From assembly GCA_021608145.1 (NCBI GenBank), contig JAKIHM010000004.1:1-64000 (forward strand): a stretch of 64,000 bases of DNA. Reading direction: 5' to 3'. A model generated the notes under the pieces. The model had not been told where the DNA came from. It saw nothing but the letters and a program-made list of their open reading frames with translations, and searched no databases. Numbering within the stretch: position 1 is the stretch's first letter; the number at the start of each line of letters is the position of its first letter. Of this stretch, positions 1 to 64,000 are shown piece by piece. This stretch comes from Thermovorax subterraneus. GTDB taxonomy: Bacteria > Bacillota > Thermosediminibacteria > Thermosediminibacterales > Thermosediminibacteraceae. Both the position numbers and the translations under genes were made by a program.

Positions 1-614
1 AATTGTTTGCAGAGCCTCACGCCTTTGGCCGCATCGTCAGCCCACGCATCCGCACCTGCAAATTCCTTTACGCTCTCGTCTACCCTGCCTCCCCCTATTA
101 TTATCTTCACGCTGTCCCTTAAACCAGCTTCCTTCAATTTGTCCACCGTCTTCTTCATAGAAGTTACTCCAGCAGTTATTAGACACGACATCCCTACTAT
201 GTCGGGCTTGTGCTCCTTCACCGCTTCCACAAATTTCTCCTCCGGCGTGTCTATGCCTAAGTCTATGACTTCAAATCCCGAAGCTTCAGCAAATACTTTG
301 AATATGTCCTTTCCTATGTTGTGCACGTCTTCTTTTACCGTCCCCAATACTATCTTGCCTATCTTCTTCACCGACCCGCTCTGCAGCTTGGGCAGCGTGA
401 ATTCCATTATCTGCCTGAATATCTCACCACCTAATATCAGCTCGGACAGGAAGTATTCGCCTTTCTCAAACCTCGACCCTACTTCTCCCATCGCATCCCG
501 GCATACTTCAAGTAGCTTTTGCGGGTCTCCTCCACCATCTAGGTATTCCTTTGCTTTCTTAACTGCTTCCTCTTCTTCCATCTCCACTATGCTCTTCAAA
601 ATTTCCTCTAACAT
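1..614 (-). CDS. Corrinoid (B12-binding methyl carrier) protein, copy 1, truncated by window edge
   Basis: The reading frame enters from the left edge, so the last few residues and the stop are missing. It encodes the same protein as the complete copy at 2015-2647: an N-terminal helical cap followed by a Rossmann-type B12 domain with the DVHNIG motif, whose His is the lower cobalt ligand in MtaC/MtmC/MttC-type proteins. Such proteins shuttle a methyl group between a substrate methyltransferase and a UroD-like or folate methyltransferase. Only one base differs from the other copy over these 614 bases (T540 versus C2573), and it is silent. An AAGGGGG ribosome site precedes the ATG. The gene lies beyond a hairpin that follows the upstream methyltransferase gene. 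Its downstream partner is outside the window. Confidence 0.9.
   Translation of the reverse strand, partial: MLEEILKSIVEMEEEEAVKKAKEYLDGGGDPQKLLEVCRDAMGEVGSRFEKGEYFLSELILGGEIFRQIMEFTLPKLQSGSVKKIGKIVLGTVKEDVHNIGKDIFKVFAEASGFEVIDLGIDTPEEKFVEAVKEHKPDIVGMSCLITAGVTSMKKTVDKLKEAGLRDSVKIIIGGGRVDESVKEFAGADAWADDAAKGVRLCKQ
1..614. repeat. Direct repeat, left unit (corrinoid gene)
   Basis: This block matches 2034-2647 at an offset of 2033 with one mismatch. Similarity stops exactly after the ATG of the corrinoid gene on the right and runs off the window on the left. No terminal repeats or transposase are visible. Confidence 0.97.
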
Positions 615-745
615 TAATCAAAATACCCCCTTTTATTTTGATAAAACTTACAATAAATACTTGTGATTATCTTTTTCTTTTTCTATTCTTTTATTAATTT
701 TATGATATTTTAGCTGGCTTTTATCCCCGCTTTTTACGGTATTTC

Positions 746-778
746 AAGCCGGCCGCAGACAAATTCTGCAGCCGGCTT
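746..778. terminator. Hairpin after the methyltransferase gene
   Basis: The arms AAGCCGGC and GCCGGCTT, extended by GCAGA/TCTGC, form a strong stem. It lies directly downstream of the minus-strand gene ending at 787. The T tract is good on the plus strand and poor on the minus strand, so it may be a processing or attenuating hairpin rather than a clean intrinsic terminator. Confidence 0.55.
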
Positions 779-786
779 TTTCTTTA

Positions 787-2010
787 TTAACCGTACTTTT
801 CTACTGCCTCTACAAGGGCCTTTATGTTCTCCAGCGGTGTCTCTCTCGGGGCAGTACCAACGCCGGGAGCTAGTATAAATCCTCCACCCGGTTTTACCTT
901 TTCGAGCAGATTCTTGACGTATTCGTCGATCTGAGCCGGCGTTCCTCCAACTATAAGCCCCATGGGAATTCCACCCATTACGCAAGTATGTCCCTTTAAA
1001 ACTTCCTTAGCTTTTACAACATCGGTCTTTTCGAAATACGCCACTCCCCAACCTTTAGGCAGTTCTAAAATCGTCTCGAGATGCGCATCGTGTTTTCCTT
1101 CAAAGAAAACCATAACTTTGAAGCCTTCTTTTACCAGTCTTTCAATGACTTCCTTAAGCGTAGGCCAGTAGAATTCTTTATAGAGCTTTGGTGAAAGGTA
1201 TTCATTAAGATGGAGCGGTATAAAGGCCAAATTAGCGCCTATACTTTTATGAGCCAAAGCATAATTCATTATCGGCTCTACTAACGCCTCTGCCGCTGCT
1301 TTTACTTTTTCAGGACACCTTCTAATATCAAGGAGTAAATTTTCTACCCCTCTCAAAAAGTCTCCGATTAAGTCTAATGGTGCATAGGCGCCGCCGAGAG
1401 CCATCGCAGGATATCCATTTTCAATCATTTTCCCAACAATTTGGCCCATCAAAGCGTTAAAGTTGGATATCTCTCTGCCGAGCCTCACCATTGCCGCCAT
1501 GGCTTTTCGGGGTGTTTCTAGGTTGCGGCAAGCCCTGGGCAGCACCGTTTCGGCTATAAATTTTACGGGATCAGCTATTAATTTGTCATATTCGTCCGCT
1601 TCCATGAAAGCTCCACCTATAAACTGGGGCGATGAATCGGGAGATATTTCTCGGCCCGGATATCTATAATATTTGTCTCCTAGCGCATCATGCATCGGCC
1701 CTGTTATAAACGTCAGGTTTATACATATGTCCGGAAACTCCGAGAAAGCCACATTGAACACCCTGCCATCCAAACCGACAACCGAAGCGGCAAAAGGCCA
1801 GTCGCATGGGAAGTCTTTTATGAACTTTTCCGTAGCTTTTACCGCTTTTTCAACATCATAACAATATTCATACATGCTAATACCTGCATAAGCCGGAACT
1901 ATGTCTCCTCCTACGCCCGCAAGGGGAACTTTGTCGGGTTCCTCGAGGTTAATCGCCGCCATAAGGCGTGCCATTCTCTTTTCTGCCAATTCTTTTGCAT
2001 TGCTTACCAT
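787..2010 (-). CDS. UroD/MtaA-family methyltransferase, paralog 1
   Basis: This 407-residue protein belongs to the uroporphyrinogen-decarboxylase-like family, which includes the MtaA/MtbA corrinoid:thiol methyltransferases. It probably moves a methyl group to or from the adjacent corrinoid protein; a haem role is unlikely because it is paired with corrinoid genes. The segments around KHDAHLETI and GHTCVMGG carry His/Cys residues that could bind the catalytic zinc. The ATG at 2010 is chosen because GGAGGG lies 8 bases upstream; an earlier frame-compatible ATG at 2028 would overlap the end of the corrinoid gene. It starts 4 bases after that gene, so the two are translationally linked. It is about 60% identical by eye to the paralog at 2682-3911, most strongly in the C-terminal third. 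Substrate unknown. Confidence 0.85.
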   Translation of the reverse strand: MVSNAKELAEKRMARLMAAINLEEPDKVPLAGVGGDIVPAYAGISMYEYCYDVEKAVKATEKFIKDFPCDWPFAASVVGLDGRVFNVAFSEFPDICINLTFITGPMHDALGDKYYRYPGREISPDSSPQFIGGAFMEADEYDKLIADPVKFIAETVLPRACRNLETPRKAMAAMVRLGREISNFNALMGQIVGKMIENGYPAMALGGAYAPLDLIGDFLRGVENLLLDIRRCPEKVKAAAEALVEPIMNYALAHKSIGANLAFIPLHLNEYLSPKLYKEFYWPTLKEVIERLVKEGFKVMVFFEGKHDAHLETILELPKGWGVAYFEKTDVVKAKEVLKGHTCVMGGIPMGLIVGGTPAQIDEYVKNLLEKVKPGGGFILAPGVGTAPRETPLENIKALVEAVEKYG

Positions 2011-2014
2011 CTTC

Positions 2015-2647
2015 TTAACCCTCCACACCTATCAATTGTTTGCAGAGCCTCACGCCTTTGGCCGCATCGTCAGCCCACGCATCCGCACCTGCAAATTCCT
2101 TTACGCTCTCGTCTACCCTGCCTCCCCCTATTATTATCTTCACGCTGTCCCTTAAACCAGCTTCCTTCAATTTGTCCACCGTCTTCTTCATAGAAGTTAC
2201 TCCAGCAGTTATTAGACACGACATCCCTACTATGTCGGGCTTGTGCTCCTTCACCGCTTCCACAAATTTCTCCTCCGGCGTGTCTATGCCTAAGTCTATG
2301 ACTTCAAATCCCGAAGCTTCAGCAAATACTTTGAATATGTCCTTTCCTATGTTGTGCACGTCTTCTTTTACCGTCCCCAATACTATCTTGCCTATCTTCT
2401 TCACCGACCCGCTCTGCAGCTTGGGCAGCGTGAATTCCATTATCTGCCTGAATATCTCACCACCTAATATCAGCTCGGACAGGAAGTATTCGCCTTTCTC
2501 AAACCTCGACCCTACTTCTCCCATCGCATCCCGGCATACTTCAAGTAGCTTTTGCGGGTCTCCTCCACCATCCAGGTATTCCTTTGCTTTCTTAACTGCT
2601 TCCTCTTCTTCCATCTCCACTATGCTCTTCAAAATTTCCTCTAACAT
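2015..2647 (-). CDS. Corrinoid (B12-binding methyl carrier) protein, copy 2
   Basis: A complete 210-residue protein of the MtaC/MttC/MtbC type. Residues 1-85 form the helical B12-binding cap (methionine synthase B12-binding domain 1 type). Residues 88-210 form the cobalamin-binding fold, with DVHNIG at 96-101 (His98 as cobalt ligand), SCLITAG near 123-129 and a GGG turn near 164-166. It carries the methyl group between partner methyltransferases in the cytoplasm. It sits between two UroD-family genes in one transcription unit with short spacers. Its DNA is nearly identical to copy 1. The substrate cannot be read from this protein alone, since methanol, methylamine and methoxyaromatic systems use similar carriers. 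Confidence 0.93.
   Translation of the reverse strand: MLEEILKSIVEMEEEEAVKKAKEYLDGGGDPQKLLEVCRDAMGEVGSRFEKGEYFLSELILGGEIFRQIMEFTLPKLQSGSVKKIGKIVLGTVKEDVHNIGKDIFKVFAEASGFEVIDLGIDTPEEKFVEAVKEHKPDIVGMSCLITAGVTSMKKTVDKLKEAGLRDSVKIIIGGGRVDESVKEFAGADAWADDAAKGVRLCKQLIGVEG
2034..2647. repeat. Direct repeat, right unit (corrinoid gene)
   Basis: Partner of the repeat at 1-614; the only difference noted is C2573 against T540. The repeat boundary on the right coincides with the start codon. Upstream leader sequences differ completely. Confidence 0.97.
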
Positions 2648-2681
2648 AATTTCTTAAACCCCCTCTATATTTTAATTAAAT

Positions 2682-3911
2682 TTAATATTTGCCGTATTTT
2701 TCTACGGCTTCAATTAAAGCTTTTATATTCTCTACCGGTGTCTCCTTAGGAGCTATTCCAACGCTGGTTGCGAGTATGTAACCTCCTCCTGGCTTAACTT
2801 CCTCAAGCAGTTCCTTCACATAGGAGTCGATTTTTTCGGGCGTCCCGCTTACTATAAGGCTAATCGGTACTCCACCCATCACGCAGGTATGTCCCTTCAA
2901 TATTTCTTTCGCCTTTCTCACGTCGGTTTTCTCGAAATAGGCTATTCCCCATCCTTTAGGTAGTTCTAAAATCGTCTCAAGATGCGCATCATGCCTGCCT
3001 TCAAAGAAAACAAATGACTTTATGCCTTCCTTTGCAAAACCCATTATTACTTCTTTCAAATATGGCCAGTAAAATTCGTTGTAAAGTTCTGGAGAGAGGT
3101 ATTCGTTAAGATGCAGGGGTATAAAAGCGTATTTAATTCCTAAAGGCTTTAAGGCCAATCCAACTTTCAAAATTGGCTCCACTAGCGCTTCGCATGCTTT
3201 TCTTACTTTGTCCGGATACCTGCGAAGGTCAAGTATTAAGTTGAGTTCGTCCCTCAGCCCATCTCCTATGAGGTCCAAGGGAGTATACCCCAATGTGATA
3301 GGTATGGAAGGATAGCCTAGCTTTGCTAATTCCATACCCACTTCCATGGCGAAACTCTTGATCTTTTCGGCCTCTATCCCAAGCCTTATCATAGCCGCCA
3401 TGGCTTTGCGCGGAGTATTCATGTTGCGGCATATCCTCGGAATTATAACCTCTGCTATGAACTTGACCGGATTTTCAATTAAGTCGTCGTACTCTTCAAC
3501 TTCCATGAACTTTCCACCGATGAACTGCGGCGAACAGTTGCTTTCGATTTCCCGCCCTGGATACCTGGTGCATACATCTCCTGTAATGTCGTGGATCGTG
3601 CCAAACATGGCCATTCCAACCGTAGCTGAAACATCGGGGTCGTCGGCAAAAGCATAAGTAAGCGGAGGAACTCCTACCCCTACAAAACCTGCTGCAAAAG
3701 TCCAGTCACAAGGAAAATCCCTGTTGAATTTTACAATAGCTTCTTTTGCTTTTTTGTAGTCGAAACAAAATTCTTCTTGGGTTATGCCAGCATAGGCTGC
3801 TATCACATCGCCACCTACGCCGCTAAAAGGCACCCGGTCAGGTTCTTCGAGGTTTACCGCCGCCTCAATCCGCCTCATTCTTTCCTTCGCTAATTCTTCC
3901 GGACTTTTCAT
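2682..3911 (-). CDS. UroD/MtaA-family methyltransferase, paralog 2
   Basis: A 409-residue UroD-like methyltransferase, clearly paralogous to 787-2010. Shared blocks include FPCDW, RYPGREI, SPQFIGG, TPRKAMAAM, FIPLHLNEYLSP and HDAHLETILELPKGWG. Conservation is highest in the C-terminal half, where the family's metal and thiol site lies. Divergent blocks near residues 75-115 and 180-215 could mark different substrates. The ATG at 3911 has AGAGGTG in front. The gene lies 34 bases upstream of the corrinoid gene and 56 bases downstream of the cyclodeaminase-like gene, so it is probably co-transcribed with both. The role as a partner of the corrinoid protein is inferred from family and context. Confidence 0.85.
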   Translation of the reverse strand: MKSPEELAKERMRRIEAAVNLEEPDRVPFSGVGGDVIAAYAGITQEEFCFDYKKAKEAIVKFNRDFPCDWTFAAGFVGVGVPPLTYAFADDPDVSATVGMAMFGTIHDITGDVCTRYPGREIESNCSPQFIGGKFMEVEEYDDLIENPVKFIAEVIIPRICRNMNTPRKAMAAMIRLGIEAEKIKSFAMEVGMELAKLGYPSIPITLGYTPLDLIGDGLRDELNLILDLRRYPDKVRKACEALVEPILKVGLALKPLGIKYAFIPLHLNEYLSPELYNEFYWPYLKEVIMGFAKEGIKSFVFFEGRHDAHLETILELPKGWGIAYFEKTDVRKAKEILKGHTCVMGGVPISLIVSGTPEKIDSYVKELLEEVKPGGGYILATSVGIAPKETPVENIKALIEAVEKYGKY

Positions 3912-3967
3912 TTTTTACACCTCTTTTTTAAATTTTGCGAAAAATATTTCATATCACCTCCTCGCAA

Positions 3968-4591
3968 TTATAATTTTTTCAATACTTCTTCATAAGCTTC
4001 ATCTGCCAAAGTATCAGCTTCTTCGCATACCTTATTTATGTATTTCCTCATGTCTTCCACAAATTCTTTGTCATCTATACCTCCTAAGTTTATAAGCACA
4101 TTAAGTTTCCCACTATGCACTGCAGCCTTTAAAAGGAGAGCCCCTACCCCCACGTCACTTATGGCCAATTTTGAGCCTATTTCTGCCAATCTCTTTTGAA
4201 GCTTCAGAGCATCGAGGGAATATTCCATTATCTTCAGCGGCACCTGACAAGCATTCTTCAACGCCTTATTCAACGCTTCCTTTTTCTTTTGCTTTTCATC
4301 TTCCGTATTTTTTGGGAGTTTATAAGCAGCAGCTACCTCTTTAAAGACCTCAGCATCCTCATCTACCAGTAAAAGCAGTTTCCTCTGAAGGTCCTTAAAC
4401 TTCTCGAGAATCTCTATTATTTCAGGCTCCACATCCTTATATTTTTCCTTTCCTATCGTCAGGTTACAGACCATCCCTCCAAGCGCACTTCCAAGTGCAC
4501 CTGCAAGTCCTGCAGCCCCGCCTCCACCCGGGACTGGCTCTTTGGATGAAAGCACTTCTACAAAATCTTCTAAACTGCTTTTTATAAACAT
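3968..4591 (-). CDS. Cyclodeaminase/cyclohydrolase family protein (FchA-like)
   Basis: A 207-residue, mostly helical protein with the family signature PVPGGGGAAGLAGALG at residues 19-34. The family includes formiminotetrahydrofolate cyclodeaminase and clostridial methenyltetrahydrofolate cyclohydrolase (FchA). The size matches stand-alone FchA-type proteins (about 205-215 residues) rather than the fused animal enzyme. Beside a formate channel and methyl-transfer genes, a cyclohydrolase role interconverting methenyl- and formyl-tetrahydrofolate is the best guess. Formiminoglycine or histidine breakdown is a less likely alternative, as no such genes are nearby. Confidence 0.82.
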   Translation of the reverse strand: MFIKSSLEDFVEVLSSKEPVPGGGGAAGLAGALGSALGGMVCNLTIGKEKYKDVEPEIIEILEKFKDLQRKLLLLVDEDAEVFKEVAAAYKLPKNTEDEKQKKKEALNKALKNACQVPLKIMEYSLDALKLQKRLAEIGSKLAISDVGVGALLLKAAVHSGKLNVLINLGGIDDKEFVEDMRKYINKVCEEADTLADEAYEEVLKKL

Positions 4592-4636
4592 TCGTTAAAT
4601 CTCCACCCTTTCTTAAGTGAAAGTATTGCAAAATGC

Positions 4637-5431
4637 TTACATTTTTAAATCGCGATTTTTCTCTTCTCCGAAATACACTGCAAAGTAAACCAGCGGGACT
4701 AGTATTGCTCCTCCGATGATATTCCCCAAAGTTACGGGGATTAGGTTTTTTGCAAAAATTTCTCCCCAGCTTACATTCAAGCCGCCGAACTTTGCTAGCG
4801 GAAGGAAAAACATATTTGCAACGCTATGTTCATAGCCTGAAAGCACAAATAGCATTATCGGAAACCAGCACGAGAAGATCTTTGAAATTATGTCTTGCGA
4901 GGAAGTTGCCATCATTACGGCAAGGACCACAAGTACATTGCACAATATCCCTCTCAACAAAGGCACGATAAAACTTGAAAACATCTTATTTTGTCCTATG
5001 GAGATTGCAAGTTCTCTTACGCTGCCCTGCAAATATCCGCCGCTTGCGATAAGATATGCAAGAAGCACGGACCCCACGAAGTTAGCCGCATATACTGTAA
5101 TCCAATTTCTCAAAAGCGCCGTACCGTCAATCTCTTTTTTTAACAGCGAAAACACCATCAGATTATTTCCTGTAAAAAGCTCGGCACCGCAAATCACAAC
5201 TAACATGAGTCCAACGGGAAAGACCATGGCGCCGGCAAATTTCATAAGGCCTACATCTATATTCTTCAAAGTCTGCATTATGGTAATTGAAGCAAATACA
5301 CCAAACCCTATATAGATCCCTGCCAACAATCCCAAAAGGAGCATTTGCAAAAGAGTAAGACTTGCTTTCTTTTTTCCACTCGCAATGGTGGCTTCGATCA
5401 TTTCTTTCGGCGCTAGAAATCTCTTTTCCAT
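4637..5431 (-). CDS. Formate/nitrite channel (FNT family)
   Basis: A 264-residue inner-membrane protein with six hydrophobic segments. It has FNT landmarks: GAELFTGNN in the second repeat, and GYEHSVANMF, whose His lies at the central pore constriction of FocA. Members conduct formate, nitrite or hydrosulfide. As the first gene of the minus-strand cluster with folate and corrinoid genes, formate is the most plausible ion (inference). The ATG at 5431 follows GGAAGGAG. A consensus-like promoter sits about 50 bases upstream, so this is probably the head of the one-carbon operon. Confidence 0.88.
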   Translation of the reverse strand: MEKRFLAPKEMIEATIASGKKKASLTLLQMLLLGLLAGIYIGFGVFASITIMQTLKNIDVGLMKFAGAMVFPVGLMLVVICGAELFTGNNLMVFSLLKKEIDGTALLRNWITVYAANFVGSVLLAYLIASGGYLQGSVRELAISIGQNKMFSSFIVPLLRGILCNVLVVLAVMMATSSQDIISKIFSCWFPIMLFVLSGYEHSVANMFFLPLAKFGGLNVSWGEIFAKNLIPVTLGNIIGGAILVPLVYFAVYFGEEKNRDLKM

Positions 5432-5479
5432 CTTTGACTCCTTCCTTTTAAATCTCGGTTAACATGTATATACATCTTA

Positions 5480-5508
5480 AGAATATCACAGTATTATTAA
5501 ATTGTCAA
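5480..5508 (-). promoter_or_regulatory. Sigma-A-type promoter for the FNT/one-carbon operon
   Basis: On the minus strand, TTGACA (5503-5508) and TATTCT (5480-5485) are separated by 17 bases, upstream of the channel gene. Confidence 0.65.
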
Positions 5509-5656
5509 TATTTTTAAATTGTATTTGCATTTTGTTATTTTTCGTAGTTAGACTGCTAAGTTCATCTTAATACAATATTTTCATGCAACTATGAAATTTG
5601 TTATAATAAAAGGTGTTCCGACCAATTATAAATTATAATCAAAAGGGTGATGAAAA

Positions 5657-6535
5657 ATGTCTTTGCAAAAGTTAAACGGCAATTGTATTGACACTGGCCA
5701 TTCGGATTCAAATCCCTCAAAAGTTGGCATTCTAGACCTTCTGATTAAAGTTGCACCTTTATTTGGGGAGTTATTTCCAATCGATTGTTCCATAGCAATA
5801 ACTGATAGAGAATACTTTCTCGCCAACTTCAATTATGAAAAACTGGGTGTCTCGCGGGCAGTAGGGGAAAGGATTCCAGAAAATACCGGGATAAAAAAGG
5901 CCATAACTACGGGAACGGTTCAAAAAACCGAAATACCCAAAGAAGTATACGGTCAGCCGATTAAATCGATAGCACTGCCTGTCAGAGAAAATGGAGAAAT
6001 CGTAGGATGTCTGGCACTCGCCATGAGTTTAAAAAATCAAAGAACCCTCGAAGAAATAGTCCAAGTTCTTGCCACTACAGTTGAAGAAATCACAGCCTCT
6101 ACAGAAGAATTAGCGGCAATGGCAGGTGAACTTGCAAAAAACATGGAAGAAATAGACAAGATGAGGGAAGAACTCCTAAAGCAGGTAGAAGAAAGCGAAA
6201 AATTTCTCGATGTCATTAGGGATATAGCAGCCCAGTCTCAAATATTGGGCATCAACGCTGCGATAGAAGCTGCAAGGGCTGGTCAGACTGGGCGTGGATT
6301 TGGAGTAATAGCCACGGAGATAAGGAAGATGGCTGAAACCAGCAAAAAATCAGTAGAAGAAGTAAAAGCTTTAACGTTAAATATGAGAGAGAGGATATCG
6401 GAAATAAACGAGGATATAAAAGTTACATTCGAATTTTCCCGCAATCAGGCTGCAGCTTCTCAAGAAATTTCTAAGGCTATCCAGGGATTGATCGACTATA
6501 TAGAAAAACTCGAGGAAATTTCAAAATTGTTATAA
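5657..6535 (+). CDS. Soluble methyl-accepting-type chemoreceptor
   Basis: A 292-residue protein with no transmembrane segment or HAMP domain. The C-terminal half carries the chemoreceptor signalling hairpin: the tip region ILGINAAIEAARAGQTGRGF is followed by VIATEIRKMAETS, which in the family contacts CheA and CheW. The first 120 or so residues form a compact sensor-like region (identity not certain) with VREN-GEIVGCLALAMS near residues 112-128, resembling a small-ligand sensory fold. AAGGGTGATG precedes the ATG. It is divergently transcribed from the FNT operon, so it may sense a compound linked to it (inference). Few adaptation sites are visible. It could signal to something other than flagella. 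Confidence 0.82.
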   Translation: MSLQKLNGNCIDTGHSDSNPSKVGILDLLIKVAPLFGELFPIDCSIAITDREYFLANFNYEKLGVSRAVGERIPENTGIKKAITTGTVQKTEIPKEVYGQPIKSIALPVRENGEIVGCLALAMSLKNQRTLEEIVQVLATTVEEITASTEELAAMAGELAKNMEEIDKMREELLKQVEESEKFLDVIRDIAAQSQILGINAAIEAARAGQTGRGFGVIATEIRKMAETSKKSVEEVKALTLNMRERISEINEDIKVTFEFSRNQAAASQEISKAIQGLIDYIEKLEEISKLL

Positions 6536-6539
6536 AAAA

Positions 6540-7010
6540 TTATCTCCTTAAAGTAGCAACTATTCTCTTCGTATTTAAAAACAACTCAAGGGCATCTTCG
6601 GGGCAAGTGACTACTATATCGGAGTTCATCAAGACTTCGCAAAAAGCCCCTTCCCTGCCTATAACAGCTACCCTCAATTTGGAAGCCTTAAACATTTTCA
6701 CATCGTTCTTTCCATTTCCTACAGCCGCCACATATTCTCCGCCCAACTTTTCTACAAAAATTCTTTTATCCTCGCCTCCATTTAAAGGGTCAACCCTGTG
6801 AAACTTTACAGGGAGGCCCTTTATCTCTTCATAGGCACACCCATAAGTATCGGCTGTGAGCACGTAAATATCAAGTGTTTTGGCAATATCTTTAAGCAGT
6901 CTCTTCACTTTTTCATAACATTTCCCATCAACTGCTATAGTCCCATTGTAATCCAAAACCAAATACCTGAGTTCTATAATGCCCTCTCCCGGGATTTCAA
7001 TTTTTAACAT
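6540..7010 (-). CDS. HAD-family phosphatase (soluble P-type-ATPase-like)
   Basis: A 156-residue HAD hydrolase resembling the catalytic domain of P-type ATPases (the group called soluble P-type ATPase). Motif I is LDYNGTIAVDG near residues 18-28, with DxNGT in place of the usual DxDGT. VLTADTYG is motif II and VGNGKNDVKMF (near 117-127) supplies the motif IV acidic site. No membrane segments are present. Substrate unknown. GGAGG precedes the ATG at 7010. It ends tail to tail with the chemoreceptor gene and lies 38 bases after the acyltransferase gene. Confidence 0.78.
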   Translation of the reverse strand: MLKIEIPGEGIIELRYLVLDYNGTIAVDGKCYEKVKRLLKDIAKTLDIYVLTADTYGCAYEEIKGLPVKFHRVDPLNGGEDKRIFVEKLGGEYVAAVGNGKNDVKMFKASKLRVAVIGREGAFCEVLMNSDIVVTCPEDALELFLNTKRIVATLRR

Positions 7011-7048
7011 AATTTTCCTCCTCCAAATTTACAAAAAAATGCTTATTT

Positions 7049-7666
7049 TTAAGTGCAAAAGAGCAGTGCCCTTACGCTTTCTTCTATTTTTTTGCTCATT
7101 TCGACAAACATCCTTCCCTCTACTTCGCAGATTCTGCCTTTCTTTTCTACCGATATAGCTTTACCTATTATAAGCTCAATCCTTCCCCTCCTCGGCAAAT
7201 ATTTCCCGACCGGTAGCACATCCTTCGTTCCCTTTATGGCAACCGGCAGCACCGCTGCTCCCGATTTCAAAGCAAGATACGCAAACCCTGGCTTGAATGG
7301 GCGTAGCTTGCCATCAACGCTCACACCGCCTTCGGGGAAAAGGGCCACCACCCCACCTTTTTTCAATATCCTAAGGGCTTTTTTCAGGGAGGAAACATCT
7401 CCCCGTTCGGTGTCGTTGACCGGTATAGCGCCGTAAGACTTTAGCAAAAAATTGAGCCCCGGAATCTTAAAAAGGTACGCTGCCGCAAGGAAGCGAAGTT
7501 CCCTCGGAATAAAAGCCATGATTACAAGCGGGTCTAGGATACTCTGGTGGTTGGAAACTATTATTAAGGGGCCTTCCTTTGGCACGTTCGAAAGTCCTCT
7601 TGTCTTCACCCCTCCGGTCAGATAGAAAGCGCACTTTATCAAAACCTTTGTGAAAAAATAAAGCAC
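7049..7666 (-). CDS. plsC: 1-acyl-glycerol-3-phosphate acyltransferase (PlsC family)
   Basis: A 205-residue acyltransferase that should convert lysophosphatidate to phosphatidate at the membrane. It has the catalytic NHQSILDP (NHX4D) motif near residues 38-45 and the glycerol-phosphate-binding FPEGGVSVDG near 112-121. A hydrophobic N-terminus is likely the membrane anchor. Start is a GTG at 7666 preceded by AGGTGG. It lies just 24 bases after the S4-domain gene, so the two may be co-transcribed. Confidence 0.9.
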   Translation of the reverse strand: MLYFFTKVLIKCAFYLTGGVKTRGLSNVPKEGPLIIVSNHQSILDPLVIMAFIPRELRFLAAAYLFKIPGLNFLLKSYGAIPVNDTERGDVSSLKKALRILKKGGVVALFPEGGVSVDGKLRPFKPGFAYLALKSGAAVLPVAIKGTKDVLPVGKYLPRRGRIELIIGKAISVEKKGRICEVEGRMFVEMSKKIEESVRALLFCT

Positions 7667-7690
7667 TTTACCACCTGCTCGAGATTTTAA

Positions 7691-8455
7691 TTAACCCATA
7701 TATCGGTGCAAAGTAACGTAAATTCTTCCCTTTTTGCTGCTCCCCCCTATTTCGACCACCTTAGCCCTTCCCAGCCGCAAGGCGGAGATGACATCACCTT
7801 CCCTTACTTCTGCTGAGGGATCCTTCACTGTCTTAAAATTTATCCGCACGTTTTCCCCTTTTATATAAGGCGCCATCTTAGACCTCGATATGCCAAAAGC
7901 AAGGCTCGCAATTGCATCAAGCCTGAGCGAAGCAACTGTACCCTTAATCTCTTTATACCGCCTTTCAGGACAGGATACTTCTTTCAGCGAAATCTCTTCC
8001 ACTCCCACAGCAACTTTGCCTACTTTTGAAAGATTAGTCCCTACGTATTCGGCAACTTCCTCTTTCAGCAAGATATCAGCTCCTTCGGAATGTATGACAA
8101 TATCCCCCACCTTATCTCGCGAAATGCCAAGACCCAGCACAGCTCCTAAGTAGTCCCGGTGTCCTAGCTTTTCTTCTTTGTCCTTCGGCATCACCCTTAA
8201 GGCCTTTAAAGGCAAAGAAAAGGGCTCTTCCCTTAAATATTCGGGGAATACCACTAATATCTTTCTTTCGGACTCCTCAAACCCTCCGTCGAAGAAATAT
8301 CCAGCATCTGGAAAATCATGGGATATTTCTTCTGCCAATTTTTGCTGCGCTGGGTTGAGGAAATTGCTCGCTCTTTTTTCTCCGTTTTTGAGCGCTGTCG
8401 AAAACAAATCTCTTATTTTTGCTTCTGTTATCTTTTCGTCCTGCTCTTTCAACAT
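7691..8455 (-). CDS. YlmH-like S4-domain RNA-binding protein
   Basis: A 254-residue protein of the YlmH family, which in other Firmicutes and cyanobacteria binds RNA or stalled ribosomal complexes. The C-terminal S4 domain is at residues 180-250 (RLDAIASLAFGISRSKM, then DPSAEVREGDVISALRLGRAKV). The N-terminal region contains RDYLGAVLGLGISRDKVGDI, typical of the family core. GGAGGG precedes the ATG. The usual neighbours (divIVA, ylmG) are absent here. Function beyond RNA binding is not settled from sequence. Confidence 0.82.
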   Translation of the reverse strand: MLKEQDEKITEAKIRDLFSTALKNGEKRASNFLNPAQQKLAEEISHDFPDAGYFFDGGFEESERKILVVFPEYLREEPFSLPLKALRVMPKDKEEKLGHRDYLGAVLGLGISRDKVGDIVIHSEGADILLKEEVAEYVGTNLSKVGKVAVGVEEISLKEVSCPERRYKEIKGTVASLRLDAIASLAFGISRSKMAPYIKGENVRINFKTVKDPSAEVREGDVISALRLGRAKVVEIGGSSKKGRIYVTLHRYMG

Positions 8456-8537
8456 AAACCCTCCAGATACATAAAATATTTTTCACCTTAATTTTTTTAT
8501 TATATTATACCATCAAAATTATCCAATAAAAATAAAG

Positions 8538-8552
8538 CCCGGGAATCCCGGG
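8538..8552 (-). terminator. Terminator of trpP
   Basis: A short GC stem CCCGG/CCGGG lies a few bases past the trpP stop, followed on the minus strand by a TTTATTTTTA tract. Confidence 0.6.
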
Positions 8553-8556
8553 AAAT

Positions 8557-9078
8557 CTATTGATTCACATCTTTCTGTCTTTGGACGCTGCTTGTAGCAG
8601 AGATAATGCCGTAAAGGACCGAGGTGGCCACAGTATTGATGGCAGCCGTCGGAACTACTATCGTCGTAAATAAAACTGGAAACGCTGCCGGGAGCGCACC
8701 CGTTACTAGCATGGCAACGAGCAAAAAATTCGTACCGCTCATGATAGTGCCTATAAAACCGACCACCGGCACCATTATCTTTTGATTCACGTTCTTCCCT
8801 TTTCTAATTAACGCTGCCATTACCTGGGAGGTTATAAGTTCATCCACAATATTGGCTATCTGTCCACCTGGGAAGCTTGTGGTAAGCGCTGCGAATATAC
8901 CTCCCAACATCCCCGCCAATAAGGCATTTCTGGGAGAAGGATTTATAAAGAGGGAAACAAACAACATCACCAGGAGAAAATTGGGTCTCATCCCCGCGAC
9001 TATAGGCGGTGTGACCTGATGGAGCACCAGGCCTATCGCCATCAAAAGAGAAGTCAGAACCATATCCCTTAATTTCAT
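8557..9078 (-). CDS. trpP: Tryptophan transporter TrpP
   Basis: A 173-residue membrane protein with about five hydrophobic helices, matching the small TrpP-type tryptophan permeases of Firmicutes in length and pattern (SLLMAIGLVLHQVTPP start; FPGGQIANIVDELITSQ loop). It likely imports tryptophan. The decisive support is upstream: a T-box leader with a UGG specifier, so transcription should rise when tRNA-Trp is uncharged. AAGGAGG precedes the ATG. It is a single-gene unit with its own hairpin terminator. Confidence 0.88.
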   Translation of the reverse strand: MKLRDMVLTSLLMAIGLVLHQVTPPIVAGMRPNFLLVMLFVSLFINPSPRNALLAGMLGGIFAALTTSFPGGQIANIVDELITSQVMAALIRKGKNVNQKIMVPVVGFIGTIMSGTNFLLVAMLVTGALPAAFPVLFTTIVVPTAAINTVATSVLYGIISATSSVQRQKDVNQ

Positions 9079-9127
9079 ACAAAAATACCTCCTTTAAAAA
9101 ATGTTTAAAATATCGGAATAAAAAAAG

Positions 9128-9450
9128 CACCCATCCCTAAAGGGACGGATGCTTTACATCCGCGGTGCCACCCAAATTAGCCTGTAATTAACAAAAAAGC
9201 ATTTCACCCGAGGGGATGAAATGCTTTTTGCCACCCTGGACAGGCTCACTCTAAGGGTACGGTCTTCTTGACGATACCCCGCCCTTATGTTAACGGAGGG
9301 CTTTCCGAATGCGACTACTTGCCTTCGCCGCACCTTCTCCGGGGCCCATTCACCCGATCTCCGGTACCGCCTTCCCACCAACCGCGGCTCTCTTTGACCT
9401 TCCAACCGGGTTACTCTTCCCCGTCATCGAATTTAATTTCTTTTAGTTTT
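9128..9450 (-). promoter_or_regulatory. T-box riboswitch, Trp specifier (UGG), upstream of trpP
   Basis: Read on the minus strand, the leader starts with the stem I signature GATGACGGGGAAGAGTA. It has the specifier UGG at 9346-9348, set in GUGAA-UGG-G nine bases before CCGGAG geometry shared with the other T-boxes here. It ends with the T-box GGGTGGCACCGCGG (9160-9173) and a terminator stem-loop with a T run (9128-9160). An extra long hairpin at about 9198-9234, flanked by AGGGTGGCA, takes the place of stem III. It fills the 450-base gap between trpP and the lipoprotein gene. Confidence 0.95.
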
Positions 9451-9458
9451 GATATTAT

Positions 9459-9486
9459 AATATACCATAAAATCGAAAAAATGCAA
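9459..9486 (-). promoter_or_regulatory. Promoter of the trpP leader
   Basis: TTGCAT (9481-9486) and TATATT (9459-9464) are separated by 16 bases on the minus strand, just ahead of T-box stem I. Confidence 0.6.
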
Positions 9487-9528
9487 CCCCATTTTAGAAA
9501 ATTTTTTAGTAGGTTTATTATAGGTTTA

Positions 9529-10545
9529 TTATCTTTTCACCTTCAAGACCTCATCCTTGCCGAACACAAAATGTCCGGACTCGTATCCTTTGCCTTCCAC
9601 GTTCAAGATAACACCTTCTGCCTCGAAATTTTTCCCATAAGTGTTTACTATGCTGTCTATAAGCAGAGCTTCATATCCAGAACCGGCGTTCATTCCGCTT
9701 ATAAGTTCTTTAGAGAAATTAAGCCTGAGAACGCCATCTTCCTTTTTTACATCCAAGAGTTTTGCATTTTCGCTTAGCACCCTGTACTTTTCTTCCTTTA
9801 AGAGCTCGGTAATTCTCTCAGCAAGAGTTTCACCGGTTTTAAACTTCTCTACTACCCTATCTTCCAGCAATTCATCTACGTTTTTCGAAGGATAATAAAT
9901 TGCCAGTTCTTTTTCGGGCAGGGAATTGTCCTTTTCGGCATCGCCAAATTTTGAGAGATTTTCTTCTACTACCATATCGCCCTGGATGAATTTCTGTTTC
10001 ACCAATCCCACGCCCTTGGCAAAATATCTTTCTACTGTCGAGTCTCCCGACTTCCCCACAACTTTAATGCACGTAAACTCCCCTGCCGGCACCCTTACTT
10101 TTTCGTCCAGGCTTCCAATAGTCCAAGTGGTATCTTTGTCCTGCCAACTATTATTTTCCTTTAGCGGCGATTTTAAAAAGTATTCCTCCTGGGAAGGCTC
10201 TTTTTTTAGATAGTTAATCCTGAAATAACTCTCTTCGATAGAGTTTATAAGTTTTATCCCTTCGTCGCTCACCTCGAATACTTTCGCGACAACAGTGCCC
10301 CCGTTGTTTTGGGAAAGCTGTACTTTATTCCCTTCAATAAATTCCGTATCCACCCTTCCACCTGCGAACTCATTGCCAATGCCTTCGTATTCCCAATAAA
10401 GATTTTCAGCAACCGGAAAGTAATCAGTCACTTTCATCTCTTTTTTTGTCTTGCCATCTCCCCCGATTTGATTTTTCTTCGCGCACCCCGTAAAAACCAC
10501 CGACAATACCAGTAACACCGCAACAATTAAAAAAGTCTTCTTCAT
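9529..10545 (-). CDS. GerMN-domain lipoprotein
   Basis: A 338-residue exported lipoprotein. Residues 1-21 are a signal peptide ending in the lipobox VFTGC. The middle region (about 40-200) is a beta-rich domain that I do not recognise beyond its similarity to other clostridial lipoproteins (YFPVAENLYWEYEG start). The C-terminal 125 residues resemble the GerMN domain of spore germination and sporulation proteins (LAIYYPSKNVDELL, VLRLNFSKELI). Its ATG overlaps the stop of the Fur-family gene as ATGA, so it is the last gene of the zinc operon. Placement in a zinc operon is unusual, and a metal link is only inferred. Confidence 0.75.
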   Translation of the reverse strand: MKKTFLIVAVLLVLSVVFTGCAKKNQIGGDGKTKKEMKVTDYFPVAENLYWEYEGIGNEFAGGRVDTEFIEGNKVQLSQNNGGTVVAKVFEVSDEGIKLINSIEESYFRINYLKKEPSQEEYFLKSPLKENNSWQDKDTTWTIGSLDEKVRVPAGEFTCIKVVGKSGDSTVERYFAKGVGLVKQKFIQGDMVVEENLSKFGDAEKDNSLPEKELAIYYPSKNVDELLEDRVVEKFKTGETLAERITELLKEEKYRVLSENAKLLDVKKEDGVLRLNFSKELISGMNAGSGYEALLIDSIVNTYGKNFEAEGVILNVEGKGYESGHFVFGKDEVLKVKR

Positions 10546-10988
10546 CCTAAAAACCTCTCTTTTTTATCCTCAAAATCAGAAGTATCGCAATCCCTGCAAA
10601 ATCCGTACACTACGAATTCATGGTCAACAGGCACAAATCCCTTCTTTTTCACCTCTTCCCCCATAAAATTCATGGGACAGTATTCTATCACCAGGGACCT
10701 GCCGCACCTTTTGCATATAAAGTGGTGATGATGGGCTTCTTCTATCCTAAGGAGATAAGTAGGTATTCCATCGCCCCTTACTACAGTACATAGTATTCCC
10801 CTTTTTTTCATGATTTCCACATTCCTGTATATCGTAGAGAAATTCACTCCGGGAAGTATCTCCTTTACTCTTTCAAATATTTCCATTGCGGTCAACATAG
10901 TCCCTGAGCTGCCAAGCACTCTCATTATCGCAAGTCTTTGGTTGGTCACTCTGAGTCCCATTTTTCTCAAAAATTCTTCAAATTCCAC
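10542..10988 (-). CDS. Fur-family repressor, probably the zinc regulator Zur
   Basis: A 148-residue Fur-family regulator. The winged helix is at residues 10-80 (MGLRVTNQRLAIMRVL, NFSTIYRNVEIMKKRG). The HHHHFICKRCG stretch follows, with two Cys-X2-Cys pairs (CKRC and CRDC) that would hold structural zinc. Being inside the znu operon points to Zur; Fur or PerR cannot be excluded from sequence alone. The start is a GTG overlapping the end of znuB by 11 bases. A Fur-type 9-1-9 palindrome lies at the operon promoter and would allow autoregulation by zinc-loaded repressor. Confidence 0.85.
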   Translation of the reverse strand: MEFEEFLRKMGLRVTNQRLAIMRVLGSSGTMLTAMEIFERVKEILPGVNFSTIYRNVEIMKKRGILCTVVRGDGIPTYLLRIEEAHHHHFICKRCGRSLVIEYCPMNFMGEEVKKKGFVPVDHEFVVYGFCRDCDTSDFEDKKERFLG

Positions 10989-11790
10989 CCTTACCTACCC
11001 TCCTTTTGCCAATAAGAACGACAAATAATACCGCTGAAGCAATGAGCACTATCGTGCCACCCGGCGCCAGATCGAAGTAGAAAGAAATACAAAGTCCTGT
11101 CACCACTGAAAATACTGCAACCACATTCGATATTAAAATTGCAGAATTAAAACTTCTAGCAAGCTGAAGACTAACAGCAGCGGGAATGACTAATAGCGCT
11201 GTGACAAGCAGAGTGCCCACTATTCTTACCGATATGGCCAACGTTAGGGCGGTGAGTATGGAAAAAAGCACATTCACCTTATTGACGGGTATGCCGGAAA
11301 CTCTAGCCGTCTCCTCATCGAAGGCTATGGAAAAAAGCTGCCTGCGCAAAATGTAAAGAGCAACCAATACGAAAGCTCCCAAGATTATTATCAGCTTTAT
11401 GTCTTCTTCGGCCACAGCCATAAGGCTGCCGAATAAGTAGGAGAAAATATCTGCATTAAACGACCTGCCAAGGCTTATCATCACCACAGCCGCTCCCATG
11501 CTCGCCGACATTACAACCGCCAGGGCTATTTCGGCGTACCTCTTAAAAGTAGCCCTAACGAATTCGACGAGCAAGGCGGCAAGGACAGAAAACGCCACGG
11601 CGCCATAAAAAGGATAAAACCCAAAGAGCATTCCAGCCGCAACTCCTGCTAAAGATGCGTGAGACAAGCTGTCACCGACCATCGACATACGCCTCAGCAC
11701 TACAAACACTCCTATGGAAGAAGTAACCAAAGCAGAAGCGATTCCGGCCGCAAAGGCTCTAACCATAAAAGAATACTTAAATATTTCCAT
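10978..11790 (-). CDS. znuB: Zinc ABC transporter permease ZnuB
   Basis: A 270-residue ABC-3 family permease with about eight hydrophobic helices. It has the family's DSLSHASLAGVAAG segment near residue 37-50, and DEETARVSGIP, the coupling-helix region. Such proteins form the membrane channel for Zn(II) or Mn(II) delivered by the binding protein. GGAAGGA precedes the ATG. The neighbours ZnuC, ZnuA and a Fur-type regulator favour zinc. Confidence 0.92.
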   Translation of the reverse strand: MEIFKYSFMVRAFAAGIASALVTSSIGVFVVLRRMSMVGDSLSHASLAGVAAGMLFGFYPFYGAVAFSVLAALLVEFVRATFKRYAEIALAVVMSASMGAAVVMISLGRSFNADIFSYLFGSLMAVAEEDIKLIIILGAFVLVALYILRRQLFSIAFDEETARVSGIPVNKVNVLFSILTALTLAISVRIVGTLLVTALLVIPAAVSLQLARSFNSAILISNVVAVFSVVTGLCISFYFDLAPGGTIVLIASAVLFVVLIGKRRVGKGGI

Positions 11791-11818
11791 TGCAGTTCCT
11801 TCCTCATTTATTTATAGA

Positions 11819-12559
11819 TTATTTTGTCCTTTGTTTTTTAATGCTGTACCCCATTATTTCGGCTATGTGGTCCTCGGTTATATCCTTTGTATTTTCGTGT
11901 ATGTCCACTTTACCTCCTTTCACGCACCCGATTTTATTCGCTATGCCGCAAGCCGTACCTATATCGTGGGTTATCATAACTACCGTCAAGCCCCTCTCTT
12001 TGTTAAGACGATCCAAAAGGTCGTAAAATTCCTGCTGAGATTCGGCGTCGACACCGCTCGTAGGCTCATCAAGAAAGACGACCTCCGGATTTCCAACAAG
12101 GCAGCGAGCTAGTAAAACCTTTTGCCTCTGTCCCCCTGAAAGCTCGCCAATGAGCCTTGCAGCAAGATGTTCAATGCCAACCGTAGCCAAGGCCTTTTTC
12201 ACCGCTTCCTCTAACGATTTTCCCTTTAAGGGTCTATTCTTCCCGAAAAGACCTGATGCCACAACCTCTCTGACCGTCGCAGGAAAAGACAGATTTATTT
12301 GCCCTCCATGCTGGGGAACGTAAGCGATTTTATGCCACTGCCGAAAGCTTTTAACGTTTTTTCCGAATAGCTTTACCTCACCTTCATCAGGAACGACAAG
12401 CCCCAACATTATCTTCATAAGCGTTGTCTTTGCAGCGCCGTTGGGCCCAATCAGCGCGAAGAAATCGCCTTTTTCCACTTTTATGTTCACTTTTTCCAAA
12501 ACTTTGGGACCTCCATAAGAAAAACTAACATCCTTGAGCTCTACTACCGGTGTGTCCAT
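11819..12559 (-). CDS. znuC: Zinc ABC transporter ATPase ZnuC
   Basis: A 246-residue ABC ATPase that should power the ZnuB permease. The Walker A loop reads GPNGAAKTT near residues 37-45, with Ala where the family usually has the last Gly of GxxxxGK. The Q-loop follows in YVPQHGG, the signature is LSGGQRQ near 140, and Walker B is EVVFLDEPTSG near 163. The switch His is in ITHD. AGGAGGAGGAGGG precedes the ATG. It lies between znuA and znuB with spacers of about 12 and 28 bases. Confidence 0.92.
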   Translation of the reverse strand: MDTPVVELKDVSFSYGGPKVLEKVNIKVEKGDFFALIGPNGAAKTTLMKIMLGLVVPDEGEVKLFGKNVKSFRQWHKIAYVPQHGGQINLSFPATVREVVASGLFGKNRPLKGKSLEEAVKKALATVGIEHLAARLIGELSGGQRQKVLLARCLVGNPEVVFLDEPTSGVDAESQQEFYDLLDRLNKERGLTVVMITHDIGTACGIANKIGCVKGGKVDIHENTKDITEDHIAEIMGYSIKKQRTK

Positions 12560-12571
12560 ACCCTCCTCCTC

Positions 12572-13516
12572 CTATTCATTGAGGGCCCTTTTTAGATTCT
12601 CTAAATTTTCCAGCATGATAGAAAAGTAATCCTTGCCGGCTTTTATATCTTCCTCGGTTAAATTCTCCAGGGGATGCAGGACCAAAACCTTGTTTCCTGT
12701 CTCCTTTGCAAGCACTTCAGCCAGTTTGGAGCTCGACGCAGCCTCGACCATTATATATCTTATATCCCTTTCTTTGCACAACTTTGCAAGCTCTGCCAGC
12801 TTTTTGGGAGAAGGCTCCTGCTGGGGGGAAAGGCCGCTTATGGCTATCTGGTTCAGATTATATCGCCTCGCCATGTAGCCGAAAGCCGCATGATTTACCA
12901 CGAAATCCCGTTTTTTGGCCGGCAAAAGGGAATTTCTGTATTTTTCATCCAGGTCGTCCAGGCGCTTTTTCAGGTCTTCGAGATTTTTACGATAATATAC
13001 CTCGTTTTTCCCATCTTTTGCAGCCATAGCCCCGGCTATCCTTTCGGCCAGTGTCTTTGCAAGTAGGGGATCCAGCCAGACATGGGGATCCAGATGATGG
13101 CCGTTTCCTTCGGTAACGTCCTCTTCATCATCATGAAACTCTTCCTGAAGAAGTCCTTCTCCTGCTTTAACTACTGTTACACCCTCTTTTAAAAGCTGTT
13201 CAGCAAGCTTTTCTGCCCAAGGGTCAATCGAGCCTCCCAAATAGATGAACACATCCGCCTCATAAATTCCGGCCACAAGCTTGGGCGACGGCTCGAAGTC
13301 GTGAACTTCAACCCCTGCCGGTACGATTTTTTCTACATAAGCCCTGTCGCCTGCTATTTTGACGGCGAAGTCATAAAGAGGATATATGGTAGTATATATC
13401 CTTATTTTCCCCCCCTCCTGAGGTGTAAGACGGCTTGCCTTAGACGTGCAGCCGTTTATTAAAAAAATGGCGGCCACGAGTATCGCAAGTAAAGAGTATA
13501 ATCTTTTCCTTTTCAA
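12572..13516 (-). CDS. znuA: Zinc-binding lipoprotein ZnuA/AdcA type
   Basis: A 314-residue substrate-binding protein of the cluster A-1 (metal) family. An N-terminal lipoprotein signal ends at FLINGC. The zinc site His residues are seen in GVEVHDFEPSP and DPHVWLDP, with another in VNHAAFGYM. A flexible acidic/His loop (HDDEEDVTEGNGHHLDPH) precedes the second ligand, as in ZnuA proteins. The start is placed at a TTG 8 bases after AGGAGG; a GTG three codons upstream overlaps that ribosome site and is unlikely. It is the first gene of the zinc operon, directly behind a promoter and Fur-type palindrome. Confidence 0.92.
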   Translation of the reverse strand: MKRKRLYSLLAILVAAIFLINGCTSKASRLTPQEGGKIRIYTTIYPLYDFAVKIAGDRAYVEKIVPAGVEVHDFEPSPKLVAGIYEADVFIYLGGSIDPWAEKLAEQLLKEGVTVVKAGEGLLQEEFHDDEEDVTEGNGHHLDPHVWLDPLLAKTLAERIAGAMAAKDGKNEVYYRKNLEDLKKRLDDLDEKYRNSLLPAKKRDFVVNHAAFGYMARRYNLNQIAISGLSPQQEPSPKKLAELAKLCKERDIRYIMVEAASSSKLAEVLAKETGNKVLVLHPLENLTEEDIKAGKDYFSIMLENLENLKRALNE

Positions 13517-13531
13517 AGCGGCCACCTCCTA

Positions 13532-13550
13532 AATGCAAATTATTTGCATT
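13532..13550. promoter_or_regulatory. Fur/Zur-type operator at the znu promoter
   Basis: A perfect 9-1-9 palindrome, AATGCAAAT-T-ATTTGCATT. It contains the 7-1-7 geometry with AAT-n-ATT centre typical of Fur, PerR and Zur boxes. It starts about 10 bases downstream of the predicted transcription start and overlaps nothing else, so bound repressor would block transcription or clearance. Confidence 0.82.
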
Positions 13551-13565
13551 AAGACTCAAGGATAT

Positions 13566-13593
13566 ATTATAACCTTAAGGTAGTTTTTGTCAA
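13566..13593 (-). promoter_or_regulatory. Promoter of the zinc operon
   Basis: TTGACA (13588-13593) and TATAAT (13566-13571) are separated by 16 bases on the minus strand. Both hexamers are perfect consensus. Confidence 0.8.
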
Positions 13594-13606
13594 TAAGAAA
13601 AAAATT

Positions 13607-13628
13607 AACCGCCTTTTTATCGGCGGTT
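13607..13628. terminator. Bidirectional-looking terminator after trxA
   Basis: AACCGCC and GGCGGTT form the stem. T tracts follow on both strands, and it separates trxA from the znu promoter. Confidence 0.75.
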
Positions 13629-13642
13629 TTTAAAAGATCGTC

Positions 13643-13957
13643 CTACAGCCCGAGTTCAGAGACTATCTCGCTCTTTGGTCTAAAACCTATCATTTTTTTT
13701 GATGGCTGGCCATTCTCAAATAGTATTAGCGTCGGTATGCTCATTATCCCGAAGGCACTTGCGCTGTTCGGGTTCTCGTCGACGTTCAGTTTACCCACTT
13801 TTATTCTACCTTCGTATTCGGCAGCCAGCTCGTCGATGACCGGCGCCATCATGCGGCACGGGCCGCACCAGGGAGCCCAGAAGTCCACCAGCACCGGTAT
13901 ATCGGAATTGAGGACTTCCTGCTCGAAATTATCATCGGTAAGGGTAATAGGTTTCAT
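13643..13957 (-). CDS. trxA: Thioredoxin
   Basis: A 104-residue thioredoxin with the redox motif WCGPC near residues 29-33 inside [16 protein letters not shown]. The cis-Pro occurs in [10 protein letters not shown]. It reduces disulfides in cytoplasmic proteins using thioredoxin reductase. The length is normal for the family. GGAGGAGG lies ahead of the ATG, and a TATAAT element is found upstream near 14010. It is monocistronic, ending in the hairpin at 13607-13628. Confidence 0.95.
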
Positions 13958-14093
13958 TTTATTTCCTCCTCCATGAAAAATATTGTTTTCAATTATTATA
14001 ACCGACTTTAAAAAGGAATCCCAATTTATTTTTTTCGATTATTTTGTTATACTATAATCAAATCTTAGTATGACTAAAACGAGGTGAAATTCG

Positions 14094-14864
14094 TTGATTT
14101 GCGGCAAAACTATCCGCGAATTTCGCAAAAAGAGAAACATGTCGTTAAAGGAACTTGCCGAAAAGGCAAACCTTTCCGTATCTTACCTTTGTGAAATAGA
14201 GCGCGGCAAGAAACAGCCATCGCTCGAGGTGATCGAAAAACTAGCAGCCGCTTTAAATATATCGAAAGATGCCCTCTTCGATGAACATTCTCCAAAAGGC
14301 AGCGGCACAACTTCAACGGGCGAAAGGATAAGCATCCTGCGCCGCGAAAGGGGGCTTTCCCTTCCGGAACTTGCGCAAAAGGCGGGCATTTCGGCCACGT
14401 ATCTTTGTCAGATTGAAAACGGGAACGTACTTCCTTCTTTAGCCACATTGAAAGCCATCGCCCGGGCTCTAAACGTCAGTCCCCAGGATTTTCTGTCCTC
14501 GTCCCACGTAGGTTACAAAATCAAGAAAATTCGCCAGGAGCGCGGCATCACTCAGGCAGAGCTGGCAAAAAAAGCAGGAGTTTCGCCGGGACTCATTGGA
14601 CAAATCGAAAGCGGCAAAGTAGAACCTTCTATAAAGACTCTCGAAAAAATAGCTAAGGCCCTTTCTCTTTCGCCCTGCTATTTCGTGAGCGACGATGATG
14701 ACATAACTTCCCTTTTAAGGCCAATGAACCCGGAACTAAAGCAGCTTTTTGCAGACCCGAAAGTGAAGTCCTTTTTGGAGATGGTAGCCGATTGCACTCC
14801 AGAAGAGTTCATGTTTATAATGAAGTTTATACAGCTTTACAAGGAGCATAAGGATAAAGTCTAA
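14094..14864 (+). CDS. Regulator with three tandem XRE-type HTH domains
   Basis: A 256-residue protein in which three complete XRE/Cro-type helix-turn-helix units follow each other at about residues 5-60, 77-133 and 141-196. Each shows the LAxKAxxSxxYLxxIExGxxxPSL pattern. A short linker (residues 63-76) separates units one and two. The remaining 60 residues form a helical C-terminal tail without a recognised ligand domain. The start is a TTG at 14094 with GAGGTG 7 bases upstream. It runs into, and ends base-to-base with, the TGA-containing gene on the other strand. Multiple HTH units in one chain suggest binding to a composite or repeated operator. Target unknown. Confidence 0.85.
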   Translation: MICGKTIREFRKKRNMSLKELAEKANLSVSYLCEIERGKKQPSLEVIEKLAAALNISKDALFDEHSPKGSGTTSTGERISILRRERGLSLPELAQKAGISATYLCQIENGNVLPSLATLKAIARALNVSPQDFLSSSHVGYKIKKIRQERGITQAELAKKAGVSPGLIGQIESGKVEPSIKTLEKIAKALSLSPCYFVSDDDDITSLLRPMNPELKQLFADPKVKSFLEMVADCTPEEFMFIMKFIQLYKEHKDKV

Positions 14865-15149
14865 TTAATATCCTCCGGCTACGGCAAGGTTTTTGAACAT
14901 CCCAAAACCAGAAAGGTAAATTTTAAGGCCATCTCTTGTATCGACAAAGGGGCTGACGTACACCTTTATCCCATCGACCTCGTATACTTCGTAGCCGTTA
15001 GCATCAGATGGGGCACCTACGTACACGGTAGGCAGATACCTGCAACCTGCTCACCCTCCGCCGTAGCGTTCCAATTTTACCGTCACAGCATCGGCATTTT
15101 TCTGCCGAATGAAATTTTTTGCCCTTTCATCTATCTGTATTTTGACCAT
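14865..15149 (-). CDS. Probable selenoprotein (HesB-like / CC-Se motif family), in-frame TGA read as Sec
   Basis: The frame starts at an ATG with GGAGGTG 6 bases upstream and runs 32 codons to a TGA (15051-15053). It then continues open for 61 codons to TAA at 14865. Together they give a 94-residue protein. The first part (MVKIQIDERAKNFIRQ) resembles A-type HesB/IscA starts. The second part (YVGAPSD, YEVYEVDGIKVYVSP, KNLAVAGGY) has a coherent beta-rich pattern typical of the CC/Se-motif (seleno)proteins. The site reads GGG-Sec-AGC, where relatives have Cys. A hairpin just after the TGA could serve as SECIS. The alternative is a broken gene with a premature stop. Sec machinery was not seen in this window. 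Function is probably redox or metal/Fe-S related (family inference). Confidence 0.75.
15027..15047 (-). other. Candidate SECIS hairpin next to the in-frame TGA
   Basis: Three bases after the TGA, GGU pairs with ACC and GCAG with CUGC around a GUAU loop, with a small internal loop between the two stems. The loop lies about 15 bases from the TGA, near the short end of the range for bacterial SECIS elements. Confidence 0.5.
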
Positions 15150-15280
15150 TTTTTTCACCTCCAACCTGATTTTTATTATACTAAATAATTTTTTCGCTGT
15201 CAATAAGTGAACCTTAATTTTTTTAAACGTCCCTAATAGCATTATCCCCCGAGCCAGCTAAGTATAATCTGCAATAAATA

Positions 15281-15313
15281 AAGCACCCCCTGGATTTAGC
15301 CAAGGAAGTGCTT
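15281..15313 (-). terminator. Terminator of the mannitol operon
   Basis: AAGCAC/GTGCTT plus CCTGG/CCAAGG form a stem past mtlD, followed on the minus strand by TTTATTTATT. Confidence 0.75.
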
Positions 15314-15333
15314 TTTGGGGATTTTGTCTTTTT

Positions 15334-16476
15334 TTAAGTCTTATAAAAATATCCTTTTATAATCCCGAATAATGGATTTTCTTCCGTTATACCGCATACC
15401 TTTTTCAGAACCTGCTCTATCCCTTCATCTTTAATCATCATCTGCAGCTTGAGGGCCTCTTCATCCTCTTCGTAGTCGAATTTCAAGGCTGCAGCTATAC
15501 CCTTGCATAGATTATTGGGAGTTACCCCGAGCTGCTGAGCTTTCAAAGCCGGATAGACCAATCGATCTTCAGGGCCCAATTTTCTCAAGGGATTTCGCCC
15601 CACACGAACTACAGCGTCTTTCAGAGCCGGGTTTAGAAAACGCCTCAACGTACTTTCGATGTAATTGCCGTGCTCCTTTTTATCAAATCCAAATCGGGTC
15701 GTCAGGTAAGCTCCCGACTCTTCCATTGCCCCCCTTACCGTCTCAACTATACTTTTTTCCTTCAGCGCATCGAGTATAGTGCTGTAACCTTTTTCGTAAC
15801 CGAGGTAAGCCGCCACTGCATGTCCGGTGTTCAAGGTATAAATTTTTCGCTCCACGTAAGCCCGCAGGTTATTAACAACTTTCATCCCCGGGATTGACGG
15901 TATTTCCCCAGCAAAGCCGTCGGCATCCACCACCCATTCGAAGTACGGTTCTACCGCGACATCAAGGAGAAAGGTCCCTTCCTGAGGGGGAATTATCCTG
16001 TCCACTGAGGCGTCGGGAAATCCCACCTTTTTTATCGCATCCTGTCTTTCCTCAGGTGTAAGTTTTTCCATGACCTTTTCTTTCAAAAAAGTAGATGCGC
16101 CCACCATATTTTCGCAAGCAATAACATTGAGTGGCTCCGATGAACGCTTTAACCTGAGGGAAATACCTGATGCTATAACGGGGGCTATAGCCTTCAAGAC
16201 ACCCGGCCCCACCGCCGTTGTGACCATCTGAGCCTCACTTATCTTTTCAGCGACCATTTCTTCGTCTGCTGCCAGGATGCCCTCCACGCCTTCAACCAGG
16301 TGGACCTTCAGCTCATCGCCCTTTTCCAATACCCTGTAAGAACCACTTTTATTGAGCTCTTCTATCAAATTGGCGTTGATGTCGACAAAGACCACACGGT
16401 ATCCGGCCTTTGCAAGCAAAAACCCTATGAAGCCCCGCCCTATGTTGCCAGCACCAAAATGAACAGCCGTCTTCAT
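15334..16476 (-). CDS. mtlD: Mannitol-1-phosphate 5-dehydrogenase
   Basis: A 380-residue NAD-dependent dehydrogenase that oxidises mannitol 1-phosphate to fructose 6-phosphate. The N-terminal nucleotide-binding motif is VHFGAGNIGRGFIG (residues 4-17) with VDIN after the second strand. The C-terminal mannitol dehydrogenase domain includes NTGHAVAAYLGY. The length is normal. The ATG overlaps the mtlF stop as ATGA, showing translational coupling, and it is the last gene of the mtl operon. Confidence 0.95.
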   Translation of the reverse strand: MKTAVHFGAGNIGRGFIGFLLAKAGYRVVFVDINANLIEELNKSGSYRVLEKGDELKVHLVEGVEGILAADEEMVAEKISEAQMVTTAVGPGVLKAIAPVIASGISLRLKRSSEPLNVIACENMVGASTFLKEKVMEKLTPEERQDAIKKVGFPDASVDRIIPPQEGTFLLDVAVEPYFEWVVDADGFAGEIPSIPGMKVVNNLRAYVERKIYTLNTGHAVAAYLGYEKGYSTILDALKEKSIVETVRGAMEESGAYLTTRFGFDKKEHGNYIESTLRRFLNPALKDAVVRVGRNPLRKLGPEDRLVYPALKAQQLGVTPNNLCKGIAAALKFDYEEDEEALKLQMMIKDEGIEQVLKKVCGITEENPLFGIIKGYFYKT

Positions 16477-16943
16477 CTTGAAAACCCTTCTTTCAGCAAC
16501 TTGATGATTTCCTTCGGATCCTTAGTTTCTATGAGTTTATTAACCCTCTTTTCATCTTCGCAAGCCGCCGCAATATTGGAGAGAATTTCAAGGTGTTCGT
16601 CGCCCTTTGCTGCTATTCCTATAACTATATACGCCTTGTTCCCATCGCCGAAATCGACTCCTTCAGGAAACTGGGCCACTGCAAGCCCGCTCTTTTTGAT
16701 CTTTTCTTTTGCTTCGCTTCCGCCATGGGGAATGGCAATCCCATTCCCTATATACGTGGATAAAAGTTCCTCTCTCTTTTTCATTTCATCAATATATGAA
16801 CGCTCCACGCGCCCGTCTCTGACCAGCAATTCCCCCACTATTTCTATAGCTTCATATTTATCTTTAGCCTTTGCACCCACTGCAACGGCCTTTTCGCTAA
16901 GCACTTCATCTTTTTTTCTGAAAAAACCAAATGCCAACTTCAC
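16473..16943 (-). CDS. mtlF: Mannitol PTS enzyme IIA
   Basis: A 156-residue EIIA of the mannitol/fructose type. It passes phosphate from HPr to the EIIB domain of MtlA. The phosphorylated His is in GIAIPHGG near residues 68-75. MtlA in this operon lacks its own EIIA domain, so this separate protein supplies it, as in other Firmicutes. The start at 16943 lies 7 bases after the mtlR stop and is followed by a slightly long N-terminus (about 14 extra residues ahead of the fold). Confidence 0.93.
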   Translation of the reverse strand: MKLAFGFFRKKDEVLSEKAVAVGAKAKDKYEAIEIVGELLVRDGRVERSYIDEMKKREELLSTYIGNGIAIPHGGSEAKEKIKKSGLAVAQFPEGVDFGDGNKAYIVIGIAAKGDEHLEILSNIAAACEDEKRVNKLIETKDPKEIIKLLKEGFSR

Positions 16944-16950
16944 TACCCCC

Positions 16951-18996
16951 TCATTTTAAAATTCTAATAAATGACCTTATCACTTCCACATCAGCGCCGT
17001 ATTTAAGCAATTCGACGAAGCCTTCTTCTTCTATCAGTGCTGCGCTTATACGTCCCATTATCTCCATCTCTTTCGGCGAAGATTTTTTAGGAAGGAGCAT
17101 TAAAAGACATGCCTTGACATCCTCTATTTCACCATCCATATTTTTCATCTTAAGAGGTCTTTCCAGGCGAAAAAGCCCCACAAAAGGCTTTTCCACCCCA
17201 GCGGTCCTAGCGTGAAGCATCGAGATTCCCGCGCCGGGTACAGCAGTCCCCGACTTTAATTCTCTTTCATGAATATCCTTTTTTACTTCTGATGCAGAAA
17301 TGATTCCTGGCTTTGCCCTTATCTTCTCCTCTATGGCATCCAAGAGCTCTTCAAAGCTTTCCGCACTTACTGTTTCTACCAAAAAATATTCCAAGAGTTC
17401 AAATACCATATTCCCGCTGGCCTTTTGCCTTTCGCAGCTTTTTTTATCCGAAAAAGTCCTCTTCCTGATAAAAGCCTTGATATTTTCCACATCATCGTAG
17501 GACAAAAGCGGCGACACCACTATTACCGGCAACCTGGCTTCTTCTAAAGGCACGGTAGATATTACGGCCTCTGTCTCGGGGTGTGTTTCCAGAGTCCTTT
17601 CCAAATCTAACAGCGATACTACATCGATGATTTCCAAATCCGGCAGCTCCTTTCTTATACGGCTTGCCAGCATCCTGGCGCTTCCGATGCCGCTCGGGCA
17701 TACCAGCACCACCCCGGCCTTCTCCCTCTCCCTCTCAAGGGCGGCACCTATGTGCATTGCTATATATCCTATCTCTTCCTCCGGAACCTGAACGCCAAAT
17801 CGCCTTTCCAAAACCTGAGCAGCTTTTTTCGCCACCCATAAGAGGTCTGGGTAGGCATCTTTTATCTGGGGAAGAATGGGGTTTCTAATTTCCATTCCCA
17901 TCTTCATCCTCATAAGAGCAGGCTTCAAGTGCAATGCCAAATCTTCTACAGCCCGGGCATCCCCCGCCAGGTCCCGCTTCAGTTCCCTGCCTGCTTCTTC
18001 CAGGATTTCCAAAGAAGCTTCCATAGCTTCCTGGTGATCCATTGCAAAAAGATCCCTGGAGTCATCGTACCCCGCGCGGAGCTTGGCGCCCAAAAGGTGC
18101 ATGGTTATATAGCCGAGTTCTTCTTCAGGAATTTTCACTCCAAAGGCCGATTCCAGCCGACTTGCAAGCCGAGCTGCCAGTTCGAACTCCTTTGTCCCTC
18201 TCATTGCAGAAAGGAGTGTACCATCTATTGATATAACTTCTCCGTTCTTTAACCTTTTTAAAGCAAGGGCTACGTGGACCAGCAAGCCGGCATAAGCGCT
18301 GTCCGCTAAGTTTATTCCGTTTTCTTCAATGGTCTTTTTCAAAATACCTTCTACGCTTTCAAGCCAATTTTTCTCAATAAAACCAAAAAACCTGCCTTTT
18401 ATCCTCTCCACCCAATCTTCATTCTTTAAAGCTCCCTTCAGATTCTCTCTTATCAGCCTCACCAGCTGTGCTTCATCGAAGTATTCGTAAAAAAGCTCGG
18501 TAATGAGGTGCCTTATGTTTTTTTCGGGTCCTTTTATAAATACCCCAAGCCCCGGCCGCCTCACGAGTTTTAGTCCGTATTCAGAGAGCACTTCTTCCAC
18601 TTCATCTAGGTCATTACTTATCGTAGCTTCCGTGACTCCAAACTCCTTTGCCAGGCTGTATAGTTTTTGAGGCCCCTTGTTCTCCAGCAAAAACAAAATG
18701 ATAAGCTTTTGCCTCTCCTCCTGGGTTACCCTTTCATCTTGATAGGCTTCCTCTATATCCCGCTTCAGATTTTCCAGCGAATCGCTTTCGCCTTCCAGGC
18801 TTATGCCCTTCCCTGATTTTCTCTGGAGTTTTATCCCATAGGCCTTCAATTTATCAGAAAGCCCGGGTAAGTCTCTGAGAATCGTTCGCCTGCTAACCCC
18901 TAAAATACTTGCGAGCTTCTCGGCAGTAGCCTGCCCTTCTAACAACACCTTTATTATTTTCCTTTGCCGCCTGGTAAAACTCACGTTCATCACCAT
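16951..18996 (-). CDS. mtlR: Mannitol operon activator MtlR (PRD-containing BglG-family)
   Basis: A 681-residue PTS-controlled regulator. Order: HTH (8-60), Mga-like second HTH (100-150), PRD1 (about 205-310, His at 241 and 300), PRD2 (318-422, His at 356 and 415), a GatB-like EIIB domain with Cys433 in CPSGIGSA, and an EIIA-like domain with His595 in SMLHARTAG. In relatives, HPr phosphorylation of PRD2 activates, while modification of the EIIB and EIIA domains reports mannitol flux. The ribosome site ahead of the ATG at 18996 is weak, and a hairpin with a T run stands just upstream, so expression may be kept lower than that of mtlA. Confidence 0.93.
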   Translation of the reverse strand: MVMNVSFTRRQRKIIKVLLEGQATAEKLASILGVSRRTILRDLPGLSDKLKAYGIKLQRKSGKGISLEGESDSLENLKRDIEEAYQDERVTQEERQKLIILFLLENKGPQKLYSLAKEFGVTEATISNDLDEVEEVLSEYGLKLVRRPGLGVFIKGPEKNIRHLITELFYEYFDEAQLVRLIRENLKGALKNEDWVERIKGRFFGFIEKNWLESVEGILKKTIEENGINLADSAYAGLLVHVALALKRLKNGEVISIDGTLLSAMRGTKEFELAARLASRLESAFGVKIPEEELGYITMHLLGAKLRAGYDDSRDLFAMDHQEAMEASLEILEEAGRELKRDLAGDARAVEDLALHLKPALMRMKMGMEIRNPILPQIKDAYPDLLWVAKKAAQVLERRFGVQVPEEEIGYIAMHIGAALEREREKAGVVLVCPSGIGSARMLASRIRKELPDLEIIDVVSLLDLERTLETHPETEAVISTVPLEEARLPVIVVSPLLSYDDVENIKAFIRKRTFSDKKSCERQKASGNMVFELLEYFLVETVSAESFEELLDAIEEKIRAKPGIISASEVKKDIHERELKSGTAVPGAGISMLHARTAGVEKPFVGLFRLERPLKMKNMDGEIEDVKACLLMLLPKKSSPKEMEIMGRISAALIEEEGFVELLKYGADVEVIRSFIRILK

Positions 18997-19000
18997 CTTG

Positions 19001-19033
19001 AAAAAATGAGAGTAACAGCTTGAGCTGTTACTC
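19001..19033 (-). terminator. Hairpin between mtlA and mtlR
   Basis: A perfect 10-base-pair stem GAGTAACAGC/GCTGTTACTC with a four-base loop, followed on the minus strand by TCATTTTTT. It probably stops a share of transcripts after mtlA or stabilises the mtlA message. Confidence 0.7.
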
Positions 19034-19053
19034 CATATTATTTCCTTTTTTCG

Positions 19054-20415
19054 CTATTTTTTCAACCTCTTGACCAGTTCATCGTATATCGGGTTATTCA
19101 CGAAAGTTTCGATGGATACGTGTTCTGCATTGGGAGATTTTGCTTTAGCTCTTTCGGTGAGTTCTTTATGAGTAATCACTATATCGGCGTCTTCCGGAAT
19201 TTCGTTTATGGCGGTGTGCACTACTTCTATATCCAAACCGGCTTCCTTGATTTTCCTTCTCAAGACCGAAGCACCCATGGCTGAAGAACCCATGCCGCCA
19301 TCGCAGGCAAACACTATCTTTCTTATTTTTGGCCTTTTTGTTACATCGTGTACCCTTCCGCCTTTTAGCTGGCTCACCATCTGCTTTGCAGCTTCCAGGT
19401 CTTCTTCGTCCTGACCGAAACGCTTAAGAAGCAGCGAAGACACGAGGAAGGACACCAGAGCCGAAAGCGCGATACCTGCCAGCACCGGAATGAGGCCGCC
19501 TTTGGGGGCCATAGCTATTTCCGCGAAGATGCTTCCCGGCGATGGAGTCGCCACAAGGCCCGCACCAAGAGCGGCAAAGGTGAATACGCCAGTAGCCCCG
19601 CCCAAAATCACGGCGATTACCAGTATCGGATTCATGAGCACGTAGGGGAAGTAAATTTCATGGATTCCGCCAAAAAAGTGTATAATTATCGCTCCGGGCG
19701 CAGACTGCTTAGCCATCCCTTTGCCCACGAGCCAGTAGGCCAGGAGCACTCCCAAACCGGGGCCCGGGTTAGTCTCGAGCAAGAAGAAAATGGACTTGCC
19801 TTTCTGGGCGACTTCCGCCACTCCTAGTGGTCCCAAAATCCCGTGGTTAATGGCGTTGTTTAAAAACAGTATTTTGCCAGGCTCTATGAATATAGAAGCA
19901 AGAGGTAAAAGTCCCATATTTACTATGGCCTGAACTCCTGCAGCCAGGACCTTGTTTAGACCTAAAACCACCGGGCCTATGGCAGAATATGCCAGAAGCG
20001 TGACTATCATGCCTACGATTCCTGCAGAAAAGTTGTTCACCAGCATCTCGAATCCGGCCGGTATCCTGTCTTTCAGTGCTTCGTCCACCTTTTTTATAAC
20101 GTATCCGCCTAGTGGACCCATTATCATCGCACCCATGAACATTGGTATGTCCGAGCCCACTATTACGCCCATGGTGGCAGCAGCGCCGACGACGCCGCCC
20201 CTCACATCGTGCACCATCTTCCCGCCTGTATAACCTATTAACAGCGGAAGGAGATAAGTAATCATGGGGCCTACTAATTTGCCCAGGTGTTCATTGGGAG
20301 TCCAGCCGGTGGGGATGAAGAACGCAGTTATAAGACCCCACGCTATAAAGGCACCGATGTTGGGCATCACCATTCCGCTTAAAAATCTCCCGAAAGCCTG
20401 AATTTTTGCCCTCAT
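19054..20415 (-). CDS. mtlA: Mannitol PTS enzyme IICB
   Basis: A 453-residue mannitol permease. The EIIC membrane domain spans residues 1 to about 335, with GGIHEIYFPYVLMNP carrying the conserved GIHE substrate motif. The EIIB domain (about 365-453) has its phospho-Cys in FACDGGMGSSAMGAS. It imports and phosphorylates mannitol. The EIIA domain present in the E. coli protein is absent and is supplied by mtlF. GGAGGGTG lies before the ATG, and the first operator-like repeat is only 23 bases upstream of the start. Confidence 0.95.
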   Translation of the reverse strand: MRAKIQAFGRFLSGMVMPNIGAFIAWGLITAFFIPTGWTPNEHLGKLVGPMITYLLPLLIGYTGGKMVHDVRGGVVGAAATMGVIVGSDIPMFMGAMIMGPLGGYVIKKVDEALKDRIPAGFEMLVNNFSAGIVGMIVTLLAYSAIGPVVLGLNKVLAAGVQAIVNMGLLPLASIFIEPGKILFLNNAINHGILGPLGVAEVAQKGKSIFFLLETNPGPGLGVLLAYWLVGKGMAKQSAPGAIIIHFFGGIHEIYFPYVLMNPILVIAVILGGATGVFTFAALGAGLVATPSPGSIFAEIAMAPKGGLIPVLAGIALSALVSFLVSSLLLKRFGQDEEDLEAAKQMVSQLKGGRVHDVTKRPKIRKIVFACDGGMGSSAMGASVLRRKIKEAGLDIEVVHTAINEIPEDADIVITHKELTERAKAKSPNAEHVSIETFVNNPIYDELVKRLKK

Positions 20416-20437
20416 AATTCACCCTCCTCTTAAATTT

Positions 20438-20458
20438 TGTCACCGACTGCTGGTGACA
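20438..20458. promoter_or_regulatory. Operator-like repeat 1 of the mtl promoter
   Basis: TGTCACC and GGTGACA are separated by 7 bases, between the promoter and mtlA. It resembles the TGTCA/TGACA arms described for MtlR sites in bacilli. It could also fold as a leader hairpin. Confidence 0.6.
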
Positions 20459-20491
20459 TTATTTTATGAATTTCTTATATTTTCTGATTTT

Positions 20492-20520
20492 ATTATATCC
20501 TCTATTCCATTGCGGTGCAA
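20492..20520 (-). promoter_or_regulatory. Promoter of the mannitol operon
   Basis: TTGCAC (20515-20520) and TATAAT (20492-20497) with 17 bases between, on the minus strand upstream of mtlA. Confidence 0.7.
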
Positions 20521-20539
20521 TAAAAAGATAATAAAGGCG

Positions 20540-20560
20540 TGTCCCCATCAGACGGTGACA
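20540..20560. promoter_or_regulatory. Operator-like repeat 2 of the mtl promoter
   Basis: TGTCCCC and GGTGACA with a 7-base spacer, the same geometry as repeat 1 with one mismatched pair. It lies upstream of the -35 box, centred near -65, a usual place for an activator such as MtlR. Confidence 0.6.
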
Positions 20561-20567
20561 ATTTTAA

Positions 20568-20591
20568 AAGCCGGCACTTTTCGCCGGCCTT
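20568..20591 (-). terminator. Terminator of the GH130 gene
   Basis: AAGCCGGC and GCCGGC(C)TT pair around a 7-base loop directly after the stop, followed on the minus strand by TTTTAAAATT. Confidence 0.7.
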
Positions 20592-20592
20592 A

Positions 20593-21516
20593 TCATGCTA
20601 CAGCTCTTGCCCTCCTAAACTTTATGTCTGCTTTGTTCAAATATGCCACGCCTATAGCGCTATCCGCCCCTGCATAGTACACGTATATGTCGTCGCCCTT
20701 TACAGCATGTCCGCAGCTGAAGACCACGTTCGGCACGTACCCTTCTTTTTCCCATGGAAGCTGCGGCTCCATAATGGGTTCTTCCTGCCTTGCTAAAACT
20801 TTCGAAGGATCTTCGATGTCTAAAAGAGCTGCTCCCAGCCTGTACGTATTTTTTGAATCGGCCGCATGGTATATCAAAAACCAGCCGTCCTGGGTCTTTA
20901 TAGGGGGCCCTGCTATACCTACTCTTGCGCTCTGCCACGTACCCTTGACAGGCTCTAAAATGGGTCTGTGGTCGTGCCATGCCTTTAAATCTTCTGAGAA
21001 AGCTATCCATATATTCGGGTATCTGCGGTGAAGCATGACGAACTTTCCGTTTATTTTTTCTGGGAATAGCGAGGCGTTTTTATTGGGCTCGTCGAGCACT
21101 ATTCCGTGTTTTTCCCACTTAATGAGGTTTTTGGAAGTCGCAAGGCAAATGCGCCAGTCGCCGTCGAATCTTCCGCCGAATGCCACGTACATCATATAAT
21201 AGGTATCGCCAATCTTGACTACCCGTGGATCCTCACAACCCCTCTGCTCGTGAGGCTGGTCGTTTGTGATTATTGGAGCCCGTAGCCTGTTAAAATTCAA
21301 GCCATCGGTGCTTACCGCGTAACCCAACCTCGAAATGTACCGCCCGTATTTCTCATGGGGGCCTATGTTCGAAGCCCTGTAGATCAGGTGGAAAAGGCCG
21401 TTGTCATAAATGGCAGCGCAGTTGAACACCGCCGCCCTCTCCCATTCGCTCTCCGCTTCCCCATTCCGTTTTGGCTCAAGAATAGGTTTTTCGGTAAGCC
21501 TCTCTAGCCTTATCAT
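20593..21516 (-). CDS. Glycoside hydrolase family 130 protein (mannoside phosphorylase-like)
   Basis: A 307-residue five-bladed beta-propeller enzyme of the GH130 type. Family members phosphorolyse beta-mannosides such as mannobiose or mannosyl-glucose, releasing mannose 1-phosphate. Matching features are FNCAAIYDNGLFHLIYRAS at the start, the GCEDPRVVKIGDTYYM block (with the proposed acid Asp), the NKNASLFPEKINGKFVMLHRRYP segment and the YHAADSKNTYRLG loop. GAGGGAGAGGG precedes the ATG. It follows the mtl promoter region but has its own promoter and terminator. The exact substrate is not predictable here. Confidence 0.85.
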   Translation of the reverse strand: MIRLERLTEKPILEPKRNGEAESEWERAAVFNCAAIYDNGLFHLIYRASNIGPHEKYGRYISRLGYAVSTDGLNFNRLRAPIITNDQPHEQRGCEDPRVVKIGDTYYMMYVAFGGRFDGDWRICLATSKNLIKWEKHGIVLDEPNKNASLFPEKINGKFVMLHRRYPNIWIAFSEDLKAWHDHRPILEPVKGTWQSARVGIAGPPIKTQDGWFLIYHAADSKNTYRLGAALLDIEDPSKVLARQEEPIMEPQLPWEKEGYVPNVVFSCGHAVKGDDIYVYYAGADSAIGVAYLNKADIKFRRARAVA

Positions 21517-21561
21517 TTCCCTCTCCCTCTGGAAGTTGTTTTAACCAAAATACAGTATTTA

Positions 21562-21590
21562 ATTATACCAGGGGATTTAGTTTAATTCCA
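21562..21590 (-). promoter_or_regulatory. Possible promoter of the GH130 gene
   Basis: A perfect TATAAT (21562-21567) with a weak -35 TGGAAT 17 bases upstream on the minus strand. Confidence 0.45.
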
Positions 21591-21623
21591 GGTAATCGTA
21601 TGCCTTTTATAACAATATATGGT

Positions 21624-22187
21624 TTAAGGCGTAAATCCGTTATACCTGTTCATAGCCTCTTGTACCCCTTCCTTTACTATAGCGAGGGCAGCATCTGCTG
21701 CGGCTTCTATCGCAGATTCTACAGCTTGATTTTCTTCAGGATCGAAATTTCCAAGCACATGGTCGACCACATCGCCTTTCGGCCTCCCGATGCCCACCCT
21801 TACTCTAGGGAAATCCTCGCTGGATATGCAGGATATTATGGATTCCATGCCCTTGTGTCCACCCGAGCTACCCTTTCTCCTTATCCTGAGCCTTCCTACC
21901 GGCAGGTCCATATCGTCGTAAATCACAATCAGGTTTTCCGAAGGGACTTTATAAAACCTCATCGCCTCCCCTACGCTTTGACCAGAAAGGTTCATAAAAG
22001 TCATCGGCTTCAGGAGGAGGATTTTCTCTCCTCCGTAGGTACCTTCTCCAAAAAGCCCTTTGAACTTAATCTTGTCCATCTTCACACCAAGTTTTTCGGA
22101 AATTTTTTCAAGTACCTTAAATCCCACATTGTGCCTGGTATTCTCATATTCTTTGCCCGGATTTCCCAGTCCGACTATCAAAAACAA
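21624..22187 (-). CDS. pth: Peptidyl-tRNA hydrolase
   Basis: A 187-residue enzyme that frees tRNA from peptidyl-tRNA dropped by ribosomes. It opens with FLIVGLGNPGKEYENTRHNVGF, holding the catalytic His21 region (TRHNVG), followed by PMTFMNLSG and the DDMDLP motif with catalytic Asp. Length is typical. It is the last gene of the conserved glmU-prs-rplY-pth run, 49 bases after rplY. Confidence 0.96.
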   Translation of the reverse strand: MFLIVGLGNPGKEYENTRHNVGFKVLEKISEKLGVKMDKIKFKGLFGEGTYGGEKILLLKPMTFMNLSGQSVGEAMRFYKVPSENLIVIYDDMDLPVGRLRIRRKGSSGGHKGMESIISCISSEDFPRVRVGIGRPKGDVVDHVLGNFDPEENQAVESAIEAAADAALAIVKEGVQEAMNRYNGFTP

Positions 22188-22236
22188 AACGTTCCACCTC
22201 CGGTAAAAGAAAAGCGCAACGTTTGTTGCGCCAAAA

Positions 22237-22866
22237 TCACTCCTCTTTCTTTTCCTTGCCCTTGCTCACCACTTCTGGCTCCGCAGATTCTCCGGCAGGC
22301 GCTTCCTCTTCTTCAATGGTCGGCGCGAGCACAGTGACGACCACTTCCTCCGGGTCATCGAGAACGGTTATCTTTTCGCTCAGCTTAATGTCTTTGACCA
22401 TCAAAACATCGCCTATCTTAAGGTGTGAAATGTCTACTTCAATGAATTCGGGTATATCTGTCGGCAATGCTTCTATAGTCAGCTCATGCAGCTGGTGCTG
22501 CAGCACGCCGCCGGCCTTGACGCCTTCCGGCTCACCTTTTAGGATAATGGGCAAGTCTACCTCGATTTTGTCCGTCATAGATACCCTGTAAAAGTCTATG
22601 TGGGTAATAACGCCCTTTAAGTGGTCCCTCTGGATTTCTTTAATTATAACTGGGTATTTTTCTTCACCCAGTATTAAATCGATAAGCACGCCTTCGCCGT
22701 GAGCCTTAAACAATTTATTTATTTCTTTTGCGTCTACGGCAATAGCTTTTGTCTTTATGTTCTTTCCGTAAAGCACACCGGGTATTTTGCCGCTTTTCCT
22801 GAGCTCATTTAAATGGCCTTTTCCAGCAAGCTTTCGCTCCTCAACTGCAAGACTTACCTGAGCCAT
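22237..22866 (-). CDS. rplY: Ribosomal protein L25/TL5 (general stress protein Ctc)
   Basis: A 209-residue long-form L25 that binds 5S rRNA in the large subunit. The N-terminal L25 domain covers about residues 1-92 (LRKSGKIPGVLYGK, HIDFYRV), followed by the TL5 beta domain and an acidic, low-complexity tail rich in Glu. In Bacillus the homolog (Ctc) is stress induced. The second of two adjacent ATGs (22866) lies 7 bases after GGAGG and gives the usual MAQVSL start. Confidence 0.93.
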   Translation of the reverse strand: MAQVSLAVEERKLAGKGHLNELRKSGKIPGVLYGKNIKTKAIAVDAKEINKLFKAHGEGVLIDLILGEEKYPVIIKEIQRDHLKGVITHIDFYRVSMTDKIEVDLPIILKGEPEGVKAGGVLQHQLHELTIEALPTDIPEFIEVDISHLKIGDVLMVKDIKLSEKITVLDDPEEVVVTVLAPTIEEEEAPAGESAEPEVVSKGKEKKEE

Positions 22867-22928
22867 CATCCTTCCTCCTTTCTTAATTACGAACATTAGT
22901 ATAACCTTTTTGTCGCAATAAATCAATA

Positions 22929-23867
22929 TCAATCAAAAAGAGTGCTCACCGATTCGTTGTTATGGATGCGTTTTATCGCTTCGGCAAATATCTGTGCTAC
23001 TGACAAAACCTTGATTTTGTCAATTTTCTGGTGTTCTCTCAACGGTATGGTGTTGGTCACCACAACTTCTTTTATAGGTGAGGCAGAAAGCCTCTCAATG
23101 GCCGGCCCTGAGAGCACCGGATGGGTACAGCAGGCGTAAATTTCTTTTGCCCCGTGTTCCAGTAAGGCCTGGGCTCCCAGTGTTATGGTGCCTGCCGTAT
23201 CTATGATGTCGTCTATCATAATGACTGTCTTGCCCTTCACTTTTCCTATTACATTCATTATTTCGGCCATATTGGGTTCGGGCCTTCGCTTATCTATTAT
23301 GGCGATGGATGCGCCCAGCCTTGTGGCCAGTTCCCTGGCCCTGGTAACTCCACCCACGTCAGGCGACACCACCACCGGGTCTTCTATTCCTTTCTTCCTG
23401 AAGTAGTCAGCCAGTATCGGCACCGCCATCAAGTGGTCCACGGGAAAATTGAAAAATCCCTGGATTTGGCCGGCATGAAGGTCCATAGTCAATACCCTGT
23501 GGGCGCCCGCAGTTGAGATGAGGTCTGCCACCAACTTTGCAGTTATGGGGTCACGTGCCCTTATTTTCCGGTCCTGCCTCGCATAACCGTAATACGGTAT
23601 TACGGCCGTAATGCGCCATGCAGAAGCCCTTTTGAAAGCATCCAACATTATCAATAGTTCCATCAAATGGTCGTTCACTGGATAGCTCAATGGCTGAACT
23701 ACAAAGACGTCGGCCCCCCTCACGCTTTCATTAATCTTTACCTGAATTTCCCCGTCACTGAATGTGTTTACTACCGCATCCCCCACCTCGATTCCGAGGT
23801 TCCTGGCTATTTCCCGTGCGAGCTCCACATTGGCGTTTCCCGTAAAAATTTCAAGCCTGTTTTCCAT
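22929..23867 (-). CDS. prs: Ribose-phosphate pyrophosphokinase
   Basis: A 312-residue PRPP synthetase, making phosphoribosyl pyrophosphate from ribose 5-phosphate and ATP for nucleotide, His and Trp synthesis. The PRPP-binding signature [13 protein letters not shown] is near residues 215-227. The catalytic flexible loop is at [15 protein letters not shown], and the start is [11 protein letters not shown]. Length is as expected. Its start overlaps the glmU stop by 17 bases, so the two are co-translated. Confidence 0.96.
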
Positions 23868-25248
23868 CGCTTTTATCTCCTCCCTCGCGTTCTTTGCGTT
23901 TCCTCACCCATCCGGGTTTGTTTTCCTGCCGCGACCTGGCTATTGCTAAAGCACCTTCCTCCACATCCTTGGTTATCGTGGAGCCTGCGGCTATATAGGA
24001 ACCGTGCCCGATCCTAACCGGCGCAATAAGATTGGAGTTGCACCCTATGAAAGCCTCGTCTTTCACCACGGTTCTGTGCTTTTTAAAGCCGTCGTAGTTT
24101 ACAAAAATCACACCTGCACCGATGTTGACATTGCTTCCTATATCGGCATCTCCAACGTACGAAAGGTGAGGCACTTTGGAGCTTTCGCCAACTTTGCTGT
24201 TTTTTATCTCCACGAAATCTCCCACCTTAACTCCCGCCATCAAATGGGTTCCAGGACGTATGTTGGCAAAGGGCCCGATTTTTACGCCATCCTCGATCAC
24301 GCTTTCTCTTATATGGCACATGGCAATCTCCACATTGTTACCTATGCTGGAGTCTACTATCCTGCTGTATCCCACTATCGTACAGCATTCTCCTATCCTG
24401 GTTTTCCCTTCTAGGATCACTCCCGGGTAAATGATGGTATCCCTTTCGATTTCAACTCCTGCATCCACAACACAAGAATCAGGGTCCAAAAACGTAACTC
24501 CCCGTCTCATAAGGCGATGAATTATTCTCTTTTGCATTATAGACTGGGCCATCGCCAGCTGTATCCTATCGTTTACTCCTTGTACCTCGGTCGTGTCTTT
24601 AACTTCATAGGCTAAAACCTTTTCTCCCTCCCGGTTGAGTATCTCCACTACATCCGTTAGATAGTATTCGCCTTGTGCGTTGTTATTATTTACCTGGCGG
24701 AGTGCTTCAAAAACCCGTTTCCCATCGAAGCAGTATATACCGGAATTTATTTCGCCGATGGCCTTTTCTTCCGGAGACGCATCTTTCTCTTCCTTTATGG
24801 CGATCACCCTATACCCTTCCCTTATAATCCGCCCATAACCCGCAGGGTCATTCACCTTCGCCGTCATCACCGTCGCAGCGGCTAGGTTCCGGATATGATA
24901 TTCGACCATAGACTTTAAAGTTTCGCTGGTAACAAGAGGCATGTCTCCGTAGAGCACAAGGAGGGTTTCTTCTCCTTTTACGGCATCTTCTGTTTGCAAA
25001 AGTGCATGTCCTGTGCCTTTTTGTTCGGCCTGCAGGACAAATTCCACCTTTTGCCCTTCAAAAGCCCTTTTTATCTCCTCGGCACCCCTGCCCACCACCA
25101 CAATTATTCTCTTGGCCCCGGCCTCCTTAGCCTGAGAAATCACGTGTCCCAGCATGGGAACACCGCATACCTTGTGGAGCACCTTAGGTATGCTAGAGTT
25201 CATACGCGTTCCTTCACCGGCTGCCAAAATAACCGCAGTAAAGTCCAC
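23851..25248 (-). CDS. glmU: Bifunctional UDP-GlcNAc pyrophosphorylase/GlcN-1-P acetyltransferase
   Basis: A 465-residue enzyme making UDP-N-acetylglucosamine for peptidoglycan. The N-terminal uridyltransferase has [11 protein letters not shown] (residues 8-18). The C-terminal part is a left-handed beta-helix of hexapeptide repeats from about residue 252, with the acetyl-CoA region [10 protein letters not shown]. It ends in a basic tail. Gene order glmU-prs matches Bacillus and most clostridia. Confidence 0.96.
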
Positions 25249-25339
25249 ACCCGTTTCCCCCCCTTATGGTTCATTGGAAAACACAAACCTTCTCGTACTT
25301 CGACATTTTTCGCAAAAATCCTCTCTAGTTCAAAAAGAA

Positions 25340-25368
25340 AAATATAGGACAGGAACTGCCCTATATTT
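25340..25368 (-). terminator. Terminator of spoVG
   Basis: AAATATAGG and CCTATATTT pair across the spoVG stop, followed on the minus strand by TTTTTCTTTTT. Confidence 0.7.
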
Positions 25369-25627
25369 ACTTTACACTTTTGCCTTCATATTGTCTTAAA
25401 ATCGCCTGCTCAATCTTAGCTCTAGAAGCTTTATTTATAGGATGAGCTACGTCTTTGAAGCGGCCGCTTGCGGTCTTGCGGCTGGGCATGGCGATGAAAA
25501 GGCCTTTTTCCCCTTCTATAATCCTTATATCGTGGACCACAAACTCGTCGTCGAACGTCACCGAAACAATGGCCTTCATCCTGCCCTCATTTTCTACCTT
25601 CCTTATACGGATGTCGGTTATCTCCAA
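25367..25627 (-). CDS. spoVG: Regulator SpoVG
   Basis: An 86-residue SpoVG, a small nucleic-acid-binding regulator that affects sporulation and septation in Bacillus and RNA metabolism elsewhere. The protein matches the family closely: [10 protein letters not shown] start, [27 protein letters not shown]. The start is placed at a TTG 7 bases after GGAGGG, giving the standard MEITD; a GTG two codons earlier abuts the ribosome site. It lies 48 bases downstream of purR, as in Bacillus (there with yabJ between). Confidence 0.95.
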
Positions 25628-25675
25628 GGCCACGCCCTCCCTGACCCCGTTTTTTTAGTAGTTCTATAAAAAATA

Positions 25676-26500
25676 TCAAAATCCTTCTTTGTCTTTTTGA
25701 AATTTGACGGGTTTTAAGTTAATTTGGCCTGCTTCGGCATCGATCTTTTCAAGCACCATGAGCGAAACATAGTTTTTCACCAGTTTTTCAGCCGGCAGGG
25801 CAGTTGTCACCAAAACCGCCACTCCCACCACTTCCGCTCCGAACTGCCTCACGAGTTCCATCATGCCTCGGGCGGTGCCTCCGCCCTTCATAAAATCGTC
25901 GACTATAAGTACCCTCGCATTCTTTGACAGAGCCCTTGTTGGCAATGCCATATTTTGAATCCTCTGGCTTGAACCCGATACATAGCTGATATTAACCGAA
26001 GGTCCTTCTGTTACCCTGCTGTCTCTTCTCGCCACCACCAGGGGCACTCCCAGGGCTTTTGCCGTCATCAAAGCCAGCGGTATTCCCTTAGTTTCAACGG
26101 TAAGGACGCAGGATGGTTCTTCTTCCACGAATATTTGAGCAAAGATTTCGCCTATTCGAGAAGAATACTCCGGAGAAAATATTATATCGGTCATATAAAG
26201 ATAACCCCCCGGGATTATCCTGGACCGGTCTGATAAAACACTGCAAAGCTCCGAAATAAAATTTTCGATTTCCTCTTTTGGCCTTTTTATTCGAAATCTG
26301 ACGCCACCCGCCGCGCCGGGAATGGTCTCCAACACGCCTTCTCCGCCTTCATAAAAGGCGTCCTTTATTATATTCAAATCTTCGCTTATAGAAGATTTAG
26401 CCGCATCGTACTTTTCGCCGAAAAACTTCAATGTGAAGATGCGGTTGGGATTGTCGCTTAAGAATTTGGATAAAAGCACTAGCCTTTTGCTCCGCCTCAT
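25676..26500 (-). CDS. purR: Purine operon repressor PurR
   Basis: A 274-residue Gram-positive PurR. An N-terminal winged helix (residues 1-74) is joined to a phosphoribosyltransferase-like domain with the PRPP motif VLIVDDFMKGGGTARG near 198-213. In Bacillus it represses purine genes and PRPP relieves repression. No Pur-box pair was recognised in this window. Its ATG overlaps the end of the upstream nucleotidyltransferase gene as ATGA. Confidence 0.95.
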   Translation of the reverse strand: MRRSKRLVLLSKFLSDNPNRIFTLKFFGEKYDAAKSSISEDLNIIKDAFYEGGEGVLETIPGAAGGVRFRIKRPKEEIENFISELCSVLSDRSRIIPGGYLYMTDIIFSPEYSSRIGEIFAQIFVEEEPSCVLTVETKGIPLALMTAKALGVPLVVARRDSRVTEGPSVNISYVSGSSQRIQNMALPTRALSKNARVLIVDDFMKGGGTARGMMELVRQFGAEVVGVAVLVTTALPAEKLVKNYVSLMVLEKIDAEAGQINLKPVKFQKDKEGF

Positions 26501-27258
26501 GGTAGAACCTCCCGCGCCAGTACTCTTCGTGCAAGCTCCAGGTCGCTTTCCTTGTCCACATCGCTGCCTAACTCAGGGAATCTACTTATTACAGCCCGGG
26601 CGTTTATGCCAAAAAGTTCGAAAACCCTTTTTTCAATTTCGGAAATGGTAATCCGTCCCAATAAGAACTTCAGCACTACCGTTATTCCTAAAATAGCGGC
26701 CAGCTTCCAAGGGCTCTTCCTGTAAATAAAAAAATCCCTGGCCTTGTTAAGGCACTTTTTGCCGCTGCCAACCCTGACTAAAACCACATTGCCCCCGGTA
26801 AACGTCCCTTCTTTTACTTTTACGTAAGTCCTCTTCACCCCGGGAAACTTTTTTTCAGTATCTTCCTTTGAAATTATGGGGTATGCAAACTCAGCGTCAG
26901 ACTCTTTTGCCCTTTTCACAAAATCGTCCAAGGCTTCCGGCGTTATCATAGGAATATCTGAAGTCAAAATCAGGACTTCATCTTCGTCTGAAAAACATTC
27001 AAGGCCTTTCATTACGTTGTCTATGAGTTCATAGCCTTGCTGGACTACTTCAACTTCGTAATTTTCAAGTACCGACCTTAGTTTTTTTTCAGGTCCCACT
27101 ACCACGATTTTTTCTATGTAATCAAGTTTTTTCAAGGCCTCTAAAATGTAAAGAATCATCTCGCGCCCGTTTATTTTAATCAATGCCTTAGGGGTTTCTT
27201 CATCCTCTTTCAACTTATCGCTCTTTCCGCTTCCGGCCAAAATAAGGGCCTTCAGCAT
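26497..27258 (-). CDS. MobA-like nucleotidyltransferase, function unknown
   Basis: A 253-residue protein with a GT-A type NTP-transferase fold. The N-terminus ALILAGSGKSDKL replaces the canonical LAGGxGxR and lacks the usual Arg. TSDIPMITPEAL supplies the metal-binding Asp. A conserved FTGGNVVLV segment follows, then a hydrophobic stretch at residues 182-200. Similar proteins occur between ispE and purR in many clostridia. The nucleotide and acceptor are unknown. It overlaps the GntR-type gene by 7 bases and purR by 4, so it is in the same operon. Confidence 0.75.
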   Translation of the reverse strand: MLKALILAGSGKSDKLKEDEETPKALIKINGREMILYILEALKKLDYIEKIVVVGPEKKLRSVLENYEVEVVQQGYELIDNVMKGLECFSDEDEVLILTSDIPMITPEALDDFVKRAKESDAEFAYPIISKEDTEKKFPGVKRTYVKVKEGTFTGGNVVLVRVGSGKKCLNKARDFFIYRKSPWKLAAILGITVVLKFLLGRITISEIEKRVFELFGINARAVISRFPELGSDVDKESDLELARRVLAREVLP

Positions 27259-27956
27259 GGCAGGTCATCCTCCATCATATTCATCTCTTTTCTCAATATA
27301 TTCATCACGTTGTTTTCTACCTTTTCTATGTGCTCTTCGGCCAACTTTTTAGCGAGTTCTACATTCCTTTCGGTTATGGCTTCCACAATCTTTTTGTGTT
27401 CCTCCATAAGGCTCTTAATTCTCGCTTTGTTGGTAAAGGACTGAACTCTGAACCGGTCTATCTGTTCTTTCAGGTTATTTATTATCTGCACAAGCCTGTC
27501 GTTCCGGGTTGCTTTGAATAATATCTGGTGGAATTCGGCATCTTTTTTTATCACCATATCCACATCTTCTTTTTCGGCCGCTTCGTTTATTTCCACCAGA
27601 ATTTTTTCAAGGCTGTCTATCTCTTCCTCGGTTATTCGCTCTGCAGCCAGCGCAGCAGCAAGGCCTTCCAGAGCTTGCCTTATTTCGAACACATCAGCGG
27701 CATCCTTCAGTGAAAGCCCCGCCACATAAGCTCCCTTTCTTGGAATCATCACCACCAGGCCCTCTAGTTCCAGCTTGCGTATTGCTTCCCTTACTGGTGT
27801 CCTGGAAACCCCCATTTCTTCGGCAAGCTGGACTTCCATCAGCCTCTCTCCGGGTTTTAAGTCTCCCGAGATTATGGCCTGTCTTAAAACTTCGAACACG
27901 ATCTCCCTCAAAGGCTTGTAATTGTCAAGCCTTATCGATTTAAACTTCCCCACCAT
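27252..27956 (-). CDS. GntR-family (FadR/FCD type) regulator
   Basis: A 234-residue regulator. The winged HTH is at residues 12-75 (LREIVFEVLRQAII, MGVSRTPVREAIRKLELEGLV). The all-helical FCD ligand domain is at about 83-220, with DAEFHQILFKATRN supplying candidate metal or ligand residues. The ATG at 27956 follows GGAGGG by 6 bases. It sits between ispE and the nucleotidyltransferase gene, an arrangement common in clostridia. The effector is unknown. Confidence 0.88.
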   Translation of the reverse strand: MVGKFKSIRLDNYKPLREIVFEVLRQAIISGDLKPGERLMEVQLAEEMGVSRTPVREAIRKLELEGLVVMIPRKGAYVAGLSLKDAADVFEIRQALEGLAAALAAERITEEEIDSLEKILVEINEAAEKEDVDMVIKKDAEFHQILFKATRNDRLVQIINNLKEQIDRFRVQSFTNKARIKSLMEEHKKIVEAITERNVELAKKLAEEHIEKVENNVMNILRKEMNMMEDDLPC

Positions 27957-27967
27957 TTTTCTCCCTC

Positions 27968-28822
27968 CTAACCCATGCAGGATATTAAAATCGTGCATCC
28001 CGGAAGCGACAACGATGTAGCAGCTCTTTCGGCATCTTTTTTTGTCTCAAAAATACCGTATACAGTTGGGCCGCTGCCTGACATTAGACTTCCAAAAGCA
28101 CCCCTCGCCTTCAACATCTCCTTAAACTTCCCAAGTTCCGGATGCTGGGCAAAGGTAACCTCCTCCAGGACATTGCACAGGCCTTTTGCTATTCCCTCAA
28201 GGTCTCCTTTCTTTATGCTTTCTATTACAGTTTGAGTCTCAGGCCTTTTTTTAATAGAATTAATTTTTAGTCTATTGTACACCTCTCTAGTGGAGACCGA
28301 ATAAGGCGGTTTAATCAATACCAGACTTGCAGGCGGGACTGCAGGGAGGCGACTTAGCTCTTCCCCTTTGCCGCAGGCAAGAGCCGTGCCTCCCATGACG
28401 CAAAACGGCACATCAGCGCCCAACTTTTCTCCAAATCGCATCAGCTCTTCAGTCGAAAGCCCCAGTTCAAAAATCTCGTTCATCCCTTTTAATACCGCTG
28501 CTGCATCGGCGCTTCCCCCGGCAAGTCCAGCCGCAACGGGGATCTCCTTAAAGATTTTTATTTCAACCCCTGCGTCGAGATTAAACTCCTCTATAAGCAG
28601 TTTAGCTGCCTTAAAGGCAAGGTTAGCTTCACCGTCAGGGATGGCTTTAGAATCAGTTACAATTCTTATATCCTTCTTGGGAAGAAGGGAAATAACCAGA
28701 TAATCTCTCAAGGAAATCTCTTGCATTATCATTTCTACCTGGTGGTAACCATCGGGCCTTTTGTAGAGCACATCCAGCGTCAGATTTATCTTAGCCTTTG
28801 CCTCCAGTTCAACCGCGTACAA
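27968..28822 (-). CDS. ispE: 4-diphosphocytidyl-2-C-methyl-D-erythritol kinase
   Basis: A 284-residue GHMP kinase of the non-mevalonate isoprenoid pathway. Markers are AKINLTLDVL with the catalytic Lys, the ATP loop PVAAGLAGGSADAAAVL near residues 91-107, and GSLMSGSGPTVYG near 240. Length and order (veg side to purR side) match other Firmicutes. Confidence 0.95.
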   Translation of the reverse strand: MYAVELEAKAKINLTLDVLYKRPDGYHQVEMIMQEISLRDYLVISLLPKKDIRIVTDSKAIPDGEANLAFKAAKLLIEEFNLDAGVEIKIFKEIPVAAGLAGGSADAAAVLKGMNEIFELGLSTEELMRFGEKLGADVPFCVMGGTALACGKGEELSRLPAVPPASLVLIKPPYSVSTREVYNRLKINSIKKRPETQTVIESIKKGDLEGIAKGLCNVLEEVTFAQHPELGKFKEMLKARGAFGSLMSGSGPTVYGIFETKKDAERAATSLSLPGCTILISCMG

Positions 28823-28901
28823 ATCCTCTCCCTCGCTTTAAAAAGCTCTATTATATATTTCAGGGAAAAATATCAAAATCCTGCTCTTTTTTAAAAAATA
28901 A

Positions 28902-31532
28902 TTATACTATCCCTGCCAAAGCAGGGGTTTCCTTATGGCTTTTAAGGGCTTCCTTAATGGCTTTTAGAGCTGTTTCATATTTTTCGTAAAAGATAACTAC
29001 AAGATCGCCTTCCTGGGCGTTTTCAAGAGCAAAAGCTATGGCCTCGCTCTCTTTTAAGATAACATCAATCTGTTCTTTTTTCAATCCGGCGCTCAAAGCT
29101 CCCTTCACGAGCAACGACGCCACCTCTCCCGGCTTCCTGCCCCGCAGGTCTTCATCCTCTTTTACTACAAGCCGCTGAAAACCCCGTCCAGCCACCTGTC
29201 CCAGCATTACGATAGCATCGTCCATCCTGTCGCCGGGGCTTGCTATAACACCTATCATGCGTGCAGGATTCATGGATTTAGCAGTAGCTATTACCGCTTC
29301 CAGCGCGGCTGGGTTGTGCCCGTAATCGAGAATTATTCTCACACTGCCGCTTTCTATTATATTCAACCGTCCGGGGTTATTTCTTTCATCGCACTCGAAA
29401 GCCAAAAGAGCGTTCTTTATGGTGTCCAAAGGCACATCCAGAGCCCAGCCAGCAGCTGCTGCCGCCAGGACATTTTGAGCGTTGTGCTTTGCTTTTCCCC
29501 CTATTGTCGCCGGTATTTCAGTAATTTTTATCAATGGCAAAACACCCTTTTCAGAGTGCAAAACTATTACTCCGTCCTTTAAATAAATGCCCCGACCTCC
29601 TTCGGATAGGTGTTTCCGGAGCACGAGATTGTCTTCCTCGAGGCTGAAAAATATTACATTTCCCTTTAACCTCTTTCTAACCTCAACCGAAGCGATGTCG
29701 TCGGCATTGAGCACTGCATACCCTTCAGGTTTTACCTGCTCTGCCACTAAAGATTTCACGAAAATCAGGTCTTCGAGGGTATGAACTCCATCTTGTCCAA
29801 GATGGTCACCGGTTATGTTCGTGATTATACCCACGTCGGCTTTGTCATAAGAAAGCCCACCGCGTATCAGACCTCCCCTTGCGATTTCAAGGACCGCCGC
29901 TTCCACCGAAGGATCCAAAAGCACCATCCGGGCGCTTTCAGGCCCGCTGCAGTCGCCCTTTTTCACGCAATGCCCTCCGATGTAGACGCCATCCGTGCAG
30001 GTCATGCCAACTTTTAAGCCGTGATGCGCCAAAATGGCGGCTATCATCCGGACAGTAGTGGTCTTCCCATTAGTGCCTGTAACTGCCACCAGCGGAAATT
30101 TCGGAGGATCCCCTGGAAAAAGCATGTCAACTATAGCTTTTGCCGCAGGCCTGGACTCTCCTTCAGAAGGATAAAGGTGCATCCTGATTCCCGGCGCCGC
30201 ATTGACCTCTATCACCGCACCCCCACTTTTTTCGATGGGCACCGATATATCCTCTGTTGTCACATCTATTCCGGCCACATCCAGTCCCACCGTTGCCGCA
30301 GCCCTTTCGGCCAGGGTCCTGTTTTCCGGGCACACCAGGTCCGTCACATCTCTAGCAGTGCCGCCGGTGCTGAGATTGCAGTTTTCCCTGAGGAAAACGA
30401 CTTGTCCGTTTTCGGGGATCGAATCGAGGGTATAGCCGTGCTTTGCCAGCACCCGCAGCACCACGGGGTCGATTTTTATTTTGGTGAGTGGTTTCTCGTG
30501 CCCTTCGCCCCTCCTGGGATCGCTATTTGTCATTTCTATCAGTTCCCTTATGCTGTGGCGTCCATCCCCCACTACGCGGGCTGGTATTCTCTCTGCAGCG
30601 CAGATAAATTTTCCGCCCACAACGAGCAAGCGGTAATGCCTGCCCCGGATGTATTTTTCCACTAGGACTTTTGGGCTGTACTCTGATGCAATGCGGAAAG
30701 CTTCTATCACTTCCTTTTCGTTTTTTAAATTCAGGCTCACACCTTTGCCCTGATTTCCGTCTATGGGTTTTACCACAACCGGGTATCCTATTTCTTCAGC
30801 GGCCTTTACCGCTTCTTCCTCGGTGTAAACTGCTATACCATCCGGAACAGGAATTCCCACCAATGTAAGCATCCTTTTAGTCAAAATCTTATCACAGGCT
30901 ATGTCTACCGCAACACAGCTCGTTTGGTTAGTCAGGGTGGCCTCTACCCTTTTCTGAAAAGCCCCGTAACCTAATATGAGCAAGCTCCCATCCCCAATCC
31001 TGGTAACCGGAATCCCCCTGCTTTTTGCCTCCATTTCTATGGCTGACGTGCTTGGACCCAGTTCTTTTTCTGCCGAATAGCGCTCTATCTTCGAAAGCTC
31101 CTCTGCAAGGTTTACATCCTTTCCGTTTAATAGCTCTTCCACCAAGCGCACAGCAAGCTTTCCCGCCTCAAGGGCCGCATATTTTCCCTCATAGCCGAAC
31201 ACTACGCTGTAGGTGGTTTTCTCCCACCACCTGGCCCTGCCGAATTTTACATCCTGGCCCAATAAGTTTAAAAGCTCCAAGGCCACGTGTTCTATGACGT
31301 GAGGAAAGTACGTGCATTCATCAAGTCTTATCAGGAAGCCCCCGGGCCTATCAAAACAACAGTGGTGTAGGGCAAGGCCGGGGAGTTTCTTTAAAAGCCT
31401 TTCTTTAAATCCCTTCAAATCTTTTGTGGAAACGTCATCCCATCTTCCTATATCCACCAGCATCCTTATTACCGGCTTTGGGCTGTAAATGTTGGGCCCT
31501 TCAAGGGCTCTTATGTCGACTATCTTCATCAA
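28902..31532 (-). CDS. cphA: Cyanophycin synthetase
   Basis: An 876-residue enzyme polymerising Asp and Arg into cyanophycin using ATP. Order: CphA N-terminal domain (1-160), ATP-grasp domain (about 215-475, with VVKPIDGNQGKGVSLNL), and a Mur-ligase-like domain (about 485-876) with the P-loop VTGTNGKTTTVRM and NITGDHLGQDG. This matches CphA of about 875-900 residues. GGAGG precedes the ATG. The cyanophycinase gene lies 79 bases upstream, so synthesis and breakdown are paired. Confidence 0.95.
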   Translation of the reverse strand: MMKIVDIRALEGPNIYSPKPVIRMLVDIGRWDDVSTKDLKGFKERLLKKLPGLALHHCCFDRPGGFLIRLDECTYFPHVIEHVALELLNLLGQDVKFGRARWWEKTTYSVVFGYEGKYAALEAGKLAVRLVEELLNGKDVNLAEELSKIERYSAEKELGPSTSAIEMEAKSRGIPVTRIGDGSLLILGYGAFQKRVEATLTNQTSCVAVDIACDKILTKRMLTLVGIPVPDGIAVYTEEEAVKAAEEIGYPVVVKPIDGNQGKGVSLNLKNEKEVIEAFRIASEYSPKVLVEKYIRGRHYRLLVVGGKFICAAERIPARVVGDGRHSIRELIEMTNSDPRRGEGHEKPLTKIKIDPVVLRVLAKHGYTLDSIPENGQVVFLRENCNLSTGGTARDVTDLVCPENRTLAERAAATVGLDVAGIDVTTEDISVPIEKSGGAVIEVNAAPGIRMHLYPSEGESRPAAKAIVDMLFPGDPPKFPLVAVTGTNGKTTTVRMIAAILAHHGLKVGMTCTDGVYIGGHCVKKGDCSGPESARMVLLDPSVEAAVLEIARGGLIRGGLSYDKADVGIITNITGDHLGQDGVHTLEDLIFVKSLVAEQVKPEGYAVLNADDIASVEVRKRLKGNVIFFSLEEDNLVLRKHLSEGGRGIYLKDGVIVLHSEKGVLPLIKITEIPATIGGKAKHNAQNVLAAAAAGWALDVPLDTIKNALLAFECDERNNPGRLNIIESGSVRIILDYGHNPAALEAVIATAKSMNPARMIGVIASPGDRMDDAIVMLGQVAGRGFQRLVVKEDEDLRGRKPGEVASLLVKGALSAGLKKEQIDVILKESEAIAFALENAQEGDLVVIFYEKYETALKAIKEALKSHKETPALAGIV

Positions 31533-31611
31533 ATTTCCTCCTTCTAAAACTTACACCAACTCTTAGAAATATACTATCCATTTCTCTAAGGTATATGCAT
31601 TTTTCCACCTT

Positions 31612-32418
31612 TCATTCAAATAGAGGCCTTCTCTTTTTCATATCAAAGCCCAATCCAGGCGACAGGACGTGTATTGCAATATTGCACACGGCAAGGGGTT
31701 CACCCGGCTTGAGCTCCGAAACATTTGTAAAGCTTATACAGTTTCCATCTAATACGGTCACGGTATTAGAACCTATCACCCAAAAATTCCCATCGGGGTA
31801 GACAACGATCGCCGTGTCCTCGTCTATGCCAACCCCTAAAATAAATGGGTTTTGGGCAACAGCCATCAAAAGGCGGGCCATCCTCCCCCTCTGAGCGAAA
31901 TGCTGGTCAATTACCACCTCTTCCAACAGCCCAAGGCCTGGCGCCATGCCGACAATGTTTCCTTTCGGTGCCTCGTCTCCTTCTCCCCCTATTATCATAG
32001 TGTCGCTCATGGCAGCAGCCCCTGCGCTGGTCCCCGCAATAATTACACCCTGCCTGTAGGCTCTCTCTAGCGCATAGTGGGCTTTGGTGCCTCCAAGAAT
32101 GCTGGTTATGCGAAGTTGGTCTCCACCCGTAAAGAATATCCCCGTGGAACTTGCAATGCGCTCTGCAACCGATTCCTTGTTGGCATCGCTCCGGCTTTTG
32201 ATATCGAGGGTTTCTATATGCCCTACACCTATCCCAGAAAAAATTTCGACGTACATTTCTCCGACCTCTTGAGGGTCCTGGGATGCAACGGTAATCACCG
32301 TAACGTTTGCCTTACCTTGCCCAGAAATTTCGGCGAACTTTTTCAATATTTTTTTGTCCCCGCTGCGGTCTTCTGCTCCTCCTATTACCATCAAATATCC
32401 CCTGACTTTTTCTCCCAA
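31612..32418 (-). CDS. cphB: Cyanophycinase
   Basis: A 268-residue S51-family peptidase that cleaves cyanophycin to beta-Asp-Arg dipeptides. The nucleophile Ser is in AGTSAGAAAMSD, with FFTGGDQLRI and VIDQHFAQRGRMARL as further family motifs. The start is placed at a TTG 6 bases after GGGGTG, giving MGEKVRGYLMVIGG; an alternative TTG ten codons upstream has no ribosome site. No signal peptide, so it acts in the cytoplasm. Confidence 0.93.
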   Translation of the reverse strand: MGEKVRGYLMVIGGAEDRSGDKKILKKFAEISGQGKANVTVITVASQDPQEVGEMYVEIFSGIGVGHIETLDIKSRSDANKESVAERIASSTGIFFTGGDQLRITSILGGTKAHYALERAYRQGVIIAGTSAGAAAMSDTMIIGGEGDEAPKGNIVGMAPGLGLLEEVVIDQHFAQRGRMARLLMAVAQNPFILGVGIDEDTAIVVYPDGNFWVIGSNTVTVLDGNCISFTNVSELKPGEPLAVCNIAIHVLSPGLGFDMKKRRPLFE

Positions 32419-32460
32419 AAAAATCACCCCGGCGTTATTTTTCCCCAAAAAGAAAATAAT

Positions 32461-32489
32461 AAAATTCCCGCATTCTGCGGGAATTTTTT
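32461..32489 (-). terminator. Terminator of the SipL-like gene
   Basis: AAAATTCCCGC and GCGGGAATTTT form a strong stem overlapping the stop codon, followed by T-rich sequence on the minus strand. Confidence 0.8.
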
Positions 32490-34116
32490 AATGCATCTGC
32501 CTCGGGATAATTAGCCTTTGTCCGGGGTATATCAAATCGGGATTCGCAATGTTGTTCGCCTTTATTATTGCGTCTAAAGTGACGTTGTACCGTTTTGCTA
32601 TTTTCCACAGGGTATCGCCCTTTTGCACGATGTATATTGTCATGTAAGGTTTATCGTCTTTACTTGCCTTTTCTTCTTTTTTCTCTCCTTTTTTCTCCTC
32701 TTCTGCCGCTTTGTCCACATCCACAACTACATCCAATTGCACCATTCTGGTAACTTTTGCCACGAGTTTCAATACCACCCTTACCTCATACCTGCGAGAA
32801 TCATTTGGGTCAACTTTAGAAGAAACATGCTCTACCTCCACTTCGTAATCAAGCGCCATGTCTTCTCTTGCTCCGGGAATTTCCACAAAAATGGTAAATG
32901 GAGTTTCATTTTCAACAAAATGAACCGGCTGCTGCGGGGAACAGTACGGAGCTTCGGCTACATACAGCGTTTCCAGCTTCAGCACACCTTCGACCACGAT
33001 TTTATCCTCTATGATTTGGGTTTCTGTTACTTTCACTCTGGCTTCGGTTTTGAAAACTTGCTCAATGGGCGGCTTTTCCACAGGCACTTTAAAGGTTTCT
33101 TTAACGACTATCTGATTTTCTCCTTCGCCGATAACTTTATCCACTTTAACTTTTGTCTTTTTTACATCGAGCCTTTGAGACGGGCTGAAAAGGTCTTCTA
33201 CAACTTCTATGGTCTTGGGCTCTAGCACTTTTGCTTTTATGTCAAGGACAGCTTCCACTGTAATGCTTCTTTCATCCTTTTTTCGGGCCCTTATGTGTTC
33301 TACGCTTACTTTTACTGTTTTAGACATGTCATGCCTGCAATCCGGTACTTCCACGAACTCTGTAAACGGTATTTCGGCTTCCATGAAATGCACCGGCTGC
33401 TGGGGAAGGCCCTCGCGGACATCACCTACATAAAGGATATCAACCTCTAAAATGCCCTCTATTACAACCTTGTTGTCAAGCGCCTTCGTCTGGGCAACCC
33501 TGACTTTACCCTCTATTTTTAATATTTCGAGGATGTCCGGTTTTTTAGGCGGCACGTCAACTTCGCTCTTTACTACCTTCTGTGCCCTCCCTTCGCCGAC
33601 TACGTGGTCAACCATTATGCTTTCTTTTAATACCTGGAGGTCCGCAGGCCCTGTAGCACCGACCACTATCTCAAGCTGTACCCTCTTTGTTACTTTCACG
33701 AAAAATTCCACTATAATCCTCACTTCGATTTCGCGGGGCCTTGCGTCATTGTGGGAAAATTGCACGTGCTCTACCCGGGCCTTTACCTTGACGTCCATGT
33801 TCTTCCTGGCACCTGGGATTTTAGCAAAGACACTGAAATCCACATTCCCTTCTACAAAATGCACCGGCTGGGATTCGGCAGGAACTTTTCCGACATAAAG
33901 CGCTTCAACGTCAACATAGCCTTCTATTACAACTTTGTCGTCTATCACGTTTACATCCAGGTTTTCCGTATTCACTTTTGCTTCTACCGACAGCACTTTT
34001 TCTATATCTGGCTTTCCATAAGGGAGCATTATCGAACCCTCTACGATAGCTTGCACCTTATCTTCTCCGACCACCTGATCTACTTTAACCAATTGTTTTT
34101 CCAATCTTACTCCCAT
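32488..34116 (-). CDS. SipL-like spore coat protein: DUF3794 (SPOCS) repeats and LysM
   Basis: A 542-residue protein. Three related blocks of about 130-160 residues each repeat the pattern VxxVVGExxxQ...P...KPxIExVL...VxVxxxxVIDxKVVIEGxLxVxxLYV...PVHFxExxxPF, which is the DUF3794/SPOCS domain. An acidic/Lys linker (AAEEEKKGEKKEEK) leads to a C-terminal LysM (YIVQKGDTLWKIAKRYNV to YPGQRLIIP). This layout matches SipL of Clostridioides difficile, which anchors SpoIVA around the forespore. The ATG at 34116 follows AGGAGGG by 6 bases. Co-location with other sporulation genes fits. It could also be another SPOCS protein of the coat. Confidence 0.82.
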   Translation of the reverse strand: MGVRLEKQLVKVDQVVGEDKVQAIVEGSIMLPYGKPDIEKVLSVEAKVNTENLDVNVIDDKVVIEGYVDVEALYVGKVPAESQPVHFVEGNVDFSVFAKIPGARKNMDVKVKARVEHVQFSHNDARPREIEVRIIVEFFVKVTKRVQLEIVVGATGPADLQVLKESIMVDHVVGEGRAQKVVKSEVDVPPKKPDILEILKIEGKVRVAQTKALDNKVVIEGILEVDILYVGDVREGLPQQPVHFMEAEIPFTEFVEVPDCRHDMSKTVKVSVEHIRARKKDERSITVEAVLDIKAKVLEPKTIEVVEDLFSPSQRLDVKKTKVKVDKVIGEGENQIVVKETFKVPVEKPPIEQVFKTEARVKVTETQIIEDKIVVEGVLKLETLYVAEAPYCSPQQPVHFVENETPFTIFVEIPGAREDMALDYEVEVEHVSSKVDPNDSRRYEVRVVLKLVAKVTRMVQLDVVVDVDKAAEEEKKGEKKEEKASKDDKPYMTIYIVQKGDTLWKIAKRYNVTLDAIIKANNIANPDLIYPGQRLIIPRQMH

Positions 34117-34188
34117 AAATTTCCCTCCTTTTGTAAAACTTCTAATAATATATATGTAAGGCCGGAGAAATATGTTCCACCGAAAAAC

Positions 34189-34218
34189 AAAGACGGACAT
34201 CCTTCGACATCCGCCTTT
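34189..34218 (-). terminator. Hairpin after the small membrane protein gene
   Basis: AAAGACGGA and TCCGCCTTT pair around a 12-base loop. The T tract on the minus strand is short, so it is a weak terminator. Confidence 0.5.
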
Positions 34219-34230
34219 CAAAACGTGATA

Positions 34231-34455
34231 TTATTGGGGTAAATTTTCAATATCATCATTCTTTGTTTCACCCTTTTGCTGCGGTGCTTTTGGAAACTCT
34301 ATTCCTTCATCTTGCGGAAACTTGGGAATGGGATATTGCAATTCGTCTTTAGAAGGTTTTCTTCCACAATCTTTCGATATTAAATTTTTCCTGCAATACA
34401 GGTAAATTACCACAATAAAAATACCGAGAACTATGGCCAACGAGAAAAACACCAT
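34231..34455 (-). CDS. Small single-pass membrane protein, unknown
   Basis: A 74-residue protein with a hydrophobic segment at about residues 3-22 (FFSLAIVLGIFIVVIYLYC), then a basic turn (RKNLISKDCGRK) and a Pro/Asp/Glu/Lys-rich hydrophilic tail. The ATG at 34455 has GAGGTGGG in front. I do not recognise the family. It lies between the SipL-like and CAP-protein genes, which suggests an envelope or spore role, but that is only context. Confidence 0.6.
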   Translation of the reverse strand: MVFFSLAIVLGIFIVVIYLYCRKNLISKDCGRKPSKDELQYPIPKFPQDEGIEFPKAPQQKGETKNDDIENLPQ

Positions 34456-34547
34456 GAATCCCACCTCTATAAACGAATTTAAAAACCTTTCCCCATTCCG
34501 GGGCAATAACAGTATATGAATTTAAGAAGAAAATGTGAAAATAAAAA

Positions 34548-34571
34548 AACCCGCATAATTTTCTGCGGGTT
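34548..34571 (-). terminator. Terminator of the CAP-domain gene
   Basis: AACCCGC and GCGGGTT form the stem, followed on the minus strand by seven Ts. It lies about 70 bases past the stop. Confidence 0.8.
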
Positions 34572-34592
34572 AAATCCAAAAAATTACTCACA

Positions 34593-34612
34593 ATATCCAC
34601 ATGTTATCCACA
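34593..34612 (-). promoter_or_regulatory. Two DnaA-box-like sites
   Basis: ATATCCACA and TTATCCACA (a perfect DnaA box) lie 2 bases apart in the spacer after the CAP-domain gene. Confidence 0.4.
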
Positions 34613-34636
34613 GGAAATACACACCTGTGAAAAACT

Positions 34637-35299
34637 TTATTCCGTTCCTATAAAAAGCTGGGTGAACATTTTTCCGTACGGCCCGCCTTCAACGACCCCT
34701 ATGCCAATGCGGTTGTAGTTAGGACTTAAGATATTGGCCCGGTGGCCCGGACTGTTCATCAAACCCTCGTGGGCTTTCTGGACGGTAGGAGCTCCTGCCA
34801 AGTTTTCCCCCGCGTATTTGTAAGTTATGCCCGCTGACTTCATCATATCAAAAGGCGTTCCGTAGACAGGGGATGTATGGCCGAAATAATTGTTTTCTAT
34901 CATGTCCTTGCTTTTCTTTCTTGCAAGTTCCACCAATCTCATGTCAATTTGAAGGGGTTTCAATCCTGCTTTAATCCTTTCGGCGTTTACCAAATCCAGC
35001 ATTTGTTTTTCATCGGCCGTTAGACCCTGCACTTGGGGAGTTTCCTGCTTATCGTTCGGTTTGCTGTTCGGTGTACTGGATTGGTTTTGAGGCTTAGGCT
35101 CGAAAAACTTCGAAACATTTAATGCGAACGTATATTTTCCGCTTTTTAACACACTTTCAAGCGGGATGCGAAAAACCTTTACGGTGCCGTTATAGGTTAC
35201 CTTAATGTTTACCCATCCGGAAGCGAAGGCTATTCCAGGAAGCACCGCAAGAACGGCGATCAAAATAAGCGCTGCAAAATTTCTCAGGGCTTTTTTCAT
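34637..35299 (-). CDS. Secreted CAP/SCP-domain protein (YkwD-like)
   Basis: A 220-residue exported protein with a signal peptide at residues 1-28 (ALILIAVLAVLPGIAFA). A short beta-rich region and a Pro/Asn/Ser/Lys linker follow, then the CAP domain from about residue 100: MLDLVNAERIKAGLKPL, YFGHTSPVYGTPFDMMK and MNSPGHRANILSPNYNRIGIG. Bacterial members include spore and secreted proteins of unknown activity. The ATG at 35299 follows GGAGG by 8 bases. A good promoter lies 33 bases upstream. Confidence 0.88.
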   Translation of the reverse strand: MKKALRNFAALILIAVLAVLPGIAFASGWVNIKVTYNGTVKVFRIPLESVLKSGKYTFALNVSKFFEPKPQNQSSTPNSKPNDKQETPQVQGLTADEKQMLDLVNAERIKAGLKPLQIDMRLVELARKKSKDMIENNYFGHTSPVYGTPFDMMKSAGITYKYAGENLAGAPTVQKAHEGLMNSPGHRANILSPNYNRIGIGVVEGGPYGKMFTQLFIGTE

Positions 35300-35331
35300 T
35301 CTTACCGCCTCCCAAGCCAGATTTGTCACCT

Positions 35332-35360
35332 ATTATATCTTTTTATCATTTATTGAACAA
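35332..35360 (-). promoter_or_regulatory. Promoter of the CAP-domain gene
   Basis: TTGTTC (35355-35360) and TATAAT (35332-35337) with 17 bases between, on the minus strand. Confidence 0.6.
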
Positions 35361-35476
35361 ACCGCCGATATCCCCATAAAGACAGGACAAGGGAAATGTC
35401 TATCCCCTTATTCATCTAAAATCGCTCCAGCGCCGAATATCCTGCCAATGGTTTATATGCCCTTCAATGGCATATT

Positions 35477-36481
35477 TTAAAATGTAACTCTCAAGAGCTT
35501 GAGCACTAGCGATATTGGATTGATCAAGGTAGCCATCTCAGAGCCGGCAAAAAGCAGCCCTACCGCTTCCATCTTTTCATTTACCACAAGCGAACCACTG
35601 TCACCCGGTTGTGCCATCGGACCTGCAAGCAGCTGGTCATGGAAGGTAGCTTCTTCTCCTGGGCTCATAATCACCCTTATCCTCACACTAAGAGCTCTTA
35701 TCTCGCTTTTGGATACACCGCTAGTGCGACCGCTTTTTATTAAAGTCATTCCTATGGTGGGCTCTGCTATGCCTTTGATCTCGCCCAGCTCCATAATTTC
35801 GGCTTTGACGTAGTTGGGATCTACAGGCTTTGCTACCGCAGCATCCACAAAATTATACGCTGGTTTTTGTTTCAGGAAAGCAACCTTATAGTCCGGTTTC
35901 AGGAACTTTAGAAAAAAATTTATAAAATTCTCACCCCTCCTTGCTACAGAGCACCTGCTCGGAGCTAAATCCTTCTCGACGGGGACAAACCTATAAAGGT
36001 GGGCTATGACATCCTCGGGCCCTCCACCATCATAAGGACCAGGCTGAAACACCAGGTCCCCAATTGAAGCCCTGCCGTCTCTGCCGCTTGTAGCATTGGC
36101 AAGCACGTGATTGTTTGACAATATTAGAGGCTCCCCCGTTACCTCATCTTTGACCACCGCGCCAAAAGTTCCTGCTGTAACTTTATAATGCCCTATGCTC
36201 ACACCAGGCATAGCCGGCCTTGTTTTTTGCGTCCTGGCATCGAGAAATCTCACCTCGCCTACCTCTATCACGTCGGTCATCACGTTTTCGAGTTTCTTAG
36301 GCAGAATTTGGCTTCTCGGCAACTCTCTTTCTGGTTTTTTCTTCTTAACGAGGATGATGACAGCAGGCTCGTTAGTAGTCCTACCCTCTACTATCTTGTA
36401 ACCCAAGCCAGTCCCCACTACATTTTCTACCGAAAAAAGCTTTTTTTCATAGCGCCTGAGCACTCTTTCAGCCCGTAACAC
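35477..36481 (-). CDS. Trypsin-like serine protease without export signal
   Basis: A 334-residue chymotrypsin-fold protein. The likely triad is His125 in LSNNHVLA, Asp213 in NFVDAAVA and Ser295 in QPGDSGSLV. The N-terminal 80 residues form a separate small domain (VVGTGLGYKIVEGRTT), common to this clostridial family. No signal peptide or membrane segment is seen, so it should act in the cytoplasm or forespore. The start is a GTG at 36481 preceded by AAGGGGGG. It follows veg in the same orientation. The substrate is unknown; a role in spore protein processing is a guess from context. Confidence 0.8.
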   Translation of the reverse strand: MLRAERVLRRYEKKLFSVENVVGTGLGYKIVEGRTTNEPAVIILVKKKKPERELPRSQILPKKLENVMTDVIEVGEVRFLDARTQKTRPAMPGVSIGHYKVTAGTFGAVVKDEVTGEPLILSNNHVLANATSGRDGRASIGDLVFQPGPYDGGGPEDVIAHLYRFVPVEKDLAPSRCSVARRGENFINFFLKFLKPDYKVAFLKQKPAYNFVDAAVAKPVDPNYVKAEIMELGEIKGIAEPTIGMTLIKSGRTSGVSKSEIRALSVRIRVIMSPGEEATFHDQLLAGPMAQPGDSGSLVVNEKMEAVGLLFAGSEMATLINPISLVLKLLRVTF

Positions 36482-36554
36482 AAAGACCCCCCTTTGCCGG
36501 TAAAGGCGAGTTTAGTATATAATTATTCAGCAAAGGGAGGTTTTGCTTTAAATT

Positions 36555-36582
36555 AAAAAAAAAAAAGCCCTTTTTAAGGACT
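36555..36582 (-). terminator. Terminator of veg
   Basis: AGTCCTT and AAGGGCT pair across the veg stop, followed on the minus strand by a run of about twelve Ts. Confidence 0.8.
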
Positions 36583-36841
36583 AATTGGCACTTTTTTCTT
36601 TCAAACAGGGCATAAGCTGGACGGTTTCGGTAAGGATGTCCGAATAGCTATACGATATACGCCTTATTGAATCTGGCGCATCCTCAACTCTCACAACAAA
36701 GATGCTTGGATATACCTTTTCCAATATACCCTCCTGTTCGAAAATCTTCTTTCGCCCCCGATTAGCTTTAATCTTGACCCTCTTCCCAACATAAGGTTCA
36801 ATGCTCTTTTTTATTTTGAGGAGAGTGTTCTCGGTGGCCAT
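36581..36841 (-). CDS. veg: Veg protein
   Basis: An 86-residue Veg protein, matching the family through IKKSIEPYVGKRVKIKANRGRKK and the SYSDILTETVQL tail. In Bacillus it is abundant and stimulates biofilm gene expression. Start at MATENTLL; the ribosome site (GTGAGGT) is close to the ATG. Two consensus promoters in tandem precede it, in keeping with the strong veg promoter of Bacillus. Confidence 0.93.
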   Translation of the reverse strand: MATENTLLKIKKSIEPYVGKRVKIKANRGRKKIFEQEGILEKVYPSIFVVRVEDAPDSIRRISYSYSDILTETVQLMPCLKEKSAN

Positions 36842-36877
36842 AAACCTCACCTCACAAAAATACAAAATACGTATTAA

Positions 36878-36906
36878 ATTATATCATTTATTTCCCATGA
36901 TGTCAA
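36878..36906 (-). promoter_or_regulatory. veg promoter, proximal
   Basis: TTGACA (36901-36906) and TATAAT (36878-36883), spacer 17, both perfect consensus on the minus strand. Confidence 0.85.
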
Positions 36907-36916
36907 ATATTATAAT

Positions 36917-36945
36917 ATTTTAGCAGCCATTATGTCTTTTGTCAA
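36917..36945 (-). promoter_or_regulatory. veg promoter, distal
   Basis: TTGACA (36940-36945) and TAAAAT (36917-36922), spacer 17, 39 bases upstream of the proximal promoter. Confidence 0.65.
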
Positions 36946-36973
36946 CTGCTTCATTGCAAAAAAATAAGGCCTT

Positions 36974-38410
36974 TTAACTAAAATGGCCCTGATAATAGGC
37001 TTTTATCCCGGTTAATATAGCATAAGCCGCCCTTTCTCTAAATTCTCGTTCAGAGAGCAATCTCTCTTCTTCCGGATTGCTCAAACAGGCAACATTAATC
37101 AAGGTCGAGGGGATCCGGGTTTCCCTCAAGAGATAGAGGTCCGCTTCCTTCACACCTAAATCCTCCAGCTTCAATTCTGAAATAAGCTCTTTATGAATGC
37201 AAAGCGAAAGCCTCCTGCCCTTTTCGTCTCCAGGTAAATAGAATAGTTCTGTGCCGCCGGATTTTTCGTCCTCCCAAAAATTTTGATGGATGACTACAGC
37301 AATATCCGCATTGCTCTCGTTTATTACTCTAGCCCTCTCGTGAAGACTCTTGTATTCGTTTTTATCTCTGGTCATCACCACCCGGGCTCCTTCTTTTTTT
37401 AACAATGATTCGAGGCTTCTTGCTATCTCTAGGTTTACATACCCTTCAGACAATCCCATTGGCCCGCAGTGGTTGGCATCTCCTCCTCTCCCCGGATCAA
37501 TGGCTATTATTTTGCCGAAAAGGGGTTTTGCCACAGTCGGTGTTTCCAATTCCGACAATTCAACGCCGGTAAAGTAGAACTTTAAAATTTCATCCAACGG
37601 AAATCCCATGAGCGCCATAGTGCGGGCCCCGTGCTGGCACATACCCAACCCATGGCCCTTCCCCATAACCTCGAAAGTTATTGCCGAAACTTTCCAGCTT
37701 ATCTTTGTGGAATTAAATCCCAACAATCTTTTGACATCGGCGCCGTCGAAAACCATATCTCCTATTTTTATCTTCCTAATTCTTCCAGACTTTGTGCTTT
37801 GAACATTATCTATAATGCCAGGAACGCGACTTTTATCAAACCTGGCTTCATCCAAAGCTATGCCAAGTTTATTTTTGAGCTGCTTCTCAGAAAAAGTCTT
37901 TACCGTGCGCCATTCGAAAGAATTCTTGCAATAATCGCACTCCACCCTTCTCAGATAGCTTACGCTGTTGCCCCAGACGTTTTCCGAATCCTCGGTACAT
38001 CCCCCGCACGCCCGGTGATACACTGCCTCGATGGGCTTTCCATTATAAGTCAGGATTATACCTGCAGTATCCATAACCGCCTTTTTGACTTTACCGCTGT
38101 ACTCATCAAACCTCGCACCCCAGAGCCTTCTTCTTTCTTCTTCATCTAAAAAACCCTGGCAATGCTCCGGGTCGGTGCAGACTTCAAAGCCGGGGTACCT
38201 GCGGCATCCGCTGCCGCCGAAAACCGTCATCCTTCTTACCGCTATGGTCCTCGAGCACACCGCCTGAGCTTTTAAGGCTTCTAAAGGAAATTCCGCCGGC
38301 ATGGCATAGGCGACGGCACCTTCCACGTACTCTTCCATATCGAGTACAATTTCTTTTTTTTCCACGACATCGAAAATTTTAATCTTTACATTTATTTCTT
38401 CTCCTTCCAT
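36974..38410 (-). CDS. SpoIID-type lytic transglycosylase fused to an amidase_3-like domain
   Basis: A 478-residue two-domain protein. Residues about 15-290 are SpoIID-like: EFPLEALKAQAVCSRT with the catalytic Glu (about residue 44), a possible zinc cluster in YHRACGGCTED, and GKGHGLGMCQHGA. Residues about 298-478 resemble N-acetylmuramoyl-alanine amidase (AIDPGRGGD, GLSEGYVNLEIA, VVIHQNF, SNPEEERLL). In the amidase part, two positions usually zinc- or catalysis-linked are changed: Arg308 replaces the His of DPGHGG and Asn439 replaces the Glu near the C-terminus. Glu322 and His375 remain. No signal peptide or membrane anchor is visible, unlike Bacillus SpoIID. The ATG chosen has GAGG 11 bases upstream; GTGs four codons earlier are possible. 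Confidence 0.82.
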   Translation of the reverse strand: MEGEEINVKIKIFDVVEKKEIVLDMEEYVEGAVAYAMPAEFPLEALKAQAVCSRTIAVRRMTVFGGSGCRRYPGFEVCTDPEHCQGFLDEEERRRLWGARFDEYSGKVKKAVMDTAGIILTYNGKPIEAVYHRACGGCTEDSENVWGNSVSYLRRVECDYCKNSFEWRTVKTFSEKQLKNKLGIALDEARFDKSRVPGIIDNVQSTKSGRIRKIKIGDMVFDGADVKRLLGFNSTKISWKVSAITFEVMGKGHGLGMCQHGARTMALMGFPLDEILKFYFTGVELSELETPTVAKPLFGKIIAIDPGRGGDANHCGPMGLSEGYVNLEIARSLESLLKKEGARVVMTRDKNEYKSLHERARVINESNADIAVVIHQNFWEDEKSGGTELFYLPGDEKGRRLSLCIHKELISELKLEDLGVKEADLYLLRETRIPSTLINVACLSNPEEERLLSEREFRERAAYAILTGIKAYYQGHFS

Positions 38411-38426
38411 TATGCGCACCACCTCG

Positions 38427-39278
38427 TTATTCGTAAGGAGAACGGGGCAATCCCTGCCGCAGTTTACCCCTCGTCTTGACCCCGCCTATGCCTTTAATAC
38501 CTGTTATGGTGGCGTCTATCACATCCTGTACCGAGACGACCTGGTCGAAAGGCGTATACGCTATTTTTTCGATTACAAAAACGGGGTCAAGGGCGTGAAT
38601 AAATACCCGGTGAGGGGAACTTGCAAAATTGGCCCCCGCCTTTATGAGCTCTTCGTAGTGGGATTGGCAGGCACCGGCGAATATCACCAGGTCGTCCAGC
38701 GAAGGCTGGTATCTCCTGACCTCCCTGACGGCCTCTATGAAATATTTGGAATTCCTGTAGGCATCCACGTTTTTAAAGTCGCTCCTGTTTTTCAAAAGGC
38801 CGTCGTGACCTGTTATCACCAGAATATCGGGATTGTACTCCATCACCAGCTCTTTTATTTTTTTGGGCTGGTCCTTTTCGGCCAGGTTCACGCCGTAGGC
38901 CTCTATTTCCAGCTGTTTGTAAGTGGAAAGGCAAAATTCCAGATAGTCCTGGTCACCGTCGACATGGAGCACTCTCCCAGGTATATAAAAAAAATCGTTT
39001 TCTTCAGAATTCCCCCGCTTTAACCTGCTGATCTCCAGTTCCCGGCGGTAAAAAATTCTCTCCATGCATTCATTTGCCTTTTTAATATAATCCTTCCTGT
39101 ACTCACGCACTTCCGCTGGGGAGGGGTGAACGAGGTCATCCAAAGGGGCATCGGCAATTATCCTGACGTTTATACCTTTTAAGACTGCGATTTTTTTCTC
39201 TTCCCTTATCTCTATGACCTTAAAAAACACATCTTTCCCGTATGAAATCCTAGCCACCACATCCCCAACTCTCACCAT
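38427..39278 (-). CDS. yabG: Sporulation peptidase YabG
   Basis: A 283-residue YabG-type protease that in Bacillus cleaves coat proteins during spore maturation. Matching features are the KOW-like start VGDVVARISYGKDVFFKV, the VLHVDGDQDYLE block, the ILVITGHDGLL segment and VIFAGACQSHYEELI, which holds the conserved Cys. The ATG at 39278 lies 8 bases after GAGGTGG; an upstream GTG overlaps that site. It is followed within 17 bases by the SpoIID-amidase gene. Confidence 0.93.
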   Translation of the reverse strand: MVRVGDVVARISYGKDVFFKVIEIREEKKIAVLKGINVRIIADAPLDDLVHPSPAEVREYRKDYIKKANECMERIFYRRELEISRLKRGNSEENDFFYIPGRVLHVDGDQDYLEFCLSTYKQLEIEAYGVNLAEKDQPKKIKELVMEYNPDILVITGHDGLLKNRSDFKNVDAYRNSKYFIEAVREVRRYQPSLDDLVIFAGACQSHYEELIKAGANFASSPHRVFIHALDPVFVIEKIAYTPFDQVVSVQDVIDATITGIKGIGGVKTRGKLRQGLPRSPYE

Positions 39279-39356
39279 CCGGCTTTCCACCTCTTTTCGC
39301 CTGCCCCTGATGAAATCTTTAAGTTGCTAATACATAATATGTTAGGAGGAACAGCC

Positions 39357-39410
39357 GTGTTAACGACAAGGGTGGTGAGCTATATTGAATATAGCAGTGG
39401 TGCCTGCTAA
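39357..39410 (+). CDS. Possible 17-codon leader ORF overlapping the glycosyltransferase start
   Basis: A GTG follows a strong AGGAGG by 6-7 bases and opens a 17-codon frame (VLTTRVVSYIEYSSGAC) ending inside the next gene. Its ribosome site is better than that of the downstream TTG start. It may be a coupling leader, or chance. Confidence 0.3.
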   Translation: MLTTRVVSYIEYSSGAC

Positions 39411-40176
39411 GGATGAAAAGGGAAGAATTTCAAAAGTTTTGGATACCTTGTCAAAGGCGCCGGTGGACCGTATTTTGGTCGTCTTAAACGGCAGCAGTGA
39501 CGGAACGCTGCAAGAAATTAAAGAAAAAAACATCCCCACCGTGGATTTATTAATTTTCGAAGAACCTTTAGGATACGACATCCCCAGGGCAGTCGGTGTC
39601 TTCTACGCCCTCAAAAATAACGCCGACTGCGTGATTTTCGTCGACGGCGATATGACGGGCGACCTTGCGCCGGTGATTAATAAACTCGCGGAATCCATAC
39701 TTTCAAAGAATGCGGACCTGGCCCTCACGCTCTGCATTCCTGATAAAATCCGGGAAAACAAAATAGCAAAGAGGCTTTACTATTTCCGAAAGCTTTTTAA
39801 TACGCGCCTCGGGATTTATGAAAAAATCAATGTTGCCATCCCCTCTCACGGACCCTGCGCCATCTCAAGAAATCTCATGAATCTGGCCGACATAAGGGAT
39901 TTCGCAGTCCCCCCTGTGATATCGGCTCTTGCCGTAAAAAAATCTCTGAGCATACAAGCACCCATAGCTATCCAAAGCAGGGCGCTCGGTTCGAAAGAAC
40001 GGGGTTTTTTTCACGCAAAAAAAATCGCCGATACGATTATCGGCGATATAATCGAAGCCATGAATTATTTTGAAGGAAAGCCCAGGACCCGCACCCTAGG
40101 CTCGAAAGAATACCAGGGATTCAACCCCTTACGGCGTTTCGACCTTCTGGAAAACTTCATAAAGACTTTCACTTAG
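39385..40176 (+). CDS. Family 2-like glycosyltransferase
   Basis: A 263-residue GT-A fold protein. The N-terminus NIAVVPAKDEKGRISKVLDTL, with VLNGSSDGTLQEI and CVIFVDGDMTGDL (DxD-like metal site near residue 87-91), marks a nucleotide-sugar transferase. The acceptor is unknown. No membrane helix is evident. The start is a TTG at 39385 with GGTGGTGAG upstream. It is the only plus-strand gene within a long minus-strand block and ends 8 bases into the convergent YkuK-like gene. Base composition does not look foreign. Confidence 0.78.
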   Translation: MNIAVVPAKDEKGRISKVLDTLSKAPVDRILVVLNGSSDGTLQEIKEKNIPTVDLLIFEEPLGYDIPRAVGVFYALKNNADCVIFVDGDMTGDLAPVINKLAESILSKNADLALTLCIPDKIRENKIAKRLYYFRKLFNTRLGIYEKINVAIPSHGPCAISRNLMNLADIRDFAVPPVISALAVKKSLSIQAPIAIQSRALGSKERGFFHAKKIADTIIGDIIEAMNYFEGKPRTRTLGSKEYQGFNPLRRFDLLENFIKTFT

Positions 40177-40639
40177 TATATTTATCCGCAACTTTCGTGG
40201 CCCCGAAGGCCTGGGGCTTTATCTTGACTTTATAACCGCTGCTCATAACCCAGCCCACCACTTCGCGAATAAGCTCCTTGGTGTCGCCGTTTTGGCCTAT
40301 ATCCACGTGGATTTCCACGTCCATATTCCGGTAGCTGGTCTTTGAAAGCTCTCTTTCCAGCAAATTCACGATTTCTAGGGAAAGCGAAGTCTCGGTATAT
40401 ACTTTGTGCCGCAGGCTTTTTACCTGCGACATAAATTTCTTCCGGTAATAGTACCTGGCCCCCTTCCCCACACGGTGTACTATTATGGCCGTTACAAAGC
40501 AGACCGTATCCCGGGCCTGGGAGTCGGTGCCGATAATCAATTTGTAAGCGGCGTTGGGCTCCTCTTCCATAAAGGCGATGATATCCTCTACCACTTCTTT
40601 TAATGTGATTTTTCCTTTAGTAGGGCTTATGAAGTACAC
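40169..40639 (-). CDS. YkuK-like RNase H-fold protein (DUF458)
   Basis: A 156-residue protein of the YkuK/DUF458 family. Markers are YKLIIGTDSQARD (residues about 32-44) and VEIHVDIGQNGDTKELI with acidic residues expected in an RNase H-like fold, and GYKVKIKPQAFGATKVADKYTK, the conserved C-terminus. The biochemical role is not established; some relatives are linked to sporulation. The start is placed at a GTG (40639) giving MYFISPTKG, with GAGG 11 bases upstream. Longer starts are possible. Confidence 0.78.
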   Translation of the reverse strand: MYFISPTKGKITLKEVVEDIIAFMEEEPNAAYKLIIGTDSQARDTVCFVTAIIVHRVGKGARYYYRKKFMSQVKSLRHKVYTETSLSLEIVNLLERELSKTSYRNMDVEIHVDIGQNGDTKELIREVVGWVMSSGYKVKIKPQAFGATKVADKYTK

Positions 40640-40707
40640 GTCGATCACGTCCTCAAAACAGTTTAAGGTTGGATATGTACAAAGCCCCACCGCAAAATCA
40701 TAGCAAG

Positions 40708-41556
40708 CTAATCAATATTTTTTATTATTTTTGCAATCTCCCTCGACAATGCCGCAAATTCCTCTATCTTTAACGTTTCGGCCCGGCGATTTTCGTCTAT
40801 CCCCGCCTTTTTCAAAGCCTCTCTTATTTCATCGGAAGGAAGGGAAAGCCTGCTCTTTAACGAATTTTTCACCGTCTTTCGCCTTTCGCCGAATGCGGCC
40901 TCCACGACCCTGAAAAACATCTTTTCGTCTTCGATGTTGACGGAGGGGAGTTCCCTCAACTTCAGCCTCACCACGGCCGATTCCACTTTCGGAGGAGGAA
41001 GGAAGGCCGACCTCCCCACCTGGCAAATCAAATCCACGTCTGCGTAAAGCTGCACCGCAATGGAAAGTATGCCGTAATCTCTTGTGCCGGGTCTTGCCGA
41101 CAGGCGCTGGGCCACTTCTTTTTGTACCATAATAACCGCCATTTTTACCAAATGGCGGTTCTCCACTATTTTCATGAGAATAGGACTGGTTATATAGTAA
41201 GGGAGGTTTGCCACCACTTTGAACTTGCCATCGAAATGTTCCTTTGCAACTTTCTCTAAATCCAATTTTAGCACATCTTCGTTTAATAAACAAATATTTT
41301 TATACTTTCCCGTCAATTTCTCTAGGACGGAAAATAGAGCAGGGTCTTTTTCTACGGCCACCACTTTTCTAACAAGGCGACCGAGTTTTAGGGTTAAAAC
41401 ACCGAGGCCCGGTCCTATTTCGAGAACGCCGTCGTCATCTTTCAATTCCGCAGCCTCTATCATGGCCGCAAGCGGACTTTCGTCTATAAGAAAATGCTGT
41501 CCCAGGCGCTTGCTGGGCCGAATTCCAAACTCCCTCATCATTGCTTTCACGTTCAA
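40708..41556 (-). CDS. rsmA: 16S rRNA adenine-1518/1519 dimethyltransferase
   Basis: A 282-residue KsgA/RsmA enzyme that dimethylates two adjacent adenines near the 3' end of 16S rRNA. Motifs are RLGQHFLID (substrate and SAM site), VLEIGPGLGVLT (SAM loop near 46-57) and the catalytic NLPYYITSPI. The start is a TTG at 41556 following GGGGA by 6 bases, 2 bases after the radical SAM gene. Confidence 0.95.
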   Translation of the reverse strand: MNVKAMMREFGIRPSKRLGQHFLIDESPLAAMIEAAELKDDDGVLEIGPGLGVLTLKLGRLVRKVVAVEKDPALFSVLEKLTGKYKNICLLNEDVLKLDLEKVAKEHFDGKFKVVANLPYYITSPILMKIVENRHLVKMAVIMVQKEVAQRLSARPGTRDYGILSIAVQLYADVDLICQVGRSAFLPPPKVESAVVRLKLRELPSVNIEDEKMFFRVVEAAFGERRKTVKNSLKSRLSLPSDEIREALKKAGIDENRRAETLKIEEFAALSREIAKIIKNID

Positions 41557-41558
41557 GC

Positions 41559-42158
41559 TTATTCCCCGTCCCCACCTTCATAGTGCCTTACCCTGAATTC
41601 CACTCCGAGCTCCTCTGCTATTTTGCGGCACTTTTCCACGTCGACTCCCGGCACGTCCACCACCGTGAGGACCACCCTCGGCACGTGGTTTTTGCATTTC
41701 CTCGCGAATTCCAGCATGGAATAAAAGGCGTCTTCCCCGTAATCAGAATTGCAAATCTCTTGATATTTTTTGGCGTTTTCCGCATTCAGGCTTATGGATA
41801 CGGTATCTATAAGTCCCCTGAAATAAGGCGTTATGTCCTCCCCGTTTATTAAGTTCCCCAATCCGTTGGTATTTATCCGGATAGGCACGCCCGGATAGTT
41901 TTTCTTTATGTGGCGGGCCACATCCAGCACCACCTGGAGGCGCATCAGCGGCTCTCCGAAGCCGCAAAATACCACTTCTTTATACTTTGTAGGGTCCCCT
42001 ATGGCTTCGATAATCTCTTTCGTGGTGGGCTCCTTTTCTAGCCAGAGGTTATATCCGTCTATGCCGTCGCTAAACTTCCTTATGCAAAAAGAGCAATGGT
42101 TGGGACAGCGGTTTGTTATGTTGAGGTATAGGGAATCCCCCAAAGGATATGCTATCAT
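41559..42158 (-). CDS. TatD-associated radical SAM protein
   Basis: A 199-residue radical SAM protein with the [4Fe-4S] motif Cys18-X3-Cys22-X2-Cys25 (NRCPNHCSFC) and GFGEPLMR as the SAM-binding GGE-like motif. It belongs to the small family found next to tatD in clostridia and other bacteria. The reaction is unknown. The context (tatD downstream of metG, rsmA after it) suggests a role near nucleic acid or translation quality control, which is inference. It takes the position of rnmV in the Bacillus order. Confidence 0.87.
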   Translation of the reverse strand: MIAYPLGDSLYLNITNRCPNHCSFCIRKFSDGIDGYNLWLEKEPTTKEIIEAIGDPTKYKEVVFCGFGEPLMRLQVVLDVARHIKKNYPGVPIRINTNGLGNLINGEDITPYFRGLIDTVSISLNAENAKKYQEICNSDYGEDAFYSMLEFARKCKNHVPRVVLTVVDVPGVDVEKCRKIAEELGVEFRVRHYEGGDGE

Positions 42159-42241
42159 TCGTTACACCGTCCATTTTCTTTAATTTTTTGCGAACGCTGT
42201 TATTTTAACACAAAAACTTAGAATTGAAAATACTCCTTCTC

Positions 42242-45185
<2,944 letters not shown>

Positions 45186-45189
45186 TTAT

Positions 45190-45218
45190 ATGATACCACG
45201 GCCCGTCTTTATTGTCAA
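45190..45218 (-). promoter_or_regulatory. Promoter of the metG leader
   Basis: TTGACA (45213-45218) and TATCAT (45190-45195), spacer 17. The -35 box overlaps the stop codon region of the HerA-like gene. Confidence 0.8.
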
Positions 45219-47053
45219 GTTTGCCTGTAATACATGGCTCCAAAAGGCGTATCTTCCTTTTTTAGCTTCCCGTTTTTCACCAGAATTTCAAGGCTTTCCT
45301 TCAAAGTCCTTATTTCCAGTTTTAAATCCGGGGCTTCGGTATTCAAGGCCTGAATCACCTTCAAGAGATTCGTCTCGTATATCGGCAGGTGAACCTCTAA
45401 CAAGTCAAGCAGCCTATCCTGGGCCTTTTGCCTGTAATTTTTTATTTCATCGAAGGGGTTTAAAGTGTGCGGGCTCTTCGTATAGGGAAGCCTAACCCTT
45501 ATTGCCACGGTCCTGCCGAAAAGCGGCGAGGAGACAAAGGCATCGCCGGAAGGAAGGTACGGAAGCCTTTTTGCCTCTTCCGCCCCTATGTCCGTCTCTT
45601 CAGCTATGGTGGATATGTCGTGCCCCCTTACGGTCCTGAAAATTATCTTGGTGTTTAGCTGTGCGGTCACAGTTTCATCGAGAAGCGTGGGCCTCTGGGT
45701 TGCCAGCACCAAAAATACGCCGTATTTCCTCCCTTCCTGGGCTATTTCTGTGATAATTCCCTTGCTCGGAGCGTCATACCCTTTGGGGGCGAAATTATGG
45801 GCTTCATCGGTTGCTATAACAAAGGGGGGAAAGTACTCGCCACTGGCATTTCCCCTTAACTCCCCATCTTTATAATCCCTACGCGCCCGGTAGAGGTTGG
45901 CAAGAAGGTAGGTGGAAAACACCTGCAGCAGCCATATGGGGCCCTGTATTACCGCCAGCTTCCCCTGCAAAAGGGCTTCTTTTACCGGTTTTATGTTGTG
46001 ATTGAAAAGTCCTGAAGCCTGAAGTCTTCTCAGCCTCCAGGCGATGCCCTGCACTGACACCAGCGGTATGTTGGGGTACTCCTCCAAAAGCTCCTTCATT
46101 TTTTTATATTTTTCTCTTTCCTGAGGTTCCATATCCTGCTGCAGTATCTTTTCTATCCTTAGCCTTCCCAATTCCAACGCTTCGGCTAAAAGTTCCAACC
46201 GCGAAGAAAAGCTCAAAAGAGTGTCTCCCCGGCGGTGAAGGATTTCCACAGCGCTGCTCATCGCTTCAGTCAAGGGTTTTACCGCCGAAAGCAGGTCCAA
46301 AAGGTCCCGTTTCCCAAGAGCGAGGAATTCGACGCCGATATCTTCGCCTATCTGAAACTTTTTAAAAGCGCTTTTAAAATCTGGAGCACCTTTTAAATCT
46401 TCTTCTTTTGACGAAAAATCCATCTCATAGTGAGGGTCTAAGATTATCGCCGGAATTTCTTTCAGCATCAGCTCTTCCATTATCACCCTAAGACCGTAAG
46501 ATTTTCCCGAACCCGAACCGCCAAAAATGCCTATGTGGGGGTATTGCTGAAAGGACCTCAAATCCAGCAAGAACGGAACGTTTTTGGTCCTTTTCTTTTC
46601 CCCATTCCTGTACACATAAAATAGCCCCTTTAAATTATCGTCCATAGTCGCAGCCGTTTCTTCGGTGTTTTTTATCTCTCCCAATGCAAGGCCCTCCTGC
46701 GGAGTCGACCTCACAAGAAGGTCTTTAACTTCTGAAAACTCCGGGAGATGCACTTTTGCGCCCGTGGTTATCGGGAAGTTCGCTTCGTTTCTGAGTTTTA
46801 CCCTTGCTATATTAATCTCGTCTTCGCTAATAGAATACCCCAGGCGCTCTAGGGACTCAATCACCCGGGCGTCCACAAAGTCGTGGTTTATCGAAAGCGG
46901 AATGAAGCGGTTGTAAGAATTGGCTTCCACCACTTCGCCTATGAGCGAGCCCTGGTGCGGATCGTCTATCACCAGAATCTCGTTTATCCTGAATTTCCTC
47001 TCCCTGGAAGCCACAAAAACTTCCTGAGGAGTGGTAAGACCTACCACTTGCAT
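45215..47053 (-). CDS. HerA-type ATPase/DNA translocase
   Basis: A 612-residue HerA/FtsK-superfamily ATPase. An N-terminal HAS-barrel-like part covers residues 1-130. Walker A is GGSGSGKSYG near 178-187, DPHYEMDF follows, Walker B is VIATDEAHNF and ATQRP is the sensor-like motif. It has a C-terminal extension with helical repeats. In archaea HerA pairs with the nuclease NurA to resect DNA ends. A NurA-like gene lies 49 bases upstream, so the pair probably acts together in DNA repair or defence. GGAGAAAGG precedes the ATG. Confidence 0.85.
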   Translation of the reverse strand: MQVVGLTTPQEVFVASRERKFRINEILVIDDPHQGSLIGEVVEANSYNRFIPLSINHDFVDARVIESLERLGYSISEDEINIARVKLRNEANFPITTGAKVHLPEFSEVKDLLVRSTPQEGLALGEIKNTEETAATMDDNLKGLFYVYRNGEKKRTKNVPFLLDLRSFQQYPHIGIFGGSGSGKSYGLRVIMEELMLKEIPAIILDPHYEMDFSSKEEDLKGAPDFKSAFKKFQIGEDIGVEFLALGKRDLLDLLSAVKPLTEAMSSAVEILHRRGDTLLSFSSRLELLAEALELGRLRIEKILQQDMEPQEREKYKKMKELLEEYPNIPLVSVQGIAWRLRRLQASGLFNHNIKPVKEALLQGKLAVIQGPIWLLQVFSTYLLANLYRARRDYKDGELRGNASGEYFPPFVIATDEAHNFAPKGYDAPSKGIITEIAQEGRKYGVFLVLATQRPTLLDETVTAQLNTKIIFRTVRGHDISTIAEETDIGAEEAKRLPYLPSGDAFVSSPLFGRTVAIRVRLPYTKSPHTLNPFDEIKNYRQKAQDRLLDLLEVHLPIYETNLLKVIQALNTEAPDLKLEIRTLKESLEILVKNGKLKKEDTPFGAMYYRQT

Positions 47054-47102
47054 AAAACCCTTTCTCCTTTCACTAGATTAGTTCAGTCAAGCCTTTAAAT
47101 TT

Positions 47103-48056
47103 CTAAGGGGTGCGCTTTGCCCTTTTCGGAGTTAGGAATTCAGAAAAATCCTCGCCCAGATACGTCTTTAAAAGCCCCTCTAAAAGAGCATCGCTGATTT
47201 TGACTTTTTTGTCAACAAGGTCAAGCCAAAGAGGTATTCCCCGGCTGTCATGGGGAGTAAGGGTAAAAACCAGGTTTTCTACCTGCTCCATATATTCGTA
47301 CTGCTCCTCGAGGAGGTCGATACCTATCGGTTTGGGGTCAATAGACGTTCTTATAAACACCGTGCGAAATCCTTCCTTAAGGCCGGTCGGTACAACCTCC
47401 AGCCCCTCCCCCACATCCAACGCCCCGAAAAGCAATTCCCAATCACAGGCTCCTTTCATCGCCTCCGGCAGGGATTCCTTCAAAACGCCGCTTATAATCT
47501 TTGTGGTAATGCCTTCTACCACGCCAACTAGCAAAATCTCCCTGTCGATTGCCTCTTTTTTCAAATCCTCCCATAGATTTTTAGCTTCAATTTTCAGCCG
47601 CACAAGGGAACCATCGACCAGGATTACCGCAGGTTTTAACTTTTCTATAGCTTCGATGGCGGCCATTACCTCCAAAGTTGCAAGGCTGGATTTTACAAGC
47701 TCGAGGTATCCTGCCTCATCCATCTCCTCTTTCATGAAAAGAGGGCATAAAACCCTGGAGCAATATATTTCTTCTTTAACTGCCGTACTCTTCGCCAGAG
47801 ATTGTTGTACGGTTATTACGTAAGGGAAAGAACCGGCGGTGCTGTTTGTGGAGCCGTCCACCCCTACTATGCCGCCTTTTTCAGACAAAATTTTGAGCTC
47901 ATCGTTCGTCATTCTTCGACTTATCCTGAATCTCCCGAGACCGCTTTTTTCAATCAGATTGCGCAGGCTTTCTCTGTCGGGCCGTTCTTCCATTCGCTTT
48001 TTTAAGGCCGACGCTGCTATAGAAAATTCTGCTTTCAGAGTTTCATTTAGTTTTTC
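47103..48056 (-). CDS. NurA-domain nuclease
   Basis: A 317-residue protein with NurA features: a helical N-terminus, the first metal-binding Asp in GIVGVDGSTNS, a second in AVILVDGSLVRL, and the C-terminal SRGIPLWLDLVD block. NurA is a 5'-3' exonuclease and ssDNA endonuclease that works with HerA. The start is placed at a TTG (48056) 6 bases after AAGGAGTG; a longer frame upstream lacks a ribosome site. It is transcribed divergently from abrB. Confidence 0.82.
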   Translation of the reverse strand, partial: EKLNETLKAEFSIAASALKKRMEERPDRESLRNLIEKSGLGRFRISRRMTNDELKILSEKGGIVGVDGSTNSTAGSFPYVITVQQSLAKSTAVKEEIYCSRVLCPLFMKEEMDEAGYLELVKSSLATLEVMAAIEAIEKLKPAVILVDGSLVRLKIEAKNLWEDLKKEAIDREILLVGVVEGITTKIISGVLKESLPEAMKGACDWELLFGALDVGEGLEVVPTGLKEGFRTVFIRTSIDPKPIGIDLLEEQYEYMEQVENLVFTLTPHDSRGIPLWLDLVDKKVKISDALLEGLLKTYLGEDFSEFLTPKRAKRTP

Positions 48057-48105
48057 CAAGTCCGTCACTCCTTTTTTAAAAATACTTCTACTTTTTTGCA
48101 TCATG

Positions 48106-48134
48106 TTGACTTTTATTGGCAGTTCTGGTATTAT
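48106..48134 (+). promoter_or_regulatory. Promoter of the AbrB-family gene
   Basis: TTGACT (48106-48111) and TATTAT (48129-48134), spacer 17. Confidence 0.65.
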
Positions 48135-48184
48135 CTACTTAAGAAACTTTGTCGAAAAAAGTAAAAAAGAGGGGGCATTTTCCG

Positions 48185-48436
48185 ATGAAATCTACGGGGG
48201 TCGTCAGAAAAGTCGACGAATTAGGTCGAGTAGTCATACCCATCGAACTGAGGCGTACACTAGATATAAATGAAAAGGACGCCTTGGAAATTTACGTGGA
48301 TACCGATCGGATAATCCTGAAAAAATACCAGCCCGGCTGCATATTCTGCGGCAGTGCGGAAAACATCACCACTTTCAAGGGCAAAAACATCTGTGAGGAA
48401 TGCTTTTCGGAATTGAAAAAGGAGAAAAAAAATTAA
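48185..48436 (+). CDS. AbrB-family transition-state regulator
   Basis: An 83-residue DNA-binding protein with the swapped-hairpin AbrB fold at residues 1-48 (STGVVRKVDELGRVVIPIELRR). A small zinc-ribbon-like tail follows (CIFCGSAENI, ICEEC). Such proteins repress transition-state and sporulation genes. The ATG at 48185 has GAGGGGG 9 bases upstream. The place next to metG matches the Bacillus abrB locus, here with herA-nurA inserted between. Confidence 0.92.
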   Translation: MKSTGVVRKVDELGRVVIPIELRRTLDINEKDALEIYVDTDRIILKKYQPGCIFCGSAENITTFKGKNICEECFSELKKEKKN

Positions 48437-48465
48437 AGAAGAGACTACAGTCTCTTCTTTTTTTG
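48435..48465 (+). terminator. Terminator of the AbrB-family gene
   Basis: GAAGAGACT and AGTCTCTTC form the stem, followed by TTTTTTT. Confidence 0.85.
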
Positions 48466-48503
48466 TGCTTTATAATATATGATACAAAAAATTTAAATAA
48501 TTG

Positions 48504-49334
48504 TCAAGAATTTCCGGAGACTCCGCTTTCCCTTCTCATTTCCACTGACCTTCTAGCGGCACTTTTAACCGCTTGCACTATGGCATTTACAAAACCCATT
48601 TTCTCGAGGGTTTCTATCCCTGCCATGGTAGTGCCACCCGGAGATGTAACTTTCTTTCTCAAGGTCAAGGGCTCTTCTCCCGTTTCAACCACCATTTTCG
48701 CAGCCCCAAATACAGTCTGCACAGCAAGTTCATAAGATACTTTCTCGGGCAGGCCTGCCCTTACTCCAGCTTCGGTCAAGGCTTCCATCATTAGGTACAC
48801 GTAGGCGGGTCCACTGCCCGAAAGGGCTGTCACTGCATCGAGCCATTTTTCGTCCACAAAATAGACCTTGCCCACTGAGGAAAAGATTTCGGAAGCCTTC
48901 TTAAGCTCTCTTTCCCCCGCATATCGACCGGCTGCTATTGCCGTAGCGGATTCTTTTACTTGGCAAGAAATATTGGGCATAGCCCTTATAACCTTCAACT
49001 CTTTAGAATAAAACCTCTCTATAAAAGAAGTGGTTATGCCTGCTGCAACGGATATGAGGAGGTGTCTTTCATTTAAATGGCCCTTAATCCTTTCCATCAC
49101 TTCCCCCACGTCTTTTGGCTTCACAAGCAACATCAAAATCGAGCATTTCCCTGCAATTTCCGAATAATCCCTAGTAACCTTTACATCGTAAGTTTTTCTG
49201 ATATACTCCAGCCTTTGGTCGTTTTGCTTGTTTATTACTATAATATCTTCAGCTCTGAAGACCCCAGCGCCGAGCAATCCTTTAAGCAGAGCTTCAGCCA
49301 TTGATCCCGCCCCAAAAAATCCTACTTTTTCCAA
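48504..49334 (-). CDS. proC: Pyrroline-5-carboxylate reductase
   Basis: A 276-residue enzyme catalysing the last step of proline synthesis. The NAD(P)-binding motif VGFFGAGSMAEALLKG is at the N-terminus. The C-terminal signature includes ALSGSGPAYVYLMMEAL and VTSPGGTTMAG. The start is placed at a TTG 8 bases after AGGAGG; a GTG three codons before overlaps that site. A T-box leader with a Pro codon lies upstream, giving control by uncharged tRNA-Pro. Confidence 0.95.
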   Translation of the reverse strand: MEKVGFFGAGSMAEALLKGLLGAGVFRAEDIIVINKQNDQRLEYIRKTYDVKVTRDYSEIAGKCSILMLLVKPKDVGEVMERIKGHLNERHLLISVAAGITTSFIERFYSKELKVIRAMPNISCQVKESATAIAAGRYAGERELKKASEIFSSVGKVYFVDEKWLDAVTALSGSGPAYVYLMMEALTEAGVRAGLPEKVSYELAVQTVFGAAKMVVETGEEPLTLRKKVTSPGGTTMAGIETLEKMGFVNAIVQAVKSAARRSVEMRRESGVSGNS

Positions 49335-49383
49335 AACGGCCACCTCCTAAATATACAATTTTTAAATCTAAAAACAAAAGACC

Positions 49384-49655
49384 TTTCGCCATAAAGGGCG
49401 AAAGGTCTTATTCCGCGGTACCACCTTTTTTGGCCGCACGGCCCACTCATTCTAGGTACGCCCCGATATAAAACGGGGTTATACCCTCCCTCGGTTAACG
49501 GCGGGGATTGCCGGCAAGGCTCATCGCCTTCGGCTCCGGGACGGGTTTCGGAACCCCTTGCGCAGGAAACCTCTCAGCCCCTGGGTTCCCCTCTCTTGGC
49601 GCAGGTTTCATTCCTACTTTTCCCCATCATAGCCTCGAGCTTTTTTGATTTTGTT
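49384..49655 (-). promoter_or_regulatory. T-box riboswitch, Pro specifier (CCC), upstream of proC
   Basis: Minus strand: stem I starts at GATGGGGAAAAGTAGG. The specifier CCC is at 49543-49545 in GAAA-CCC-G. The T-box AAGGTGGTACCGCG is at 49414-49427, and a terminator stem AGACCTTTCGCC/GGCGAAAGGTCT is followed by TTTTG. Confidence 0.95.
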
Positions 49656-49659
49656 ATAT

Positions 49660-49687
49660 ATTTTACACCATTTTGGATCAAAGTCAA
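49660..49687 (-). promoter_or_regulatory. Promoter of the proC leader
   Basis: TTGACT (49682-49687) and TAAAAT (49660-49665), spacer 16, minus strand. Confidence 0.65.
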
Positions 49688-49705
49688 CATGATTTTTTTA
49701 AAAAT

Positions 49706-49734
49706 GTGACAAACAGGTGAATTTATAGTATAAT
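49706..49734 (+). promoter_or_regulatory. Promoter of the HD-domain gene
   Basis: GTGACA (49706-49711) and TATAAT (49729-49734), spacer 17. It lies back to back with the proC leader promoter. Confidence 0.6.
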
Positions 49735-49789
49735 TACTTAAAATATTGGACTTCTTTTAATACATTGACTGGTGCAAGGAGGAGATGAA

Positions 49790-50353
49790 ATGGACAGGCA
49801 AAAAGCCCTAGAAATCCTTCATCAACACCTACATACCGAAAACCTCGTAAAGCATAGTTTCGCGGTGGAGGCAGTGATGAGAGCCTTGGCAGAAAGGCTA
49901 GAACCCGATAGAGTCGAAGAATGGAGCATAGCTGGCCTTTTGCACGATTTAGATGCAGACTTGGTGGATTACAGGAACCAGCCCGAACTTCACGGCCCAA
50001 AAGCTGTCGAAATATTGAGAGGTCTAAACTTCGGCACGGAGGAAATGTATCACGCCATACTTGCACATAACCAGGCTACCGGAACAAAAATAGAAAACAA
50101 ATTCGACCGGGCGCTATATGCCGCAGACCCCATCACCGGATTTATAACCGCAGTAGCCCTGGTTTATCCCGACAAAAAGCTCTCCAGCGTAAAGGTCAAG
50201 TCAATAGTAAAGAGGATGGGCGAGTTGCGGTTCGCAGCGGGTGCGGACAGGAATGCCATGCGCTCCATAGAACTTTTGGGAATACCTTTTGAAGAGTTCG
50301 CAGAGCTATCACTAAAGGCGATGACAGAAATCGCAGATGTCCTAGGGCTGTAA
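49790..50353 (+). CDS. HD-domain phosphohydrolase
   Basis: A 187-residue HD-superfamily protein. Metal ligands include His in VKHSFAVEAV, the HD pair in LLHDLDAD (near 49-56) and His in ILAHNQATG. Similar small HD proteins are widespread in clostridia and hydrolyse nucleotides or phosphates; the exact substrate is unknown. AGGAGG lies 7 bases before the ATG at 49790. Confidence 0.85.
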   Translation: MDRQKALEILHQHLHTENLVKHSFAVEAVMRALAERLEPDRVEEWSIAGLLHDLDADLVDYRNQPELHGPKAVEILRGLNFGTEEMYHAILAHNQATGTKIENKFDRALYAADPITGFITAVALVYPDKKLSSVKVKSIVKRMGELRFAAGADRNAMRSIELLGIPFEEFAELSLKAMTEIADVLGL

Positions 50354-50361
50354 TATAGACG

Positions 50362-50480
50362 AGGCCCTTTTGCCACCTTGAAAGCTTGAAAAATTTCATC
50401 AAAATGTAACACAGTCTCAAGAAATTTAATATGTTCTAGTAGGTTAAAAGGCAGGTGGCAAAAATGACAAAAAAGGGCCT
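50362..50480. repeat. Inverted repeat covering the ribosome site of the next gene
   Basis: AGGCCCTTTTGCCACCT (50362-50378) can pair with AGGTGGC at 50453-50459 and AAAAGGGCCT at 50471-50480. The pairing bulges out the ATG (50464) and covers the AGGTGG ribosome site. Only about 75 bases separate the arms. Confidence 0.6.
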
Positions 50481-50757
50481 TGTCGAAAACTTAAAATCCA
50501 TTTTTAAAAAGATGATAAAGAAAAAACGGCCAATTCAGTCGGACGAAGTGGAATTAATCCTCCCCGGGCTTACTATAAGGATGAAAAGAAACCTCAATAT
50601 AAAAGACTCCCACGAATTCACAGCGGTGGTGCCGAGGGCGGAATTCAGAAAAAAGATAGATAGCAACAATGAAGTCATAGAGTACGAAGTTATTTTGAGC
50701 AGCATAACGGTGGTTCACGCCCCGAGGCACCCTCCAGTGGAATCTTATTTACCGTAA
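50464..50757 (+). CDS. Small basic protein, unknown
   Basis: A 97-residue protein with a strongly basic N-terminus (NLKSIFKKMIKKKRP), then a beta-rich part (VELILPGLTIRMKRN, EFTAVVPRAEFRKK, YEVILSSITVVHAP). It has no signal peptide and no Cys. I do not recognise a family. The ATG at 50464 has AGGTGG 5 bases upstream; a GTG at 50455 is an alternative. It ends 13 bases inside the convergent rsmI gene. The strong basic patch would suit nucleic acid binding, but that is only a guess. Confidence 0.6.
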   Translation: MTKKGLVENLKSIFKKMIKKKRPIQSDEVELILPGLTIRMKRNLNIKDSHEFTAVVPRAEFRKKIDSNNEVIEYEVILSSITVVHAPRHPPVESYLP

Positions 50758-51650
50758 GGACATTCCTTGCGCCTGTTATCATTTTTTTCTTCCAATAAAA
50801 CTTGGTATACCTTCCTTTTTGATATGGATAATTCCCTTGCCACGGCTTTCATAGCTTCTTTTTTGTCCATCCCACTTTTAATTTTATTTTCCACTTCTTG
50901 TCGAATTGTTTTATCTATGTCCTCCTTTTCGCATAAATCCACTTCCCCTGTACTTCCGGTCTCAGACTTTGCCCCTTCGATAACCAGCACAATCTCTCCT
51001 TTGGGCTGAGCACTCCCGAATTTTTCTATGGCCTCGCTCACGGTTCCTCTGAAAAATTCCTCGTGGAGCTTCGTAATCTCCCTTGCTACCGCAATTTTCC
51101 TTTCGCCCAAAATGTCTTTTATATCTGAAAGACACTTCAAAAGTCGGTGCGGCGCTTCATAAATCACTATGGTCCTTTTTTCGTCCCGAAGCTTTTCAAG
51201 CTGCTTTCTCCTTTCTGAAGATTTTTGCGGGAGAAAGCCCTCGAATGCGAACTTTGAAGTGCTCAAGCCCGATGCCGAAAGGGCGCAAATCACAGCCGAA
51301 GGCCCCGGAAGCGGCACTACCGGGACTCCGGCATCTACTGCCTTTTTTACCAAGTCCTCTCCCGGGTCGGAAATTCCCGGCGTTCCCGCATCCGAAACAA
51401 GGGCTACGCTTTTCCCATCAAGAATGTCTTCCACGATTTTTCTCCCCATCTGTTCCCTGTTGTGTTCCCGGTAGCTGATAAGCGGCGTCTTTATTCCGTA
51501 ATGATTAAGGAGCTTCTTCGTCACCCTCGTATCCTCCGCCGCTATATAGTCTGCTTCTTTCAATATCCTCAATGCCCTGAGCGTTATATCCTCCAAATTT
51601 CCTATGGGAGTCGGGCAAAGATATAAAACGCCTGGTTTGTTCTTTTCCAT
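50745..51650 (-). CDS. rsmI: 16S rRNA cytidine-1402 2'-O-methyltransferase
   Basis: A 301-residue RsmI, a tetrapyrrole-methylase-fold enzyme methylating C1402 in the 16S rRNA decoding site. Motifs are LCPTPIGNLEDIT, SDAGTPGISDPG and YEAPHRL. The C-terminal part (SKRKVYQVLL) is the family's small HTH. The ATG at 51650 follows GAGGG by 8 bases. It lies 29 bases downstream of aroH, so it is at the end of the aromatic operon. Confidence 0.94.
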   Translation of the reverse strand: MEKNKPGVLYLCPTPIGNLEDITLRALRILKEADYIAAEDTRVTKKLLNHYGIKTPLISYREHNREQMGRKIVEDILDGKSVALVSDAGTPGISDPGEDLVKKAVDAGVPVVPLPGPSAVICALSASGLSTSKFAFEGFLPQKSSERRKQLEKLRDEKRTIVIYEAPHRLLKCLSDIKDILGERKIAVAREITKLHEEFFRGTVSEAIEKFGSAQPKGEIVLVIEGAKSETGSTGEVDLCEKEDIDKTIRQEVENKIKSGMDKKEAMKAVARELSISKRKVYQVLLEEKNDNRRKECPYGK

Positions 51651-51679
51651 GAGAAATTCCCTCTCTTTTTCACCATAAG

Positions 51680-52045
51680 TCAAAAGAAGCTCACATCCGG
51701 CCTCAATATCCTTGCTCCCCTAAGGTATATGTGCTTAATTTCCTCTTGCTTTTTATCTGTGTTTACAGCCATAAGTGCGCGGATGCAGTTTTTTAAAGCG
51801 CCTTTGACTTTCATCTGGGAAAAATCAAGTAGCGGGACGTACACCATCCCCAGCTCTCTTGCCGCCTGGGCGGGAAAGGCCGCATCTATATCTTCAGTGG
51901 CACTAAAAAGTATAAAACATATATCGTCTATTGTCACTTGGTTTTTATCTATCATCTCCTTCAAGAGCTCCTTCGTCGCACTTATGACTTCTTCCTTCGT
52001 ATTTGAATCGACCGTAATTGCCCCTCGGATGCCCCTCACTTTCAC
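51680..52045 (-). CDS. aroH: Chorismate mutase, AroH class
   Basis: A 121-residue monofunctional chorismate mutase of the Bacillus AroH type, converting chorismate to prephenate for Phe and Tyr. Characteristic parts are VRGIRGAITVDSNTKEEV with catalytic Arg, FSATEDIDAAFPAQAAREL and YLRGARILRPD. The start is a GTG preceded by GGGGGTAAG. It feeds pheA and tyrA of the same operon. Confidence 0.94.
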   Translation of the reverse strand: MKVRGIRGAITVDSNTKEEVISATKELLKEMIDKNQVTIDDICFILFSATEDIDAAFPAQAARELGMVYVPLLDFSQMKVKGALKNCIRALMAVNTDKKQEEIKHIYLRGARILRPDVSFF

Positions 52046-52060
52046 TTTTATCTTACCCCC

Positions 52061-52504
52061 TTAGCCGGCTTTTATTTTATGGAGCTCTACCAAATAGTCA
52101 ATTGCGTAAAGGTAACCACGGTAACCCAAACCTGCTATGACGCCGTCGACCACCGGGCTTATCACTGACTTATGCCGAAATTTTTCCCGCTTGAATGTAT
52201 TGGAGATATGCACTTCTACGGCCGGCAGGGAAACAGCACAGAGGGCATCCCTGATGGCAATACTGTAATGGGTATAGGCGCCGGCATTTATTACTATACC
52301 ACCCGCCCAATTCCTCGCCCGGTGTATTTCGTCGATAATCTCGCCTTCTGATGAATACTGTACAATTTTTACAGTGGCATTCCTCTGCGCTGCCCTCTCC
52401 AAAATCAGCCGATTTATTTCTTCAAGCGTCATATTCCCGTAGATATGGGTTTCCCTGTTTCCTAAAAGGTTTAGATTCGGGCCGTGGATAACAAGAATTT
52501 TCAT
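52061..52504 (-). CDS. aroQ: 3-dehydroquinate dehydratase, type II
   Basis: A 147-residue type II dehydroquinase. It carries VIHGPNLNLLGNRE with catalytic residues at the N-terminus, GGIVINAGAYTHYSIAIRDAL and VEVHISN. It makes 3-dehydroshikimate. Its ATG overlaps the aroKB stop by 4 bases. Confidence 0.95.
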   Translation of the reverse strand: MKILVIHGPNLNLLGNRETHIYGNMTLEEINRLILERAAQRNATVKIVQYSSEGEIIDEIHRARNWAGGIVINAGAYTHYSIAIRDALCAVSLPAVEVHISNTFKREKFRHKSVISPVVDGVIAGLGYRGYLYAIDYLVELHKIKAG

Positions 52505-54150
52505 CTCGCATCACCTTCCATCCCCTCTATCAGACTTTCTAGTTCTGCAGGCAAGCACTCTACAACCCTGACGTCTCCTATTTTGAAAGGCAGGGCAAAC
52601 CTGTACTTCCCATATACGGCTTTTTTGTCGGACCTCATGAATTTTATGAGGTCGCTAATTTTTAGATGAAGTCCGATTTCTTTTAGCGAAACAGGCAGGC
52701 CTAAAGACTCAAGCAGCTTTTCAATCCTTTGTTTTGTCGATAAATCAGCGTGACCCATCCTTTGTGAAAGTTCGGCCTCCAAGACCATCCCTACCGAAAC
52801 CGCCTTTCCGTGACTTATTTGGTATCCCAAAGCTGCTTCTATGGCATGGCCGAAAGTATGCCCTAAGTTCAGCAGCATACGCATCCCACTGTCGCGCTCG
52901 TCCTGCTCCACAATCCGGCTTTTCATTTTTATGCACGAAGATATAGCATAAAGTACAACTTTTGGGTCTCTCGCAATTATTTTCGATGCATTTTTTTTAA
53001 GAAAATCAAACAAATAATCTCCTTCGATTACCGACGATTTAACTACTTCTGCCAGGCCATCGATATATATTTCTTCCGGAAGTACATCTAAAAAACCTGC
53101 GTCTGTCACTACAAGGCTCGGCTGGTGAAAGGCCCCCAGCAGATTCTTTTGCTGCCCGTGGTTTACCGCCACTTTGCCGCCAATGCTCGCGTCAACTTGA
53201 GCGAGCAATGTGGTCGGCACGTAAACCCACCTTATTCCCCTCATGTAAATGGCCGCAGCCAAGCCCGCAGTATCCCCTACTACCCCTCCGCCGACGGCCA
53301 CCACTACCGATTCCCTGTCTAGGCTTAAAGAAGCAAACTTATCAATAATTTTAAGCAGAGTATCAGGGCTTTTATTTTCCTCTCCGTCTCTTATTAAAAC
53401 TACTTCCAGATCCAAACCTTCATCTTTTGCCTGCTTTAATAAGTCTTTACCCACTAATTGATTCAAAAGGGGATTCGTCACCATTACAGCTTTGGAAACC
53501 GATTGGTTTTTTAAAAATTCGATCAAAGGCTTTTCAAAGAACCTGTAGCCTATTTTTACGAAATAATCGCGGGATGATGCCTTCACAAATATGCTTTCTT
53601 CCTTTACGTCCGCATCCTTCTTTTTAATTCCACAGCGGTAAAGTTCCTCAAGTATTTTTTCCGCAACCACCTCGGGGCTATTTTCCGCATTAACCACGAT
53701 GTCAGCAGCTTGCCGGTAGAGGTCGTACCTTTCATTGTAAAGCGACTGAAGCTTTTTTCTTTTTTCTTCCAGCTTCGACGAAGCCAAAAGCGGCCTTGAA
53801 GTATCATCCGCCAAGCGTGACAAAAGCACATCTGGGGAAGCATCCAGGAAAACTATGAGGCCGTTTTCTTTTAAAAAATTTACGTTCCCCTTCCTAATAA
53901 CCGCTCCCCCGCCGATAGATATCACTGCGTTTTTGAGTTTTGAGACTTTCTTTACAGCAGATGTCTCCATTTCCCTGAAACCTTCTTGCCCATAGATATC
54001 GAATATCCGTGGAATATCCATTCCCGCTGAATCTTCAAGCAGCCGGTCGGTATCCACGAAAAGCCTCGAAAGCTTTTCTGCTAAAATTTTCCCCACTGTC
54101 GTCTTCCCGCTGCCAGAAAGGCCGCACAGCACTATATTCTTGTCTACCAC
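52501..54150 (-). CDS. aroKB: Fused shikimate kinase and 3-dehydroquinate synthase
   Basis: A 549-residue fusion. Residues 1 to about 165 are shikimate kinase (GLSGSGKTTVGK P-loop, DTDRLLE, SIGGGAVIR). Residues about 190-549 are dehydroquinate synthase (VVAVGGGVVGDTAG, MRGIRWVYVPTTLLAQVD, GHTFGHAIE). One protein thus performs two separated steps of the shikimate pathway. The start is a GTG overlapping the aroC stop, with GAGGGG 8-9 bases upstream. The order kinase then synthase resembles the AroKB fusion known from Thermotoga. It has no frameshift. Confidence 0.93.
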   Translation of the reverse strand: MVDKNIVLCGLSGSGKTTVGKILAEKLSRLFVDTDRLLEDSAGMDIPRIFDIYGQEGFREMETSAVKKVSKLKNAVISIGGGAVIRKGNVNFLKENGLIVFLDASPDVLLSRLADDTSRPLLASSKLEEKRKKLQSLYNERYDLYRQAADIVVNAENSPEVVAEKILEELYRCGIKKKDADVKEESIFVKASSRDYFVKIGYRFFEKPLIEFLKNQSVSKAVMVTNPLLNQLVGKDLLKQAKDEGLDLEVVLIRDGEENKSPDTLLKIIDKFASLSLDRESVVVAVGGGVVGDTAGLAAAIYMRGIRWVYVPTTLLAQVDASIGGKVAVNHGQQKNLLGAFHQPSLVVTDAGFLDVLPEEIYIDGLAEVVKSSVIEGDYLFDFLKKNASKIIARDPKVVLYAISSCIKMKSRIVEQDERDSGMRMLLNLGHTFGHAIEAALGYQISHGKAVSVGMVLEAELSQRMGHADLSTKQRIEKLLESLGLPVSLKEIGLHLKISDLIKFMRSDKKAVYGKYRFALPFKIGDVRVVECLPAELESLIEGMEGDAR

Positions 54151-55232
54151 CGATCGCCACCCCTCATCTCTAAAAGCGCATCGGCAACGACCAGAGCTAC
54201 CATGGACTCGGCAACCACCGCGGCAGAGCCCACAGCACAGACATCCGATCGCTCGATATGTGCCTGGCACTCTTCTTTTGTCCTGACATCTACTGACTGG
54301 AGAGGCGACTTAAGCGTAGGAATCGGCTTCATAGCAGCTCTCATGAAAATAATCTCACCGTTGCTGACTCCGCCCTCGATTCCTCCCGCCCTGTTCGAGG
54401 GCCTTTTCGGCAATTTTAAAGGGTCATGGGCTTGGCTCCCCATCATCTCCGAAAATTCAAAGCCCACGCCAAATTCGACTCCCTTAACACCCTGGATGCT
54501 CATCACAGCCGCAGCCAAACGCCCATCGAGCCTTCTATCCCACTGGACGTAGCTTCCGAGCCCCACCGGTGCTCCGATAACAGCTACTTCAAAAATCCCT
54601 CCCAGGGTATCTCCTTTTTCTCTCGCCTCGTCGATAAGCTTTTTCATCCGCCCGGTAGCTTCCAGGTCCGGACAGCGAACCTCGGAACATTCGGCAAGGT
54701 CAAAGAGCTTTTCCGAAACTTCCTTATTGCTCATCCTTTCGTCTAATGGCGGAAGTTGGCCCCAAATCCCTCCAATGCTCACAACCCAGCTCACCACTTT
54801 TATGTTTTCTTTCTCTAGCAGCTTCTTGGCAAAATACCCGCAAGCAACCCTGGCGGCTGTTTCCCTGGCGCTCGCCCTTTCGGCAACCGGACGGCAGTCG
54901 TCAAATCCATACTTTACCATTCCGGCAAAATCCGCATGACCAGGCCGCGGAGCATATATCGGCACGTATTTGCCTTTCCAATTCTCATAGTCTTTGTTAG
55001 GAATAACGATGCATATCGGCGCCCCTGTGGTTTTCCCGTCGATCACCCCTGAGGCTATCAAAACATGGTCATTTTCTATATTTGCTCTTTCCCCCCTGCC
55101 GTACCCCCTTCGCCTCCGTGAGAGTTCAGCTGAAAGCTCCTCCTGGCTCACTTCTATGCCGGCTGGCATTCCGTCTAATACAGCTGCTATCCCCCAGCCG
55201 TGGGACTCCCCTGCAGTTAAAAACCTCAGCAT
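54144..55232 (-). CDS. aroC: Chorismate synthase
   Basis: A 362-residue FMN-dependent enzyme that makes chorismate from EPSP. The start MLRFLTAGESHGWG matches the family, followed by RRRRGYGRGERANIE, RPGHADFAG and RASARETAARVA. The ATG at 55232 overlaps the aroE stop by 7 bases. No flavin reductase domain is present, so it is the monofunctional type. Confidence 0.95.
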   Translation of the reverse strand: MLRFLTAGESHGWGIAAVLDGMPAGIEVSQEELSAELSRRRRGYGRGERANIENDHVLIASGVIDGKTTGAPICIVIPNKDYENWKGKYVPIYAPRPGHADFAGMVKYGFDDCRPVAERASARETAARVACGYFAKKLLEKENIKVVSWVVSIGGIWGQLPPLDERMSNKEVSEKLFDLAECSEVRCPDLEATGRMKKLIDEAREKGDTLGGIFEVAVIGAPVGLGSYVQWDRRLDGRLAAAVMSIQGVKGVEFGVGFEFSEMMGSQAHDPLKLPKRPSNRAGGIEGGVSNGEIIFMRAAMKPIPTLKSPLQSVDVRTKEECQAHIERSDVCAVGSAAVVAESMVALVVADALLEMRGGDRW

Positions 55233-56095
55233 CCCAACCACCAACTTCCTATTTCTTCTTTCAGTGCATTTTTCATGCTCTCCACAGGGCACTCGACCCC
55301 TGTGAAAATCTCAAAGGCATACGCACCTTGCCAAACCAATATTTCCACACCGCTTATCATCGTGTATCCTAATTTTTCAGCCCTCAAATAGAGCTTGCCC
55401 GGTTTTTCTCCATAAGAAAAGTCGCAAAAAATCTTGCCCTTTCCATCTTCCGTTAAGACATCTTCCAATGAAGCTGCCCCTTCGTCTGGTATGCAGTTTA
55501 CCACGAGTTCGACTTCCTTTAACACCTCGAGAATATGCTCCCTTTTTAGCTCGATTGCCGCTATTTTTGATGCCTTGAAATTTCTGCGAAAACTTTCAGC
55601 AAGGTCTTCAGCTTTTCCCAGGGTCCTGTTTGCTATATAGATTTGACCGGTTCCACAGGCCAGAAGGGCCGCAATCCCTCCAGCAGCTGCCCCTCCAGCC
55701 CCTAAAAACAATGCCGAACTTATAGTTTTCTTTGTCCTTTCGCTAAGAGCCCTCATCAGGCCCGGGCCATCGGTGTTGTAACCGAAAATTTTTATCTTTC
55801 CTTCAATCTGTCTAAACACCACCGTATTTACGGCTCCACATACATCTGCAAAATTGTCCCTTTCATCGCAAAGCTCGTAAGCCCTAGGTTTATGGGGCAT
55901 AGTTACATTGAACCCTCTCATTTCCTTTGAAGCCTTTAAAAAGAACTTATCTACTTCATCAGGCGGGACAGGTATCGCCTCATATTTCCATTTGATGCCT
56001 GAACTTTTGAGAGCAGCATTTTGAATTATGGGCGAAAAGGTCTTTTTAAGAGGCCAGCCTATCACTGCCAATTCCGGAAGCCCTTTTCCCTGCAT
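55226..56095 (-). CDS. aroE: Shikimate dehydrogenase
   Basis: A 289-residue NADP-dependent enzyme reducing dehydroshikimate. The substrate-binding part has VIGWPLKKTFSPIIQN and NVTMPHK (Lys at the catalytic site), and the nucleotide motif is ALFLGAGGAAAGG. FSYGEKPGKLYLRAEKLGY belongs to the C-terminal part. GGAGGG precedes the ATG. It is in the aro operon between aroA and aroC. Confidence 0.94.
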   Translation of the reverse strand: MQGKGLPELAVIGWPLKKTFSPIIQNAALKSSGIKWKYEAIPVPPDEVDKFFLKASKEMRGFNVTMPHKPRAYELCDERDNFADVCGAVNTVVFRQIEGKIKIFGYNTDGPGLMRALSERTKKTISSALFLGAGGAAAGGIAALLACGTGQIYIANRTLGKAEDLAESFRRNFKASKIAAIELKREHILEVLKEVELVVNCIPDEGAASLEDVLTEDGKGKIFCDFSYGEKPGKLYLRAEKLGYTMISGVEILVWQGAYAFEIFTGVECPVESMKNALKEEIGSWWLGC

Positions 56096-56114
56096 GGGAA
56101 GCCCTACCCTCCTT

Positions 56115-57407
56115 TTAAATAGGTTCGCTTATATTCTTCAAGGTCTCAAAAAAGCCCGGAAAGGAAATATCGACACATTCGGCATTTCTTATCCTGGACC
56201 GTCCCGGAATAGACATAGCTGCCACCGCCATAGCCATCGCAATCCTATGGTCGCCAAAGCTTTCCAAATCGCTGGGCTTTAGCTGCCTTCCTCCTGTTAT
56301 CAAAAGTCCGTCTTCAAGCTCTTCTACTTCCGCTCCAAGTCTTTTTAAATTCCAAGCTATAGACTTTATCCTATCGCTCTCCTTTACTCTCAATTCTCCC
56401 GCATCTTTTATAAGGCTCTGTCCTTCAGCAAAAGCACACGCCACGGCTATGGCTGGAATCTCGTCTATGAGCCTCGGCACGATTTTCCCATCTATAATGA
56501 TCCCGTGAAGTTCTCCTCCCCTGACCAGGATATTCCCTACCTTCTCTCCATTTTTTATCTTCTCGTCTTCAACTGAAATCGAACACCCCATTTTTCTTAG
56601 CACATCTATAATTCCGGTTCTGGTAGGATTTAGACCCACATCCTTTACAAGAAGCTCCGAATTTTCGCCTATCGCCGCGGCCACCATAAAAAACGCGGCT
56701 GAAGAAATATCCCCTGGAACCACAATCTTGCGGGCATAGAGCTTATCAACGGGGGTTACCCTCAAAAGGCCATCTTCTAAAGAAATCTCAGCGCCGAATT
56801 CCTTCAGCATTATCTCCGTATGGTCGCGGGTCCTTTGCCTTTCCAAAATCGCTGTCTCCCCTTCGGCATATAGTCCTGCTAACAGCAAAGCAGACTTGAC
56901 CTGGGCACTGGCCACAGGAAGTTCGTAATAAATCCCTTTCAGACGTCCACCCTTTATGGTGAGCGGCGCAAACTTACCCCCATCTCTTCCTTCGACGCGA
57001 GCCCCCATCATCCTAAGGGGTTCCACAACCCTCCCCATCGGCCTTCGCGAAAGCGATTCGTCACCGCTTAATACCGCTTCAAAATCCTGGCCGGCGAGAA
57101 TGCCCAAAAGAAGCCTCATCGTAGTGCCCGAATTGCCGGCATAAAGTTCTCCTTCCGGTTTTCTCAACCCCCTCAAGCCCTTCCCCCTCACAGTCACAGT
57201 ATCGTGACCTTTAAATTCAATTTCTATTCCCATTTTCCGAAAGCAGTCAACGGTCCTCAAGCAGTCGTCAGCGAATAAAAAGCGCCCTACTTCGGTGGTG
57301 CCTTCGGCAATCGCCCCTATCATCACGCTCCTGTGGGAAATAGATTTGTCAGGGGGCGGTGTAACTTCCCCTCTAATCCTCATTTTTCCTTCTATAACCA
57401 CATCCAC
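56115..57407 (-). CDS. aroA: EPSP synthase
   Basis: A 430-residue 3-phosphoshikimate 1-carboxyvinyltransferase. Motifs are PPPDKSISHRSVM, LYAGNSGTTMRLLLG and RVKESDRI. The presence of the NSGT motif with several class II-like features means the glyphosate class cannot be stated firmly. The start is placed at a GTG 8 bases after AAAGGGG. It overlaps tyrA by 35 bases, an extensive overlap. Confidence 0.93.
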   Translation of the reverse strand: MDVVIEGKMRIRGEVTPPPDKSISHRSVMIGAIAEGTTEVGRFLFADDCLRTVDCFRKMGIEIEFKGHDTVTVRGKGLRGLRKPEGELYAGNSGTTMRLLLGILAGQDFEAVLSGDESLSRRPMGRVVEPLRMMGARVEGRDGGKFAPLTIKGGRLKGIYYELPVASAQVKSALLLAGLYAEGETAILERQRTRDHTEIMLKEFGAEISLEDGLLRVTPVDKLYARKIVVPGDISSAAFFMVAAAIGENSELLVKDVGLNPTRTGIIDVLRKMGCSISVEDEKIKNGEKVGNILVRGGELHGIIIDGKIVPRLIDEIPAIAVACAFAEGQSLIKDAGELRVKESDRIKSIAWNLKRLGAEVEELEDGLLITGGRQLKPSDLESFGDHRIAMAMAVAAMSIPGRSRIRNAECVDISFPGFFETLKNISEPI

Positions 57408-58278
57408 AATTTCCACCCCTTTCTATGCACTTTTTTGCCTCAAAGAATATCTTTTTTATGCGACCTTCGTCTTTCGACTCTATGGCTTCGGCAAGTTCCC
57501 TTAGCTTTTTCTCGTAGAGGCGAATCACTTTTATAATTTCATCGCCGTTGGTGATGAAAACGTCCCTCCACATCTTAAACGACGACGCGGCTATCCTTGT
57601 CGTGTCTTTAAATCCCCTTCCGGCTAGCTTCAACCACTCTCCACCTTCATCAAGTTCTCCTACCGTCGCCGCCAGGCTAGTAGCTACCACTTGAGGCAAG
57701 TGGCTCAAGGCGGCTATTATCCTGTCGTGTTCCTCAGCTGTTATCACATAAGGGATGGCGCCAATCTTCGATACGACTTTTTTCAAAACTTCTATAGATT
57801 CCTCGCTGCTTTCCGGGGCAGGTGTTAATATATAAGGAGCGTTTAGAAAAAGGTCTTTCTTGCTATATTCATAGCCGCTTTTTTCGGAACCCGCCATCGG
57901 GTGTCCTCCTATGAATTCAACACCTTCGGGTAGCTCAAAACTGATAGAATTTACAAGAAATCTTTTCGTGCTGCCCGTGTCCGTCACAACGGCACCCTTT
58001 TTGAAAAAGGGCGAGATTTTTTTTACAACGTGCACAATTTCCATGACGGGTACTGCCAGAAATACCACGTCGGCTTTTTTAAGCAATTCGAAGTGCTTCT
58101 CATCGTCACAATTGATATTGAAGCTGTCAGGAGAAATGACACCATCTTTTCTTGCCTTCAATAGGGTCTCCTCATCCATATCTATACCAGTAACCTCGAC
58201 CCCGGCTGCATTCAACGCCTTGGCCAGCGACCCCCCGATTACTCCCAGCCCAACCACTGCTGCCTTTTCTATATTCAC
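57373..58278 (-). CDS. tyrA: Prephenate dehydrogenase
   Basis: A 301-residue NAD-dependent enzyme of tyrosine synthesis. The dinucleotide motif is VVGLGVIGGSLAKAL. DTGSTKR and FIGGHPMAGSEKSG carry active-site residues. No ACT domain is present at the C-terminus, so feedback control by that route is absent. The start is a GTG 8 bases after GGAGG, overlapping the aroF TAG by one base. Confidence 0.94.
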   Translation of the reverse strand: MNIEKAAVVGLGVIGGSLAKALNAAGVEVTGIDMDEETLLKARKDGVISPDSFNINCDDEKHFELLKKADVVFLAVPVMEIVHVVKKISPFFKKGAVVTDTGSTKRFLVNSISFELPEGVEFIGGHPMAGSEKSGYEYSKKDLFLNAPYILTPAPESSEESIEVLKKVVSKIGAIPYVITAEEHDRIIAALSHLPQVVATSLAATVGELDEGGEWLKLAGRGFKDTTRIAASSFKMWRDVFITNGDEIIKVIRLYEKKLRELAEAIESKDEGRIKKIFFEAKKCIERGGNCGCGYRRKNED

Positions 58279-59291
58279 TAGAGCTTCCTCCCCACGATAG
58301 GTGCTATTTTCCTCAGCTCCTCGCACAGTTCAGCGAATTTTTCCGGCTTGAGGGACTGGGGCCCATCCGACAGTGCCCTTTCCGGATCGGGATGGACTTC
58401 TATTAAAAGACCATCGGCCCCAGCGGCCAAAGCTGCCCTGCTCATAGGCGCAACCCACCGCCAGTTTCCGGTACTGTGACTGGGATCAACTAAGACAGGG
58501 AGGTGGCTCAAGTGCTTTATTACAGCTACTGCACTTAGGTCCAGGGTATTTCTTGTCTTTTGTTCGAAAGTCCGAATTCCCCTTTCGCAGAGAATCACTT
58601 GAAAGTTGCCTTCGTTCATGACGTATTCGGCGGCATTCAGCCATTCTTCAATGGTAGATGCCATTCCCCTTTTTAAAAGCACTGGTTTTCCTGATTTTCC
58701 TGCAGCCTTTAAAAGCTCAAAATTTTGCATATTTCTTGCCCCTATCTGGAGAATATCGGCGTATTCGGCAACCTTGCTCACATCTTCCGGACTTACTACT
58801 TCGGTCACTACAGGTAACCCCGTCCTTTCCCGCGCTTCGGCGAGGATTTTCAAACCTTCCTCCCCCAGCCCCTGAAAGGAATAAGGTGAAGTTCTTGGCT
58901 TGAATGCTCCACCTCTTAGCACTTTGGCGCCGCACTTTTTCACTATCTCTGCCGTCTCAAAAAGCTGTTCTTTGCTCTCTACGGCACAGGGACCTGCTAT
59001 TATTACAAACTCTTCGCCGCCTATTTCAATATTCCCAATTTTTACTATAGTCGGCTCGGGGTGGAAGGTGCGGCTTGCGAGTTTGTAAGGCTCCATTATC
59101 GGCACAATCTTTTCCACTCCTTCCATCAGCTCTATGGGCTTATCGGCGAGTTTGCGCCGGTCCCCTATAACTCCTACAATTATCACATCAGTCCCCCTGG
59201 ATATGTGAACCCCAAGTCCCGCATCCTCCACAACCTTGCATACTTTTTGAATGCTTTCCTCGGTGGCATCTTTTCGCATAACTATTATCAC
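58278..59291 (-). CDS. aroF: DAHP synthase (type I beta) with N-terminal regulatory domain
   Basis: A 337-residue enzyme for the first step of the shikimate pathway. A ferredoxin-like N-terminal domain at residues 1-70 ([14 protein letters not shown]) resembles the one that mediates Phe/Tyr inhibition in Thermotoga. The catalytic TIM barrel has [27 protein letters not shown] and VDPSHSTG. The start is a GTG with GGAGGG upstream. Confidence 0.94.
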
Positions 59292-59328
59292 GCTAATCCC
59301 TCCGCTTTCATTTTTTTAACTTCAAAAC

Positions 59329-60201
59329 TTAGACGTTCGGGCCTCTTCTATCCCCCCCTGAGGGGGGATATGCATCCTGCCACCGGGGATACGACCCCAG
59401 GATTTTAAAATAAGTCGTGTTATTTTGAACTTCCATCAGCACTCTTTTCAAGACTTCATCGTCGCGATGGCCTTCAACTTCCAGTAAAAACACATACTCG
59501 CCTAGAGCCTTTCGGGAAGGCCTCGATTCTATTTTCGTCAGGTTCAAGTTTTCTCTCGCGAAAAATCCTAGGACTCTGTAAAGGCTACCCGGCTTGTTTT
59601 CCGTTGCAAAGACTACAGAAGTCCTATCAAAACCCGTCGGTAAACTGTCCTCATGGGATAAAATGATAAACCTCGTGACATTGTTCTTGTAATCCTGGAT
59701 ATTTTCAGCAATGATCAATAGGCCGTATAGTTCCCCCAGGCGTCTATGCCCTACTGCCGCCCACGGCTTTTCAGACTTTGCCACTATCCTAGCAGCCTCG
59801 GCAGTGCTATCCGTCTCTCTCCACAAAGCCTTCGGCAGCCTTTCATGCAAAAATCTGCGGCACTGATAAAGGGCCTGGGGATGGGAATAAACCATCTCTA
59901 TTTCTTCCAAGGAATAAGGCTTTTTTGCAAGTAAATTTTGATTTACTGGGAGCACAAGCTCTTTTTTGATCATCGCCATCGATTCATGTATTAATAGGTC
60001 TAAAGTTACATTGACAGAACCTTCTATAGAGTTTTCAAAGGGCACTACCGCCTCGTCTATTTTCGTTCCGATAGCGTAAATCATTTCAGGAATTGAAGAA
60101 AATTCCAGTTTTTCATAATGCTCTTTACCGCTTGTATATACACACATAGCTTCTTCAGTGAAAGTTCCTGCAGGTCCCAGGTAGCCAATCCTTATTGCCA
60201 C
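59329..60201 (-). CDS. pheA: Prephenate dehydratase
   Basis: A 290-residue enzyme converting prephenate to phenylpyruvate. The catalytic part includes YLGPAGTFTEEA, VPFENSIEGSVN and VTRFIILS (TRF motif). A C-terminal ACT domain (NKPGSLYRVLGFF, KIESRPSR) should bind phenylalanine for feedback inhibition. It is the first gene of the aromatic operon, after the UAC-type T-box. The start is a GTG with GAGGTG upstream. Confidence 0.95.
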   Translation of the reverse strand: MAIRIGYLGPAGTFTEEAMCVYTSGKEHYEKLEFSSIPEMIYAIGTKIDEAVVPFENSIEGSVNVTLDLLIHESMAMIKKELVLPVNQNLLAKKPYSLEEIEMVYSHPQALYQCRRFLHERLPKALWRETDSTAEAARIVAKSEKPWAAVGHRRLGELYGLLIIAENIQDYKNNVTRFIILSHEDSLPTGFDRTSVVFATENKPGSLYRVLGFFARENLNLTKIESRPSRKALGEYVFLLEVEGHRDDEVLKRVLMEVQNNTTYFKILGSYPRWQDAYPPSGGDRRGPNV

Positions 60202-60225
60202 GCTCTCACCTCTCGGAAAAATGAT

Positions 60226-60492
60226 AAAAAAAAACCGCCCCTAAAAGGGGCGGGTTTTCCCGCGGTACCACCCTACTTGGTCTGCCGCTTTTATTTTGCG
60301 ACAAACCCACTCTTCCCCTTTAACGAAGGGACACGGCTCAGCCTACTCGGCCCAATTTGCAATTGCCTTTCAGCCTGCGGCTCCGGGAATGTACTTCACT
60401 GTAGCCCCAACCGGTTCGCACCTCCCACCGGCTCTCTTGATGGCAGATACAGCTACTCTTTCCCTCATTGCCTTTGACTATTATTTGTTTTT
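60226..60492 (-). promoter_or_regulatory. T-box riboswitch, Tyr specifier (UAC), upstream of the aromatic operon
   Basis: Minus strand: stem I begins AATGAGGGAAAGAGTAGC. The specifier candidate UAC is at 60391-60393 in GAAG-UAC-A. The T-box AGGGTGGTACCGCG is at 60261-60274. A terminator stem CCGCCCC/GGGGCGG is followed by eight Ts. The codon choice fits tyrosine control of the whole pathway; a shifted reading to UUC (Phe) is less well placed. Confidence 0.92.
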
Positions 60493-60497
60493 TAGGA

Positions 60498-60526
60498 ATT
60501 ATAATATCATTTTTTTTCACTGTCAA
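60498..60526 (-). promoter_or_regulatory. Promoter of the aromatic operon leader
   Basis: TTGACA (60521-60526) and TATAAT (60498-60503), spacer 17, both perfect. Confidence 0.85.
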
Positions 60527-60615
60527 TACCATATTGACATAATTTTTTAATTAAACTTATCCAAAGCTAAAAGAAGGAATGCAGCTTTACCGTGTCGAAT
60601 TTTTTAAAGCAATTC

Positions 60616-60636
60616 TGTGGATAAATCTGTGGAAAC
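60616..60636 (+). promoter_or_regulatory. DnaA-box-like pair
   Basis: TGTGGATAA, the complement of a perfect DnaA box, is followed by TGTGGAAAC 3 bases later. They lie upstream of the P1 peptidase gene. Confidence 0.4.
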
Positions 60637-60665
60637 TGTGTACATTCAATTAGGGGGAACAACCC

Positions 60666-61589
60666 ATGTATGAGGGAAAAATTACCGATGTCCCGGGCAT
60701 CGAAGTGGGACACGCTCAAGATTTTACAGCAAAGACCGGTTGCACGGTAGTTTTAGCAAGAAAAAGTGCGGTTGGCGGTGTGGATGTCCGCGGCTCTGCC
60801 CCGGGGACCCGGGAGACCGACTTGCTAAGGCCCACGAATTTAGTAGAAAGAATCCACGCCGTAGCATTGTGCGGAGGTAGCGCCTTTGGGCTTTCTGCAG
60901 CTTGCGGAGTGATGAAATATCTGGAGGAACAGGGGATAGGTTTTGATACAGGAGTTGCCAAGGTCCCTATCGTAGCAGCTGCAGTGATATTTGATTTGGC
61001 ATTTGGAAATTCTCGCATCCGCCCCGATGAAAAAATGGGCTACGAAGCTTGTCTTAACGCAAATAGCGGAATTATCGCTCAAGGCAGTGTTGGAGCCGGA
61101 ACCGGCGCTACCGTCGGTAAAATATTGGGAATGAAAGGATGTATGAAGGGAGGAGTCGGTACTTCAAGCATAAAGCTTCCGGGAGGCATTATTGTAGGTG
61201 CATTAGTGGTAGTCAATGCTTTCGGAGATGTGGTAGAACCCGGCACTGGAAGGATAATCGCAGGTGCCAGGGACCCCAAAACCGGTGAATTTGTCGACAC
61301 TAAAAGGCTCTTGCTTCAAGGATACACTACAAAAGCTCCAATGGGGAACAATACTACTATCGGCGTTGTCGCTACGAATGCCCGCCTAAGCAAAGAGCAG
61401 GCTAATAAAGTGGCATCTTTAGCCCACAACGGCCTGGCTTTGACCATAAGTCCTGTCCATACGATGTTCGACGGCGATACCATTTTTGCGATGTCTACCG
61501 GGGAAATTGAATCTGACGTTAACGTCATAGGGGTTGCCGCAGTTGAAGTTGTTTCCCGGGCTGTCGTAAACGCAGTAAAAAGTGCATAG
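60666..61589 (+). CDS. P1-family (DmpA-like) aminopeptidase
   Basis: A 307-residue protein of peptidase family S58/P1, which self-cleaves to two chains. Typical parts are DVPGIEVGHAQD, CGGSAFGLSAACGV, and NNTTIGVVATNA, where the second residue of the TT pair is expected to become the N-terminal nucleophile. Known members release N-terminal residues, including D- or beta-amino acids. AGGGGG lies 8 bases ahead of the ATG. The physiological substrate is unknown. Confidence 0.88.
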   Translation: MYEGKITDVPGIEVGHAQDFTAKTGCTVVLARKSAVGGVDVRGSAPGTRETDLLRPTNLVERIHAVALCGGSAFGLSAACGVMKYLEEQGIGFDTGVAKVPIVAAAVIFDLAFGNSRIRPDEKMGYEACLNANSGIIAQGSVGAGTGATVGKILGMKGCMKGGVGTSSIKLPGGIIVGALVVVNAFGDVVEPGTGRIIAGARDPKTGEFVDTKRLLLQGYTTKAPMGNNTTIGVVATNARLSKEQANKVASLAHNGLALTISPVHTMFDGDTIFAMSTGEIESDVNVIGVAAVEVVSRAVVNAVKSA

Positions 61590-61663
61590 AAATTCTAGAT
61601 GCCTAATTATTTATCGCAAAATAATGTAATATAATAATATCACATACCAAAAAATAAATAATA

Positions 61664-61751
61664 CTGCTGGGGGAGCTTCGGCTGAGAGGAGGCTAGCTTC
61701 TAGCCTCGACCCCTTGAACCTGCTCAGGGTAATGCCTGCGTAGGGAAGCAG
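61664..61751 (+). promoter_or_regulatory. TPP riboswitch (THI element)
   Basis: The hallmark blocks are in order: CTGGGGG, GCTGAGA, a variable stem, CCCTTGAACCTG, and GGGTAATGCCTGCGTAGGGA. It lies 85 bases upstream of thiD and controls the thi genes with the hairpin that follows. Confidence 0.96.
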
Positions 61752-61788
61752 TTCGCCATTCTCCCCTTCCGGGGAAGAATCGAATCTG

Positions 61789-61820
61789 CCCGCCTGCACA
61801 GGCGGGTCAATTTATTTTTA
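61789..61820 (+). terminator. Riboswitch terminator hairpin
   Basis: CCCGCCTG and CAGGCGGG form a stem with T-rich sequence after it. A second hairpin (TTC-CCCC/GGGG-GAA, 61759-61780) lies before it as the likely switching partner. Confidence 0.75.
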
Positions 61821-61835
61821 AGGGGGATTTGGAAA

Positions 61836-62639
61836 ATGAAGCTTGCTCTCACCATTGCGGGCTCCGACTCGGGAGGAGGAGCCGGAATTCAGGCGGACCT
61901 CAAGACGTTCAGCGCCCACGGCGTATTTGGGATGAGCGTCATAACTTCGGTCACCGCCCAGAACACAAAAGCGGTAATCGGCGTCGAGGATATCTCGCCG
62001 GAAATGGTGTATTTACAGATGAAGGCCGTCTTCGAAGACCTGCCGCCGGATGCAGTAAAGATAGGCATGGTATCATCCGAGGCCATAATAAAAGCAATAG
62101 CAAGGGGGCTCGATGAATTCAATCCGGAAAAGGTAGTGCTAGACCCGGTCATGATTTCAAAAAGCGGTCATGCGCTTTTGAAACCGGCTGCCGTTGATGC
62201 CCTTAAAAAAGAGCTTATTAAAAGATGCCTTGTGGTAACCCCAAATATCCCTGAAGCACAAGCACTTAGCGGAATAACCATAAAGAACGTGGAGGACATG
62301 AAGAAAGCCGCAGAAAACATAATGTCTTACGGCTGCCGGGCAGTAATCGTAAAAGGCGGCCATCTAGAGGATGACGCCGTTGACTTGTTTTTCGACGGAA
62401 ATGAGTTCCGGGAATTAAGGTCAGAAAAAATCCCGACGAAAAACACCCACGGCACCGGCTGTACCTTTTCTTCGGCCATTGCGGCAAATCTTGCCCTGGG
62501 ACACGACCTTTTTACGTCGTTTAAGCTGGCAAAAGAGTACATCACTTCGGCCATCAAAAACTCCGTAAACATAGGGGGGGGCGCGGGTCCCGTCCATCAC
62601 TTTTTCAATCTTTACCAAAAGGCGGGGTTGAACGTTTGA
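61836..62639 (+). CDS. thiD: Hydroxymethylpyrimidine/phosphomethylpyrimidine kinase
   Basis: A 267-residue kinase phosphorylating HMP and HMP-P for the pyrimidine half of thiamine. It has LTIAGSDSGGGAGIQADLKTF, DPVMISKSGHALL and the NTHGTGCTFSSA anion-hole motif. The ATG follows AGGGGGA. It is first in the thi operon behind the TPP riboswitch. Confidence 0.95.
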   Translation: MKLALTIAGSDSGGGAGIQADLKTFSAHGVFGMSVITSVTAQNTKAVIGVEDISPEMVYLQMKAVFEDLPPDAVKIGMVSSEAIIKAIARGLDEFNPEKVVLDPVMISKSGHALLKPAAVDALKKELIKRCLVVTPNIPEAQALSGITIKNVEDMKKAAENIMSYGCRAVIVKGGHLEDDAVDLFFDGNEFRELRSEKIPTKNTHGTGCTFSSAIAANLALGHDLFTSFKLAKEYITSAIKNSVNIGGGAGPVHHFFNLYQKAGLNV

Positions 62640-62669
62640 AATTTTCAGCAAGTATAAGGAGATGATCGC

Positions 62670-63299
62670 ATGAAGATTGATTATTCGCTTTACGCCATAA
62701 CCGAAAGGTCCTACCTGGGCAAAAGAAATCTTGTCGACGCCGCGGAGGAAGCTATAAGAGCAGGAATTACTGTGCTGCAGCTTAGAGAAAAGGATATTAC
62801 AAGCCGGGAATTTTACCATCTCGCCCTCCAGCTTCGGGAACTCACAAAAGCCTACGGGATTCCGTTCATAATCAACGACCGGGTGGACATCGCCCTAGCC
62901 GTAGATGCCGACGGCGTGCACGTGGGGCAGGAAGACCTGCCGGCAGATGTGGTGAGGAAAATCATTGGAAAAGAAAAGATCCTTGGTGTTTCGGCCAAAA
63001 CTACCGAGGAAGCTGTTAAAGCGGAAAAGGAAGGGGCTGATTATCTGGGTGTTGGCGCCATCTTTCCTTCTCCCACCAAGCCATCTTCAGAAGCCATTTG
63101 CCTGGAGGGGCTAAAAATAATCAAAAGTAAAGTAAAAATTCCCGTAGTTGCCATTGGGGGAATTACTAAAGATAACGCCGTGGAAGTCATCGAGGCGGGA
63201 GCCGACGGCATTGCGTGCATATCCTCTATATTTTCAGGAGATATAACCGAAAACGTCAGGGCATTGAAAAAAGTTGTTTATGATTTAAGAAAATGTTAA
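62670..63299 (+). CDS. thiE: Thiamine phosphate synthase
   Basis: A 209-residue TIM-barrel enzyme joining HMP-PP with the thiazole phosphate. It carries QLREKDITSREF, NDRVDIALAVDADGVHVGQEDLP and GVGAIFPSPTKP. AAGGAGATG precedes the ATG. It lies 30 bases after thiD. Confidence 0.95.
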   Translation: MKIDYSLYAITERSYLGKRNLVDAAEEAIRAGITVLQLREKDITSREFYHLALQLRELTKAYGIPFIINDRVDIALAVDADGVHVGQEDLPADVVRKIIGKEKILGVSAKTTEEAVKAEKEGADYLGVGAIFPSPTKPSSEAICLEGLKIIKSKVKIPVVAIGGITKDNAVEVIEAGADGIACISSIFSGDITENVRALKKVVYDLRKC

Positions 63300-63318
63300 A
63301 AAAAGGAAGGTGGTTTTT

Positions 63319-64000
63319 ATGAAATCTTTTTCCGTTCCTGTCCCTGACACAAAGGTGAGCAGCCTCATCATGAAGCATTACTTCAAGGATCTGGAAGATG
63401 CAGTTAAATCCGATGTGATAGTAGCCGGCGCGGGGCCTTCTGGCCTTACCTGCGCCTGGACTTTGGCAGATCAGGGCTATAAGGTTACGGTCTTGGACAG
63501 GAGATTAGCGCCAGGAGGCGGGATATGGGGTGGCGCCATGAGTTTTAATAAAGTGGTGCTTCAGAAGGACGTGGAGTGGATATTAAAAGAAGCCGATGTT
63601 CCTTTTGTGGAAGACGAAGGGGCTCTGGTAGTCTCCGCGCCTCTTTTTGCCAGCAAGCTCATCGCCAAAGCTGCGGCACATCCGGGTATTAGGTTTTTCA
63701 ATATGCTTACCGTGGTGGACCTTCACTCCACGGGTGACAAAATCACCGGCGTGGTGGTAAACAACAGCGCCATAGAGATGGCAGGCCTTCATGTGGACCC
63801 CATAGTGCTCACCGCCAAGGCAGTACTAGATGCCACCGGCCATGACGCAGTGCTGGCCAACCTTTACAGCAGGAGAGCCGGCACGGGCCTTATCCGGGAA
63901 TCCTTCATGAACGCTGAAAAAGGTGAGGAGGACGTGGTGGCCAATACGCGGATGTTGGCACCGGGGCTTTTTGTGGCGGGGATGGCGGCCAACAACGTGG
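63319..64000 (+). CDS. thi4: Thiazole synthase Thi4, truncated by window edge
   Basis: 227 codons are present, and the C-terminus is outside the window. The FAD/NAD-binding N-terminus (VIVAGAGPSGLTCAW, residues 33-47) and RRLAPGGGIWGGAMSF match the Thi4 family. These make the ADP-thiazole precursor from NAD and glycine. At residue 158 (AGLHVDPI) a His occupies the position of the Cys that donates sulfur in yeast Thi4. That marks the sulfide-using, catalytic type found in archaea and anaerobes. AAGGAAGGTGG precedes the ATG. It is third in the thi operon. Confidence 0.92.
   Translation, partial: MKSFSVPVPDTKVSSLIMKHYFKDLEDAVKSDVIVAGAGPSGLTCAWTLADQGYKVTVLDRRLAPGGGIWGGAMSFNKVVLQKDVEWILKEADVPFVEDEGALVVSAPLFASKLIAKAAAHPGIRFFNMLTVVDLHSTGDKITGVVVNNSAIEMAGLHVDPIVLTAKAVLDATGHDAVLANLYSRRAGTGLIRESFMNAEKGEEDVVANTRMLAPGLFVAGMAANNV

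Follow-up and report, generated by a model that had tools for sequence, protein, structure and literature searches.

A probable selenocysteine codon in a CC/Se motif family gene of Thermovorax subterraneus, with a tandem-UGA paralogue in the same genome

The A-type iron–sulfur carriers IscA, SufA and ErpA have three conserved cysteines, including a C-terminal Cys-x-Cys. Among selenoproteins, the HesB-like family TIGR01911 (Zhang et al. 2006, PMC1794560) is assigned the motif UxGP in a 2026 review (PMC13188914), and Table 1 of that review also lists NCBIfam family NF041239, the 'CC/Se motif family (seleno)protein', as 'predicted in Moorella thermoacetica' with motif CxxU and one Sec. The gene considered here lies on the minus strand at 14865–15149 of the 64,000-nucleotide stretch of Thermovorax subterraneus DNA that was analysed (the window), and its product is a further member of this already catalogued family. 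With the in-frame TGA translated as U, the joined 94-residue product matches NF041239 over residues 2–92 at 99.6 bits (E 7.8e-29), far above the curated cut-off of 40 bits, and like the family it is small and single-domain, with its Sec at the CC/Se site. The motif is U-A-G-C (UxxC) in the window protein versus CxxU in the review, and nothing points to a departure from the family.

The reading frame is as an earlier note on this DNA had described it: ATG at 15149, 32 codons, TGA at 15051–15053, 61 further codons, and a TAA stop at 14865–14867. The product reads MVKIQIDERAKNFIRQKNADAVTVKLERYGGGUAGCRYLPTVYVGAPSDANGYEVYEVDGIKVYVSPFVDTRDGLKIYLSGFGMFKNLAVAGGY, in which the context of U33 is GGGU33-A-G-C36. 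The strong ribosome site claimed for the start is present as the Shine-Dalgarno sequence GGAGGTGA at 15155–15162 (minus strand), conserved in orthologues. Directly upstream of it, at 15175–15203 on the same strand, stands a promoter with 12 of 12 consensus positions (TTGACA-N17-TATAAT), which is conserved in orthologues of the order. Together these two signals place the start at ATG 15149 rather than at the upstream in-frame ATG 15242.

We put at roughly 96 per cent the probability that this gene of an anaerobic thermophile encodes a functional 94-residue selenoprotein of the CC/Se family with a HesB/IscA fold, its UGA at 15051–15053 being read as selenocysteine by SelB through a SECIS element. 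In the mechanism proposed, a hairpin downstream of the UGA would recruit SelB with Sec-tRNA(Sec), the complex would decode the codon as selenocysteine, and the outcome would be the full-length 94-residue protein; the gene would escape ordinary stop-codon rules because its internal stop codon is read as selenocysteine. Insertion by SelB at this codon is strongly supported, given the full-length conserved frame, the exchange of Sec and Cys among relatives, the covarying hairpin, the complete selenocysteine machinery, and the gene being absent or broken in those relatives within the order that lack selA.

The earlier note had called the protein HesB-like, which stands for the fold and fails for the classical family. 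An AlphaFold model built from 27 family members has a pLDDT of 90.5, and its best PDB matches are SufA and IscA (Foldseek probability 1.00, E 2.1e-5 to 1.1e-4, the former to SufA 2d2a), so that the window protein is predicted to have the HesB/IscA fold that it would share with the A-type carriers. Only fold comparison gave such matches; a PDB sequence search with the family profile returned no real match. Likeness to the carriers at the profile level is weak: the TIGR00049, SufA, IscA and PF01521 profiles all score below their own cut-offs (17.5 bits against 58.8 for TIGR00049, 14 bits against 26.3 for PF01521). The protein also has no cysteine after C36, and thus no C-terminal Cys-x-Cys, which counts against a classical Fe–S carrier role. 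Proteins of TIGR01911 presumably have the same general fold and carry Sec in a comparable loop. Membership of that family was nevertheless rejected, since the window protein gives no match to TIGR01911 at E<=1 and lacks UxGP, although some relatives (L029, L033 and L041, with UCGP) have the motif and 7 of the 27 relatives match the profile weakly (best E 0.011).

The stem-loop that had been proposed as a bacterial SECIS element is a conserved, covarying hairpin, but it does not lie directly after the TGA: it begins 17 nt past the codon. Its core, GCCUAC-CGUGUAC-GUAGGU, occupies 15015–15033 (minus strand), with the apical loop at 15021–15027, 23 nt after the TGA. In an alignment of 23 Sec-form members the 6-bp stem (columns 21–26 and 34–39) is paired in 97.8 per cent of cells and contains two covarying pairs in which both partners have changed; sliding the register gives nothing comparable, and RNAalifold recovers the same helix unprompted. 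Silent positions within the hairpin are frozen as well, with Pro+7 encoded by CCT and Val+9 by GTG in 22 of 22 sequences each, both four-fold degenerate sites, and with C as the third base of residue +8 in 21 of 22. Pro+14, outside the hairpin and equally invariant as a residue, uses CCG, CCA, CCT and CCC 7, 6, 5 and 4 times.

The bacterial SECIS model of the review (PMC13188914) specifies an apical loop of 3–9 nt with G in the first two positions, an upper stem of 4–16 bp, a UGA–loop spacing of 16–37 nt and an MFE of −7.5 or lower. The window hairpin agrees with it in loop G (CGUGUAC), stem (6 bp), spacing (23 nt) and energy of the 46-nt region (−15.6), the core hairpin by itself having an MFE of only −6.0. 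The case for the hairpin is comparative. The folding energy of the window sequence by itself lies within chance (z −1.49, with 19 of 200 shuffles as good), and its minimum-energy fold adopts another register around the same apical loop. Rfam SECIS_1 had no match in the genome itself, nor in the controls for that search, which makes its silence uninformative, and all Rfam families run against the locus returned nothing useful. Compensatory changes and frozen silent positions make a convincing case, at the level of aligned sequences, that 15015–15033 would act as the SECIS element.

The genome (2.45 Mb in 44 contigs, complete by its estimate) contains all of selA, selB, selC and selD, for which the earlier note had suggested looking. 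The first three lie in a row in one cluster on a single contig, C42 (selA 624 bits, selB 390 bits, selC 76.9 bits), and ARAGORN identifies selC there as tRNA-SeC with anticodon TCA. The fourth, selD (396 bits, G000:C33:55723-56646, L019 and L068), carries a single in-frame TGA, within the motif SSGUAAK, and is itself a selenoprotein gene. Within the order, the intact window gene occurs in 14 of 14 genomes with selA and in 0 of 8 without it (Fisher P 3e-6, an optimistic value that ignores shared ancestry). One of the genomes without selA (G009) retains a copy in pieces lying in different frames (L046, G009:C31), which is decay after loss of selenocysteine use. The order offers a natural experiment: relatives without selA have no copy of the gene or a broken one.

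These observations bear on the possibility that a near-cognate tRNA inserts some other residue at the TGA, or that the codon is plainly read through, with selenium playing no part. UGA read-through is known in some genes, but here a complete selenocysteine system with a UCA tRNA-Sec, a covarying SECIS and the lack of any intact copy in the order's genomes without selA all speak for selenium, as does the residue found at the TGA position in distant relatives. The TGA aligns at the NF041239 motif position with a cysteine of L045, L048, L064 and L065, as had been claimed, and these distant members have Cys-Cys at the site; across the family the motif is U-A-G-C in the order and U-C or C-C elsewhere. 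Decoding without selenium is accordingly very improbable.

Selenocysteine insertion is likewise favored over damage to a Cys-type gene, be it through a nonsense mutation or through an error in sequencing. Seen in one genome only, an in-frame stop could at first be taken for such damage, but the same TGA is kept in orthologues within the order and beyond, in more than 20 independent genomes, and this conservation refutes both versions. Members of NF041239 above the cut-off were found in 24 of 61 relatives, almost all of them carrying a single TGA at this same position, and TGA is present in 22 of 22 aligned Sec-form relatives. The orthologue is present in a close relative, Fervidicola ferrireducens. 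Against seven relatives dN/dS is ∼0.02–0.20 in each half of the coding sequence wherever computable, and on these ratios both halves are judged to be under strong purifying selection. A single profile spanning the joined protein, together with such ratios on both sides of the TGA, also excludes a chance open frame. The covariation of the hairpin, and the quite different look of the truly broken copy in G009, leave a pseudogene with next to no probability. The equally negligible reading as two short genes, a stub of 32–63 residues and a 53-residue ORF starting at GTG (14865–15026), was rejected: both ORFs exist mechanically, but a single profile spans the joined product, homologues align along its full length and so to both halves rather than to one only, and the codons between the TGA and the GTG are conserved too. 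Short matches (20–22 residues) from Ideonella, Burkholderiales and Streptomyces were set aside as probably due to chance.

The window gene thus adds a well-supported selenoprotein, with a clean comparative SECIS, to a family whose function is known by inference only. A redox or soft-metal/sulfur-binding role seems most likely for the protein. Sec33 and Cys36 (U-x-x-C) may form a redox couple or serve as a soft-metal/sulfur ligand in the loop that binds metal in IscA proteins, and, in the modeled fold, the UxxC arrangement could form a selenenylsulfide; the loop around U33 is modeled with the lowest confidence of any block (mean pLDDT 77).

The NF041239 search also uncovered another member of the family in this genome, outside the window, with two TGAs (from G000:C10:37478 on; L053/L133, with the gene at about 2001–2290 of L053). 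Its TGAs are adjacent (...GUUNAFYAPSGL...), stand where distant members of the family have Cys-Cys, and are kept in 12 genes of 11 genomes (L053, L054–L063 and L089); profile comparison relates the paralogue to the window family at 98.8 per cent probability (E 1e-16). This sister gene is rarer than the window type. Downstream of the TGA pair there is one hairpin, whose 8-bp stem closes an apical loop GGUC and has five pairs that covary, a covariation that 0 of 500 shuffles reach; the hairpin lies 21 nt from the second UGA and 24 nt from the first. Both adjacent UGAs are probably read as selenocysteine under this one downstream SECIS.

Consecutive Sec-Sec (GUGUU) has been described in the algal protein PDI_e (PMC7539508), which has consecutive UGA codons as the paralogue does. 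PDI_e is a eukaryotic PDI-like protein, whereas the paralogue is bacterial and HesB-like, with one in-frame hairpin downstream. The algal case was the sole report of consecutive Sec in the literature searched, which held no bacterial one, and the table of 119 prokaryotic selenoprotein families in the review (PMC13188914) contains no UU motif. If the reading is correct, a bacterial protein with tandem Sec-Sec would be new relative to that literature, and the sister gene would make testable whether a single hairpin can serve two neighboring UGAs and in what way SelB engages again once the first Sec is in place. Some copies of the paralogue have TGA as their terminal stop too. In seven paralogue loci the gene just upstream encodes an aldehyde ferredoxin oxidoreductase, and in six there is a gene for an iron-hydrogenase-type protein nearby.

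Around the window gene, conservation of the promoter across the order reaches past the hexamers (CATTGACAGCGAAAA). A genome search with the extended pattern (TTGACAGCG..TATAAT), made in search of a regulon signal, gave only two further sites at 0–1 mismatches, the first preceding a predicted 4Fe-4S membrane protein and the second an aromatic-amino-acid gene cluster, and no regulon is claimed. Upstream of the distant orthologues L029 and L033, a GGGGTA/TACCCC-type sequence with a partial dyad takes the place of the order's promoter; its resemblance to a CsoR-type operator hints at possible metal or thiol control. Gene order is conserved among close relatives, though this is mostly a matter of vertical descent. 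From our own reading of the sequences, the upstream neighbor is a mannitol-1-phosphate dehydrogenase gene, and the downstream neighbors are a convergent XRE regulator, a thioredoxin and a zinc/manganese-type ABC transporter. The convergent XRE-type regulator (14094–14864) has helix-turn-helix-like repeats, and its end abuts the stop codon of the selenoprotein gene, an adjacency that is kept in the order.
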